Positions 1 to 39,701 of a DNA stretch of 39,701 nt are shown here, in pieces. Made by a program: the position numbers and the translations under genes. The number at the start of each line of letters is the position of its first letter. Within the stretch, counting starts at the first letter, position 1. The notes below the pieces were generated by a model that did not search any database, was not told the DNA's origin, and worked only from the letters and a program-made list of their open reading frames with translations. The stretch covers positions 1-39,701 of IMG/VR virus record IMGVR_UViG_3300027971_000098; one strand, written 5' to 3'. The stretch comes from a virus.

Positions 1-1
1 A

Positions 2-115
2 GAGCGCTGGTGGAATACACCTAAAAAGGTATTTGATATGCAAAAGCCAATCGATATGTTTGAAGTTGATTCTGAACGAGTAAGAGACTATATTATGAAA
101 TGTGCACGCTTTTAA
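2..115 (+). CDS. C-terminal end of a protein resembling the MbcA/ParS toxin-binding domain (partial)
   Basis: The reading frame is open from the window edge and ends at TAA 113-115; only the last 37 residues are visible (ERWWNTPKKVFDMQKPIDMF and onward). The spacing of WW-x-TP, the P-x-DMF segment and a following V-R-x-Y-I helix resembles the C-terminal domain of Xre/MbcA/ParS-type antitoxins, in which WL-x-P-N, P-x-x-L and a helix recur. That assignment is inference from a short fragment. It ends 13 nt before uvsX, so it probably belongs to the same transcription unit. The true start lies outside the window. Confidence 0.5.
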   Translation, partial: ERWWNTPKKVFDMQKPIDMFEVDSERVRDYIMKCARF

Positions 116-128
116 TAAAGGATAGACG

Positions 129-1166
129 ATGAGCTTTTTTAGAGACTTAGTGGAGACTATTAAAGATGAGGATACTTGTATTGCCGCTGACGGCAACGGT
201 AGTGCTGAGTTTGGTGGTTTTATTGATACTGGCAGCTATATTCTCAACGCTGTTCTCTCTGGTAGCCTCTATGGTGGCGTACCTGATAACAAAGTTACTG
301 CTTTTGCAGGAGAGTCCGCTACTGGTAAAACTTTCTTCGTACTTGGTGTCGTTAGAGCCTTCCTTGACAAGAACCCAGCCGGAGGAGTCGTCTACTACGA
401 CACCGAAGCAGCCGTAACGAAACAGATGATGGAAGATCGCGGTATTGATACTAACCGCGTTATTATTGCTGAGCCAGACACTATTCAGAAGTTTAAGACT
501 CATGCACTTAAGATGATTGATGCATACGATAAGCAGCCAGAAGACAAGCGTCCTCCTATGATGTTTGTGCTTGATTCATTAGGTCTGCTATCTACCTCTA
601 AGGAAATGGAAGATAGTCTGGAAGGTAAAGATACTCGCGATATGACTAAGTCGCAGGTTATTAAAGCAGCCTTCCGCGTTCTTACATTGAAGCTTGCTAA
701 AGTTCGTATCCCAATGCTAGTCACCAACCACGTCTATGAAATGGTTGGCTCTTATGTTCCTACAAAGGAGGTATCAGGTGGTTCAGGGCTCAAATATGCT
801 GCCAGCACTATTGCAATGCTCAGCAAAAAGAAAGAAAAAGACGGAGACGCAATTATTGGAAACATCATTAAAGTCAAGATGTATAAGTCCCGTCTATCAA
901 AAGAACACGGAATCGCAGAAGTGTTACTTACTTACGACAAGGGCCTTGACCGCTACTACGGTCTCCTAGACTTGGCTGAGAAGTATGAAATCATTAAAAA
1001 GTCATCTACCCGCTATGAATTACCAGACGGTCGTAAAGTATTTGGCAAAGAGATTAATCGTAATCCTGCTGAGTATTTTACTGCTGAGATTATGGAACAG
1101 CTTGAAGAAGTAGCTAAGAAAGAGTTTAGTTATGGATCAAACACAATAACAGAAACTGATGATTGA
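129..1166 (+). CDS. uvsX: UvsX-like RecA-family recombinase
   Basis: 345 aa, slightly shorter than T4 UvsX. It should polymerise on single-stranded DNA and catalyse strand exchange for recombination-dependent replication and repair. Walker A is GESATGKT at residues 61-68; the catalytic-glutamate segment YYDTEAA is near 90-96; Walker B MMFVLDS is at 145-151. Also visible are the NHVYE segment and the glycine-rich SGGSGLKYAAS loop typical of UvsX. Start ATG 129 is preceded by AAAGGA (117-122). The 3' end overlaps the helicase start by 8 nt, so the two are translationally coupled. The UvsX family is clear. Confidence 0.95.
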   Translation: MSFFRDLVETIKDEDTCIAADGNGSAEFGGFIDTGSYILNAVLSGSLYGGVPDNKVTAFAGESATGKTFFVLGVVRAFLDKNPAGGVVYYDTEAAVTKQMMEDRGIDTNRVIIAEPDTIQKFKTHALKMIDAYDKQPEDKRPPMMFVLDSLGLLSTSKEMEDSLEGKDTRDMTKSQVIKAAFRVLTLKLAKVRIPMLVTNHVYEMVGSYVPTKEVSGGSGLKYAASTIAMLSKKKEKDGDAIIGNIIKVKMYKSRLSKEHGIAEVLLTYDKGLDRYYGLLDLAEKYEIIKKSSTRYELPDGRKVFGKEINRNPAEYFTAEIMEQLEEVAKKEFSYGSNTITETDD

Positions 1167-2544
1167 AAATACAATCTTTAATAACTTAGTCTTTAATGAA
1201 GAGTTTGCAAGAAAAACTCTTCCTTTTTTAAAGGCAGACTATTTTCAGAATAAGCTTGATAAGGTTCTGTTTAAACTAATAGATGAATATGTAACGAAGT
1301 ATAATAGTATTCCTACTAAAGCAGCGCTGATTGTAGAGTTGGATAGTGTCTCAGGTACTAATGATGATGAGCATAAAATGCTCGTTGATAAAGTAAATGA
1401 GATTAAGGATGAGCAAGCAGATGTTAAATGGCTTGTAGATCAAACTGAGAAGTATTGTCAGGACAGAGCCATTTACAATGCTATTATGAGCTCTATTCAG
1501 ATTATCAATGGCAATTCGCAAGATGGTAAAGGTAAGATACCAGCTCTACTCTCTGATGCATTGGGTGTATCATTCGATACTCATATTGGTCATGACTTTC
1601 TTGATGACTTTGAATCACGCTTTGAGTTTTATCATCAGAAAGAAAAGCGAGTTCCGTTCGATTTAGATTATTTTAATACTATTACTAAAGGCGGTCTACC
1701 TCTTAAGACACTTAACGTTGCTCTTGCAGGTACCGGTGTAGGTAAATCTCTCTTTATGTGTCATTGTGCTGCTGCTAATTTAATGAGCGGTAAGAACGTT
1801 CTATACATTACTATGGAAATGGCAGAAGAGAAGATTGCCGAGCGTATTGATGCAAATCTATTGAATGAGCCAATGGATATGCTATCTATGCTGCCTAAAG
1901 AGGCATACGATAAGAAGATTGAACGCATTAAGAATAAGACGCTAGGCAAGTTAATCATTAAGGAATATCCTACTGCGTCTGCAGGAGCTGCTCATTTTAG
2001 GCATCTTCTAGGCGAATTGAAGTTGAAAAGAAATTTTGTTCCTGATATAATCTATGTGGATTACTTAAACATCTGCATGTCTTCGAGGCTAAAGTATGGT
2101 TCAAATGTCAATTCATACACGTATATCAAATCTATTGCAGAAGAGATTAGAGGGCTCGCGGTTGAATTTAATGTACCAATCGTATCTGCAACTCAAACTA
2201 CGCGTTCAGGTTATACTAATACTGATCTCGGCCTCGAAGACACTAGCGAATCGTTTGGGTTGCCCGCGACTGCGGATTTTATGTTTGCTCTTATCACGTC
2301 AGAGGAACTGGAAGACCTTGGACAAATATTGGTCAAACAATTAAAGAATCGATATAACGATCCTAGCCATCATAGAAAGTTTGTAGTAGGTGTAGATAGA
2401 TCTAAGATGAGGCTCTATAATGTAGAGCAGTCAGCACAAGACGATATTATAGATGATACTCCGTTGTTCGATCGTTCATCGTCTGGCGAACGTATCAAGC
2501 AAGAACGTAAATTTGATAAAACGGTCTTCGACGAATTCAAATGA
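1159..2544 (+). CDS. 41: DnaB-family replicative helicase (T4 gp41 type)
   Basis: 461 aa, close to T4 gp41. It should form the hexameric 5'-3' fork helicase that partners the gp61-type primase encoded at 23258. An N-terminal helical domain is followed by the RecA-like motor: Walker A GTGVGKS at residues 191-197, the ITMEMAEEKIAERI segment after it, and Walker B IIYVDYLNI further on. The VDRSKMR segment near the C-terminus fits the family. It overlaps uvsX by 8 nt and the next gene by 4 nt (ATGA), a recombination/replication operon as in T4-like phages. Confidence 0.93.
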   Translation: MIENTIFNNLVFNEEFARKTLPFLKADYFQNKLDKVLFKLIDEYVTKYNSIPTKAALIVELDSVSGTNDDEHKMLVDKVNEIKDEQADVKWLVDQTEKYCQDRAIYNAIMSSIQIINGNSQDGKGKIPALLSDALGVSFDTHIGHDFLDDFESRFEFYHQKEKRVPFDLDYFNTITKGGLPLKTLNVALAGTGVGKSLFMCHCAAANLMSGKNVLYITMEMAEEKIAERIDANLLNEPMDMLSMLPKEAYDKKIERIKNKTLGKLIIKEYPTASAGAAHFRHLLGELKLKRNFVPDIIYVDYLNICMSSRLKYGSNVNSYTYIKSIAEEIRGLAVEFNVPIVSATQTTRSGYTNTDLGLEDTSESFGLPATADFMFALITSEELEDLGQILVKQLKNRYNDPSHHRKFVVGVDRSKMRLYNVEQSAQDDIIDDTPLFDRSSSGERIKQERKFDKTVFDEFK

Positions 2545-2966
2545 TTAATATTAGTGTTAGAAAGACTTCTAAAGAACAAGAAGAGGTTCTAATAAATGCT
2601 GCCACCTTTTATCTTGATAAACTTAACGTAAGAAAGAGAACCATACCTCTAGACATAGAAATAACTCTATGTAAATTGGATGCTGATGGATATTGCGATT
2701 TTAACTATGATCATAAATATCCAGAGATAGCTATACATTTAAACAAGCGATTATCTGAAAAGGATATGCTTGTTGCTCTTGCTCATGAATTAGTTCATTC
2801 TAGGCAATATCTGAGAAAAGAACTAATTAGTAAGGATAGAGTTTTTCTATGGAAAGGAAAAACTTCTAAGAGTTATGAGTGGGAAGATGAAGCATACGAT
2901 TTAGAAAGTCAGCTCTATGAAAGGTATGAAAATGAGTGCAAATACAAACATTGGCACAAGTTCTAG
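2541..2966 (+). CDS. SprT-like zinc metallopeptidase-fold protein
   Basis: 141 aa. The HExxH zinc site is HELVHSRQY (H82, E83, H86). A downstream WEDEAYD (about 113-119) can supply the third ligand, the usual layout of small SprT-like/minigluzincin domains. The substrate is unknown; DNA-protein crosslink removal by SPRTN relatives is only an analogy. The ATG overlaps the helicase stop (ATGA), placing it in the replication operon. A second protein with the same HE-x-VH-x-x-Q and WE-x-EA pattern is encoded at 4554-5060. The fold call is strong, the function is not. Confidence 0.8.
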   Translation: MINISVRKTSKEQEEVLINAATFYLDKLNVRKRTIPLDIEITLCKLDADGYCDFNYDHKYPEIAIHLNKRLSEKDMLVALAHELVHSRQYLRKELISKDRVFLWKGKTSKSYEWEDEAYDLESQLYERYENECKYKHWHKF

Positions 2967-3168
2967 TAAGAGAAAGAAGTATACTCGCTATGCATCTTTA
3001 GAAGCTGTTGAATTTGGTAATTGGCTAATAAAGGCTAGCAGTGCTGACGCTGGAGGTATTTTAGTTATTATGTACAATACCAAAACATATCAAGCCTGTA
3101 CTAAGTATTTTAGTGATGAATATCAGGCTAATATCTTTATTACGTATGCGATGGAGAAGTATCAGTAG
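2932..3168 (+). CDS. Small hypothetical protein
   Basis: 78 aa from ATG 2932, which has AAAGG about 7 nt upstream; an in-frame ATG at 2917 lacks that spacing. No family is recognised. The N-terminus is polar and lysine-rich (SSKRKKYTRY), followed by a compact mixed alpha/beta stretch (GILVIMYNTKTYQA). It overlaps the end of the metallopeptidase gene by 35 nt and is tail-to-tail with the minus-strand phosphatase gene, the two 3' ends overlapping by 29 nt. Confidence 0.7.
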   Translation: MSANTNIGTSSSKRKKYTRYASLEAVEFGNWLIKASSADAGGILVIMYNTKTYQACTKYFSDEYQANIFITYAMEKYQ

Positions 3169-3910
3169 TTTCTAGCTTCTTAGTCCAGTAAACTATATCC
3201 CAGGTACCGTCCATTTTCTCAACGAGAGCAGAACAGCTTTCAACCCAATCACCGCAGTTCATATAGTATAGACCGCTTATCTCTTTGATCTCCGGGGTGT
3301 GAATATGTCCACATATAACGCCCTGGAACTCTCTCTTCTTAGCATAATGAGTGATATTGCCTTCAAACTTAAATATAAAGTCGACGGCCTTTTTTACTTT
3401 ATGCTTAAGGAACTTTGATAGGCTCCAATAATCAAAACCAAACTTATATCTAACCCAGTTATATACTGAGTTAACCCATAGTAAAGAATCGTATGCTTTA
3501 TCGCCTAAGAAGCTAAGCCATGGAGCTAGTCGAGTAATTCCATCGAACATATCTCCATGTACAACGAGATACTTCTCGCCTAGAATACCTCTATACTCAG
3601 CGTGATTAACAACGCTAATGTTACCTAAAGTAAATAGACCAACATAGGGTCTAAGAAACTCATCATGATTACCCGTCACATAGGTAATCTTTACGCCCTT
3701 CCGGCTAAGTTTGAATATCTTGCTTACTAGATGGGAATGAGACTTCTTCCAGTGCCATTTCTTTTGCTTAACTCGCCATCCATCTATAATATCTCCAACT
3801 AGAAATAGCTCTTCACACTCATTATGCTTAAGAAAATCTGTAAGCAATTCAGCTTTGCTTTCTTTAGTTCCCAGATGTATATCTGATACGAATATAGTCT
3901 TGTACTTCAT
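3140..3910 (-). CDS. Calcineurin-like metallophosphoesterase of the LpxH (UDP-2,3-diacylglucosamine diphosphatase) type
   Basis: 256 aa. All five metallophosphoesterase motifs are present in order: SDIHLG (D10, H12), GDIIDGW (D40), GNHDE (81-84), VVHGD (H118, D120) and GHIHTP (H202, H204). The GDIIDGW-x-x-x-K-x-x-W spacing and overall length match LpxH-type enzymes, which cleave UDP-2,3-diacylglucosamine in lipid A synthesis at the cytoplasmic membrane. Whether the phage enzyme acts on lipid A intermediates or another nucleotide-diphospho compound is inference. It is the last gene of a three-gene minus-strand unit, with ATGA overlap to the membrane gene upstream. Confidence 0.88.
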   Translation of the reverse strand: MKYKTIFVSDIHLGTKESKAELLTDFLKHNECEELFLVGDIIDGWRVKQKKWHWKKSHSHLVSKIFKLSRKGVKITYVTGNHDEFLRPYVGLFTLGNISVVNHAEYRGILGEKYLVVHGDMFDGITRLAPWLSFLGDKAYDSLLWVNSVYNWVRYKFGFDYWSLSKFLKHKVKKAVDFIFKFEGNITHYAKKREFQGVICGHIHTPEIKEISGLYYMNCGDWVESCSALVEKMDGTWDIVYWTKKLETTDTSPSHT

Positions 3911-4173
3911 TTCTTATCGCATGCCTCTTTCTTTTCCTTCTCACACTTATCTACCATTATAATAACGGTATTGACTTTAGTATTTAATCTAATAAGATCG
4001 TTATCTAGAGTTCTGATTCTATCAATAAGTGCTATAAGAATATTATTAGTCTCGCTAATAATAGGTTTAACTTCTGTAGTAGTCCATCTATAGAGATAGA
4101 ATATCAAGTAGCCCATACAGCCTGCTGTTACAACAGGAAAGCCAAATTTTTCTATTAAATGTACTATTTCCAT
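3907..4173 (-). CDS. Small membrane protein, paralogue of the upstream gene
   Basis: 88 aa. The N-terminus IEKFGFPVVTAGCMGYLIFYLYRW is one membrane segment, followed by a polar helical tail with heptad character (NILIALIDRIRTLDNDLIRLNTKV) and a charged CEKEKKEACDKK end. It is clearly related to the product of 4173-4451: both have the FGFP-xxx-A-x-C-x-GY membrane segment and an R-I-(K/R)-T-(L/M)-DNDL motif. The topology would suit a holin- or lysis-associated protein, but no family is recognised. Start and stop overlap both neighbours (TAATG upstream, ATGA downstream). Confidence 0.75.
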   Translation of the reverse strand: MEIVHLIEKFGFPVVTAGCMGYLIFYLYRWTTTEVKPIISETNNILIALIDRIRTLDNDLIRLNTKVNTVIIMVDKCEKEKKEACDKK

Positions 4174-4451
4174 TAGTCTTTTCTTAATTCATCAGTGTTA
4201 TTAAGTCTAGAAATTCTCTCTACATCAGGAGGAAGATCTAAAGCAGTTGAAATTAGGATATCAATTTTAAGTAAATCGTTATCCATTGTCTTAATTCTTT
4301 TATCTAATGATAGAATTATACTTTGAATACTCTTGATGTTACTAATGACACCAGCTAAAATAAATTTCAGTGTCAAGTACACAAAATACCCTGCGCAAAG
4401 TGCTGCTGCCATTGGAAACCCAAGCTCTGCTAGAAGCTTATAGAAGTCCAT
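4173..4451 (-). CDS. Small membrane protein, first gene of the minus-strand unit
   Basis: 92 aa from ATG at 4451 (MDFYKLLAELGFPMAAALCAGYFVYL), chosen because AAAGGAG lies 5 nt upstream; a longer TTG-started form has no such site. One N-terminal transmembrane helix, then a coiled-coil-like tail (IKSIQSIILSLDKRIKTMDNDLLKID). It is a tandem paralogue of 3907-4173. A late-type -10 box lies about 23 nt upstream on this strand, so late expression is likely. Function unknown; a holin-like or envelope role is inference. Confidence 0.78.
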   Translation of the reverse strand: MDFYKLLAELGFPMAAALCAGYFVYLTLKFILAGVISNIKSIQSIILSLDKRIKTMDNDLLKIDILISTALDLPPDVERISRLNNTDELRKD

Positions 4452-4473
4452 GGTTTCTCCTTTGAGAATCAAT

Positions 4474-4481
4474 TATTTATC
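4474..4481 (-). promoter_or_regulatory. Candidate T4-type late promoter (GATAAATA)
   Basis: Read on the minus strand the box is GATAAATA, 7 of 8 matches to the T4 late consensus TATAAATA. It sits about 23 nt upstream of ATG 4451, with no sigma70 -35 for this direction. It lies just outside the divergent sigma70-type promoter of the plus-strand gene. Confidence 0.5.
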
Positions 4482-4487
4482 AGCCTG

Positions 4488-4516
4488 TTGCCTTTCTTTC
4501 CGAATACTCGTACAAT
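4488..4516 (+). promoter_or_regulatory. Sigma70-type promoter (TTGCCT-N17-TACAAT)
   Basis: -35 TTGCCT at 4488-4493, 17-nt spacer, -10 TACAAT at 4511-4516. The predicted transcript begins about 4523, 30 nt before the ATG at 4554. This rules out the longer in-frame start at 4488, which would lie in the -35 box. Confidence 0.7.
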
Positions 4517-4553
4517 GATGATGTTGGGTAAGCAATCACATACAGGAGCACAC

Positions 4554-5060
4554 ATGAACAACTTTACAGATATCAAAGTAGACGAAAACGTCTTTACTAC
4601 AGTCCAGATCAATACCTATATGAAGGGCAACCTAGGAATCTTCCGAAAGGTTGTTGCTGCAGCAAAGAAGGCTATCGAAGCACCGTTGCGTGATAAGCTG
4701 ACTGAAGCAGGCAACGATGTGCGTATCGTTTATTATCTCAAGAACCTTAAGACGCGTCGCACTCACGGCAAATGCATCCGAAGTGCTAACGGCAAAGTGA
4801 TTACAGTTCTGCTTAACGCAAAGGTATTGCCTGGGTTCAAGGACATGGCCGAGACGCTGGGTCATGAGATGGTTCACGTCGAGCAGTATATGACCGGGCG
4901 TATGACAAGCGATGGTTATCATCGAGTATGGGAAGGTCAGAAGCACGATGGACGCGGTACTACCTATGAGAGCTATCGCAATCTGCCTTGGGAGAAAGAG
5001 GCGTTCGATCGCCAGGCCGAGGAAGCATCCAAGATCCTCAACGCGTACCACAAGGGTTGA
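4554..5060 (+). CDS. Second SprT-like zinc metallopeptidase-fold protein
   Basis: 168 aa from ATG 4554, with AGGAG five nt upstream. Zinc-site motif GHEMVHVEQY (H104, E105, H108) with a downstream PWEKEAFDRQ segment offering the third ligand, as in the 141-aa protein at 2541. It has a longer, basic N-terminal half (RTHGKCIRSANGK) that could contact nucleic acid (inference). Unlike 2541 it has its own sigma70 promoter and is probably early. Its stop codon TGA is part of the -35 box of the following promoter. Confidence 0.8.
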   Translation: MNNFTDIKVDENVFTTVQINTYMKGNLGIFRKVVAAAKKAIEAPLRDKLTEAGNDVRIVYYLKNLKTRRTHGKCIRSANGKVITVLLNAKVLPGFKDMAETLGHEMVHVEQYMTGRMTSDGYHRVWEGQKHDGRGTTYESYRNLPWEKEAFDRQAEEASKILNAYHKG

Positions 5061-5085
5061 CTTTATTTCCGCGTGACGCTATCAT
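5057..5085 (+). promoter_or_regulatory. Sigma70-type early promoter (TTGACT-N17-TATCAT), stop-codon fused
   Basis: -35 TTGACT at 5057-5062 contains the stop codon of the upstream gene. The spacer starts TTATTTCCGCG, the pattern shared with promoters at 8603-11174. -10 TATCAT at 5080-5085. It drives the AAA+ ATPase. Confidence 0.85.
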
Positions 5086-5127
5086 GTATTGGTCGTTAGG
5101 GAAAAACACACAACACAAGGAGAAAGT

Positions 5128-6006
5128 ATGATTACAGTAACTCAAGTCGGCGATAAGTTCGTCGGTTCGATCGATGGCGTCGAAGTTGTTCGTTCGGTGA
5201 ACGCTTCGTACGTTAACAAGAAGGTTCGTGAGATGAGCTCTGCGAACTTTATTCCGCAGCCGGCTTCTGCTCCGGTTGCTCAGTTCGGTATCAATGAACG
5301 CTTTGACTTTACTTCGGACCTCGTAACGATGGTTGCGAAGGGTCAGACTGCATCGGCTGTTATTACTGGCGAAGGCGGTCTGGGCAAGTCGTTTACGGTT
5401 ACTGCTGCTCTGAAAGCTGCTGGTCTGCAAGACTTCAGCGAGAAGGAGCCTGGTGATACTGCTGCACCGCGTACGACCTACCGTGTCGTCAAGGGCTTCT
5501 CGACTGCTAAAGGCTTGTATCGCGTTCTGTATGAGAACCGTAACTCGATTATCGTTTTCGATGACTGCGATAGCATTCTGAAAGACGCTGATGCGCTTAA
5601 CCTGCTCAAGGGTGCGCTTGACTCGTATGATCGTCGTATTATCTCGTGGAATACTTCGCGCATTGACGATCTTCCGCGCTTCTTTCAGTTCAAGGGCGGT
5701 GTCGTATTCATCTCGAATATGCCGCAATCGAAGATCGATCAGGCTATTCGTTCGCGTTCGATGAACGTTGACTTGTCGATGACGACCGATCAGAAGATCG
5801 AACGCATGGAGACTCTCGTTAATGCTCCTAGCTTCCAGCCGGACATGCTGATGTCGGTTAAGCGTGATGCTCTTGACTTGATTAAGCAGAAGCGTGATAG
5901 TGCTCGTGAGATTAGCTTGCGTACGCTGTTGATGGTTGCGAAGATTCGCAGCTCGGGTAAGCCGGATTGGAAGAACCTGGCGACTTATATGCTGGTTAAC
6001 GGTTAA
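5128..6006 (+). CDS. AAA+ ATPase
   Basis: 292 aa from ATG 5128 (AAGGAGAAAGT immediately before). Walker A GEGGLGKS and Walker B IIVFDDCD are visible, followed by a sensor-like VFISNMP and an arginine pair (RSRS) in the expected arginine-finger region. Such single-domain phage ATPases are usually of unknown role; clamp-loader or chaperone-like remodelling are possibilities only. Codon use is strongly biased (Arg CGT, Ser TCG, Gly GGT), unlike most neighbours and like the DUF932 gene at 38721, suggesting high expression. It has its own strong early promoter. Confidence 0.85.
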   Translation: MITVTQVGDKFVGSIDGVEVVRSVNASYVNKKVREMSSANFIPQPASAPVAQFGINERFDFTSDLVTMVAKGQTASAVITGEGGLGKSFTVTAALKAAGLQDFSEKEPGDTAAPRTTYRVVKGFSTAKGLYRVLYENRNSIIVFDDCDSILKDADALNLLKGALDSYDRRIISWNTSRIDDLPRFFQFKGGVVFISNMPQSKIDQAIRSRSMNVDLSMTTDQKIERMETLVNAPSFQPDMLMSVKRDALDLIKQKRDSAREISLRTLLMVAKIRSSGKPDWKNLATYMLVNG

Positions 6007-6007
6007 T

Positions 6008-6232
6008 ATGAACAATCGATTAACTGCTTTAGTAAATTCTGCCACTAGAGCTACGGCAAACAAGCCAGAAACTATGCCAGCTCTTTTGGCGCAGCTTATT
6101 ATAGAAGACTGTATTAAGTTATGTAATATAGAGTCTGATAGTAATAAGGCATGGGAAATTGATATTGGCAGAATGATGGCTGCTGCAGAAATTCAACTAA
6201 AAATAAAAAAGGCATATAAAGAAAATGATTAG
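6008..6232 (+). CDS. Small hypothetical protein
   Basis: 74 aa from ATG 6008, one nt after the ATPase stop. Mostly helical (MPALLAQLIIEDCIKLCNIE, AAAEIQLKIKKAYKEND). No family can be named with confidence. The ATG follows the ATPase stop so closely that translation is probably coupled. Its 3' end overlaps the SWIM-domain gene by 8 nt. Confidence 0.7.
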   Translation: MNNRLTALVNSATRATANKPETMPALLAQLIIEDCIKLCNIESDSNKAWEIDIGRMMAAAEIQLKIKKAYKEND

Positions 6233-6536
6233 TGTACGTGAGGTTACTAGTTGGGATTGGAGTAATCATACCTATTTTCTTAATGACTCACAAAATAAGC
6301 TTTTGGGTTATCAGGTAGATGGAGAAAAGCCAGTTACCTTTACTACTCCAATGGACTTCGATAAGCGAGGTCGTAAATTTGAAGTTATTAAAGCTGATAC
6401 AGAAAAGAATACTCGAATCATTCAAGGTTCAAAAGGTAGCGTTTATTATATTACTAATGTAAATGGCGTTGAACGATGTACGTGTACTGGATTTAAGTAT
6501 CACGGCAAATGCAAACATATTAAGGAGGCAGTATGA
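6225..6536 (+). CDS. SWIM-type zinc-finger protein
   Basis: 103 aa. The C-terminus has CTCTGFKYHGKCKHI, a C-x-C-x(n)-C-x-H arrangement as in SWIM zinc fingers, which bind DNA or proteins. The first 70 residues look like a small beta-rich domain (WSNHTYFLNDSQNKLLGYQV). The role is unknown. It is coupled to both neighbours by short overlaps (8 nt upstream, ATGA downstream). Confidence 0.78.
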   Translation: MISVREVTSWDWSNHTYFLNDSQNKLLGYQVDGEKPVTFTTPMDFDKRGRKFEVIKADTEKNTRIIQGSKGSVYYITNVNGVERCTCTGFKYHGKCKHIKEAV

Positions 6537-6688
6537 GTAAGTCACCATTTGAAATTCGTCTAGAAATTTTCCGTCAAGCATATCATATTGTCTGGGAGAA
6601 CTCGGAAAAGGACTCTTCTGCAGAAGAAGTTGTTGAAGCTTCTTTCGAACTAGCTGCCCGCATTAAAGCATTTGTGGATAAGAGCTAA
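6533..6688 (+). CDS. Small acidic hypothetical protein
   Basis: 51 aa (MSKSPFEIRLEIFRQAYHIV start), ATG 6533 overlapping the previous stop as ATGA and preceded by AAGGAGG. Entirely helical in appearance, rich in Glu. The start FEIRLEIFRQAYHIVWE resembles short phage proteins beginning with a similar L-x-L-x-I-x-x-x-A-Y helix, but no function is known. Confidence 0.7.
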   Translation: MSKSPFEIRLEIFRQAYHIVWENSEKDSSAEEVVEASFELAARIKAFVDKS

Positions 6689-6693
6689 TTAGC

Positions 6694-6825
6694 ATGTCTA
6701 ACTATCGCTACTGGATGCATAATAGGTACCCTCGATTGCTAGAGTTTGTAGACCAGTTTACTTTTGTGGAATGGGTAGTGGTTGCTTTAATTTCCTACTC
6801 CCTGTATAATATCTTTGTTAACTAA
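6694..6825 (+). CDS. Single-span membrane microprotein
   Basis: 43 aa (MSNYRYWMHNRYPRLLEFVD start). The C-terminal half, WVVVALISYSLYNIFVN, is a probable transmembrane helix, giving a short cytoplasmic basic head. The ATG at 6694 comes 5 nt after the previous stop with weak ribosome-binding sequence. The next promoter is embedded in its 3' coding end. No family recognised. Confidence 0.55.
   Translation: MSNYRYWMHNRYPRLLEFVDQFTFVEWVVVALISYSLYNIFVN
6782..6810 (+). promoter_or_regulatory. Sigma70-type promoter (TTGCTT-N17-TATAAT) inside a coding end
   Basis: -35 TTGCTT at 6782-6787, spacer beginning TAATTTCC as in other promoters of this phage, perfect -10 TATAAT at 6805-6810. It lies within the last 45 nt of the upstream microprotein gene and drives the ORF at 6838. 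Confidence 0.8.
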
Positions 6826-6837
6826 GGAGACACACAC

Positions 6838-7017
6838 ATGACAAAGCTTAACATCAACCTTCTCGTTGCAGACTTGATTGACGCAGATAATGCAGATCTT
6901 CGTTATATTGCTAATCGTCTAGTAAATCGTAATCCTGAGCAAGCAACGCTGCTTGCTGACTACCTAAGCACATACATTCAAATCTTTGACGTGAAGAACT
7001 CGCAGGAGGTTGCGTAA
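6838..7017 (+). CDS. Small hypothetical protein
   Basis: 59 aa (MTKLNINLLVADLIDADNAD start), ATG 6838 preceded by AAGGAGA. Helical and acidic, with a leucine-rich core (LLADYLSTYIQIF). The preceding promoter with perfect TATAAT supports a real early gene. The stop overlaps the next ATG (TAATG). No family recognised. Confidence 0.72.
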   Translation: MTKLNINLLVADLIDADNADLRYIANRLVNRNPEQATLLADYLSTYIQIFDVKNSQEVA

Positions 7018-7502
7018 TGTTTACTCTTACTAAAGAAGAGCAAGAAAGCATTCATAATGGCATTTGTCGTCTTGAGAGCGCTATTCAAGAGCTTGAGGAT
7101 GTCCTTTCGCCTCGCTTGATTGGTACTCTTCAAAAGGCCAAGCAGGGTATTGAAAAGGGCTTCAAAAACGTTCGTTTGCAGGAAGCCGAATGGTTCAATA
7201 CTCAAATGGATGTATTTGATCATATTCGAAAGGCTAACGGTCTTTCTACTATCTGGTCTATTTTCGAAGTCGAGAATATCTACGACGATTCTAAAATCCG
7301 AGGTACTACTTTGGTATTTGAGGGTTGGGAAAGCGATGTCGAAGTTCCCATTACTTGTAACCCGATTAATGGCGAAGTGTCTTGGATGCATTTATGGATG
7401 GCTGCCGATAAGGCTATTCAGGAATCTAACGATCATCATATCTTTATTGAGAAGTTCTTTCCGATGTCCGATGGCCGCGTTCGTCTGATTGCTGGGAGTT
7501 AA
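7017..7502 (+). CDS. Hypothetical protein
   Basis: 161 aa, ATG 7017 preceded by GCAGGAGG. The N-terminal ~60 residues look like a helical hairpin (EEQESIHNGICRLESAIQEL); the C-terminal part is mixed and rich in aromatic residues (MHLWMAADKAIQESNDHH). No catalytic motif is recognised. It shares the promoter at 6782 with the 59-aa gene and is followed directly by another tiny ORF. Confidence 0.75.
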   Translation: MFTLTKEEQESIHNGICRLESAIQELEDVLSPRLIGTLQKAKQGIEKGFKNVRLQEAEWFNTQMDVFDHIRKANGLSTIWSIFEVENIYDDSKIRGTTLVFEGWESDVEVPITCNPINGEVSWMHLWMAADKAIQESNDHHIFIEKFFPMSDGRVRLIAGS

Positions 7503-7503
7503 T

Positions 7504-7629
7504 ATGAGTTATCATATGTTTTGGAAGGTTTATTATAATAGTAGATGGCACCACTTTCCTACTTGGAGTAAACTAACTAAGTTTTGTGAAGAGCGCAATA
7601 TCGATAAAAGTCAAATAAAAGGTGCCTGA
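7504..7629 (+). CDS. Small basic hypothetical protein
   Basis: 41 aa (MSYHMFWKVYYNSRWHHFPT start), beginning just after the previous stop. Aromatic- and lysine-rich, probably one small domain. Ribosome-binding sequence is weak (GGGAGTTAAT), so expression would rely on coupling. No homologue is recognised. Confidence 0.5.
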   Translation: MSYHMFWKVYYNSRWHHFPTWSKLTKFCEERNIDKSQIKGA

Positions 7630-7645
7630 CATATACAATGAGACG

Positions 7646-7674
7646 TTGAGTTATTATTCGTTATAGGTCATAAT
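7646..7674 (+). promoter_or_regulatory. Sigma70-type promoter (TTGAGT-N17-CATAAT) giving a possibly leaderless transcript
   Basis: -35 TTGAGT at 7646-7651, 17-nt spacer, -10 CATAAT at 7669-7674. The next ATG is at 7681, exactly where transcription would be expected to begin (7 nt after the -10 box), so the message may carry no 5' leader. Confidence 0.65.
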
Positions 7675-7680
7675 AGAGCT

Positions 7681-7986
7681 ATGTTATACGCCGATATTAA
7701 ATTAGTTGACGGTTCCGTTACTCGGAAGTATTTCGAAGACCGAGCGAAGGGTTATGGAGATTTTGGTTATGTTAAATATCTTCTTCGCAAAGAGTTTGGA
7801 AAAGACTCCGAATTGCTTTCCATTGGTGCAATTCCTGACGAACGAGTTCACGGATGGGCACCTCCTAAGCCTATTTGCGGTTTTGAGTTCGCAAATATGA
7901 GGCATACTAAGTTTGCATTCGGTCGTACTAGTAAGAAGGTTATTGGTTTCGTACCTAAAGACGATGATTTCGACTCCGAAGACTGA
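7681..7986 (+). CDS. Hypothetical protein, candidate leaderless mRNA
   Basis: 101 aa (MLYADIKLVDGSVTRKYFED start). Mixed alpha/beta with a glycine/proline-rich middle (HGWAPPKPICGFEF) and an acidic tail (DDDFDSED). No family recognised. There is no ribosome-binding site because the ATG falls at the predicted transcription start. No good alternative in-frame start exists before the internal Met near residue 73. Its end overlaps the next gene by 23 nt. Confidence 0.7.
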   Translation: MLYADIKLVDGSVTRKYFEDRAKGYGDFGYVKYLLRKEFGKDSELLSIGAIPDERVHGWAPPKPICGFEFANMRHTKFAFGRTSKKVIGFVPKDDDFDSED

Positions 7987-8266
7987 TAAGCCAGGTTCTG
8001 GCGTTTGGAAGGGCTTTACTATGGGAATGGTAATAGCGTTCTCCATTGCATACCCTGCCGCCGCCAAGGCCGTTATTAACACCATATTCGACACGACTCA
8101 CTATTATGTTTCAAAGGTGATGAATAAAATTGTTGAATTTGATGAGCGTATTGTGCCTAAGAACATTACTGGGCGTCAAATCGAAGCCAAGCCTAAAGTC
8201 AAGCAATTAGAACCTAAATCAGATCCATTTACAGTCAAATCAGTTCCCGAAGGAGAGAAGCCATAA
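7964..8266 (+). CDS. Membrane-anchored small protein
   Basis: About 100 aa from ATG 7964; an ATG further in, at MGMVIAF, has a better GGAAGG site and could be the true start (about 82 aa). GFTMGMVIAFSIAYPAAAKA is one transmembrane segment, after which comes a lysine/proline-rich polar tail (KVKQLEPKSDPFTVK). The layout suggests an inner-membrane anchor with a soluble tail. Function unknown; translationally coupled to 8266. Confidence 0.6.
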   Translation: MISTPKTDKPGSGVWKGFTMGMVIAFSIAYPAAAKAVINTIFDTTHYYVSKVMNKIVEFDERIVPKNITGRQIEAKPKVKQLEPKSDPFTVKSVPEGEKP

Positions 8267-8397
8267 TGTGGGGTTTAATTTTAGTAACGATGATGGTAGG
8301 TGATCCAGTTCCCAAGACATTATATACTCCATCGCGTTATAGTATTACGTATGATGATATTAACCGACAGCATATTGGATTCAAATACAAGCAATGA
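8266..8397 (+). CDS. Small hypothetical protein
   Basis: 43 aa (MWGLILVTMMVGDPVPKTLY start). ATG 8266 overlaps the previous stop (TAATG) and follows AAGGAGAG. The first 12 residues are hydrophobic but too short to be a confident membrane span; the rest is polar. It ends in ATGA overlap with the next ORF. No family recognised. Confidence 0.58.
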   Translation: MWGLILVTMMVGDPVPKTLYTPSRYSITYDDINRQHIGFKYKQ

Positions 8398-8606
8398 TTG
8401 CCTGGGTATACTATATTGTAGTAATGAATGCAAACCACTCAATTGATATTGAAGTGAAGTATTTTAATGAATATAGTCAATGCGAGAAATACATGCACAG
8501 CAATCACAAAAAGCTCATCAAGCTCTACTATCAACCCGAGACACAGAAGATGGTTGGCGGTGGTTGTCGTCGCGAAGGCTTCAGGGTTCCCAGGAAGGGC
8601 GGTTGA
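8394..8606 (+). CDS. Small hypothetical protein
   Basis: 70 aa. The N-terminus MIAWVYYIVVMNANHSIDIE is hydrophobic then polar; the body is rich in Tyr, His and Lys (EKYMHSNHKKLIKLYYQPE) and ends with a basic GGGCRREGFRVPRKGG tail. Start overlaps the preceding stop (ATGA). The stop codon TGA is part of the -35 box of the promoter at 8603. No known family. Confidence 0.62.
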   Translation: MIAWVYYIVVMNANHSIDIEVKYFNEYSQCEKYMHSNHKKLIKLYYQPETQKMVGGGCRREGFRVPRKGG

Positions 8607-8631
8607 CTTAATTCTCGTGCTGAGCTAAAAT
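8603..8631 (+). promoter_or_regulatory. Cassette promoter (TTGACT-N17-TAAAAT)
   Basis: -35 TTGACT at 8603-8608 contains the upstream stop codon. The spacer begins TAATTCTCG; -10 TAAAAT at 8626-8631. The leader (ATTAGTTCAACATTGAGAGA then AGGAG) is shared with the promoter at 8862. Confidence 0.85.
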
Positions 8632-8661
8632 TAGTTCAACATTGAGAGAAGGAGACATGAG

Positions 8662-8865
8662 ATGGCTAAGGTAACCGTATTTTATAAGACGACTCTCTAT
8701 TACGAACAGGTCGTCGAAGTTCCCGATGAAAACATCGCAGGTGAATGGCCTAATCAAACTGTGGTTAACGCGTTTGATATGATTGTTGAACAGTTCAACT
8801 ATCTTAATGAAGTTGACTGCGAGTCTGACATCGAGAGCGTCGTTGTTCATGGGTTGACCTCTTGA
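8662..8865 (+). CDS. Small hypothetical protein of a promoter cassette
   Basis: 67 aa (MAKVTVFYKTTLYYEQVVEV start). ATG 8662 is 7 nt after GGAG; an out-of-frame ATG lies at 8657. It looks like a small beta domain with an acidic middle (PDENIAGEWPNQ). It has its own promoter, and the stop TGA is fused to the -35 of the next promoter. No family recognised. Confidence 0.72.
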   Translation: MAKVTVFYKTTLYYEQVVEVPDENIAGEWPNQTVVNAFDMIVEQFNYLNEVDCESDIESVVVHGLTS

Positions 8866-8890
8866 CTTAATTTTCTCGCCAGACTATAAT
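8862..8890 (+). promoter_or_regulatory. Cassette promoter (TTGACT-N17-TATAAT)
   Basis: -35 TTGACT at 8862-8867 overlapping the stop of the upstream ORF, spacer beginning TAATTTTCTCG, perfect -10 TATAAT at 8885-8890. The leader TTAGTTCAACATTGAGAGA is identical to that of the promoter at 8603. Confidence 0.9.
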
Positions 8891-8921
8891 TAGTTCAACA
8901 TTGAGAGAGAGGAGAAGCAAG

Positions 8922-9128
8922 ATGAACACGAAAGAAGCACTGGCAATCATGGAACAGATCCAAGCGTTCCTGCAGCAGCACGTCAACAAGGATGCTGACT
9001 TCATCCATGCGATGGAGTACACGCGAGACAACCTCGAGAGTTGTTATCAGGAAGAGAAGGAAGCGTATGCCCACCTGGTCGTGGAGATGCGCAAGATGTT
9101 CGCAGCAGTCGAGTCCATCAGGGCTTGA
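8922..9128 (+). CDS. Small helical protein of a promoter cassette
   Basis: 68 aa from ATG 8922 (MNTKEALAIMEQIQAFLQQH start), preceded by GAGAGGAGAAGCAAG. Predicted to be nearly all helix, acidic, with a possible coiled coil (ESCYQEEKEAYAHLVVEMRK). One promoter, one gene. The stop TGA is embedded in the next -35 box. No family recognised; small size and early promoter fit a host-takeover peptide, which is inference. Confidence 0.72.
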   Translation: MNTKEALAIMEQIQAFLQQHVNKDADFIHAMEYTRDNLESCYQEEKEAYAHLVVEMRKMFAAVESIRA

Positions 9129-9153
9129 TTTTATTCTCACGCCAGCTTTTAAT
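9125..9153 (+). promoter_or_regulatory. Cassette promoter (TTGATT-N17-TTTAAT)
   Basis: -35 TTGATT at 9125-9130 overlapping the upstream stop, spacer TTATTCTCACGCCAGCT, -10 TTTAAT at 9148-9153. The leader AATTAGTTTAACAAGATGAG and GAGAGGGGA is a diverged copy of the two upstream leaders. Confidence 0.75.
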
Positions 9154-9185
9154 TAGTTTAACAAGATGAGAGAGGGGAATGCATA

Positions 9186-9425
9186 ATGAAAGTATCTGAA
9201 CTGATTGAGCTGTTAGAAGGCTTCGATGCAGAAGCTGAAATCCATTTTACGTATGGATACAATGACTATTGGCGCACTCAGGTCGCGCCGGCTGTTCGTG
9301 ATGTATTCGAGGGAGAGGTTGAGTATAGTGAATATCACAGAACGGACAAGCTGCTTGAAGCCTATGAAGGTCCTGAAGACGATGACGACGACCGAGTAGT
9401 GAGGAAGGTTGTAGTTATTCAATAA
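9186..9425 (+). CDS. Small conserved phage/plasmid-type protein
   Basis: 79 aa. The opening MKVSELIELLEGFDAEAEIH follows a pattern common in many short phage and plasmid proteins (MKVSELI-x-x-L then a D-A-E-V-like strand), but their function is not established. The middle is acidic, ending in EDDDDDRVVRKVVVIQ. It is followed after 8 nt by the tRNA gene, so the transcript probably includes the tRNA. Confidence 0.75.
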   Translation: MKVSELIELLEGFDAEAEIHFTYGYNDYWRTQVAPAVRDVFEGEVEYSEYHRTDKLLEAYEGPEDDDDDRVVRKVVVIQ

Positions 9426-9433
9426 CGATTATA

Positions 9434-9512
<79 letters not shown>

Positions 9513-9527
9513 TTACATAGGACTAGA

Positions 9528-9743
9528 TTGGGACAGAGCAAACTAGGATCGTTATATGAATCCATCATCAATGTAGGGACTGGATTCCTTATATCGACAA
9601 TATCCCAGATCCTGATCTTTCCATTCTTCAACATTCACATTGCATTAACCGATAATATTTTAATCGGTATAATCTTCACAATCATAAGTATAATCAGAAG
9701 TTACGTCATCAGACGCATATTCAACTCATTGGAGAGCAAATGA
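9528..9743 (+). CDS. Membrane protein of the small phage family DUF7220-like
   Basis: 71 aa. The start is TTG 9528 (with AGGA about 6 nt before); there is no in-frame ATG. The sequence SKLGSLYESIINVGTGFLIS, then FPFFNIHIALTDNILIGIIF and IRSYVIRRIFN has two membrane helices and a short basic C-terminus. The pattern S-K-x-G-S-x-x-E, then D-N-x-x-I-G-x-I-F-T, then R-S-Y-V-x-R-R-x-F-N is one I recall from short phage membrane proteins; the DUF number is from memory. Function unknown. Confidence 0.75.
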   Translation: MGQSKLGSLYESIINVGTGFLISTISQILIFPFFNIHIALTDNILIGIIFTIISIIRSYVIRRIFNSLESK

Positions 9744-9865
9744 ATCAACGACAACAAGAGCAATTAGAATCGTACATGAAGCTCTATGACAAAGAGATCG
9801 CCATCATTCCATGGATTGTCTCAGTCATTGGATTGTTTTCGATTGCGGCGATTCTGCTCTCGTAG
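9740..9865 (+). CDS. Small tail-anchored membrane protein
   Basis: 41 aa (MNQRQQEQLESYMKLYDKEI start), overlapping the previous stop as ATGA with GGAGAG upstream. A polar helical N-terminus is followed by IIPWIVSVIGLFSIAAILLS, a C-terminal transmembrane helix. The 3' end overlaps the minus-strand gene by 45 nt. A partner of the membrane protein just upstream is plausible from the coupling. Confidence 0.6.
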   Translation: MNQRQQEQLESYMKLYDKEIAIIPWIVSVIGLFSIAAILLS

Positions 9866-10456
9866 CCAGATAGCCTCCTGCATTTTAACAACCGACCGCC
9901 CCCTCTTCCAGCCCGAAGGGATTGGCCAGCCGTTGAATCGTTTCTCTTCATCGGATAATACATTAACTATCCAGAACCAGCCCTTGGCGTTTTTATATTT
10001 GCGCATCACAGCCGATTGCCATTTACGCCGTTCTTCTGACATGGGCCCCCGACCAGTTTTCTTTTTACCTCTATTACTAACACCAATACGATAACGATGC
10101 AATGCAGATAATCCACCATGAGATGGATTCTTTAACTTCATTTGCATAGACTTAATAGGACGCTTAAAGCCTTTGGCAGTTCGTCGTATAAGAACATCAG
10201 AACGAAAAGTAAAAGAACCATACGTCCGTTCCCATATTGGCTTACGAGTAGCAATTAAATGCTTGTTAGATTGCTTCTCTATTAACTCAATTAGATGTTC
10301 TTTAGTATTGTAATGCTTGAATATGTCTTTCTCATTCTTTATTACATGTATAATCTTAGAACGAGATCGTTTGTGTGTTACTAAGAATATAGAATAAGAT
10401 GTCGCTTTCATAGAGTATATACCGTAAAGATAATAAAACCATGCACTCACATGCAT
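9821..10456 (-). CDS. Basic protein of unknown function, possibly homing-endonuclease related
   Basis: 211 aa from the first ATG; an internal Met at residue 16 (start 10411) is an alternative, and neither has a clear ribosome-binding site. Very basic. The segment SNRGKKKTGRGPMSEERRKW resembles the basic DNA-binding repeats (NUMOD3-like) of phage homing endonucleases, but no GIY-YIG or HNH core is clear. It is the only minus-strand gene in this early block, facing into the plus-strand operon. Aromatic-rich, lower-GC than its surroundings. Confidence 0.55.
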   Translation of the reverse strand: MHVSAWFYYLYGIYSMKATSYSIFLVTHKRSRSKIIHVIKNEKDIFKHYNTKEHLIELIEKQSNKHLIATRKPIWERTYGSFTFRSDVLIRRTAKGFKRPIKSMQMKLKNPSHGGLSALHRYRIGVSNRGKKKTGRGPMSEERRKWQSAVMRKYKNAKGWFWIVNVLSDEEKRFNGWPIPSGWKRGRSVVKMQEAIWLREQNRRNRKQSND

Positions 10457-10573
10457 TCTGATTTATATATATCTTGGTTTATTAGATATGAAAGAAAAGG
10501 TAAAAGGGGTAGAGAAGTCACCTCAGCAGCAATGGGGAGACAAAGGGATAGACATATTATCTCCACTGTGATT

Positions 10574-10639
10574 CGCTATGAAATACCGCTATGAATTCGC
10601 TGTATTCCCGCTATGAAACCGCTATGAAAACTCTATGCG
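10574..10639 (+). repeat. Iteron-like array, CGCTATGAA repeated at 11-nt pitch
   Basis: Exact CGCTATGAA at 10574, 10587, 10609 and 10620, with degenerate copies CGCTGTATT at 10598 and CTCTATGCG at 10631. Start-to-start distances are 13, 11, 11, 11 and 11 nt, about one helical turn, so all copies face the same side of the DNA. The period is not a multiple of three and the region is not coding. Confidence 0.8.
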
Positions 10640-10709
10640 TTGACATGCGCTACAATGTACAGCTAACCATTAGCGCATTCAGCTTTCGCGCGCATGATCT
10701 TCCATTATG

Positions 10710-10743
10710 ACTGATCTCTGAAATTAAATCAACTCAGATCAGT
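10710..10743. repeat. Inverted repeat ACTGATCT / AGATCAGT
   Basis: Perfect 8-bp arms at 10710-10717 and 10736-10743 separated by 18 nt of AT-rich DNA, with additional TGA/TCA pairing inside. It lies 70 nt downstream of the iteron-like array. It could be a protein-binding site or a cruciform/hairpin. Confidence 0.6.
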
Positions 10744-10876
10744 AGCGCAATTTGTTTTAGGTGCTAGGGCTGTGGGCCACCCGCCCCGTCCATCCCGAGC
10801 GCTGCTCATCGAATCAGTAAGATCATTGTACGCGTTTCCGGAAAAAAAGACCAGCACTTTTGGGGCGAGAAAGTTG

Positions 10877-10905
10877 TTGACTTTATTTTCGCGGCAGGAT
10901 ATAAT
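10877..10905 (+). promoter_or_regulatory. Cassette promoter (TTGACT-N17-TATAAT)
   Basis: -35 TTGACT at 10877-10882, spacer TTATTTTCGCGGCAGGA, perfect -10 at 10900-10905. The unit from 10877 through the leader to about 10929 differs at one base from the unit at 11146-11198. Confidence 0.92.
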
Positions 10906-10933
10906 GAATCATCATGAGAGAGAGGAGAGAGAA

Positions 10934-11149
10934 ATGAGCAATCAACGTGAGATGGTTCTTGACAGCCAGCTGGATGTTCTGGATAGCGCAATCATCGCCA
11001 TCGGTCGTGCGATTGATGAACTGGATGAAGCTGATCGCTTTCCCGATCTGGATACCAAGGATGCGATCTTCAAGCTCGAAGCGATTCGTCAAGACCTGGA
11101 AGATCAGTACATGCTTATCGAAGACGAATTGCGTCAAATCGAGGCTTGA
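10934..11149 (+). CDS. Small acidic helical protein of a promoter cassette
   Basis: 71 aa from ATG 10934 (MSNQREMVLDSQLDVLDSAI start), with GAGAGGAGAG just upstream. The longer frame upstream is excluded because it crosses the promoter. Strongly acidic and helical, with heptad-like Leu/Ile spacing (AIIAIGRAIDELDEADRF; LEAIRQDLEDQYMLIEDELR), so it probably forms a coiled-coil hairpin. No family recognised. The stop TGA is inside the -35 of the next cassette. Confidence 0.75.
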   Translation: MSNQREMVLDSQLDVLDSAIIAIGRAIDELDEADRFPDLDTKDAIFKLEAIRQDLEDQYMLIEDELRQIEA

Positions 11150-11174
11150 CTTTATTTTCGCGTCAGGATATAAT
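11146..11174 (+). promoter_or_regulatory. Cassette promoter (TTGACT-N17-TATAAT)
   Basis: -35 TTGACT at 11146-11151 contains the upstream stop codon. Spacer TTATTTTCGCGTCAGGA; -10 TATAAT at 11169-11174. It is nearly identical to the copy at 10877, including the AATCATCATGAGAGAGAGGA leader. Confidence 0.92.
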
Positions 11175-11202
11175 GAATCATCATGAGAGAGAGGAGAGTA
11201 TG

Positions 11203-11388
11203 ATGACGGAACTGAAACAAATCACGCTGGTGCTTAACGCCGATGAAGCCGAGTTCTTGGCGCAGGCGTTGGAGATTCACGCAGACAAGTACGCAGGCAG
11301 AATCTCGTTTGTTGAGGAGCTCGATCGCTACGTGCGTTCGACTCTGCAGACGAAGTTCGATCCGGCCTTTGCGGAGGACGTAGAATGA
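11203..11388 (+). CDS. Small hypothetical protein of a promoter cassette
   Basis: 61 aa (MTELKQITLVLNADEAEFLA start). Two adjacent ATGs exist (11200, 11203); 11203 sits 6 nt from GGAG and is preferred. A short strand (KQITLVLNADEAEFL) is followed by helices with an acidic C-terminus. The L-x-L-x-x-x-E-A-x-x-L-x-x-A-L pattern is frequent in small phage proteins of unknown role. It ends in ATGA overlap with the next ORF. Confidence 0.72.
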   Translation: MTELKQITLVLNADEAEFLAQALEIHADKYAGRISFVEELDRYVRSTLQTKFDPAFAEDVE

Positions 11389-11546
11389 CTGAGCAACAGA
11401 TTGAGCTGATCGTTGAGAAGTGGTTCGACCGCATCGACCGTCAGTATATGGGCAACGAGTTATCCTATCAAGACTACATGGCAGAGGTCGAGGCCGTGCG
11501 CCTCTGGGCTGATGCGAAGTATGCTGAGATGACGGCGTTGCATTAA
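11385..11546 (+). CDS. Small acidic helical protein
   Basis: 53 aa (MTEQQIELIVEKWFDRIDRQ start). The ATG overlaps the preceding stop (ATGA), so it is translated from the promoter at 11146. Helical, with aromatic residues (YMGNELSYQDYMAEVEAVRLW). The TTGCAT -35 box of the next promoter lies across its last codons. No family recognised. Confidence 0.68.
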   Translation: MTEQQIELIVEKWFDRIDRQYMGNELSYQDYMAEVEAVRLWADAKYAEMTALH

Positions 11547-11566
11547 TTTCCTCAGGAAGCTACAAT
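11538..11566 (+). promoter_or_regulatory. Cassette promoter (TTGCAT-N17-TACAAT)
   Basis: -35 TTGCAT at 11538-11543 inside the 3' end of the upstream ORF, spacer TAATTTCCTCAGGAAGC, -10 TACAAT at 11561-11566. The leader GAAGTACATTGTGAGAGAGG recurs at 12174-12193 behind the promoter at 12145. Confidence 0.82.
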
Positions 11567-11595
11567 GAAGTACATTGTGAGAGAGGAGAAAGACG

Positions 11596-11763
11596 ATGTA
11601 CGATGCAGATGGATGGGATAGCTACGCCGCGTACGCTCATGAGCAGATGCTCGAGCTGATGTTCAAGGAGTCGGACGATTGCGTGGAGTTTGTCAACAAG
11701 TGGATCCAGGATCAGCTGGCCACTGCAGTTCCTACGGAAGTGTTTCAGGAGATTGGGCAATGA
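11596..11763 (+). CDS. Small acidic protein of a promoter cassette
   Basis: 55 aa (MYDADGWDSYAAYAHEQMLE start), ATG 11596 after GAGAGGAGAAAGACG. Mostly helical, with Trp and Tyr near the N-terminus and a DCVEFVNKWIQDQL helix. It overlaps the next ORF by 4 nt. Its leader contains the 11-nt segment complementary to the hairpin loop at 12064-12074. No family recognised. Confidence 0.7.
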   Translation: MYDADGWDSYAAYAHEQMLELMFKESDDCVEFVNKWIQDQLATAVPTEVFQEIGQ

Positions 11764-11954
11764 GTGCAATGAGTGATCTGGATATCGTCAAGCAAGAGGT
11801 CTTCGCGTTCTTGGATGACCTGCGGTTGAGCGGTGAGACCAACATGTACGGTGCAGCGCCGTACATAGTCGAGGTGTTTGGCGTGAACAAGGCTGAGGCG
11901 CGCGTCCTGTTGAGTGCATGGATGCAGACGTTCAGCGAGCGGCACGCAGCGTAA
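11760..11954 (+). CDS. Small conserved-type hypothetical protein
   Basis: 64 aa from ATG 11760 (ATGA overlap); ATG 11769 is an alternative. The sequence FAFLDDLRLSGETNMYGAAP, then VFGVNKAEARVLLSAWMQTF follows a pattern seen in short phage proteins (L-R-x-S-G-x-x-N-M-x-G-A-x-P, then a W-M helix), giving a helix-turn-helix-like layout. DNA binding is not shown. It precedes the structured non-coding region at 11955. Confidence 0.72.
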   Translation: MSAMSDLDIVKQEVFAFLDDLRLSGETNMYGAAPYIVEVFGVNKAEARVLLSAWMQTFSERHAA

Positions 11955-12140
11955 GAACCGACCAGGTGGTGTACGGCTGCCAAAGCCACCGGGTGACTAT
12001 GAGCAGGGTCGAGCCTGGGACATGACCCAAAAACAGGCAACGATTTCCCCCGGTGGTCTCAGTTCCTCTCTCACTCCCCGCTGAGACCACCACCAACCTG
12101 TCGCCTGTGTGCGACCCCGGACCAGTAACCGGGACCTTTT
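11955..12140 (+). ncRNA. Candidate structured RNA with an anti-leader hairpin loop
   Basis: No plus-strand gene fits. Three hairpins are visible: 11965-11990 (GGTGG/CCACC), 12006-12028 (GGGTC/GACCC) and a strong 11-bp stem GGTGGTCTCAG (12052-12062) / CTGAGACCACC (12081-12091), itself enclosed by ACAGGC (12033) / GCCTGT (12103). The 18-nt loop contains TCCTCTCTCAC (12064-12074), an exact complement of GTGAGAGAGGA in the leaders at 11577-11587 and 12184-12194. A weak terminator-like CCCGG/CCGGG stem with T residues ends the region. No separate promoter is seen, so it may be processed from the upstream transcript or act in cis on the next gene. Confidence 0.55.
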
Positions 12141-12144
12141 CTGG

Positions 12145-12173
12145 TTGTGTTTTTTTCCTGAAGATGTCATAAT
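12145..12173 (+). promoter_or_regulatory. Cassette promoter (TTGTGT-N17-CATAAT)
   Basis: -35 TTGTGT at 12145-12150, spacer starting with six T residues then CCTGAAGATGT, -10 CATAAT at 12168-12173. The leader GAAGTACATTGTGAGAGAGG matches that of the promoter at 11538. Its T-rich spacer may double as the U-tract of the preceding RNA. Confidence 0.72.
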
Positions 12174-12203
12174 GAAGTACATTGTGAGAGAGGAGTGAAA
12201 GAA

Positions 12204-12575
12204 ATGCAAGCAACCTACACCTTCGACGAAAACATCGTCAGCGATCTGCACAAGGATGCATACGGCTTCCGTCCGAGCCAGTCGTTCTGGGAATACTGGG
12301 ACGAGGCCAACGACGACCGCAAGCAGCGGATCTGGGACAACCTGCTGGATGCCCTGGATCGTGAGATGGAGTTCCAGCGTCAGCGTGAAGCTGAGGCCGT
12401 GGAGATTTTCGATGAGATGCTCGATCGACTGTACCGAGCCGGTGCGAAGGACTTCACGATGGCGATCAAGTGGGCACATGATGCGCACGAGACGAACGGT
12501 GACGATGAGTTCCTGGAGTATCATCTCGGTCTGCCGTACCGTCACATCCGCAAAGCTCGCGAGGCCACGAAGTAG
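12204..12575 (+). CDS. Hypothetical protein of a promoter cassette
   Basis: 123 aa from ATG 12204 (MQATYTFDENIVSDLHKDAY start), after GAGAGGAGTGAAAGAA; a GTG at 12195 would add three residues. Highly helical and charged. The aromatic-rich segment YGFRPSQSFWEYWDEANDDR is followed by LDALDREMEFQRQREAEAVE, a likely coiled coil. It is G+C-rich compared with the virion genes. No family recognised. The stop codon lies in the loop/stem of an intrinsic terminator. Confidence 0.78.
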   Translation: MQATYTFDENIVSDLHKDAYGFRPSQSFWEYWDEANDDRKQRIWDNLLDALDREMEFQRQREAEAVEIFDEMLDRLYRAGAKDFTMAIKWAHDAHETNGDDEFLEYHLGLPYRHIRKAREATK

Positions 12576-12587
12576 TGGCCTTTTTTT
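12562..12587 (+). terminator. Intrinsic terminator overlapping stop codon and next promoter
   Basis: Stem AGGCCAC (12562-12568) / GTGGCCT (12575-12581), loop GAAGTA, followed by a run of seven T (12581-12587). The stop TAG 12573-12575 is within it, and the 3' arm plus T-run form the -35 and spacer of the promoter at 12576. Confidence 0.82.
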
Positions 12588-12604
12588 CGTGTGGCGCCGA
12601 TAAT
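12576..12604 (+). promoter_or_regulatory. Cassette promoter fused to a terminator (TGGCCT-N17-GATAAT)
   Basis: -10 GATAAT at 12599-12604 with TGGCCT 17 nt upstream. The -35 is poor, but the T-rich spacer and leader GAATCATCAAGAGAGAG match the cassettes at 10877 and 11146. It is probably weaker than they are. Confidence 0.55.
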
Positions 12605-12637
12605 GAATCATCAAGAGAGAGAAAGAGGAGTAGGGAA

Positions 12638-12724
12638 ATGAAAGATCTGGCCATTGTTGCATTCTGCGTTGTTGGCGGATACGTCCTGCATGACATGTAC
12701 ATTGTTTTCAGCAAGTTTTTCTGA
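12638..12724 (+). CDS. 28-residue membrane peptide
   Basis: 28 aa (MKDLAIVAFCVVGGYVLHDM start), ATG 12638 preceded by AGAGGAGTAGGGAA. A single hydrophobic helix with two Gly and one Cys, ending FSKFF. The cassette promoter and good ribosome-binding site support translation despite its size. First of a ladder of small membrane genes running to 13513. Confidence 0.55.
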   Translation: MKDLAIVAFCVVGGYVLHDMYIVFSKFF

Positions 12725-12734
12725 GGAGAGAGAA

Positions 12735-12998
12735 ATGAGTCTAGAATGGGAATTGAGCTGTTACGGTGTTGCTGAGAAGCATCTTGAAGAAACCTTCAAG
12801 TCGTCGTACGTGCAGATGATCGGTATCGACATGTACGTGGCAGGCATCATGAGTGACTGTCAGGAGATCCTGGAGCACTCTGATGACAAGGAGGCTGTCC
12901 GTCAGCTCCTGAATCAGGCGAAGTACTATCTGAGCCGTCGTTATGATGAGCAGCGTCAGGCTGCTGATGAAGACTTCCGTAAGCGGAGGGCCGCATGA
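12735..12998 (+). CDS. Small helical hypothetical protein
   Basis: 87 aa from ATG 12735 (MSLEWELSCYGVAEKHLEET start), with GAGGAGAGAGAA directly upstream. Helical and charged, ending in a long basic/acidic helix (YYLSRRYDEQRQAADEDFRK). No family recognised. It overlaps the next gene by 4 nt (ATGA) and is part of the 12638-13513 operon. Confidence 0.72.
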   Translation: MSLEWELSCYGVAEKHLEETFKSSYVQMIGIDMYVAGIMSDCQEILEHSDDKEAVRQLLNQAKYYLSRRYDEQRQAADEDFRKRRAA

Positions 12999-13201
12999 TG
13001 GAGTATAGTGTCGAGTTATATGAGGACCCGGACCAGTGGTCCTTCTGGGAGGTGATCGAATGGGGCAATCCAGATCTCCGAGCCCCTGGAGAGCGACCCA
13101 CGAAGACCGGCAAGGTTATTCATCGAGTCCGTGGTAATGACTGGGCTGCTGAAATGGCAGCACGTGAATGGCTGCACAATCACAAAAAGGAAAAACAATG
13201 A
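12995..13201 (+). CDS. Small hypothetical protein
   Basis: 68 aa. Double start ATGATG (12995/12998) after GGAGGG; the second has better spacing. MEYSVELYEDPDQWSFWEVI begins a Trp-rich N-terminal half; the rest contains a GRP-like turn and a basic C-terminus (EWLHNHKKEKQ). The alternation resembles a small beta-alpha fold. ATGA-type overlaps on both sides. No family recognised. Confidence 0.68.
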   Translation: MMEYSVELYEDPDQWSFWEVIEWGNPDLRAPGERPTKTGKVIHRVRGNDWAAEMAAREWLHNHKKEKQ

Positions 13202-13272
13202 ATCCAGATAAGGTCGTAGCAGCAGCAATGTACTTTGTGGCCGGCTTCTTGCTTGCATACCTCGTACTATGA
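13198..13272 (+). CDS. 24-residue membrane peptide
   Basis: 24 aa (MNPDKVVAAAMYFVAGFLLA start), ATG 13198 with AAAAAGGAAAAAC before it and overlapping the previous stop. Four polar residues, then one transmembrane helix to the end. Overlaps the next ORF by 4 nt. Evidence is coupling and hydrophobicity only. Confidence 0.5.
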   Translation: MNPDKVVAAAMYFVAGFLLAYLVL

Positions 13273-13412
13273 TAGTCCTACAGTACATCGTAACACTAGT
13301 TTGTGCCTTCTTGGTACCGATGTTCGTACTACGAGGTGACTCCTACCATGCCGTCATCTTCTTCATCCTGGCCACATTCAACCTAGTCATGATACTGGAC
13401 CGCCGCACATGA
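13269..13412 (+). CDS. Two-span membrane microprotein
   Basis: 47 aa. Two hydrophobic segments, VLQYIVTLVCAFLVPMFVL and AVIFFILATFNLVMIL, separated by the short loop RGDSYH, ending DRRT. A hairpin in the inner membrane is likely. ATG 13269 overlaps the previous stop, and its own stop overlaps the lipoprotein start (both ATGA). Confidence 0.58.
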   Translation: MIVLQYIVTLVCAFLVPMFVLRGDSYHAVIFFILATFNLVMILDRRT

Positions 13413-13513
13413 GGCACTATTGTACACTAGTACTGATTTTAGGTCTAGCCGGTTGTGCCGCATGTGTTGTCCCGGATGGTCAGCCCTGCCGGGTGGTGGT
13501 GTACAGGTACTAG
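13409..13513 (+). CDS. Very short lipoprotein
   Basis: 34 aa. Signal peptide MRHYCTLVLILGLAGC with lipobox LAGC (Cys16), leaving a mature lipopeptide of about 19 residues (CAACVVPDGQPCRVVVYRY) with three Cys. Size is below usual Rz1-type o-spanins, and a spanin pair is encoded elsewhere (24948/25270), so this is more likely an envelope-modifying or exclusion lipopeptide (inference). It ends the coupled ladder begun at 12638. Confidence 0.6.
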   Translation: MRHYCTLVLILGLAGCAACVVPDGQPCRVVVYRY

Positions 13514-13517
13514 AAAC

Positions 13518-13539
13518 CCGGGAGTTAAATTCCGGTTTT
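13518..13539 (+). terminator. Weak intrinsic terminator
   Basis: Stem CCGGGA (13518-13523) / TTCCGG (13530-13535) with one G-T pair, six-base loop, then TTTT. It follows the lipoprotein stop by 4 nt and would close the 12638-13513 unit. Confidence 0.5.
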
Positions 13540-13665
13540 AGGATCACACATGGTACCTGGGATATACACGCAAAGTATATTTTTAAGAAACCCCAGTTCC
13601 TAGAAACTTCCCTGGTTCAAAACCAAAATCCCGGGGAAAATCGCGCGCGCAAAAATCAGGGGAAC

Positions 13666-13694
13666 TTGGTTTTTCGGTCCGAATACTATATACT
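13666..13694 (+). promoter_or_regulatory. Sigma70-type promoter (TTGGTT-N17-TATACT)
   Basis: -35 TTGGTT at 13666-13671, 17-nt spacer, -10 TATACT at 13689-13694, 25 nt before the ATG at 13719. The spacer begins TTTCGG, loosely like the other early promoters. Confidence 0.6.
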
Positions 13695-13718
13695 ATATCT
13701 CCTACATCGGGCTATAGA

Positions 13719-14441
13719 ATGGACCACTCCTTCATACAACGTGTTACAAAAGTAACCACTCCTAACTTCCAAGCTGCTGATTTTACATCCACCAAGTACA
13801 AGGGTGAGATTCAGCATATTATCAATACTCATTTCTTTCCTAAGTTTGATATTAACGACACTGTCAATGGTGTTGATATTAGCAAGCTTAATAGATGTAT
13901 TGATACATTGAGAAGTGAAGGGCTGGCTTACTTCACACCTATGTTTAAGTCTTACAATCTCAAAGGCATTGGTCCTGGTGAGGTCATGTTATACTTCTTG
14001 ATCGACAATGCATATCTTGGTGGCGGTAGTAGCAACGTGGATATGTTCGTTGGTTCAGAAGGTTATGAGATCAAGGCTGTGGATGTTAGTTCGGATGGCT
14101 ATGCCTACAACTTTAAGACCGGCGGGACTGTTCCTACATCTAACATCATAGAGAAGTTCTATGCTCTAGGACAGAAGTTTAAGATGACTATCTCAAGAAC
14201 AGAGATCAGCAAAGGGACTTTGGAGACCTTGCGGAGCAAGGATCAGGCCAGCTTTGATCGCATAGTTGATCAATATGTCGATGTGGCGTATAATGATTAC
14301 TTCAAGCTACACAAGTTTATCTTCATTAGAAACACCGGGAGCAAGATGGGCCGGGTTGAGTCGGTCAAGGAAGTGAAGAAGAGTGATGTCAAGCTAGAAA
14401 GAATCACGGCCGGGGTCATCAAGCCAAGAGTCAAGCTGTGA
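13719..14441 (+). CDS. Putative PD-(D/E)XK-type nuclease
   Basis: 240 aa. The middle has GIGPGEVMLYFL (E88), SSNVDMFVG (D108) and YEIKAVD (E117, K119), which fits an alpha-E / D / E-x-K active site of the PD-(D/E)XK nuclease fold. The LGGGSSNVD stretch is conserved-looking. This is motif-based inference; a structural or recombination-linked nuclease is possible. The 5' leader has no clear ribosome-binding site. A structured intergenic stretch and a late promoter follow. Confidence 0.6.
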   Translation: MDHSFIQRVTKVTTPNFQAADFTSTKYKGEIQHIINTHFFPKFDINDTVNGVDISKLNRCIDTLRSEGLAYFTPMFKSYNLKGIGPGEVMLYFLIDNAYLGGGSSNVDMFVGSEGYEIKAVDVSSDGYAYNFKTGGTVPTSNIIEKFYALGQKFKMTISRTEISKGTLETLRSKDQASFDRIVDQYVDVAYNDYFKLHKFIFIRNTGSKMGRVESVKEVKKSDVKLERITAGVIKPRVKL

Positions 14442-14480
14442 GATAGCACTAATCGGGCTAACTAAATAAACGAGCGGGCC

Positions 14481-14514
14481 GCCTCTGGCTTCGCCAGTAG
14501 ATTCAGCTGGAGGC
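14481..14514 (+). other. Branched stem-loop in the intergenic region before the virion genes
   Basis: Inner hairpin CTGGC-TTC-GCCAG (14485-14497) enclosed by GCCTC (14481-14485) / GAGGC (14510-14514). There is no T-run right after it, so a classical terminator is unlikely; RNA processing or mRNA end protection are possibilities. Confidence 0.45.
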
Positions 14515-14564
14515 AGTATACCAAATATAGTAGCAACAGCAAACTGGCTTGAGCAACTATAAGG

Positions 14565-14572
14565 TATAAATA
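14565..14572 (+). promoter_or_regulatory. T4-type late promoter TATAAATA within a palindrome
   Basis: Exact 8/8 match to the T4 late -10 consensus, 44 nt upstream of the first virion gene (ATG 14616). It is centred in the palindrome AAGGTAT-AA-ATACCTT (14561-14576). T4 late boxes are read by gp55-programmed RNA polymerase. Confidence 0.8.
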
Positions 14573-14615
14573 CCTTTACGGATAAGTCTACGGAAAACTC
14601 CGATAAGGGAAAAAT

Positions 14616-15635
14616 ATGCCATTAGATGATTTAACACAGTCTCTACCTGTGTCTGTAAAGAAGCCTACCAAAGGCTCCAGCAAGAAGAATGCTAAGGATA
14701 TTGTTATCAACCCTAAACTAAATGTTGATTTAGGGGAAGATAGCGAGCATCTAGAAGAAAAAGTTGTTACAGACAAGCACAGAAAAAAGGTAGCTCTGCT
14801 CAAAGACAAGCTACGCATTCGTCTTAAGAAATTGAAGGCGAGCAAGAATGTTCAAGAATCATTCACATACGACGACTTCAACAAGATAGCAGATCTTGTT
14901 GACACACCTTCTTTAACTGAAGGTGCAGAAGCCAAGTTGTTATTCAAGGCTATCACTTCAGGTATCCCGTTCAAGACTCTCGTCGAAGTGTTCGAACGTG
15001 GTGCTGCCGAACAAAAAGAAAACAAAACCTTCGAGCAAACTGCGTTTGAAAGAGTCAACTCTTTCATTAACGGCGGTAAGGCGTGGGAAATAGATAGCGA
15101 CCTTACAGAAGGTCTAAAGAATCCTAAAGACAATCCTTGCTGGAAAGGTTACAAGCCAGTAGGAACTAAGGAAAAGAACGGCAAGACAGTACCTAACTGC
15201 GTTCCAGAAGAAACAACAACACAAATTAATCGTGATTTCAAGGAAGCTTTTGAAAATCACGTAGATATTAATGAAATCTCTACTGAAACCAAGATGAGAT
15301 ATGTGGCTAAAGCCGCTTCATCTACAAACGAACCAAAATCAGACGAATCACATTCTGATTATGTAAATAGAGTAGGTAAGAGATTATCAGGAATTAAGAA
15401 AGCTCTTAGAAAAACTAATCCTTCTACTCGTTTTCAGAAGGAATCAGTGCAAATTCCTGATAAAATGACAAGAAAGCTTAAGAAAGTTACAGTACAACTA
15501 GATAAATCAGTAAAAACTCATCATAAACAGAGCAAACTACTGAAAAAACTAGTTTCTCAGGACTCCTCTGATGTAAAAGAGGAAAAAAACTGTGGTTGCG
15601 GGCAAACTCCTTGCATAACTTACGGGAAACAGTAA
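14616..15635 (+). CDS. Virion-associated protein with the CWKGY-x-P-x-G motif
   Basis: 339 aa. Lysine-rich, mostly helical and charged. The segment NPCWKGYKPVGTKEKNGKTV then PNCVPEE is a motif recurring in virion proteins of T4-like marine and freshwater phages (from memory). LTE-G sites occur twice (SLTEGAEA, DLTEGLKN), matching T4 prohead protease cleavage (L/I-x-E before G/A/S). The C-terminus CGCGQTPCITYGKQ is cysteine-rich. First gene behind the late promoter, so late expression and head assembly are likely. Confidence 0.72.
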   Translation: MPLDDLTQSLPVSVKKPTKGSSKKNAKDIVINPKLNVDLGEDSEHLEEKVVTDKHRKKVALLKDKLRIRLKKLKASKNVQESFTYDDFNKIADLVDTPSLTEGAEAKLLFKAITSGIPFKTLVEVFERGAAEQKENKTFEQTAFERVNSFINGGKAWEIDSDLTEGLKNPKDNPCWKGYKPVGTKEKNGKTVPNCVPEETTTQINRDFKEAFENHVDINEISTETKMRYVAKAASSTNEPKSDESHSDYVNRVGKRLSGIKKALRKTNPSTRFQKESVQIPDKMTRKLKKVTVQLDKSVKTHHKQSKLLKKLVSQDSSDVKEEKNCGCGQTPCITYGKQ

Positions 15636-15638
15636 AAA

Positions 15639-15827
15639 ATGGTCTCGTTTAAAGTCTTTCTAGAGAATTTTATGAACGGAAAGAATCCTCAAGACAAGGG
15701 GGATATGGCTAGACAAGGTCTTAAAGGAAAGTCTTTAACGCAACTAAGAAAAATAAGATCATCTAAATCAGCTTCACCAAGAGCAAAGCAACTAGCTCAT
15801 TGGTTTATTAACATGCACAAGAGATAA
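15639..15827 (+). CDS. Small basic probable internal head protein
   Basis: 62 aa. After an N-terminus like a capsid-targeting peptide (MVSFKVFLENFMNG), the sequence NPQDKGDMARQGLKGKSLTQ and ASPRAKQLAHWFINMHKR is strongly basic, suited to binding packaged DNA. This short K-x-P-Q-D-K-G-D pattern is recalled from other T4-like phages without a known function. It begins 3 nt after the previous stop. Confidence 0.7.
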   Translation: MVSFKVFLENFMNGKNPQDKGDMARQGLKGKSLTQLRKIRSSKSASPRAKQLAHWFINMHKR

Positions 15828-15828
15828 C

Positions 15829-16128
15829 ATGCTTTCATTTCTAGAATTCATACAATTAGAAGAATCAGCAGCATGGCAACGCAAGGAAGGTAAGAATCCT
15901 ACCGGCGGACTGAATGCAAAAGGGATTGCTTCATATCGTAGAGAGAACCCAGGTAGCAAATTATCTCTAGCTGTTACTACTAAGCCATCTGAGCTGAAGC
16001 ACGGAAGCAAGGCTTGGAAAAGACGTAAGTCGTTTTGTTCTCGTATGAGTGGTGTCAAGGGTCCTATGAAGGACGAGAAAGGCAGACCAACTCGCAAAGC
16101 TCTTGCTTTAAGAAAGTGGAATTGTTAA
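15829..16128 (+). CDS. DUF6321-like basic protein, probable internal head protein
   Basis: 99 aa. SAAWQRKEGKNPTGGLNAKG, then SRMSGVKGPMKDEKGRPTRK and a C-terminal ALRKWNC match a phage family I recall as DUF6321. Very basic. The N-terminus MLSFLEFIQLEE is followed by SAAW, giving L-E-E before S, a prohead-protease-type site at residues 12/13. This suggests targeting into the prohead and cleavage (inference). Confidence 0.75.
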   Translation: MLSFLEFIQLEESAAWQRKEGKNPTGGLNAKGIASYRRENPGSKLSLAVTTKPSELKHGSKAWKRRKSFCSRMSGVKGPMKDEKGRPTRKALALRKWNC

Positions 16129-16129
16129 G

Positions 16130-16543
16130 ATGAAGAATTTTAAAAACTTTTTATTTGAAAGTGCTACAGGCTGCCCTATAGCAACTCACGATTTAGCACT
16201 CAATCTTGAGAACAGACAGGTAGCTATAGACAAGTATGGATATGGTCCTATGAATCCTATGGAGCCTTCTGAAGACTTCTGGGCTGAAAAGGCTAAGATG
16301 TGGAAAGTAACTCCAGAATACGCAAAAACATCAAGATGTGGAAACTGCGCTGCATTTAATATTTCAGATCAAATGCGCAAATGTATTGAAGATGGAATAA
16401 AAGAAACACCTGACGGTGGGGTTATGGCAACCATAGAAAAAGCTGACTTAGGTTACTGTACTATATTACATTTTAAGTGTGCTGGTACAAGAACTTGTGA
16501 TGCATGGCTAACCGACGGGCCTCTAGATAACAAGGATCTATAA
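16130..16543 (+). CDS. Cysteine-rich probable virion protein
   Basis: 137 aa. After MKNFKNFLFE (cleavage-like LFE before SATG), the body has eight Cys, including RCGNCAAFN, a central C, GYCTILHFKCAGTRTCDAW. The CGNC...GYC...FKC...RTCDAW spacing is conserved-looking and could bind zinc or an iron-sulphur cluster; which one is not established. The protein pattern recurs in T4-like phages (from memory). ATG 16130 follows the upstream stop by 1 nt. Confidence 0.7.
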   Translation: MKNFKNFLFESATGCPIATHDLALNLENRQVAIDKYGYGPMNPMEPSEDFWAEKAKMWKVTPEYAKTSRCGNCAAFNISDQMRKCIEDGIKETPDGGVMATIEKADLGYCTILHFKCAGTRTCDAWLTDGPLDNKDL

Positions 16544-16989
16544 TGGAAGCATTAGTTAACTTAATGAACAAACTGCTAGCCGATACGTTCGCAGTTTATT
16601 TAAAATCACACTACTATCACTGGAATGTAGAGGGTAAAGATTTTCCTCAGTACCATGAGTTCTTAAATGAGCTTTATGAAGAGCTTTATGGCTCAGTAGA
16701 TGATATTGCAGAACATATCAGACAACTAGATGCTTATGCACCAGGCACTCTTGCTAGATTTAAAGAATTAACATCAGTTCAAGAAAATACTTCGATGCCA
16801 ATGCCAGCAAGAGATATGTTTGAAGATCTGTATACAGAACTTAATAGCTACTATATTAACTTGCTTCCTGTTTATAAGATGGCAGAATTGTTTAGTGAGC
16901 ATGGTTTATCTAACTTTATTCAAGATAGAATGGTTGCTATTAAGAAACACTTATGGATGATCAAGTCAATTCTTAAAGGTGCAGAATGA
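16543..16989 (+). CDS. dps: Dps-like ferritin with complete ferroxidase site
   Basis: 148 aa, near the usual Dps length. Signature HYYHWNVEGKDFPQYHEF with H26, H38, D53 and E57; the spacings 12, 15 and 4 equal those of the E. coli Dps ferroxidase residues. Four-helix bundle pattern throughout. Dps oxidises Fe(II) with peroxide and protects or binds DNA. It is unusual to find it inside the late virion cluster, between probable internal head proteins. No capsid-targeting N-terminus. TAATG and ATGA overlaps with its neighbours show it is in the same operon. Confidence 0.9.
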   Translation: MEALVNLMNKLLADTFAVYLKSHYYHWNVEGKDFPQYHEFLNELYEELYGSVDDIAEHIRQLDAYAPGTLARFKELTSVQENTSMPMPARDMFEDLYTELNSYYINLLPVYKMAELFSEHGLSNFIQDRMVAIKKHLWMIKSILKGAE

Positions 16990-17555
16990 ATCAATACTCT
17001 AGCTTAGAATCTATCATCAGAAAGGTTATGCTGGGTGAGGCTGTTAGAATCGAAAAGGATCCTGCAGATCAAGTGTCTGCTGGTACTTACACAACCAAAA
17101 ATTTTGAAATGTGCCCGCAAGCTCAAAAGCTATATTCAGATCTACCAAAGACTGTTAATCCGGATGATGCAGAGAAATCAGCTATTTTTCATGACGAGCT
17201 GTTTGGTTTAGAAAAAGAAGTGCTTGCTAGAAGCAGATCATCCACGGCTGACGTAGCTAGAGCTAAAGAACTAGCAGTCAAAATAAAACATATGGCTGAA
17301 AAGATGAATTTGGTTAGCCAACACTCTTATGTTGATACTCATGTATCAAATATAGAAAAGCATTTAGATACTGACAATACTAACACTGTCGATGCAAAAA
17401 CCTTTGATATTAATGCAGAAATGAGAAAAAGGTTTTCTAGTCCTCCTTACTATAATACCAAAGAAGTACAGGACTATGATATAGATAATACTAAATTTGC
17501 TATTAGTAGAAACTTAAAAGCTCAAAGAAAAATAAAAATTATAGACAACGACTAG
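16986..17555 (+). CDS. Probable virion/internal head protein
   Basis: 189 aa. No catalytic family is recognised. The N-terminus MNQYSSLESIIRKVMLGE is followed by AVRIE, giving L-G-E before A (residues 16-19), a T4 prohead-protease-type site. The rest is helical and charged with a polar linker rich in Asn/Asp (HLDTDNTNTVDAKTFDINAE). Coupled to dps by ATGA. Confidence 0.65.
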   Translation: MNQYSSLESIIRKVMLGEAVRIEKDPADQVSAGTYTTKNFEMCPQAQKLYSDLPKTVNPDDAEKSAIFHDELFGLEKEVLARSRSSTADVARAKELAVKIKHMAEKMNLVSQHSYVDTHVSNIEKHLDTDNTNTVDAKTFDINAEMRKRFSSPPYYNTKEVQDYDIDNTKFAISRNLKAQRKIKIIDND

Positions 17556-17564
17556 GAGACTTAA

Positions 17565-18959
17565 ATGTTATTCAACGGACCAAAATCACTTCTTGATTCT
17601 ATTAATAATATTATTAAAGAAGGAAGTGAACAATATGCACAAGAGCAAGCTGAGATGGATAAGCTTGTAGCAGAAAAAATGCTTTCACCAAAGCAAAAGA
17701 AGATTGCTAAGGTCGCCGGAGATCCAGATAAGATGGATGCTGCTGATTTTGCTGCTCTTCGTTCAGGTAAGAAGATGAATAGTGAAGGCTATAATGCCAA
17801 GAGAGAGCATGAGCTAAACATGGATGCAGCTCAAAGACATATGGATCGCAGAGCAGCTGAAGGCGAAGACATGACTGGTGCTAAAATTCATCCTAAGACA
17901 TATGAAATTATTATGCCTAAGAGTAATACTAAGAAAATGGCCAAAGAAGAAGTAGAGCAAGTTCAGGAAGGAGACCCTTCGTACTACAAAGGAAAGAGCA
18001 CCACTGGTAATGCTTTACCAGATCCAGGTTCTTTTGCAGACAGAAAGCGAACTGGCAATACTTTTTTGAAGGGATTCAAGTCCAATCCGCAGCCAATCAA
18101 GCCCTACGTAGCCCCTAAAAGCAAAAATGAAGAAGTTGAACAGGTTGATGAACTATCCAATGACACTTTAAAGTCATACCTTACAAAGGTTAAATCTAAG
18201 CAGGCCATGCGCCTTGTCCATGCCAATATGGGTGTTCCTGGAATGAGAAAAAAGTCTTTTACTGATTTAGAGAGAAGCGGTAAGAGCATGGATCTAGCGC
18301 GTCGTAAGATGACTAGTGAAGAAGTAGAGCAAGTAGGTGAGGCTAAGGATACCCCAGGAAACGGACGTGAGCATCAATGTGCTATTCATGTAAAGTCAGA
18401 GCAGTTTGGGGAAGGTAGAACTCTTACCACTCAACATGCTGAACCAGATGAAAGTGGAAATATTGCCTGGTACGATGTTATGTTTGATCATGGCATCGAG
18501 CGGGTAATGACAGAGGATATCGAAGTTCTAGTATCAGAAGCCCACACTCATAGTAAGAAAGCTATGAAGGAAGAAGTATCTGATATCGAAGAGGGTCGCG
18601 GTCGCCCACGTAAGAATCCAGAAGATCCAAAGTGGAAGAAGATGGAAACAAAGCCTGCTGCAAAGAGCCACGACGATGATGAAGAAGATCACGGACCAGC
18701 TAGACCAGGCTCACCACACCTAACTACAGAGCCAGACAAGCATATTGCAGTACAACTCAAGGTTGCAAAAGATATGCATGACGAAAAGGGTGGTGCTGAC
18801 GTTAAATTTGCTAATGGTAAGACCCACTTTGTTAAGCATGATGTAGCCGGCAAGCTTCTAGGCGCAATGGACAAGCTTAAGCCTGCCGACCGCGCCAAGG
18901 TGCACGATCATATTGCTCAATCTCATGAAAATCTAATGGCAGTGCACAAGGTGCTCTAA
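17565..18959 (+). CDS. Large charged probable prohead-core protein with EEVEQV repeats
   Basis: 464 aa. The motif EEVEQV-x-E occurs three times (VQE-G, VDE-L, VGE-A), plus EEVSDIEE-G and VSE-A. These are spaced along a low-complexity, Lys/Glu-rich chain. The N-terminus has IKE before G (residues 17-20). Several fit the prohead protease rule (I/L-x-E before A/G/S, with V as a possible variant), so it may be cut into peptides like T4 core proteins. The ELSNDTLKSYLTKVKSKQAM segment recurs in T4-like phages (from memory). Stop overlaps the next start (TAATG). Confidence 0.65.
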   Translation: MLFNGPKSLLDSINNIIKEGSEQYAQEQAEMDKLVAEKMLSPKQKKIAKVAGDPDKMDAADFAALRSGKKMNSEGYNAKREHELNMDAAQRHMDRRAAEGEDMTGAKIHPKTYEIIMPKSNTKKMAKEEVEQVQEGDPSYYKGKSTTGNALPDPGSFADRKRTGNTFLKGFKSNPQPIKPYVAPKSKNEEVEQVDELSNDTLKSYLTKVKSKQAMRLVHANMGVPGMRKKSFTDLERSGKSMDLARRKMTSEEVEQVGEAKDTPGNGREHQCAIHVKSEQFGEGRTLTTQHAEPDESGNIAWYDVMFDHGIERVMTEDIEVLVSEAHTHSKKAMKEEVSDIEEGRGRPRKNPEDPKWKKMETKPAAKSHDDDEEDHGPARPGSPHLTTEPDKHIAVQLKVAKDMHDEKGGADVKFANGKTHFVKHDVAGKLLGAMDKLKPADRAKVHDHIAQSHENLMAVHKVL

Positions 18960-19201
18960 TGGGACTGTCCGTTAATACTTTTATTATAGTAGGTAATGAA
19001 AAAGAATCTGTTACTTTACCTCCGCCGCCTCCACCGCCCCCGGTCGAGACGGTGGCTGATGTAAAGGCAAGAGCTGGTAAGAAAAAGACAAAGATGAATG
19101 TTGAAGACATTAAAGAACCTTCTGTAGTAATCGACGGAAAGGTTAAAAAGATAAGCAAGAAATCGGCCTATCTAATCGATATGTTAACTTTAGACGACTA
19201 A
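18959..19201 (+). CDS. Small protein with an eight-proline run
   Basis: 80 aa (MGLSVNTFIIVGNEKESVTL start). Residues 21-28 are eight consecutive prolines, followed by VETVADVKARAGKKKTKMNV and a basic region (VKKISKKSAYLIDML). Such runs stall ribosomes without EF-P and form extended rods. ATG 18959 overlaps the previous stop. No family recognised; a virion or assembly-linker role is inferred from location. Confidence 0.62.
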   Translation: MGLSVNTFIIVGNEKESVTLPPPPPPPPVETVADVKARAGKKKTKMNVEDIKEPSVVIDGKVKKISKKSAYLIDMLTLDD

Positions 19202-19207
19202 TAAATA
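19200..19207 (+). promoter_or_regulatory. Candidate T4-type late promoter (AATAAATA)
   Basis: 7 of 8 matches to TATAAATA, overlapping the stop of the polyproline gene and 28 nt before ATG 19235. No sigma70 -35 is apparent. Confidence 0.55.
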
Positions 19208-19234
19208 TTTTTATTTACAAACAGGAGAAGTATA

Positions 19235-20071
19235 ATGTCACAATGGGGAAAATCAGACGCTAGTTCAAATAGCGTTCTATGGGCTCCAACAAGCGTAAAG
19301 CTTGCGCCCAATACTACAAATAGAGACGCGCTTTATAGCAATACTACACCAGATGCTTTCATTCCTACCGAAACTGTTGGTATGTTTGCAGTTGATCCAA
19401 CAGAAGTAGCTGTAGCAGCCGGCAACGTTGCTCAAATTACTATCACGTTCGGTGGTTCAGGATATACTGGCAATACTACAGTATCATTCTCAGGGGGTGG
19501 TGGTTCATCAGCTACAGCTAACGCATTCGCCAATCTTTCTACTGGTAGAATTACAAGCGTTAATATTACCGCTGCTGGATCAGGTTATGTAACAAATCCA
19601 GTTGTTGCTATTACTGCTCCAACAGCTATAACATTTAATGCGCTATCAGCTGTTTCAAACACCAATGATACCATTGCACTTACGACTGCTAATAGCAAAT
19701 TTGTTGTTGGAGATAGACTTACATACACAGTAGCAGCTGGTAATACGGCTGTTGGTGGGCTAACAACAGGTACACAGTATTACGTTGTTGCAGCTAATAC
19801 AACAACTATTAAGCTCTCGAGCACCGCATCCGGTAGCGCAATCGATCTAACAGCTGGCGTTACTGAGACAGGTCATAGTCTCACAGGCGAAACTGCTACT
19901 GCTACTGCTGTGGTCGGTGGAGCTCAAAACAAGGGTGTTCAGCATGCCGGTTGGGTTCTACGTACGGTAGGAACTGGTGGTCGCGCTGGCCGTGTTCAAT
20001 ATGAAACCTTAGTTGCCATGGGTAGCATTTCTACTGATGGTAGTGATGATTCAATTCTTCCGGATGCTTAA
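19235..20071 (+). CDS. Abundant-type virion structural protein with a central Ig/glycine-rich insertion
   Basis: 278 aa. The ends MSQWGKSDASSNSVLWAPTS, then NTTNRDALYSNTTPDAF, and GWVLRTVGTGGRAGRVQYET, then LVAMGSIS resemble a virion structural protein of T4-like cyano- and freshwater phages (from memory). Between them about 150 residues look inserted: two GSGY-centred beta repeats (GGSGYTGNTTVSFSGGGGSS; AGSGYVTNPVVAI) and a threonine-rich stretch, typical of surface-exposed repeats. Preceded by ACAGGAGAAG and a late promoter box. Confidence 0.7.
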   Translation: MSQWGKSDASSNSVLWAPTSVKLAPNTTNRDALYSNTTPDAFIPTETVGMFAVDPTEVAVAAGNVAQITITFGGSGYTGNTTVSFSGGGGSSATANAFANLSTGRITSVNITAAGSGYVTNPVVAITAPTAITFNALSAVSNTNDTIALTTANSKFVVGDRLTYTVAAGNTAVGGLTTGTQYYVVAANTTTIKLSSTASGSAIDLTAGVTETGHSLTGETATATAVVGGAQNKGVQHAGWVLRTVGTGGRAGRVQYETLVAMGSISTDGSDDSILPDA

Positions 20072-20074
20072 TAA

Positions 20075-21163
20075 ATGACAGATCGTTCCAAAAAAATTAC
20101 CGAACTTACAACATTATCTAACGCATCGCCTGATGATCTATTAGTCATAGTAGATGACCCAGCTGGTGTTCCAGAGACTAAAAAAATAACAGTAGGTAGA
20201 TTTTTTGGAAACGTTGCAACAAATACTGTTTTTAAATCTGCTGTGTCTTCAAATGGAAGTGTAAGTATTGCCAATACATTAAATGTATCCGGTGTTGCTT
20301 CATTTACCTCAAACATTAGCTTTAAAGGCACTATCCTTGCTAATACCACCCCTGTTATTAATTCAACAGGTTATTGGGTAGGCAACCCATCAGGACTTAA
20401 AGGCGACAAAGGCAGCGCCGGCGAGGCCGGCGCTAGCTCCTCCCTTTATAAGTTTAAAGCAAACACTGTAAGCACTACAGGGTACCCAGGAGAATCAAGG
20501 GTATCATATAGCAACACAACACAAATTAACTCAAATGTTGTTCGTGTTAGCCGCCTTACATTAGATCAAGTAGATATTGATATCTTTTTAACACTGCTAG
20601 CAAAGAATACTATCTTTGTTATTCAAAAAGAAAACGTAAGTGGAGATTATCAGGTCTGGCGTATAACTGATACCCCAACTAATATTAATGCAAACACTTC
20701 AAGTAGCTATTGGAATATACCTGTAGCTTTAGAGCGTTCTGGTGGGGCTGGTACAACTAATTTATCTGATAACTCCGAAGTCATATTTGTAGTAACTAGC
20801 TCGCCAACAAACCTGCTACCTACTATTCCAGTTAATAGTAGTTCTAATAATGAAATAACACTAGAAAATGATGTAGTCATTAAGCTATCACCTAAAGCAT
20901 ACGGTAACTCTACAGCATATCATCTGTCTGACGGCACAGAAGGTCAGTTGCTATACTTAGTACCAGCTACAGGTTTTTCTAATGTGGAATCTACAGGTAT
21001 TAATATAGATCATTGCAGATACAGTTCTAATAATTCTATTATCCAAGGCGCCGGTTCTTATTGGATGCCATTTTATTCTAACTCTTCTACCAGATCTTGT
21101 TTAGCTACTCTAGTCTTTACAGATGGTTATTGGAACTTGCCGCATTCAAAGTTCTATAGTTAA
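20075..21163 (+). CDS. Tail-fibre or virion surface protein with a collagen-like segment
   Basis: 362 aa. The N-terminal half is beta-repeat-like and Ser/Asn/Thr-rich (SVSIANTLNVSGVASFTSNI); GLKGDKGSAGEAGA is a short collagen-type G-x-y run often found between phage fibre domains. The C-terminal 200 residues show alternating beta patterns without a recognised fold. A role in host recognition or virion decoration is inferred. It starts 3 nt after the preceding gene. Confidence 0.65.
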   Translation: MTDRSKKITELTTLSNASPDDLLVIVDDPAGVPETKKITVGRFFGNVATNTVFKSAVSSNGSVSIANTLNVSGVASFTSNISFKGTILANTTPVINSTGYWVGNPSGLKGDKGSAGEAGASSSLYKFKANTVSTTGYPGESRVSYSNTTQINSNVVRVSRLTLDQVDIDIFLTLLAKNTIFVIQKENVSGDYQVWRITDTPTNINANTSSSYWNIPVALERSGGAGTTNLSDNSEVIFVVTSSPTNLLPTIPVNSSSNNEITLENDVVIKLSPKAYGNSTAYHLSDGTEGQLLYLVPATGFSNVESTGINIDHCRYSSNNSIIQGAGSYWMPFYSNSSTRSCLATLVFTDGYWNLPHSKFYS

Positions 21164-21167
21164 GTTT

Positions 21168-21563
21168 ATGACTACTGAAAAAATAGATGAAACAAACTTT
21201 CTGTTATTTGCTGCAAAACATTATGATAATCCATCCTGTTTTGATACTACTGAGTTTTATGAAGATTTAAATAGATTAAAGTATTTAAAGAGACTCTTTA
21301 GTAGGTATGATGAGACCGGAGAATTAAAGGAAAGACTTATTCTCAATCATATTATAGTTCTGTATAACCTATTTGGTGTACCTGCAGCAACTAAAATGTT
21401 ATTTTTTAAGTTAAAAGATTATTATCATTTGCTAAAGCCTTTTTTAGTATTTTTAAATTACTGCCCTGACCGAGTAGAAGGAATAGGTCTAGAAAATAAT
21501 ACAGTAATTACTTCTAATATTAAAATGGACCAGAAAATAATTACCGTATTAAGAGGAATTTAA
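21168..21563 (+). CDS. Conserved T4-like phage protein (DUF7207-like)
   Basis: 131 aa from ATG 21168; the longer in-frame start lies in the upstream gene. FAAKHYDNPSCFDTTEFYED, then LKRLFSRYDETGELKERLIL and NHIIVLYNLFG follow a pattern I recall in many T4-like phages; the DUF number is from memory. Mainly helical, no catalytic motif. It is located among the virion genes, so a morphogenesis role is plausible. Stop overlaps the next ATG (TAATG). Confidence 0.72.
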   Translation: MTTEKIDETNFLLFAAKHYDNPSCFDTTEFYEDLNRLKYLKRLFSRYDETGELKERLILNHIIVLYNLFGVPAATKMLFFKLKDYYHLLKPFLVFLNYCPDRVEGIGLENNTVITSNIKMDQKIITVLRGI

Positions 21564-22021
21564 TGGCAGGCAAAGTAGTAGATCTTTTTATGATCTATCA
21601 GTTTTTAAAGAGACTTGCAACCCCATTTGATAAGTGGGATGCATACAAGCTTGGCATTATAGATGCTGATGGTAAAGTGTTGCGCAAATCTAGCACACTC
21701 AAGACCCAAGAAGAAAAAGATTCGTGGGGATACTTTGATCGGTTAGTTGCTAACTTGAAAAAACTATTAGGCAAAGTTCCAGGCGGTAAAACTAGAATAG
21801 CTTCCTATGCTGCAGCGCTTTTACTCTTAAAAGAAAGTGTTAATGAAGAAGATAAGAGTGAAGAAGAGCTACTTTCTTTACTAGAAGATGAAATAGCAAA
21901 TGTTGCAGGTGCAGGAAAAATTGCTGGCATGGGTGTAGGCCCGCAAGGTGAACCACCAGTTAATAATAAAAAGCCTATTTTAGCAAAGACGCTAAAGAGA
22001 AGGAAACCAAATGCGATATAG
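21563..22021 (+). CDS. Conserved T4-like phage protein, probable virion
   Basis: 152 aa. The N-terminal 90 residues (FLKRLATPFDKWDAYKLGII, KKLLGKVPGGKTRIASYAAA) follow a conserved pattern in T4-like phages (from memory); the C-terminal 60 are acidic then basic. No known enzymatic motif. It overlaps the lipoprotein start by 11 nt. Confidence 0.68.
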   Translation: MAGKVVDLFMIYQFLKRLATPFDKWDAYKLGIIDADGKVLRKSSTLKTQEEKDSWGYFDRLVANLKKLLGKVPGGKTRIASYAAALLLLKESVNEEDKSEEELLSLLEDEIANVAGAGKIAGMGVGPQGEPPVNNKKPILAKTLKRRKPNAI

Positions 22022-22403
22022 TATCATAGCCGCCTTATTATACTTAACTGGTTGCAGCTCTTATTTCTTAGCTAACTACGACACCAACGAGTACGCATTA
22101 ATTAATGACATAAGAACAACAGCAGAGCTTTCTAAATTGCATTGCAAAGATGTAACTTACATGCGCAACGCGGCTGAGATAATTTTTTATAAAGCAACAG
22201 CTTTTAAAAACTTTACTAGTGGATTTGGTCATAATGAAGATAGTATATCAGCAGCCTCTAACCTATTGAATATAGCTAAGGGGCTTAATGAAAAGTATAA
22301 TTCAGGTGTAGTTCCAAGCATTGCTTATTGTGAGAGTAAAGTTTCTTCCTTAGAAGATACGTCTAAGGCTATTCAAACAATAATTGCAAGGAAACCAAGA
22401 TGA
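22011..22403 (+). CDS. Lipoprotein
   Basis: 130 aa. MRYSIIAALLYLTGC is a type II signal peptide with lipobox LTGC (Cys15). The mature part is helical, polar, with two further Cys (LHCKDV, AYCESK) that could pair in the periplasm. Phage-encoded lipoproteins often act in lysis or superinfection exclusion; the function here is unknown. Overlaps both neighbours. Confidence 0.78.
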   Translation: MRYSIIAALLYLTGCSSYFLANYDTNEYALINDIRTTAELSKLHCKDVTYMRNAAEIIFYKATAFKNFTSGFGHNEDSISAASNLLNIAKGLNEKYNSGVVPSIAYCESKVSSLEDTSKAIQTIIARKPR

Positions 22404-22642
22404 TCGACGAAATTAAGTCATATCTAACATGTGATTGTGATTTAACAAAAAGTATAGCTCTGCGTACTGTGGAGCTTCAAGATCTCCATAATAAAAAAAA
22501 GATAAGTAATGAAGAATATATTGAATTGTTAGGGGACTTAGTATCACAGAAAAATGTGGACATGTCTCTTAAGCAGCTAGCCGTTAAAGAGTCGCTTAAT
22601 AAACTTATTAACGGGCTTATAGCAGCTGCATCAGTAGTATAA
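22400..22642 (+). CDS. Small hypothetical protein
   Basis: 80 aa (MIDEIKSYLTCDCDLTKSIA start), ATGA overlap with the lipoprotein stop. Helical; a C-D-C near the N-terminus, an LEDL-like helix (YIELLGDLVSQK), and a mildly hydrophobic C-terminus (NGLIAAASVV). No family recognised. A late-type box lies at its stop codon. Confidence 0.65.
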   Translation: MIDEIKSYLTCDCDLTKSIALRTVELQDLHNKKKISNEEYIELLGDLVSQKNVDMSLKQLAVKESLNKLINGLIAAASVV

Positions 22643-22645
22643 AAA
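22638..22645 (+). promoter_or_regulatory. Possible T4-type late promoter (TATAAAAA)
   Basis: 7 of 8 matches to TATAAATA, overlapping the upstream stop codon, 16 nt before the holin gene start. AT-rich context makes chance occurrence plausible. Confidence 0.4.
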
Positions 22646-22660
22646 TAATAAGAGGTAAAA

Positions 22661-22978
22661 ATGCCCGATTTGCAGAACAGTACCGATCAAGAACATTGGA
22701 TGAATTCAAAATGGCGCCCTATGATGGGGTGGACTTACATGGTAACATGTATTTTTGATTTCATTATAGGTCCAATTTTTTACAATCTACTACAGTTCTG
22801 GAACCCTGGGCAACAAGTGGGTATGTGGCAACCTCTTACTCTTGGTGGCGGCGGGCTTTATCACCTCGCAATGGGTGCTGTACTAGGTATTGCAGCATGG
22901 TCAAGAGGCCAAGAAAAGATTGCTAATATCACTACAGAGTCGAGTAAGCAGAACAATATCGAAGGTGTAGGTGAGTGA
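22661..22978 (+). CDS. Holin of the 3-TM (gene-transfer-agent type) superfamily
   Basis: 105 aa. Segments GWTYMVTCIFDFIIGPIFYN and LGGGGLYHLAMGAVLGIAAW and the NSKWRPMMGW start match the three-helix holin family associated with gene transfer agents (Holin_3TM type). Holins disrupt the inner membrane at lysis onset. GAGG precedes the ATG. It is followed by the 79-aa membrane protein with one-nt overlap (TGATG). Confidence 0.85.
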   Translation: MPDLQNSTDQEHWMNSKWRPMMGWTYMVTCIFDFIIGPIFYNLLQFWNPGQQVGMWQPLTLGGGGLYHLAMGAVLGIAAWSRGQEKIANITTESSKQNNIEGVGE

Positions 22979-23217
22979 TGGAAACATTTGACACTAATTC
23001 GAGAATAGCCGTGCTAGAAAACGAAATTAAAAACATAGCTTCCGATATTAAGGAATTAAAAGTGGACCAGAAAGAGCAACATAATGCTCTGATGAAACAC
23101 TTTGTTAGTATTGAAGAACGCCTTTCCAATCTCGAAAAATGGAGATGGATGGTGGTTGGCGGAGCTATGGTTATAGGATTCCTTCTATCAAACGTTAGTA
23201 AGTTGATCGGCAGTTGA
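22978..23217 (+). CDS. Coiled-coil protein with C-terminal membrane anchor (XhlA/holin-accessory-like)
   Basis: 79 aa from ATG 22978; a GTG at 22975 would add one residue. N-terminal 50 residues are a coiled coil (IAVLENEIKNIASDIKELKV); C-terminal WRWMVVGGAMVIGFLLSNVS is a transmembrane helix. The layout equals XhlA-type haemolysin/holin accessory proteins. It lies directly behind the holin. The stop TGA is part of the -35 box of the next promoter. Confidence 0.75.
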   Translation: METFDTNSRIAVLENEIKNIASDIKELKVDQKEQHNALMKHFVSIEERLSNLEKWRWMVVGGAMVIGFLLSNVSKLIGS

Positions 23218-23243
23218 TTTAATTCATCTTTACCTACTATAAT
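23214..23243 (+). promoter_or_regulatory. Sigma70-type promoter (TTGATT-N18-TATAAT), stop-codon fused
   Basis: -35 TTGATT at 23214-23219 holds the upstream stop codon; spacer starts TAATTCATC, one nt longer than in the cassettes; perfect -10 TATAAT at 23238-23243. It drives the primase unit. Confidence 0.8.
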
Positions 23244-23257
23244 GTAGTGTAGGATGG

Positions 23258-24286
23258 ATGAATATGTTATTAATTGATAAAAAATATATTGGTATTATCT
23301 CGAGCCGTTTGTCTAGATTCGTTCGTAAATCTGACAAGCTCTATAACTGCAGATGTCCTATCTGTGGTGACTCAAAAAACAATTCAGGCAAGACGCGTGG
23401 TTATTTCTATGAAAAGAAAGACTACATGCTTTACTATTGCCATAATTGCGGCGCATCGATGCGCTTTGCAACGTTTCTTAAGAGCTTCGATCACAACACA
23501 TTTAATGACTATGTGAATGAGACGTTTCTTGAAAAGAACAAAGCAAATCCAAAGCCTGTTACTACCCCTAGTATAGAAAAATTCACACAGCCTGTATTTC
23601 AGAAGACTGGAGTTCTATCCGGCCTGCGTAAAATCTCTTCTCTTGAGGTTAATCATCCTGCAAAGATGTATATTATGCAGAGAAAAATACCATCAGACAC
23701 ACATTATAAGCTATTTTATACCCCTAAATTTAAAGAATACGTTAATAATCTTATTCCTGGTAAATTTGCTGATGGTGGCAAGGATGAACCAAGAATTATT
23801 ATACCTTTCCTGGATGAGAATAAGAGGTGCTTTGGCTTCCAGGGCCGAGCAGTAGGCCCGTCTAAGATTCGTTATATCACTATTATTTTAGACGATAGTA
23901 AACCTAAAATTTTCGGTCTAGAGGCACTGCAACCAGAAAAGAAGTTGTTTGTCGTAGAAGGCCCTATTGATTCCCTGTTTCTCCCTAACGCTATTGCGAT
24001 GGCCGGGTCAGATGCAAGTATGGACTGGCTTGATAAGAAGCATCACTCAAACGTTGTATTCGTGTATGATAATGAACCACGCAATATAGAAATAGTTAAG
24101 AAGATGCTTAATGTAGTAGAAAGAGGATTTAAGATTGTTATATGGCCGGAGCATGTACAGGAAAAAGATATTAATGATATGGTACTAGCCGGTCGCAGCC
24201 AAGTTGATATTCTTAAGACGATTAATGATAATACTCATGAAGGGCTTCAAGCGCAGCTGGCGATCACATTTTGGAGGAAGGTATGA
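23258..24286 (+). CDS. 61: DNA primase (T4 gp61-type)
   Basis: 342 aa. N-terminal zinc ribbon CPICGDSKNN ... CHNCGAS (C33, C36, C61, C64); TOPRIM domain with FVVEGPIDSLFLP (E234), AMAGSDASM (D252) and DNEPRNIE (D271, E273). Synthesises RNA primers for lagging-strand synthesis with the gp41-type helicase. Start: ATG 23258 is close to AGGA (3 nt); ATG 23264 (MLLIDKKY) has 9-nt spacing and may be the real start. Overlaps thyX by 4 nt. Confidence 0.9.
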   Translation: MNMLLIDKKYIGIISSRLSRFVRKSDKLYNCRCPICGDSKNNSGKTRGYFYEKKDYMLYYCHNCGASMRFATFLKSFDHNTFNDYVNETFLEKNKANPKPVTTPSIEKFTQPVFQKTGVLSGLRKISSLEVNHPAKMYIMQRKIPSDTHYKLFYTPKFKEYVNNLIPGKFADGGKDEPRIIIPFLDENKRCFGFQGRAVGPSKIRYITIILDDSKPKIFGLEALQPEKKLFVVEGPIDSLFLPNAIAMAGSDASMDWLDKKHHSNVVFVYDNEPRNIEIVKKMLNVVERGFKIVIWPEHVQEKDINDMVLAGRSQVDILKTINDNTHEGLQAQLAITFWRKV

Positions 24287-24945
24287 GTGTTAAGTTAATT
24301 AGTTATTCACAAGGCTGCGGTGCAGATCAAGATACACTTGCAACTGCGCAGGAGCTGGTCGCATTTTGCGCAAGAGTTTCTAACCCTGCTAATCAGTACA
24401 ATAAAGACACTGCTGATAAGCTCATCAAGTATCTAATTCAGAATAAGCACTGGTCACCCCTTGAGATGGTTTCGGTATGTTTGGAAGTCACAACAACGAG
24501 AGACATAGCGAGACAAATGCTGAGACATAGAAGTTTTAGCTTTCAAGAGTTTAGTCAACGGTATGCCAATCCCGTACAGGATCTTAACTTCGTTGTGAGA
24601 GAGGCAAGACTACAAGACACTAAGAATCGTCAAAACTCATTCGAAACTGATGATGAGCAGCTAGTCAAGCAGTGGAATCAGAAACAAGAAGAGATTATTG
24701 AAAAGTGCAAAGAAGCGTATTGTTGGGCGATAGAGAACGGGATTGCAAAGGAACAAGCACGTGTTGTGTTACCAGAAGGTCTTACAGAATCGCGACTCTA
24801 CGTTAACGGGACACTGAGATCTTGGATACACTATATACAACTACGTACTGAGTGTGGTACTCAAAAAGAGCATCGCGAGATTGCTCTGCAGTGTGCTAAA
24901 GTACTAGCTGATATATTTCCAATGATCGATTCTCTGAGAGAATAG
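24283..24945 (+). CDS. thyX: Flavin-dependent thymidylate synthase
   Basis: 220 aa from ATG 24283 with GGAGGAAGGT before it. The ThyX signature RHRSFSFQEFSQRY lies at residues 81-94, preceded by a conserved HWSPLEM-type segment. It methylates dUMP to dTMP using methylene-tetrahydrofolate and FAD/NADPH. Many T4 relatives use ThyA instead. It lies between the primase and the spanins, upstream of the ribonucleotide reductase genes. Confidence 0.95.
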   Translation: MSVKLISYSQGCGADQDTLATAQELVAFCARVSNPANQYNKDTADKLIKYLIQNKHWSPLEMVSVCLEVTTTRDIARQMLRHRSFSFQEFSQRYANPVQDLNFVVREARLQDTKNRQNSFETDDEQLVKQWNQKQEEIIEKCKEAYCWAIENGIAKEQARVVLPEGLTESRLYVNGTLRSWIHYIQLRTECGTQKEHREIALQCAKVLADIFPMIDSLRE

Positions 24946-24947
24946 CT

Positions 24948-25547
24948 ATGATGTTTCTTATAAACTATATCCCTGAATGGACCGTACACCTAGGGTTTTT
25001 ACTAGGATTAGGTCTAATTTTTACATCATTCGTCTTATACTTCGTTCCTTTCGTCGCAACCTACAGACTTCCCATCCTACTTGTTGGAATAATAGTCGCA
25101 TGTGCTGGCTCTTTCGTAGAAGGAGTATATTATTCTAATAATTGGTGGCTAACAAAGGTTAGGGAGATGGAACTTAAGGTAGCAGAGGCAGAAGCCAAAG
25201 CTGCGCAGGTAAATGTACAGATTGTGACAAAGTATGTTGAAAAAATTAAAGTAGTAAAGGAAAAGACAAATGAAAATATTAAGTACATTGAGACTTACAT
25301 TACTAAGCATGACAACAGTATTGTGTTCCCTAAGTCTTTCATCATGCTCCACGACAGTGCCAGTCAAAATGAAGTTTCCGGAAGCACCGGAAGCCCTGAT
25401 GAAAGTCCCTCCGATGTTAAAGCCAGCGAACTCCTCTCAACAGTCGTTGAAAACTACGGTACCTGCTACGAGCTTAGAGAAACAGTAGTAGCATGGCAGG
25501 ACTGGTATAAAGCACAAAAAGAAGTTTTCGAGAACACATTCAAGTAA
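24948..25547 (+). CDS. Inner-membrane spanin (Rz-like)
   Basis: 199 aa. Two N-terminal hydrophobic segments (VHLGFLLGLGLIFTSFVLYF and LPILLVGIIVACAGSFVEGV), then a long charged coiled coil (KVREMELKVAEAEAKAAQVN; VEKIKVVKEKTNENIKYIET), then a periplasmic helical end. i-spanins usually have one anchor; two is a variation. A complete lipoprotein gene with o-spanin features is nested in the +1 frame at 25270, which strongly supports the call. Confidence 0.78.
   Translation: MMFLINYIPEWTVHLGFLLGLGLIFTSFVLYFVPFVATYRLPILLVGIIVACAGSFVEGVYYSNNWWLTKVREMELKVAEAEAKAAQVNVQIVTKYVEKIKVVKEKTNENIKYIETYITKHDNSIVFPKSFIMLHDSASQNEVSGSTGSPDESPSDVKASELLSTVVENYGTCYELRETVVAWQDWYKAQKEVFENTFK
25270..25488 (+). CDS. 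Outer-membrane spanin lipoprotein (Rz1-like), nested in the i-spanin gene
   Basis: 72 aa in the +1 frame entirely inside 24948-25547. Signal peptide MKILSTLRLTLLSMTTVLCS then LSLSSC with lipobox Cys26, then a proline-rich mature part (VPVKMKFPEAPEALMKVPPM). Embedded Rz1 genes are known in lambda (Rz/Rz1) and others; they bridge the outer membrane to the i-spanin and complete Gram-negative lysis. AAAAGACAAATG gives only a weak ribosome-binding site. Confidence 0.8.
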   Translation: MKILSTLRLTLLSMTTVLCSLSLSSCSTTVPVKMKFPEAPEALMKVPPMLKPANSSQQSLKTTVPATSLEKQ

Positions 25548-25558
25548 GTTGAGGTTTT

Positions 25559-27358
25559 ATGAGCAAAGAGACGGTACACGGTCTTAATATTGACCGTACA
25601 AGAGATGCATTGTTTGATGAGCTGGGACTCAAGAGACTGAAAGAGTCCTATATGACGGATGAAGAAGTATCCCCGCAAGAAAGGTTTGCATATGTTTCAA
25701 AAAGTTTTGGATCAAATCCTGAGCATGCTCAAAGACTCTATGACTATAGTAGTCGGCATTGGCTATCTTACAGTACTCCTATCCTTTCATTTGGCCGTAG
25801 TAAGCGCAGTCTTCCTATATCATGCTTTCTACCTTATTTACACGATAGTGCAGAAGGCTTGGTCGACTGCTTATCAGAAGTAAACTGGCTCTCAATGCTA
25901 GGAGGTGGCATTGGTATTGGTATTGGGATTCGTAGTTCTGATGATAAGTCTGTGGGCGTTATGCCTCATCTTAGAACTTATGATGCAAGTTCTTTGGCTT
26001 ATCGTCAAGGCCGGACTCGCCGTGGTAGTTACGCTGCTTATCTTGACATTTCTCACCCGGATATTCTGATTTTTCTTGAAATGAGAAAGCCAACCGGTGA
26101 TCAGAATATGAGATGCTTAAATCTTCACCATGGTATTAATATTACCGATGACTTTATGGAGATTATTGAGCGATGCATGGTAGACCCTTCAGCTGACGAT
26201 TCGTGGGCATTGAAGGATCCGCACGACGGTAGTGTTCGTGAAACTATTTCAGCAAGAGAATTGTGGCAACGTATTCTTGAAATGCGAATGGTCACCGGTG
26301 AACCATACCTACATTTTATAGATACAAGTAATAACGCAATGCCGGAGTCACAAAAGGCGTTAGGGCTAAAGGTTAGACAATCAAACCTATGTTCAGAGAT
26401 AGTTCTACCGACCGATAAAGATAGAACTGCCGTTTGCTGTCTTTCTTCTGTTAATTTGGAGTATTATGATGAATGGAAAAACGATCCGCTCTTCTTACGA
26501 GACATTGCGGAAATGCTGGATAACGTGCTACAGTACTTTATTGACAACGCTCCGGATACTATACACCGCGCTCGCTTTAGTGCCGCTCGTGAGCGGAGTA
26601 TTGGTGTCGGAGCTCTTGGATTCCATGCGTTTCTACAAAAGGCAGGGATACCGTGGGAATCGTCGCTCGCGGTAAGTGCTAATAATAGAATATTCAAACA
26701 TATTAGAGAACAACTAGATGCAGCAAACAAAGAACTCGGTACAGAAAGAGGTGAAGCTCCTGACGCAGCAGGTACTGGGAATCGTTTCTGTCACCTCATT
26801 GCTATTGCTCCCAACGCTTCTAGCAGCATCATTATGGGCAATACTTCTCCCAGTATTGAGCCTTATCGGGCTAATGCTTATAGACAAGACACGTTAAGTG
26901 GCAGTCATCTTAATAAGAATAGATACTTAGATAAGTTGATTAAAGAGGAATGTGAGAAGAACTCTAAGTTAGATTATAAAGAAATCTGGTCTAGCATTAT
27001 TGCTAATGACGGTTCAGTACAACACCTCGAGTGGATGGATGATTATACAAAGGATGTATATAAGACTTCGATGGAACTGGATCAGAGATGGATTGTACAG
27101 CATGCGTCTGATAGACAGAAGTATATTGATCAAGCTCAATCGGTTAATTTATTCTTTAGACCGAATACAAACGTAAAATATCTTCACGCCGTGCATTTTA
27201 TGGCATGGAAGCAAGGTCTAAAGACGCTTTACTATTGCCGTTCGGAAAAGATTGGTAAGGCTGATAAAGTAGCGAAAAAGATTGAAAGACAAGTTATAGA
27301 AGAAATCGACCTGAAGCAAATTGCTGAGGGTGATATTTGTTTAGCATGCGAGGGTTAA
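25559..27358 (+). CDS. nrdA: Class Ia ribonucleotide reductase, alpha subunit
   Basis: 599 aa, clearly shorter than T4 or E. coli NrdA (about 755-760 aa): the N-terminal ATP-cone region is absent. Active-site features remain: LPISCFLP (C89), NLCSEI (C278, E280), AVCCLSSVNL (C293/294), the TLYYC radical-transfer tyrosines, and a C-terminal CLAC for thioredoxin/glutaredoxin reduction. Without the cone, dATP feedback may be lost (inference). It leads the nrdA-cupin-nrdB unit. Confidence 0.95.
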   Translation: MSKETVHGLNIDRTRDALFDELGLKRLKESYMTDEEVSPQERFAYVSKSFGSNPEHAQRLYDYSSRHWLSYSTPILSFGRSKRSLPISCFLPYLHDSAEGLVDCLSEVNWLSMLGGGIGIGIGIRSSDDKSVGVMPHLRTYDASSLAYRQGRTRRGSYAAYLDISHPDILIFLEMRKPTGDQNMRCLNLHHGINITDDFMEIIERCMVDPSADDSWALKDPHDGSVRETISARELWQRILEMRMVTGEPYLHFIDTSNNAMPESQKALGLKVRQSNLCSEIVLPTDKDRTAVCCLSSVNLEYYDEWKNDPLFLRDIAEMLDNVLQYFIDNAPDTIHRARFSAARERSIGVGALGFHAFLQKAGIPWESSLAVSANNRIFKHIREQLDAANKELGTERGEAPDAAGTGNRFCHLIAIAPNASSSIIMGNTSPSIEPYRANAYRQDTLSGSHLNKNRYLDKLIKEECEKNSKLDYKEIWSSIIANDGSVQHLEWMDDYTKDVYKTSMELDQRWIVQHASDRQKYIDQAQSVNLFFRPNTNVKYLHAVHFMAWKQGLKTLYYCRSEKIGKADKVAKKIERQVIEEIDLKQIAEGDICLACEG

Positions 27359-27359
27359 A

Positions 27360-27815
27360 ATGAGCAGCACAGTACATGGAATGCCACAACACTACGACCC
27401 ACTTATTACTACTAGAGTAGATGAGGAAGGTCGCGAATGGATTAAAACTGAACGTTCACATATGAATCTAAGCGATATGGAGCAGATGGGTGTCTTTGGT
27501 AATATCTGGGTATACTCACATCATCTGAATAAGGCGGGAGATTATAACCCTGGACATAAGCACAATCATGACCACGTTACTTTATTAGCTACCGGATCAG
27601 TTAGATGTGAAGTGGTTGATGATGACGAAGGTACTACTATAAAAGACTTTAAAGCACCGACGTTTATTGTCATTGATAAAAACAAGACACATAAACTTAC
27701 AGCTCTAGAAGATAATACAGTTTTCTACTGCGTGTTTGCACTTCGTGACGAGGATGGGGATGTAACAGATTTTTATAGCGGAGATAACTCACCATACAGC
27801 GCAAGAAAGGATTAG
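27360..27815 (+). CDS. Cupin-fold protein
   Basis: 151 aa. The metal-site region GHKHNHDHVTLLATGSVRCE and the later DKNKTHKLTALEDNTVFYC fit the two cupin motifs (H-x-H ... E, then H). Small cupins bind metals and may be enzymes or regulators. The unusual position between nrdA and nrdB hints at a link to deoxynucleotide synthesis, but no function is known. Spaced one nt from each neighbour. Confidence 0.75.
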   Translation: MSSTVHGMPQHYDPLITTRVDEEGREWIKTERSHMNLSDMEQMGVFGNIWVYSHHLNKAGDYNPGHKHNHDHVTLLATGSVRCEVVDDDEGTTIKDFKAPTFIVIDKNKTHKLTALEDNTVFYCVFALRDEDGDVTDFYSGDNSPYSARKD

Positions 27816-27816
27816 G

Positions 27817-28803
27817 ATGATCAAAAAAATAAAACCCAAGCTTACTGAAGAACGCGATTCATTCAAGCCATTTAACTACCCGTGGGCATTTGAGGCATGG
27901 CTTAAGAGTGAGCAAGCGCATTGGCTTCATACAGAAGTACCAATGTTAGAGGATGTTAAGGACTGGAAAAATAAGCTTACTGATCCACAAAAGCATTTCC
28001 TTACAAACATTTTCAGATTCTTTACGCAAGGGGATATTGACGTAGCTGGTGGATACGTCAAGAACTATCTTCCTTATTTTACGCAACCAGAAGTGCGTAT
28101 GATGTTGCTTGGTTTTGCAGCTCGTGAAGCATTGCATATTGCTGCTTATAGTCACCTTATTGAAACTCTAGGTATGCCTGAAGCAACTTATGGTGAGTTT
28201 CTAGAATATCAGTCCATGAGAGATAAGCATGAATATTTTGTTGAGTTATCTCATAAGAACGGTACACCAGCATCAGTAGCTAGTAATATTGCTGCTTTTT
28301 CTGCCTTTACCGAAGGTATGCAACTATTCAGCTCGTTTATTATGCTTCTCAACTTCCCCAGACACGGTCTAATGAAGGGCATGGGACAGATAGTAACCTG
28401 GTCCATTGTTGATGAAACAATGCATGCTGAATCTATGATTAAATTGTTTAGAACATATATAGAAGAAAATAAAGAGTTATGGAATGATGAACTTAAGGGA
28501 AATATCTATACTATTGCTGAAAAAATGGTGGAACTTGAGGACAAATTTATTGACTTGTCTTTTAGTATGGGGGACATGCCATCTCTTACAGCTGAGGATG
28601 TTAAGCATTATATTCGCTACATTGCTGATCGTCGCCTTATCTCACTTGGTCTCAAGGGAATATATAAAGTTAAGAGAAACCCATTACCGTGGGTAGAAGA
28701 GATGATAAATGCACCAACGCACACTAACTTTTTTGAAAACAGAGCAACAGATTATGCAAAAGGTGCATTGTCTGGCACTTGGGAGGATGTATGGGCCGCG
28801 TAG
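27817..28803 (+). CDS. nrdB: Class Ia ribonucleotide reductase, beta subunit
   Basis: 328 aa. Diiron and radical residues by spacing to E. coli: D73, E104, H107, Y111 (E-x-x-H-x-x-x-Y), E166 (FTEGMQ), E200, H203 (DETMH). All are present, so a tyrosyl-radical enzyme is expected. It supplies the radical to NrdA for reduction of ribonucleotides. The C-terminal WAA overlaps the start of the next gene by 13 nt. Confidence 0.95.
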   Translation: MIKKIKPKLTEERDSFKPFNYPWAFEAWLKSEQAHWLHTEVPMLEDVKDWKNKLTDPQKHFLTNIFRFFTQGDIDVAGGYVKNYLPYFTQPEVRMMLLGFAAREALHIAAYSHLIETLGMPEATYGEFLEYQSMRDKHEYFVELSHKNGTPASVASNIAAFSAFTEGMQLFSSFIMLLNFPRHGLMKGMGQIVTWSIVDETMHAESMIKLFRTYIEENKELWNDELKGNIYTIAEKMVELEDKFIDLSFSMGDMPSLTAEDVKHYIRYIADRRLISLGLKGIYKVKRNPLPWVEEMINAPTHTNFFENRATDYAKGALSGTWEDVWAA

Positions 28804-29273
28804 TATTTCTTAGTTTATTTTTAATGGTGTCAAACGCTTTTTCAGCTGATTTACCTAACTCTACAATCACCCCTGGCGATATTGACGCGTCTGCAACAAA
28901 AGAAGTTATCTGCGTTAGAGGATATACTAGCGGAGTAAAAGCAGACGGAACTAAGGTTCGCAATGTTACGGAAGCCACCAAGCTATTAGCATATCGAAAA
29001 TATGGCATGGAAGGCAACTATAAGGGGTATTGCGACCCTAAAGTTGGATGCGAGATTGATCACCTAATTAGTCTTCAACTAGGCGGCTCGAACGATATTA
29101 AGAATCTATGGCCTCAATCTTATGCAGGCCAGTGGAACGCGCATATGAAAGATGGATTAGAAAATACATTGCGTGCTAAGGTATGCAAGGGCGAGATTAC
29201 TCTTAAAGAAGCACAACAGGCTATCTCTTCAAATTGGATAGAAGCTTGGAAAAAATACGTTAAAACTCAATAG
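28791..29273 (+). CDS. Exported HNH-like nuclease-fold protein
   Basis: 160 aa from ATG 28791 (GGAGG just upstream). MGRVVFLSLFLMVSNAFSA is a signal peptide. The mature protein has CEIDHLISLQLGGSNDIKNL then WPQ, as in bacterial secreted HNH-type proteins (D-H ... N-I-x-N-L-W-P). Three Cys suggest disulphides. A periplasmic nuclease is inferred. It overlaps nrdB by 13 nt. Confidence 0.72.
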   Translation: MGRVVFLSLFLMVSNAFSADLPNSTITPGDIDASATKEVICVRGYTSGVKADGTKVRNVTEATKLLAYRKYGMEGNYKGYCDPKVGCEIDHLISLQLGGSNDIKNLWPQSYAGQWNAHMKDGLENTLRAKVCKGEITLKEAQQAISSNWIEAWKKYVKTQ

Positions 29274-29283
29274 GAGCAGCATT

Positions 29284-29490
29284 ATGAGCCCTCTAGAAGA
29301 AGGTAATACTAATACGTATTGTTATGATTGCTACGCTGAATTTACAGTAGAGCCAGCTGATGACTTAGATGAACCAGTACTTTTTTGTCCTTTCTGCGGC
29401 GCAGGGTTGCTAGAAGAAATGGAAGAAGAAGATTTTGACGGAGATGAAGATGATTTAGATGACGAAGGTTTGTCAGACAGCTACAATTAA
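29284..29490 (+). CDS. Small zinc-ribbon protein with acidic tail
   Basis: 68 aa. CYDCYAEFTV and CPFCGAGLL form a two-knuckle zinc ribbon (C-x-x-C ... C-x-x-C). The tail EEMEEEDFDGDEDDLDDEGL is strongly acidic, which may mimic nucleic acid or contact a partner. GGAGCAGC precedes the start. The last base overlaps the resolvase start (TAATG). Confidence 0.75.
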   Translation: MSPLEEGNTNTYCYDCYAEFTVEPADDLDEPVLFCPFCGAGLLEEMEEEDFDGDEDDLDDEGLSDSYN

Positions 29491-30047
29491 TGATATGCGC
29501 AGGAATTGATCTTTCACTTACATCACCAGCAATCTGCGTATGCTTAGATGAAGACGATTTTTCGTTTGAGTATTGTAAGTTCGAGTGCTTGACTGATAAT
29601 CCAAAAAGGGTCATCAGTCAAGCTAATGTTAATAGTCAGCTATTTCCATTTTATAATTCTCAATACGAGAGATATAGAAACATCTCAACCTGGGTAATGG
29701 ATGTTATTGGGGAATATGGGGTTAATCGAGTTTTTATCGAAGACTATAGTTTTGGTTCAACCGGTAGAGTATTTCATATAGCAGAAAATACCGGTGTACT
29801 TAAATATATTTTATGGCTTAATAACGTTAGTTTTGTTACTATACCACCAACAGTAGTAAAAAAGATTGCTACTGGTAAAGGAAATGCTAATAAAGAAGCC
29901 ATGGAAACAGCATTCTTGCAAGAAACAAATTTCAATTTCAAAGCATTATTTAACCTTTCACCTAAGCAGTGGAACCCTTCTTCTGACCTAATTGATAGCT
30001 TCTACATCTGTAAAACTGGTTGCTTGGATTATAAAAAGGTAGTATAA
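29490..30047 (+). CDS. RuvC-like Holliday junction resolvase
   Basis: 185 aa. The RNase H-fold motifs GIDLSLTSPA (D7), VFIEDYSFG (E84) and SSDLIDS (D166/D169) are in the expected places, with a KK-x-x-TGKGNANKE segment between. It should cut branched DNA made by recombination-dependent replication, a role played by endonuclease VII in T4. The promoter at 30020 lies in its 3' end. Confidence 0.82.
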   Translation: MICAGIDLSLTSPAICVCLDEDDFSFEYCKFECLTDNPKRVISQANVNSQLFPFYNSQYERYRNISTWVMDVIGEYGVNRVFIEDYSFGSTGRVFHIAENTGVLKYILWLNNVSFVTIPPTVVKKIATGKGNANKEAMETAFLQETNFNFKALFNLSPKQWNPSSDLIDSFYICKTGCLDYKKVV

Positions 30048-30048
30048 T
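30020..30048 (+). promoter_or_regulatory. Sigma70-type promoter (TTGCTT-N17-TATAAT)
   Basis: -35 TTGCTT at 30020-30025 in the resolvase 3' end, 17-nt spacer, perfect -10 TATAAT at 30043-30048 overlapping the TAA stop region. GAGGAGG and the 30065 ATG follow. Confidence 0.68.
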
Positions 30049-30064
30049 TCTCTGAGGAGGATAT

Positions 30065-30292
30065 ATGAAAACTATCAGCGGATTCAGTTACGACTACTCA
30101 AACCTTAAACCTATTCATAAGTTTATTAATGAAGATAAAGAAATTAGTATCTTTAGAGAGCAATATGGTTATGCCCTACTTCAAAAAAGCTCTACAGGTC
30201 AGCAAAGACTTAAGCTAGATGAAGTGCAACTCAGCTCATTCCTAATAAACTTAACTAAAAATAAATGGAAAGAAGTAAATGCAAATTTCTAA
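30065..30292 (+). CDS. Small hypothetical protein
   Basis: 75 aa with a strong GAGGAGG ribosome-binding site and own promoter. MKTISGFSYDYSNLKPIHKF begins a mixed polar sequence ending LTKNKWKEVNANF. No family recognised. The next gene starts 14 nt before its end. Confidence 0.68.
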   Translation: MKTISGFSYDYSNLKPIHKFINEDKEISIFREQYGYALLQKSSTGQQRLKLDEVQLSSFLINLTKNKWKEVNANF

Positions 30293-30626
30293 CATATTAG
30301 AATTTGTTTTAATCGGAATTGGCCTGCTTACAATTATCGAGTTTGTGGGTAAAGTTATTATAAGATATAACGACCTTAGACAGCTAGATGAAGAAAATTC
30401 AGAGAATATTGTTGACACACTACCAGATGACTGGATTGTACCGTTAGAATTAAAATATAATGATAATTACTGGTATGCATGGGATCTAGATGGTAATTTT
30501 ATTACACAGTCGACTACAAAAGAGTTGCTTTTAATTGATGTAATGAATAAACTAGAAATACCACCAAAGCGTGTTACAGTTAATAGTGAAGATAAACTAA
30601 ATGAAGACAAACTTTCGGAAACCTGA
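30279..30626 (+). CDS. Membrane-anchored small protein
   Basis: 115 aa. N-terminal transmembrane helix (ILEFVLIGIGLLTIIEFVGK), then a soluble domain with a short beta pattern (WIVPLELKYNDNYWYAWDLD GNFI) and an acidic end. Overlaps the neighbours by 14 and 26 nt. Function unknown. Confidence 0.68.
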   Translation: MQISNILEFVLIGIGLLTIIEFVGKVIIRYNDLRQLDEENSENIVDTLPDDWIVPLELKYNDNYWYAWDLDGNFITQSTTKELLLIDVMNKLEIPPKRVTVNSEDKLNEDKLSET

Positions 30627-30801
30627 ATATAAAATTAGAGAAAACGTTACTTTAAAGAACGCGTTTAATAATACTAGTACTATTGGTGATATTATTAACG
30701 AAGAAGAAATTGACGGTCGTACTTTTTATGTTATTAAGTGCAACGGGCGAGTACAAAAGCTCGCTAAAGAAGCACATACTATAGTGAACAAAGGAAAATG
30801 A
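30601..30801 (+). CDS. Small beta-rich hypothetical protein
   Basis: 66 aa. RKPEYKIRENVTLKNAFNNT and GRTFYVIKCNGRVQKLAKEA suggest an SH3-like or similar small beta barrel (inference). The start overlaps the previous gene by 26 nt and its end overlaps the next by 4 nt (ATGA). Function unknown. Confidence 0.66.
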   Translation: MKTNFRKPEYKIRENVTLKNAFNNTSTIGDIINEEEIDGRTFYVIKCNGRVQKLAKEAHTIVNKGK

Positions 30802-30968
30802 AAACAAACTCAACTTTTAAAATGCCCCGAGATCTTAAGCGACTTGTTTGCCTAGAAAAGAACGCAGGTAAGAAGAGCGTCCTTAAGGACCTCTTTATTA
30901 ATGCGACTATTAGCTTTGAAGAAGCAAAGAAGAAGACATTTAAAGCAAGAGAGGAAAGCAGTGAGTAA
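30798..30968 (+). CDS. Small basic hypothetical protein
   Basis: 56 aa (MKTNSTFKMPRDLKRLVCLE start), ATG 30798 preceded by AAAGG. Highly basic, helical, ends KKKTFKAREESSE. Nucleic-acid binding is conceivable but not shown. The end overlaps the GTG start of the next gene by 8 nt. Confidence 0.62.
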   Translation: MKTNSTFKMPRDLKRLVCLEKNAGKKSVLKDLFINATISFEEAKKKTFKAREESSE

Positions 30969-31230
30969 TAATTTCGCTATTGATACTGATAAAGAAGTAT
31001 TGCGTAACATCCTTAACACCCAAGAAGTAGTAATTAAGTTTACTAAGACTAATGGTGAAAATAGGGAAATGAGATGTACGCTTAGCGAAGGTTTGGTACC
31101 TCAGTATGAGAAGAAAACCGAACGCGTTAAGAATGCTAATGCTGAAGTCCAGCCTGTCTTTGATCTAGACAAGCAGGCATGGAGATCCTTTAGATGGGAT
31201 AGCGTTACAGAATTTTCATTTAATAATTAA
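30961..31230 (+). CDS. WYL_2-like (Sm/SH3-like) small protein
   Basis: 89 aa from GTG 30961, preceded by AGAGGAAAGCA; no in-frame ATG gives a better start. VVIKFTKTNGENREMRCTLS, then YEKKTERVKNANAEVQPVFD and WRSFRWDSVTEF match the small family WYL_2 (DUF2693-like), a beta-barrel seen in many T4-like phages. Cellular role not established. Confidence 0.75.
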   Translation: MSNNFAIDTDKEVLRNILNTQEVVIKFTKTNGENREMRCTLSEGLVPQYEKKTERVKNANAEVQPVFDLDKQAWRSFRWDSVTEFSFNN

Positions 31231-31249
31231 TTTGATATAGGAATTTATC

Positions 31250-31888
31250 ATGTATGGTCAAAAAGTAGGCTTTACCTGCTCGACTTTTGATTTGTTGCAT
31301 GCCGGTCATATCGATATGTTAAGGCAGGCAAAGGATGTATGTGATTACTTGATTGTAGGTCTTCAAGTAGATCCTTCAGCAGATCGGTCATGGAAAAATA
31401 AGCCAGTACAAACTCTAGTTGAGAGGTATATTCAACTTCAAGCAGTAAAGTACGTAGATGAAATTATCCCTTATGTTACTGAGAAGGATCTAGAAGATCT
31501 TCTTAGCTTCCTCCCTATTAATATTCGTATTGTAGGGGAAGAGTATAAGGATAAGGATCTTTCTGGCAGAGAAATGTGTCAAAAGCGCGACATAGAAATT
31601 TTCTACAACAAGCGCCAGCACAGGTTCAGTTCAACGGAACTGAGGTCGCGTGTTACTAACAGGTATAATTTAAATACTCAACAGCCAAGTGATCCATTTT
31701 CAGTAAGTCTCAGCTCTATGAGCTCTGACGTAATTGTAGGTGCTGCAGGAGTAGATACTATTACAATCGGTAGTGGTGGCGGGGACATTGGCTCAATGTA
31801 CGGTGCACAACCAGCAAGTCTAATAAACACAGATATGAGTTGCAGCTATAATTATGGATCATCATTGGATAGCAATAACAGGAAGTAA
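31250..31888 (+). CDS. Cytidylyltransferase-fold nucleotidyltransferase with C-terminal extension
   Basis: 212 aa. The H-x-G-H active site is in STFDLLHAGHIDML; the D-Y-L-I-V-G-L and VERYIQLQAVKYVDEII segments and the HRFSSTELRSRV end of the core match the TagD/RfaE-II family, which activates sugar or polyol phosphates with CTP or ATP. The last ~70 residues are extra and Ser/Gly-rich. In this cluster it may make an activated heptose or related sugar (inference). Overlaps the next gene by 35 nt. Confidence 0.85.
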   Translation: MYGQKVGFTCSTFDLLHAGHIDMLRQAKDVCDYLIVGLQVDPSADRSWKNKPVQTLVERYIQLQAVKYVDEIIPYVTEKDLEDLLSFLPINIRIVGEEYKDKDLSGREMCQKRDIEIFYNKRQHRFSSTELRSRVTNRYNLNTQQPSDPFSVSLSSMSSDVIVGAAGVDTITIGSGGGDIGSMYGAQPASLINTDMSCSYNYGSSLDSNNRK

Positions 31889-32840
31889 GGGTTATATCGG
31901 CGATATACTAGCCAAGCATTGCAAAATGCTTGGCTATAGTGTTTTAGGTGTAGACCATGAATATACAAATCTAGATCAGCCCGCTTATGTGGATCGAGTT
32001 CTCGACTGCTGCATATCTGATATTAAATTTGCAGAAGCCTGTAAAGAACTAAACATTTCTACTGTATTTCACTTAGCCGCATCCGCTGATGTTAAGCTAA
32101 GTCAAGAGATGCCCTTTTTGTTCTATTACAATAATGTCGGCAATACTGCACGAATGCTGCATAACCTTACTCAATCAGGGTGGGTAGAAAGAAACGGTAA
32201 AATAGTTTTTTCTAGTACAGCTGCAGTTTATAAAGAGATCTCAAAACCCGTTCTAGAAAATAGTCCTAAGGGTTCGCCTAATGAATATGGCAAATCTAAG
32301 CTGATGTGTGAAAAACTTATACAAAAACTTTTTAGTTTTTATAAGATACCGTCGGTTACCTTTAGATATTTTAATGTTGCTGGTGCTAATAAAGATCTAG
32401 GCGACCGTATTGATACCTCTCACATTATACCGATTTTGTGTAAATCAGCTTATAGCGGCAAACCATTTAGCCTTTATGGTTCGGACTATGAGACTAAAGA
32501 TGGTACAGCAGTACGAGATTATCTTGATGTTAATGATGTGTGCCGCGCACATTTTACTGCTATTGAATACTTAAATAGCAACCCTGGCGCGCATATTTTT
32601 AATCTAGGTACAAAGCAAGGCACAACATTAAACGAGCTTATTACTAAGTTTGAAGATGTAGTTAAAATTGACCTTGCATATGCGTTAGCCCCTAGGAGAC
32701 CAGGGGATCCAGGGTTTCTAGTTGCTAATCCTGATAAGTTTATTAATGATACTGGCTTTCAATATCAAGGTAATATAGAATCTATTATTAGCTCCAGTTG
32801 GGAGTTTTATTGTTATAGGGAAGACAAAAATGGCTTTTGA
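31854..32840 (+). CDS. NAD-dependent sugar-nucleotide epimerase/dehydratase (GalE-like)
   Basis: 328 aa. Rossmann motif GSKGYIG near the N-terminus; FHLAASADV; catalytic Y-x-x-x-K as NEYGKSK; DYLDVNDVCRAH near the C-terminal substrate region. These match extended SDR epimerases such as GalE. Substrate uncertain: UDP-hexose or the heptose nucleotide made by the neighbouring genes. Overlaps both neighbours (35 and 11 nt), so the cassette is one operon. Confidence 0.9.
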   Translation: MDHHWIAITGSKGYIGDILAKHCKMLGYSVLGVDHEYTNLDQPAYVDRVLDCCISDIKFAEACKELNISTVFHLAASADVKLSQEMPFLFYYNNVGNTARMLHNLTQSGWVERNGKIVFSSTAAVYKEISKPVLENSPKGSPNEYGKSKLMCEKLIQKLFSFYKIPSVTFRYFNVAGANKDLGDRIDTSHIIPILCKSAYSGKPFSLYGSDYETKDGTAVRDYLDVNDVCRAHFTAIEYLNSNPGAHIFNLGTKQGTTLNELITKFEDVVKIDLAYALAPRRPGDPGFLVANPDKFINDTGFQYQGNIESIISSSWEFYCYREDKNGF

Positions 32841-33828
32841 GGAAAATGAAGTATCGAAGAATTCGCAGGGCGGTACTGAAATGATGAAACGAGGTCTTGC
32901 AGAAAGACTTCCACCGGATGCTGCGGATGAATTTCAGGTTATTTGCTCCAGAGTAAGAGACCTAGAAGATGATAAGATTCGGATCTATTGGCTTCATGAC
33001 TTACCAGAAGATCCAGAGACTAATCACCTTAAGGATGAGATTAGCCGCGGACGGTTTCACAAGCTAGTCTTCTGCGGTCAGTGGCAATACTACCGATATC
33101 AGCACATGCTAGGTGTTCCATACGATACGCACTCGACTATTATCGAAACGGCAATCGATCCAATTCCTTTTGTAGAGAAGAGTAAAGATGAGATTCGTCT
33201 TATCTACACATCTACACCTCAGCGCGGGCTAGGACTACTTGTACCAGTCTTTGAAAAGCTTGCAGAGGAATACGATAATATCGTGCTTGACGTATATTCT
33301 AGCTTTAAGATCTATGGCTGGGATGATGCTGACAAGCAGTTCGAGCCTTTGTATGAACGCATGCGCGCACATCCAAAGATCAATTATCATTCGTACGCCT
33401 CTAATGATGATGTGCGAGCTGCTCTACAAAAGGCACATATTTTTGCGTATCCTTCAATCTGGACTGAATGCAATAGCCGGTCGCTTATTGAAGCAATGTC
33501 GGCCGGCCTACTTTGCGTGCATCCTAACCGAGGCGGTTTGATTGATACTTCTGGTGGGCTTAATTTCATGTATCAAGGTTCAGACGACGTTCAAGAGCAT
33601 GCAGGTACTTTCTACTTCGCACTTAAGAACGCTATTGATATTGTAAATACAGAACAGATTCAAGACTATCTTAAGCTTACAAAGACGTATGCAGATAGCA
33701 GATTCAATTGGACTAAGATTACAAGTCAGTGGCAAGATCTAATGGCATCTCTTAAGGCACAGTACCCAACTGAAGAAAGCCGCAAGATTAAGAATGCCGG
33801 TCCTATGTTCGTTTATAATACTGTATGA
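32830..33828 (+). CDS. Glycosyltransferase (GT4/GT-B-like)
   Basis: 332 aa. The C-terminal half has IFAYPSIWTECNSRSLIEAM then SAGLLCVHPNRGGL, the E-x7-E-type donor-binding motif of GT-B glycosyltransferases. Likely transfers the sugar made by the neighbouring enzymes to an acceptor (envelope glycan, DNA base or virion protein; not determined). Coupled to its neighbours. Confidence 0.82.
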   Translation: MAFEENEVSKNSQGGTEMMKRGLAERLPPDAADEFQVICSRVRDLEDDKIRIYWLHDLPEDPETNHLKDEISRGRFHKLVFCGQWQYYRYQHMLGVPYDTHSTIIETAIDPIPFVEKSKDEIRLIYTSTPQRGLGLLVPVFEKLAEEYDNIVLDVYSSFKIYGWDDADKQFEPLYERMRAHPKINYHSYASNDDVRAALQKAHIFAYPSIWTECNSRSLIEAMSAGLLCVHPNRGGLIDTSGGLNFMYQGSDDVQEHAGTFYFALKNAIDIVNTEQIQDYLKLTKTYADSRFNWTKITSQWQDLMASLKAQYPTEESRKIKNAGPMFVYNTV

Positions 33829-34802
33829 TTTTAGCTAAGACACCGTTAAGAGTAAGTTTTTTTGGAGGCGGTAGCGATATATCGTCCTTTTACGAAAGGC
33901 AACCAGGTGCATGCTTGTCAACAACGATTAACAAGTATATGTACATTACTGTTTGTAAGACTTCACTTAACGGTGTCAAAGCTATCTACAACTCAATAGA
34001 AGTTACTGAGGATGTAGAAGAATTAAAGCACGATAGAATTAAAAATGTGCTTAAGGCATTTAGTATTGCAAAGAATATAGAAATTGCATCTTTTTCTGAG
34101 ATTCCTACCAAAGGTACTGGATTAGGTTCATCATCTGCCTTTACGGTTGGGCTTATAGATGCAATTTACAGATACCAGGACTTGCCCACTCCTAGCAGAT
34201 TTGATCTAGCTGAAGCTGCATGTGATATTGAAATTAACTGGTGTAAAGATCCGATAGGTAAACAAGACCAATATGCAGCTGCGTTCGGTGGTCTTAATTT
34301 ATTTACCTTTAATACTGATGGTGTTGTAGATGTTAGCCCGGTACCAGCTAGTAGTAGTACTATTACTAGACTTAAAAGCAATTTAATGTTATTCTATACT
34401 GGTATTACAAGAAGTGCTGCTAATATTCTGCAAGAACAATCTGCTAATGATAAAAATCACGAAGTAAGAGAACTAGTTAAGCTTGCTCACGACGCTTATA
34501 AATCTATAAGAACAGGTAAGTTAGATGATTTTGGTGATATGCTAGACTATTCGTGGAATATTAAACGTTCACTTGCAAGCGGTATCAGCAGCGGGCAGCT
34601 AGATGACTATTACAGTGATATTAAGAAAGCTGGTGCATTAGGTGGTAAAATATTAGGTGCTGGTGGTGGAGGTTACTTTTTATTCTATGTTCCGGATGAC
34701 ATAAGTAAAAAGAAGGTACTAGAAAAGGCCAAGAGAATAGGCCTTAAACATTTTGATTTTAATTTTGACAATGATGGAAGTAGAGTAGTTTATGCAAATT
34801 GA
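33825..34802 (+). CDS. hddA: GHMP kinase, D-glycero-D-manno-heptose 7-phosphate kinase-like
   Basis: 325 aa. ATP-binding motif GTGLGSSSAFTVG and C-terminal GGKILGAGGGGYFLF are GHMP-kinase signatures; the PLRVSFFGGGSD start and PIGKQDQYAAAFGG segment are typical of HddA. Expected to phosphorylate heptose 7-phosphate to the 1,7-bisphosphate in the nucleotide-heptose pathway. ATGA overlap with the glycosyltransferase; overlaps the isomerase by 11 nt. Confidence 0.88.
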   Translation: MILAKTPLRVSFFGGGSDISSFYERQPGACLSTTINKYMYITVCKTSLNGVKAIYNSIEVTEDVEELKHDRIKNVLKAFSIAKNIEIASFSEIPTKGTGLGSSSAFTVGLIDAIYRYQDLPTPSRFDLAEAACDIEINWCKDPIGKQDQYAAAFGGLNLFTFNTDGVVDVSPVPASSSTITRLKSNLMLFYTGITRSAANILQEQSANDKNHEVRELVKLAHDAYKSIRTGKLDDFGDMLDYSWNIKRSLASGISSGQLDDYYSDIKKAGALGGKILGAGGGGYFLFYVPDDISKKKVLEKAKRIGLKHFDFNFDNDGSRVVYAN

Positions 34803-35379
34803 TGATAGGCTTCAAAGCTATGCTCAAGACCTAGCCAACGGTCTACGCAGTGTTGATCCTCTTGCTCTAGATAGAGCTGCAACATTACTAATAATTACCA
34901 TGCTAGCAAAAGGCACTATTTTTGTTTGCGGCAATGGTGGCTCAGCTGCTATAAGCGATCATTTCCTTTGCGACCATAGCAAAGGTATCTATAACGATAC
35001 TAAATTTTTTCCTAAGATAGTATCATTGCCATCCAACACGTCTTTGCTTACCGCGATTGGTAATGATATATCTTATGATAGTGTTTTTAGCTATCAACTC
35101 GATATGTTTGCAGACCCGGGCGATGTTCTTGTAGTGATATCATCTAGCGGCAACTCATCAAATATATTAAATGCATTGCGCACGGCCAAAGCTAGTAATA
35201 TGAAGACTATTGCGCTGGTAGGCTTTGACGGCGGTGAAGCTAAAGATCTGGCAGATATAGTTCTTCATGTACCTGTTAGTAACTACGGTATCGTAGAAGA
35301 CGCACATCAAGCAATAATGCACGTAATAGCGCAGCATATTAGAATTACAAACAAAGATAAAGATACTATTAAACTGTAA
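34792..35379 (+). CDS. gmhA: Phosphoheptose isomerase-like SIS-domain protein
   Basis: 195 aa. CGNGGSAAISDHFLCDHSKG and VVISSSGNSSNILNAL are SIS-domain GmhA signatures; EDAHQAIMHVIAQHI supplies the conserved Glu/His near the C-terminus. It should convert sedoheptulose 7-phosphate to D-glycero-D-manno-heptose 7-phosphate, the substrate of the kinase just upstream. A GmhB-type phosphatase is not present in the window. Confidence 0.9.
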   Translation: MQIDDRLQSYAQDLANGLRSVDPLALDRAATLLIITMLAKGTIFVCGNGGSAAISDHFLCDHSKGIYNDTKFFPKIVSLPSNTSLLTAIGNDISYDSVFSYQLDMFADPGDVLVVISSSGNSSNILNALRTAKASNMKTIALVGFDGGEAKDLADIVLHVPVSNYGIVEDAHQAIMHVIAQHIRITNKDKDTIKL

Positions 35380-36233
35380 TGATTTTACTTGACCTTAACC
35401 AGGTGTGCATTGCTAATTTGATGGCACAGCTTGGTAATTATACAAATGTTAAGGTAGATGAAAATCTACTAAGGCATATGGTTCTCAATACCATTAGATC
35501 CTTAAAAAATAAGTTCACAGAAGAATATGGTGAGCTTGTAATCTGTTGTGATGATAAAAAAGTATGGAGAAAGGATATATTTCCATACTACAAAGCTAAT
35601 CGTAAGAAGACTAGAGATGAATCAGAACTAGACTGGTCATTCATTTTTAATACTTTATCTGCTATTAAGCAGGAACTCAAGGAATACTTTCCTTATAGAG
35701 TTATTCAAGTAAAAGGTGCTGAAGCAGATGATGTAATTGGTACTCTAGTACTAAAACACGGGCATATGCTAAATACTGGTGAGCCGATATTAATTCTCTC
35801 AGGTGATAAAGATTTTGTTCAACTTCAAGTATTTGGTAATGTTAGTCAATTTGATCCTATTAGAAAAAAACCAATTAAAAACAACGACCCAGTGAAGTTT
35901 ACTAAAGAGCTTATTATTAAGGGCGATCGTGGTGATGGTATTCCTAATATTCTATCTCCAGACGATAGCCTAGTAAATAATATTAGACAGAAACCCGTGA
36001 GGCTTGAACGCTTTGAGGGTATGAATAATCCGCGTAAGGAACTTACCGGCGACCTCTTAAAAAATTGGATTCGTAACGAACAACTTATTGATCTCACATT
36101 TGTACCAGAACATATTCAAGCATGCGTGCACGACGAATATGATAAGGAAAGTAACAAGAATAAAGATAAGCTTTTAGATTTTCTTGTTAGTAAGAAGCTC
36201 AAACAACAAATAGAACATATCGGTGAATTTTAA
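35379..36233 (+). CDS. rnh: 5'-3' exonuclease / RNase H (T4 Rnh-type)
   Basis: 284 aa. FEN-family acidic residues: MILLDLNQ (D5), CCDDKKVWRKDIFPYYKANR, GAEADDVIG, SGDKDFVQL and KGDRGDGIPNI. It removes RNA primers on the lagging strand as T4 RNase H does. It starts at the stop of the isomerase (TAATG), so the sugar cassette joins directly to replication genes. Confidence 0.9.
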   Translation: MILLDLNQVCIANLMAQLGNYTNVKVDENLLRHMVLNTIRSLKNKFTEEYGELVICCDDKKVWRKDIFPYYKANRKKTRDESELDWSFIFNTLSAIKQELKEYFPYRVIQVKGAEADDVIGTLVLKHGHMLNTGEPILILSGDKDFVQLQVFGNVSQFDPIRKKPIKNNDPVKFTKELIIKGDRGDGIPNILSPDDSLVNNIRQKPVRLERFEGMNNPRKELTGDLLKNWIRNEQLIDLTFVPEHIQACVHDEYDKESNKNKDKLLDFLVSKKLKQQIEHIGEF

Positions 36234-36682
36234 TGAAAAAATGTATTGCTGAGATTATTAAGTCGTGTTGTGATCTTAAGACTATAGAAGAAAAAGTAAG
36301 ATTTCTTCAAAGCAATGATAATCCTATTTTAAGAACTATTCTTAAATGTGTTTTTGATCCTAAAATAATTTTTCTTCTTCCCGAAGGTTCACCCCCTTAC
36401 AAGCCTAGTGAATACCTAGATCTAGAAGGCAGACTATATTCTGAGACCAGAAAACTCTATTTGTTTGTTGAGGGTGGAAATCCTAATCTCAGCAAATTTA
36501 AACGAGAAATGCTTTTCATCCAACTTATCGAATCGCTAGATAAGCGAGATGCAGAACTTTTAATCGCAGTAAAAGATAAAAAGTTGCCTTTTAAAGGCAT
36601 TACAGAGAAAATAGTTAGAGCAGCATATCCAGACCTACTACCATTAGAGGAGAGCAATGAGCAAGTCGCAAAAAAAGCATAA
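36233..36682 (+). CDS. Conserved T4-like phage protein (DUF6433-like)
   Basis: 149 aa. NPILRTILKCVFDPKIIFLL, then PEGSPPYKPSEYLDLEGRLY, LYLFVEGGNPNLSKFKREML and FIQLIESL is a well conserved block in T4-like phages, recalled as DUF6433. Function unknown, usually encoded near replication genes. Ends within the next ORF (26-nt overlap). Confidence 0.8.
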   Translation: MKKCIAEIIKSCCDLKTIEEKVRFLQSNDNPILRTILKCVFDPKIIFLLPEGSPPYKPSEYLDLEGRLYSETRKLYLFVEGGNPNLSKFKREMLFIQLIESLDKRDAELLIAVKDKKLPFKGITEKIVRAAYPDLLPLEESNEQVAKKA

Positions 36683-36830
36683 TAATTACGTTTACGAAGA
36701 TAATGATAGACCTCATCATCAAGTTAAAAAATTTAAAAATGCTAAAGAAAAGAAAAATTATAAAAACCTAGAGAACATTCTTAAGTCAAAGAATATTGAC
36801 AGACTGCTAACATTGGATGATACTTATTAA
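36657..36830 (+). CDS. Small basic protein
   Basis: 57 aa (MSKSQKKHNNYVYEDNDRPH start), ATG 36657 after GGAGAGCA. Very Lys/Asn-rich (VKKFKNAKEKKNYKNLENIL). Disordered or helical, possibly nucleic-acid binding (inference). Next ORF begins at the base after its stop. Confidence 0.62.
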   Translation: MSKSQKKHNNYVYEDNDRPHHQVKKFKNAKEKKNYKNLENILKSKNIDRLLTLDDTY

Positions 36831-36941
36831 ATGAAATGGCTATGGAGTAGTAAATTTATTGTTTGGTTTGAATCAAAATTAGTTACCCTTACTAATTACA
36901 TTTGGCGCAAACGAAGAGAATACGAAAAGAGAAACAAGTAA
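36831..36941 (+). CDS. 36-residue tryptophan-rich basic peptide
   Basis: 36 aa (MKWLWSSKFIVWFESKLVTL start), amphipathic N-terminus and basic C-terminus (IWRKRREYEKRNK). Starts right after the upstream stop and its stop overlaps the next ATG (TAATG). May associate with membrane. Evidence is coupling only. Confidence 0.5.
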   Translation: MKWLWSSKFIVWFESKLVTLTNYIWRKRREYEKRNK

Positions 36942-37243
36942 TGCCGTTTTATACTTTTCATGATTCTACTAATGATGAAATAGTAGAACATAAGCTTAGT
37001 ATTTCTGAATACGATACGTTCGTCAAATTAAACCCCCATCTTATACGATATCATGATATTTCTACTATACCAAGTATGGTTAGCGGAGTCGGTGGTATTA
37101 AAAATGATTCTGGCTGGAAAGATGTTCTCTCTAAAATCGGAGAGAAACATCCGGATAGTGAGCTCAATAGAAATGTTAATAAAAAGTCTATTAAGCAAGT
37201 TAAGACAGAACAGGTTATTAAAAAGCACCTTAATAAAAAATAA
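36941..37243 (+). CDS. FmdB-type phage protein without the zinc-ribbon cysteines
   Basis: 100 aa from ATG 36941 (MPFYTFHDSTNDEIVEHKLS start). The beginning, the SISEYDTFVKLNPHLIRY segment and the later VSGVGGIKNDSGWKDVLSKI then VNKKSIKQVKTEQV resemble a conserved T4-like protein often annotated as FmdB-like. The usual Cys pairs are missing: the protein has no Cys. So zinc binding is not expected. TAATG overlaps on both sides. Confidence 0.68.
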   Translation: MPFYTFHDSTNDEIVEHKLSISEYDTFVKLNPHLIRYHDISTIPSMVSGVGGIKNDSGWKDVLSKIGEKHPDSELNRNVNKKSIKQVKTEQVIKKHLNKK

Positions 37244-37920
37244 TGTTCATACACAATCCCCTACCAGTTCAAGAACTTACTAGTATAGAAAAAGATGGTA
37301 AAAGATTTTATCTAGTAGATGGGGAAGAATATCCCTCAGTAACTACTGTTCTCTCTTCTTATAAGAGCAAATCGATTGCGGAATGGAGAGAACGAGTAGG
37401 AGCTTCAACTGCAGAAAAGATAACAAGACAGGCTACGACCCGGGGAACGGCAGTTCATCAGCTATGTGAAGATTATGTAAATAACAAAGAGAACTATACT
37501 AGCAAAGCTATGCCTGCTAATGTTTCCTTGTTTAAACAAATCAAAGATTTTCTTGACGATAAACTGCAATCAGTATATAATCTAGAAATACCGTTGCATT
37601 CAAAGGTACTAAAAGCAGCCGGTAGATGCGATATGCTTGGCCGCATAGATGATAAAATCTGTATTGTTGACTATAAGACGTCATCTAAGATTAAGAAGGA
37701 CGAGTGGATAGAAGGTTACTTTCTACAGACCACAGCCTACTCGATGATGGTCGAAGAGATGTACGATCTTAAGATCGATCGAATCGTAGTAGTTATTGCA
37801 GTAGAAGAAGAAAATGCCCCGCAGATTTTTATAAAGTCTCCGGATGAGTATAGATCTGAAACGATTAACTTATTTAAATTATATCATACAAATGGCACGC
37901 AAAAAGAAAGTAGAATTTAA
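37243..37920 (+). CDS. PD-(D/E)XK exonuclease, RecB/Cas4-like
   Basis: 225 aa. RGTAVHQLCE (His motif), AGRCDMLGRID (D), IVDYKTSSK (D, K) and FLQTTAYSMMVEE (Q-x3-Y) are in RecB-nuclease order. Probably a DNA exonuclease used in recombination or nucleotide salvage from host DNA. The gene overlaps the next by 29 nt. Confidence 0.87.
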   Translation: MFIHNPLPVQELTSIEKDGKRFYLVDGEEYPSVTTVLSSYKSKSIAEWRERVGASTAEKITRQATTRGTAVHQLCEDYVNNKENYTSKAMPANVSLFKQIKDFLDDKLQSVYNLEIPLHSKVLKAAGRCDMLGRIDDKICIVDYKTSSKIKKDEWIEGYFLQTTAYSMMVEEMYDLKIDRIVVVIAVEEENAPQIFIKSPDEYRSETINLFKLYHTNGTQKESRI

Positions 37921-38431
37921 GAAAGAAGCTCTCTATAGCAGCGTAGGTAATTCTGCACAAGAGATTTTTAACAAGATTGGTATCAATAATGCCATGTCAA
38001 AGACTGTTATGATTCAGACAGCTCGAGCATATATTGATAATCAGAGTAATCCAGTCCGAGCATGTAACGCTATTCTACTTAAGCTCGGTGTACCAGTACA
38101 ATTTAATGCTGAGATGCGTAAGAGCAGAGTATACGCATTAACAGCACTAGATGAAGCAACGACTCAAGGTGAAAATTTTGATCCTAAGTCAGTATTGTCC
38201 ATTGCCGAAAAACGTCTAGAAAAGTTGAATACTATTTTAGGCAAAGATATCAGTGTTCAAGAAGAAAAGGAGGTATCCACGTCTAAGTCATCTATTGCTA
38301 GAGAAATCTATGCAAGTATGATCGATAAAAAGACAGGTGATATTGTTCGAGAGATATCAGAAAGGTTAAATATTGAGAAGCAGTCGGCTTATGGGTATTA
38401 CTATAGTGCAAAACGAGCACTAACAGTTTAA
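37892..38431 (+). CDS. Hypothetical DNA-binding-like protein
   Basis: 179 aa from ATG 37892. A basic start (MARKKKVEFKKE), a central helical region and a C-terminal REISERLNIEKQSAYGYYYS that looks like a helix-turn-helix. A transcription or replication accessory role is possible but not shown. The overlapped upstream start at 37844 lacks a ribosome-binding site. It ends just before an intrinsic terminator. Confidence 0.68.
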   Translation: MARKKKVEFKKEALYSSVGNSAQEIFNKIGINNAMSKTVMIQTARAYIDNQSNPVRACNAILLKLGVPVQFNAEMRKSRVYALTALDEATTQGENFDPKSVLSIAEKRLEKLNTILGKDISVQEEKEVSTSKSSIAREIYASMIDKKTGDIVREISERLNIEKQSAYGYYYSAKRALTV

Positions 38432-38433
38432 GC

Positions 38434-38464
38434 AAACGGGCTTCAATGCCCGTTTTTCTTTTTT
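38434..38464 (+). terminator. Strong intrinsic terminator
   Basis: Stem AAACGGGC (38434-38441) / GCCCGTTT (38448-38455), loop TTCAAT, then a T-rich tract (TTTCTTTTTT). It follows the stop at 38431 by 2 nt and closes the long replication/sugar operon. Confidence 0.92.
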
Positions 38465-38480
38465 AGTTCTAGGAGGTGCC

Positions 38481-38678
38481 ATGGATTACAGAAGAGCATC
38501 AGAACTCGAAGAAATGATTCAAAATCAGATCTTCTACGGAATTCCAATCTCAGAAATATCATCAGATATGCTAGATGATATGGATAACGAAGATCTGAGA
38601 ACGTTCTACATCATAGTTAACATGCTTCACTGGGAAGCCATAGATGATCTCACAAAAGAAGTTGATTTTATTTCGTGA
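38481..38678 (+). CDS. Small acidic hypothetical protein
   Basis: 65 aa (MDYRRASELEEMIQNQIFYG start), preceded by a very strong AGGAGG. Helical, acidic (DDMDNEDL), with Trp/Tyr in the C-terminal part. No family recognised. The promoter for the next gene lies in its 3' end. No own promoter is evident after the terminator, so readthrough or a distant promoter is needed. Confidence 0.68.
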   Translation: MDYRRASELEEMIQNQIFYGIPISEISSDMLDDMDNEDLRTFYIIVNMLHWEAIDDLTKEVDFIS

Positions 38679-38690
38679 CGAAATTAATAT
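38662..38690 (+). promoter_or_regulatory. Sigma70-type early promoter (TTGATT-N17-TAATAT) inside a coding end
   Basis: -35 TTGATT at 38662-38667, spacer TTATTTCGTGACGAAAT (same T-rich/CG pattern as the cassette promoters), -10 TAATAT at 38685-38690. The upstream stop TGA lies within the spacer. It drives the DUF932 gene. Confidence 0.78.
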
Positions 38691-38720
38691 ATACATGTCA
38701 TTAATTAAAGGAGATATGAC

Positions 38721-39653
38721 ATGGCACACTTGATTGAGAATATGGCTTATGCTGGCGAAGTACCTTGGCATGGTTTGGGTAAGGAAGTACCTGCTGACCT
38801 GTCCCCTGAGCAAATGCTCAAGACTGCAGATCTAGACTGGACCGTTGATAAGGTTCCTACTTTTATTGATCTTAACGGTGTTAAGACTGCAACTGGTCGT
38901 CATGCGCTAGTTCGCTCGTCTGATAACAGCATTCTCGACGTCGTTACTACCGACTGGAATCCTGTCCAGAACCAAGAAGCTTTTGAGTTCTTTGATGAGT
39001 TTGTACATAGCGGTGATATGGAGATGCATACCGCCGGCTCGTTGAAGAACGGTCAAGTCGTCTGGGCTTTGGCTAAGATCAAGGACGGCTTTGAGCTGTT
39101 TGGTGGTGATGAAGTGAAGGGTTATCTGCTCTTTACTAATCCGCATAAGTTCGGTCAATCGATCGATATTCGTTTTACCCCTATCCGAGTTGTTTGTAAT
39201 AATACCCTTACGCTTGCTCTAGATGCTAAGGCTGCTAACTCTTACAAGATGAATCATCGTCGTACGTTTGACGGCGATGTTGCTAAGGAGATGCTTGGTA
39301 TTGCTAAGGATAAGCTTCAGACCTATAAGGAGATGGCTGCTTTCCTCGGTAGCAAGCGTTATAACGAGGATAAGGTAAAGGAATACTTTGCTACTATCTT
39401 CCCCGGCCTTACTAAGGAAGAAGGTAAGATGTCTCGTAATGCCGTTCAAGCGCTTGATGTTTTGGAAAAGCAGCCTGGTGCTAAGTTTGCCGAAGGTAGC
39501 TGGTGGCAACCGTTCAACGCAGTTACGTTTATGACTGATCACCTGCTTGGTCGTACTAACGAGACCCGTATTCAGTCGGCCTGGTTTGGTCCTAACAAGT
39601 CCCTCAAGATTAAGGCTCTAGAGAAGGCTGTTGAGTTTGCAGAAGCTGCTTAA
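38721..39653 (+). CDS. DUF932 family phage/plasmid protein
   Basis: 310 aa. MAHLIENMAYAGEVPWHGLG, then TTDWNPVQNQEAFEFFD, LLFTNPHKFGQSIDIRFTPI then RVVCNNTL match DUF932 (phage/plasmid-related TIGR03299 type), whose role is unknown. AAAGGAGAT precedes the ATG. Codon use is biased toward CGT, TCG and GCT as in the ATPase at 5128, consistent with a highly expressed early gene. Confidence 0.9.
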   Translation: MAHLIENMAYAGEVPWHGLGKEVPADLSPEQMLKTADLDWTVDKVPTFIDLNGVKTATGRHALVRSSDNSILDVVTTDWNPVQNQEAFEFFDEFVHSGDMEMHTAGSLKNGQVVWALAKIKDGFELFGGDEVKGYLLFTNPHKFGQSIDIRFTPIRVVCNNTLTLALDAKAANSYKMNHRRTFDGDVAKEMLGIAKDKLQTYKEMAAFLGSKRYNEDKVKEYFATIFPGLTKEEGKMSRNAVQALDVLEKQPGAKFAEGSWWQPFNAVTFMTDHLLGRTNETRIQSAWFGPNKSLKIKALEKAVEFAEAA

Positions 39654-39701
39654 TGTTTATCGTTACCATCACTTAATGCTAATATACCAGTATTTTTTAT
39701 T

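Follow-up and report, generated by a model that had tools for sequence, protein, structure and literature searches.

A conserved phage RNA structure whose hairpin loop complements the leaders of a small-gene cassette block

The window, that is, the whole 39,701-base stretch of DNA analyzed here, is a virus record with T4-like genes. Its UvsX (129-1166) had ~59% identity to the counterparts in Methylophilales phage Melnitz and in cyanophages, and a DNA search of 50,697 phage records recovered no near relative of the window. Cassettes of one to a few small genes occupied 8.6-12.7 kb, each headed by a sigma-70-type promoter and a short leader with GAGAGAGGAG or a close variant of it. Most cassettes directly adjoin one another; a 186-nt space ahead of gene 12204 is the exception (Table 1). 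The promoter of the 12204 cassette, which scored under the promoter-scan threshold, aligned with the 11596 promoter-leader at 84% identity across 47 bases. Distant relatives of the phrog_21968 protein encoded by gene 12204 were noted in Sinorhizobium, Mesorhizobium, Agrobacterium, and Pelagibacter phages. Additionally, a lone tRNA-Met (CAT) was located between two cassettes at 9434-9512, with 84-87% identity to Acinetobacter phage tRNA-Met genes.

Table 1. Genes, leaders, and RNA elements of the cassette block in the window, and related RNAs in phage tRNA clusters (positions within each record)
Feature	Position	Strand	Description
Cassette leader, gene 8923	8903..8914	+	GAGAGAGAGGAG; 9-10 nt match to loop, -17.5 kcal/mol
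Cassette leader, gene 10934	10916..10927	+	9-10 nt match to loop, -17.5 kcal/mol
Cassette leader, gene 11203	11185..11196	+	9-10 nt match to loop, -17.5 kcal/mol
Leader of gene 11596 (heads the cassette mRNA ending in the RNA)	11577..11588	+	GUGAGAGAGGAG; 12-nt loop target
Small gene immediately 5' of the RNA	11760..11954	+	64 aa, no PHROG family
P1 hairpin	11961..11994	+	ACCAGGUGG (11961-11969) with CCACCGGGU (11986-11994); conserved ACGGCUGCC in loop
H-type pseudoknot, strand a	12006..12038	+	GGGUC (12006-12010) with GACCC (12024-12028)
H-type pseudoknot, strand b	12006..12038	+	GCCUG (12013-12017, in loop) with CAGGC (12034-12038)
Pseudoknot A-rich linker	12029-12033	+	
CU-loop hairpin	12052..12091	+	Stem 12052-12062/12081-12091, loop 12063-12080, anti-leader UUCCUCUCUCAC (12063-12074)
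K hairpin	12100..12115	+	GUCGC (12100-12104) with GCGAC (12111-12115)
T hairpin	12116..12133	+	CCCGG ACCAGUAA CCGGG, then ACCUUUUC; weak terminator-like, listed by terminator scan
Promoter of the 12204 cassette	12148..12178	+	TTGTGT, 17 nt, CATAAT
Leader of gene 12204 (next cassette)	12184..12195	+	GUGAGAGAGGAG; 12-nt loop target
Gene constantly 3' of the RNA	12204..12575	+	123 aa, phrog_21968, unknown function
tRNA-cluster structured RNA, L153	1501-1588	-	Unannotated
tRNA-cluster structured RNA, L154	1501-1564	-	Unannotated
tRNA-cluster structured RNA, L160	1501-1640	+	Unannotated
tRNA-cluster structured RNA, L157			Unannotated
tRNA-cluster structured RNA, L159			Unannotated

On the plus strand, the gap (11955-12150) held, in order, a P1 hairpin, an H-type pseudoknot, a CU-loop hairpin, a K hairpin, and a T hairpin. 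The initial annotation, made from the window alone, had described three hairpins and a weak terminator; we found four hairpins plus the pseudoknot, and the terminator is indeed weak, with a T-run past 12148 that varies among copies (TTTTTTT, TTTATTT, TTCATTT). The perfect stem it reported (GGTGGTCTCAG with CTGAGACCACC), which encloses an 18-nt loop, was confirmed at the same coordinates, and this CU loop was predicted to be open, with an unpaired probability of ~1. Minimum-energy folding was unremarkable (z of -1.7 for the window and -0.4 for L004), and the structural case lies in covariation. We also noted by eye an additional 5′ domain in L004 (935-1005) that resembles a second H-type pseudoknot, pairing AGUCUAG with CUAGACU and GGGGUG with CACCCC, and that is absent from the other copies.

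The RNA was present in the window and in four IMG/VR phage contigs, of which L003 (145.7 kb) and L004 were recruited via the 12204 protein, L005 via a core pattern, and L147 via the promoter-leader pattern (nhmmer 8e-20; model R1 2.7e-14). These make five copies, one of them (L147) clearly diverged. In all five, the RNA was located directly 5′ of a gene 12204 homologue and 3′ of a small cassette gene, which in L147 looks by eye like 11596. Identity between the window and L004 was 92% in the RNA core, 90-93% in the adjacent genes, and 83-90% at third codon positions.

Conservation and covariance of the stem in relatives had been proposed as a check on the structure, and compensatory changes were found in five of the six helices. 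P1 changes to ACCAGAUGG/CCAUCUGGU in L147 and to CCAUCGG/CCGAUGG in L004, and pseudoknot strand a covaries as well (UA to AU, CG to UA, GC to GU). In the CU stem, all nine inner pairs are retained in the hand alignment despite five being altered in L147, and the covariance-model alignment likewise placed both-side changes at five pairs. The K hairpin has CG to UA in L147 and reads GUCAC/GUGAC in relatives from tRNA clusters, while the T hairpin has CG to GC in L147 and reads GCYGG AUUAGUAA CCRGC in those relatives. Pseudoknot strand b is the exception, being unchanged in all copies, such that conservation is its sole support. Overall, 8 of 26 nested pairs were altered on both sides across the five sequences, a count equaled by 0 of 500 shuffles and compared with 0-2 for slid structures; the covariance-model alignment behind it is fitted to the structure and so favors it, while the hand alignment gives the same pairs. 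Read from the opposite strand, the G.U pairs of the plus strand (strand a of L004 and L147, the CU stem of L147) become A.C mismatches, which favors the plus strand as the functional one.

The DNA search of the 50,697 phage records returned no relatives of the RNA, the exact hairpin pattern had no match in IMG/VR, and the protein at 13719-14441 used as bait did not recover relatives. A relaxed core pattern gave 12 matches in bacterial genomes, none with the surrounding structure, and weak Salmonella phage matches to the T hairpin (E 0.8) lay beside or opposite structural genes; we attribute both to chance. Two weak model matches, L104 (E 0.26) and L166 (E 0.157 per record, without a tRNA in its vicinity), were left out of the count. 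The 12204 and 11760 proteins had relatives at about 120 loci, with the RNA missing at most of them, and those of gene 11760 occur in many IMG/VR contigs without it. Judged by comparative sequence evidence, this is a conserved, previously undescribed RNA structure in a group of freshwater-type phages.

In other phages, a different repeated promoter-like element (AAGTTATTGATTCTATTAG and relatives) was observed ahead of the same gene, namely upstream of 12204 homologues in L026, L032, L034, L035, L036, and L043, and in L160 near position 1150. This suggests that cassette families with their own common promoter-leader exist in other phages.

The CU loop contains TCCTCTCTCAC (12064-12074), and its complement GTGAGAGAGGA is located at 11577-11587 and 12184-12194, both as originally described; the match comprises 11 nt of Watson-Crick pairs, or 12 nt counting one G.U. 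For three further leaders, reported as matching over 9 nt, the match was 9-10 nt; the positions given for them (8862, 10877, and 11146) proved to be those of promoter -35 boxes, the GAGAGAGGA leaders themselves being at about 8905, 10918, and 11187. Among the 69 ribosome-binding regions of the window, the leader of gene 11596 formed the best duplex with the loop (-21.5 kcal/mol; mean unpaired probability 0.83) and that of gene 12204 the second best (-21.3 kcal/mol), with a mean unpaired probability of just 0.14 in its local fold; most leaders tested were predicted to be open, the 12204 leader being the exception. The top nine partners were eight cassette leaders plus gene 12735, all in the cassette block, although the cassette leaders have one common sequence and the matches to several of them are therefore not independent. 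The best region outside the block reached -12.7 kcal/mol, and the median of the 69 was -6.7 kcal/mol. Nested cofolding is unable to represent a complex between a hairpin loop and a leader.

Polypurine and polypyrimidine tracts carry little information when they pair, as cautioned at the outset, but the complementarity went beyond chance. Composition-preserving shuffles of the window loop equaled its longest match in 63 of 5000 cases, as against 1 of 5000 for the L147 loop. Of 2000 shuffles, 4 and 16 equaled the duplex energies with the two flanking leaders. The 145.7-kb relative has seven forward copies of the 10-mer GAGAGAGGAG, all within the cassette block at 41.6-45.6 kb. Its antisense occurs exactly once per record in four relative records (the 145.7-kb relative, G002, G003, and G004, the last being L147), every time in the loop. 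Moreover, the loop variants still pair with GUGAGAGAGGAG, whether UUCCUCUCUCAC (window, with U.G), CUCCUCUCUCAC (L003 and L005), or CUCCUCUCUCGC (L004, with G.U). A possible second targeting loop, ACGGCUGCC in P1, was discarded, its complement being without enrichment in the window.

The diverged copy provided a comparison between lineages. In L147, the downstream leaders are AAGAGAGAGAGGAG and AUUGAGAGAGAGGAG and the loop is CUCCUCUCUCUCUCAACUUUGAU, so that both sides are altered and the match is retained; the outcome named at the outset as refuting, leaders that do not track changes in the loop, was not seen between these lineages. The L147 loop pairs over 13 nt with the first downstream leader, and its end, UUUGAU, pairs in a second segment with the AUCA/AUCAAC that opens the leaders. 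The duplexes had energies of -24.8 and -24.7 kcal/mol, equaled by 1 of 2000 and 4 of 2000 shuffles. By match length, the own leaders were the best fit for the loop of each lineage, with 12 nt in the window and 13 nt plus the second segment in L147. By duplex energy, the window loop was clearly weaker than the L147 loop on the L147 leaders, whereas the L147 loop was about as strong as the window loop on the GUG leaders of the window. The upstream leader of L147 (GAGAGAAGAG) matches the loop over 7 nt only, which leaves feedback on the own operon unsupported in that phage.

Part of the structure extends to a broader set of phages. Model R2 matched RNAs in tRNA clusters of other large phages, namely L153 (7.2e-6 per record) and L154/L157, and weakly L160/L159, between tRNA-Thr and tRNA-Glu; E-values of such home-made covariance models are rough. 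Model R3, built solely from three tRNA-cluster RNAs, recovered the window RNA (12042-12137; 5.6e-5, sole match) as well as G001, G002, and G004. The covariance-model matches were thus reciprocal, and the common part is the 3′ K-T module (CUGUCACC..GUGAC followed by the T hairpin given above, with GUAA in the T loop), which belongs to no Rfam family. An H-type pseudoknot was seen by eye ahead of this module in L153 and, less cleanly, in L160, and on these sequences the tRNA-cluster RNAs probably have the pseudoknot in common with the window RNA. The CU-loop hairpin was seen in the cassette clade only, and the window RNA lies outside any tRNA cluster, the sole tRNA of the window being 2.4 kb upstream. 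The shared module suggests that phage tRNA clusters harbor an RNA family not described before.

In virulent T4-like phages, numerous small early genes are preceded by almost the same promoter and leader, and the turning-down of such blocks is known mostly for protein regulators, such as RegA. The initial annotation raised the idea of an antisense RNA that shuts down or times the cassette family, and this idea gains from the conserved structure, from a loop that tracks the leaders, and from the flanking cassettes being the best targets by sequence. Because the loop is complementary to the leaders and both have changed together, the RNA is probably a phage-made brake on a small early-gene block. 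Specifically, the RNA would be transcribed as the 3′ end (3′ UTR) of the 11596-11760 cassette mRNA, given that the promoter scan called no promoter directly upstream on the plus strand (11600-12140), and would probably be cut out of it by processing; its 5′ end lies about 10 nt or less past the stop codon at 11954. The CU-loop hairpin would then display the 12-nt anti-leader as a single strand, and pairing would hide the Shine-Dalgarno stretch GAGAGAGGAG of cassette mRNAs, blocking ribosome entry. Shine-Dalgarno occlusion by pairing is an established way in which other RNAs block initiation. Affinity would be graded, being strongest for the flanking cassettes 11596 (the head of the own operon) and 12204 and lower for the remaining ones. 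With early transcripts building up, the RNA would reduce protein synthesis from its own operon and from the block, as negative feedback or early shut-off.

We therefore favor, with reasonable though far from full confidence, a 3′UTR-derived antisense RNA that represses cassette translation through loop/leader pairing, above all in the flanking cassettes; its transcription, release, action in trans, repression, and timing are what we infer. A bolder version, in which one structured RNA acts in trans on the whole shuffling early-gene cassette family via the common leader as an address, with loop and leaders co-evolving and the RNA being a specialized offshoot of the wider undescribed family in phage tRNA clusters, is tentative, and we lean slightly against it. 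A role as RegA replacement was rejected, RegA being present in the 145.7-kb relative, and the RNA would therefore supplement protein control, not substitute for it. If the antisense reading is correct, an RNA that reads the common leader would be a shared off-switch for cassettes, and a gene gaining the leader would join the regulon. The joint change of loop and leader makes the pairing idea directly testable.

The complementarity could also serve in cis, as the initial annotation had allowed: in a read-through mRNA, the loop would pair with the 12204 leader about 110 nt downstream, with 12204 being translated only from the transcript of its own promoter and a free RNA being unneeded. The constant position of the RNA immediately ahead of the 12204 homologue fits such an element, as does L147, where the leader of that homologue belongs to the best-matching ones (13 nt) and the upstream leader is a poor match. 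We nonetheless judge it unlikely, given that it leaves unexplained the match to the upstream leader (11577 in the window) in four copies, the equally strong pairing in L147 with leader 990 behind the next gene (-24.7 kcal/mol), and an elaborate pseudoknot and K-T module common to the tRNA-cluster RNAs.

That module is, conversely, what speaks for another main job, either as a stable RNA with a structural or protein-binding role, of the kind found in phage tRNA clusters, where a leader family of this type is not known, or as a protector of mRNA 3′ ends. The CU loop would then be a side feature or bind another partner, such as a host Shine-Dalgarno sequence, and its first bases, CUCCU, are able to pair with any AGGAG. 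However, the loop reaches past AGGAG just as far as the phage's own leaders demand, and does so differently in the two lineages, which renders this explanation improbable, more so than an element in cis. Least credible of all is that a polypyrimidine loop in an unremarkable terminator or intergenic stretch complements nearby polypurine leaders by chance. Low sequence complexity, the folding z-scores, and the frequency with which shuffles of the single window loop equaled its match would be in keeping with chance, but covariation in all helices save pseudoknot strand b, one antisense site per record that is always in the loop, and the reciprocal divergence of loop and leader are not, and we consider it very unlikely.

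Turning from these alternatives to known systems, the window, L001, L004, L147, and L152 were scanned against Rfam 15 (up to E 1-10), with no family match for the RNA, including to C4, GOLLD, and ROOL, and models R2 and R3 had no match in the T4 rnaC/rnaD region (T4 69000-74500). The RNA is therefore new, one that may work like known systems while not being a member of them. It resembles the T4 stable RNAs C and D and GOLLD/ROOL in being a phage non-coding RNA; these are often near tRNA genes, and the 3′ module here has relatives in phage tRNA clusters.

The c4 RNA controls ant in temperate phages and is located upstream in its operon. In P1/P7, c4 is a structured phage RNA with loops antisense to a ribosome-binding site (PMC12197685), and the RNA described here resembles it and its P4 and N15 relatives in that a loop displays the complement to a ribosome-binding site in the same phage region (PMC12197685, PMC7567579). 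This loop complementarity is the trait in common, whereas the C4 covariance model had no match, and the present RNA follows a cassette of a T4-like phage, its target being a leader common to many cassettes. The satellite PLE IIR transcript, an abundant non-coding RNA complementary to several gene leaders within its own element (PMC7567579), is alike by description as one RNA facing several leaders, but lies between inverted repeats of a satellite island, while ours is in a phage cassette block and has a pseudoknotted fold. OppZ and CarZ of Vibrio cholerae are 3′UTR-derived autoregulatory small RNAs that pair with their own operon transcript and inhibit translation (PMC7398697). They share with the phage RNA the position 3′ of an operon with no own promoter called, and pairing with the own-operon leader extends here over 12 nt at leader 11577 in the window type and 7 nt at the upstream leader in L147; they differ as Hfq/RNase E-dependent host RNAs, the phage RNA pairing via a hairpin loop that fits several cassettes. 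Finally, RNAIII, RsaA, and LhrC-type RNAs have C-rich loops that bind Shine-Dalgarno sequences (PMC2837412, PMC3961350, PMC4132741). They are host-encoded and unrelated in sequence and fold to the phage RNA, and nevertheless share with it a CU-rich unpaired loop directed at a purine-rich Shine-Dalgarno stretch.
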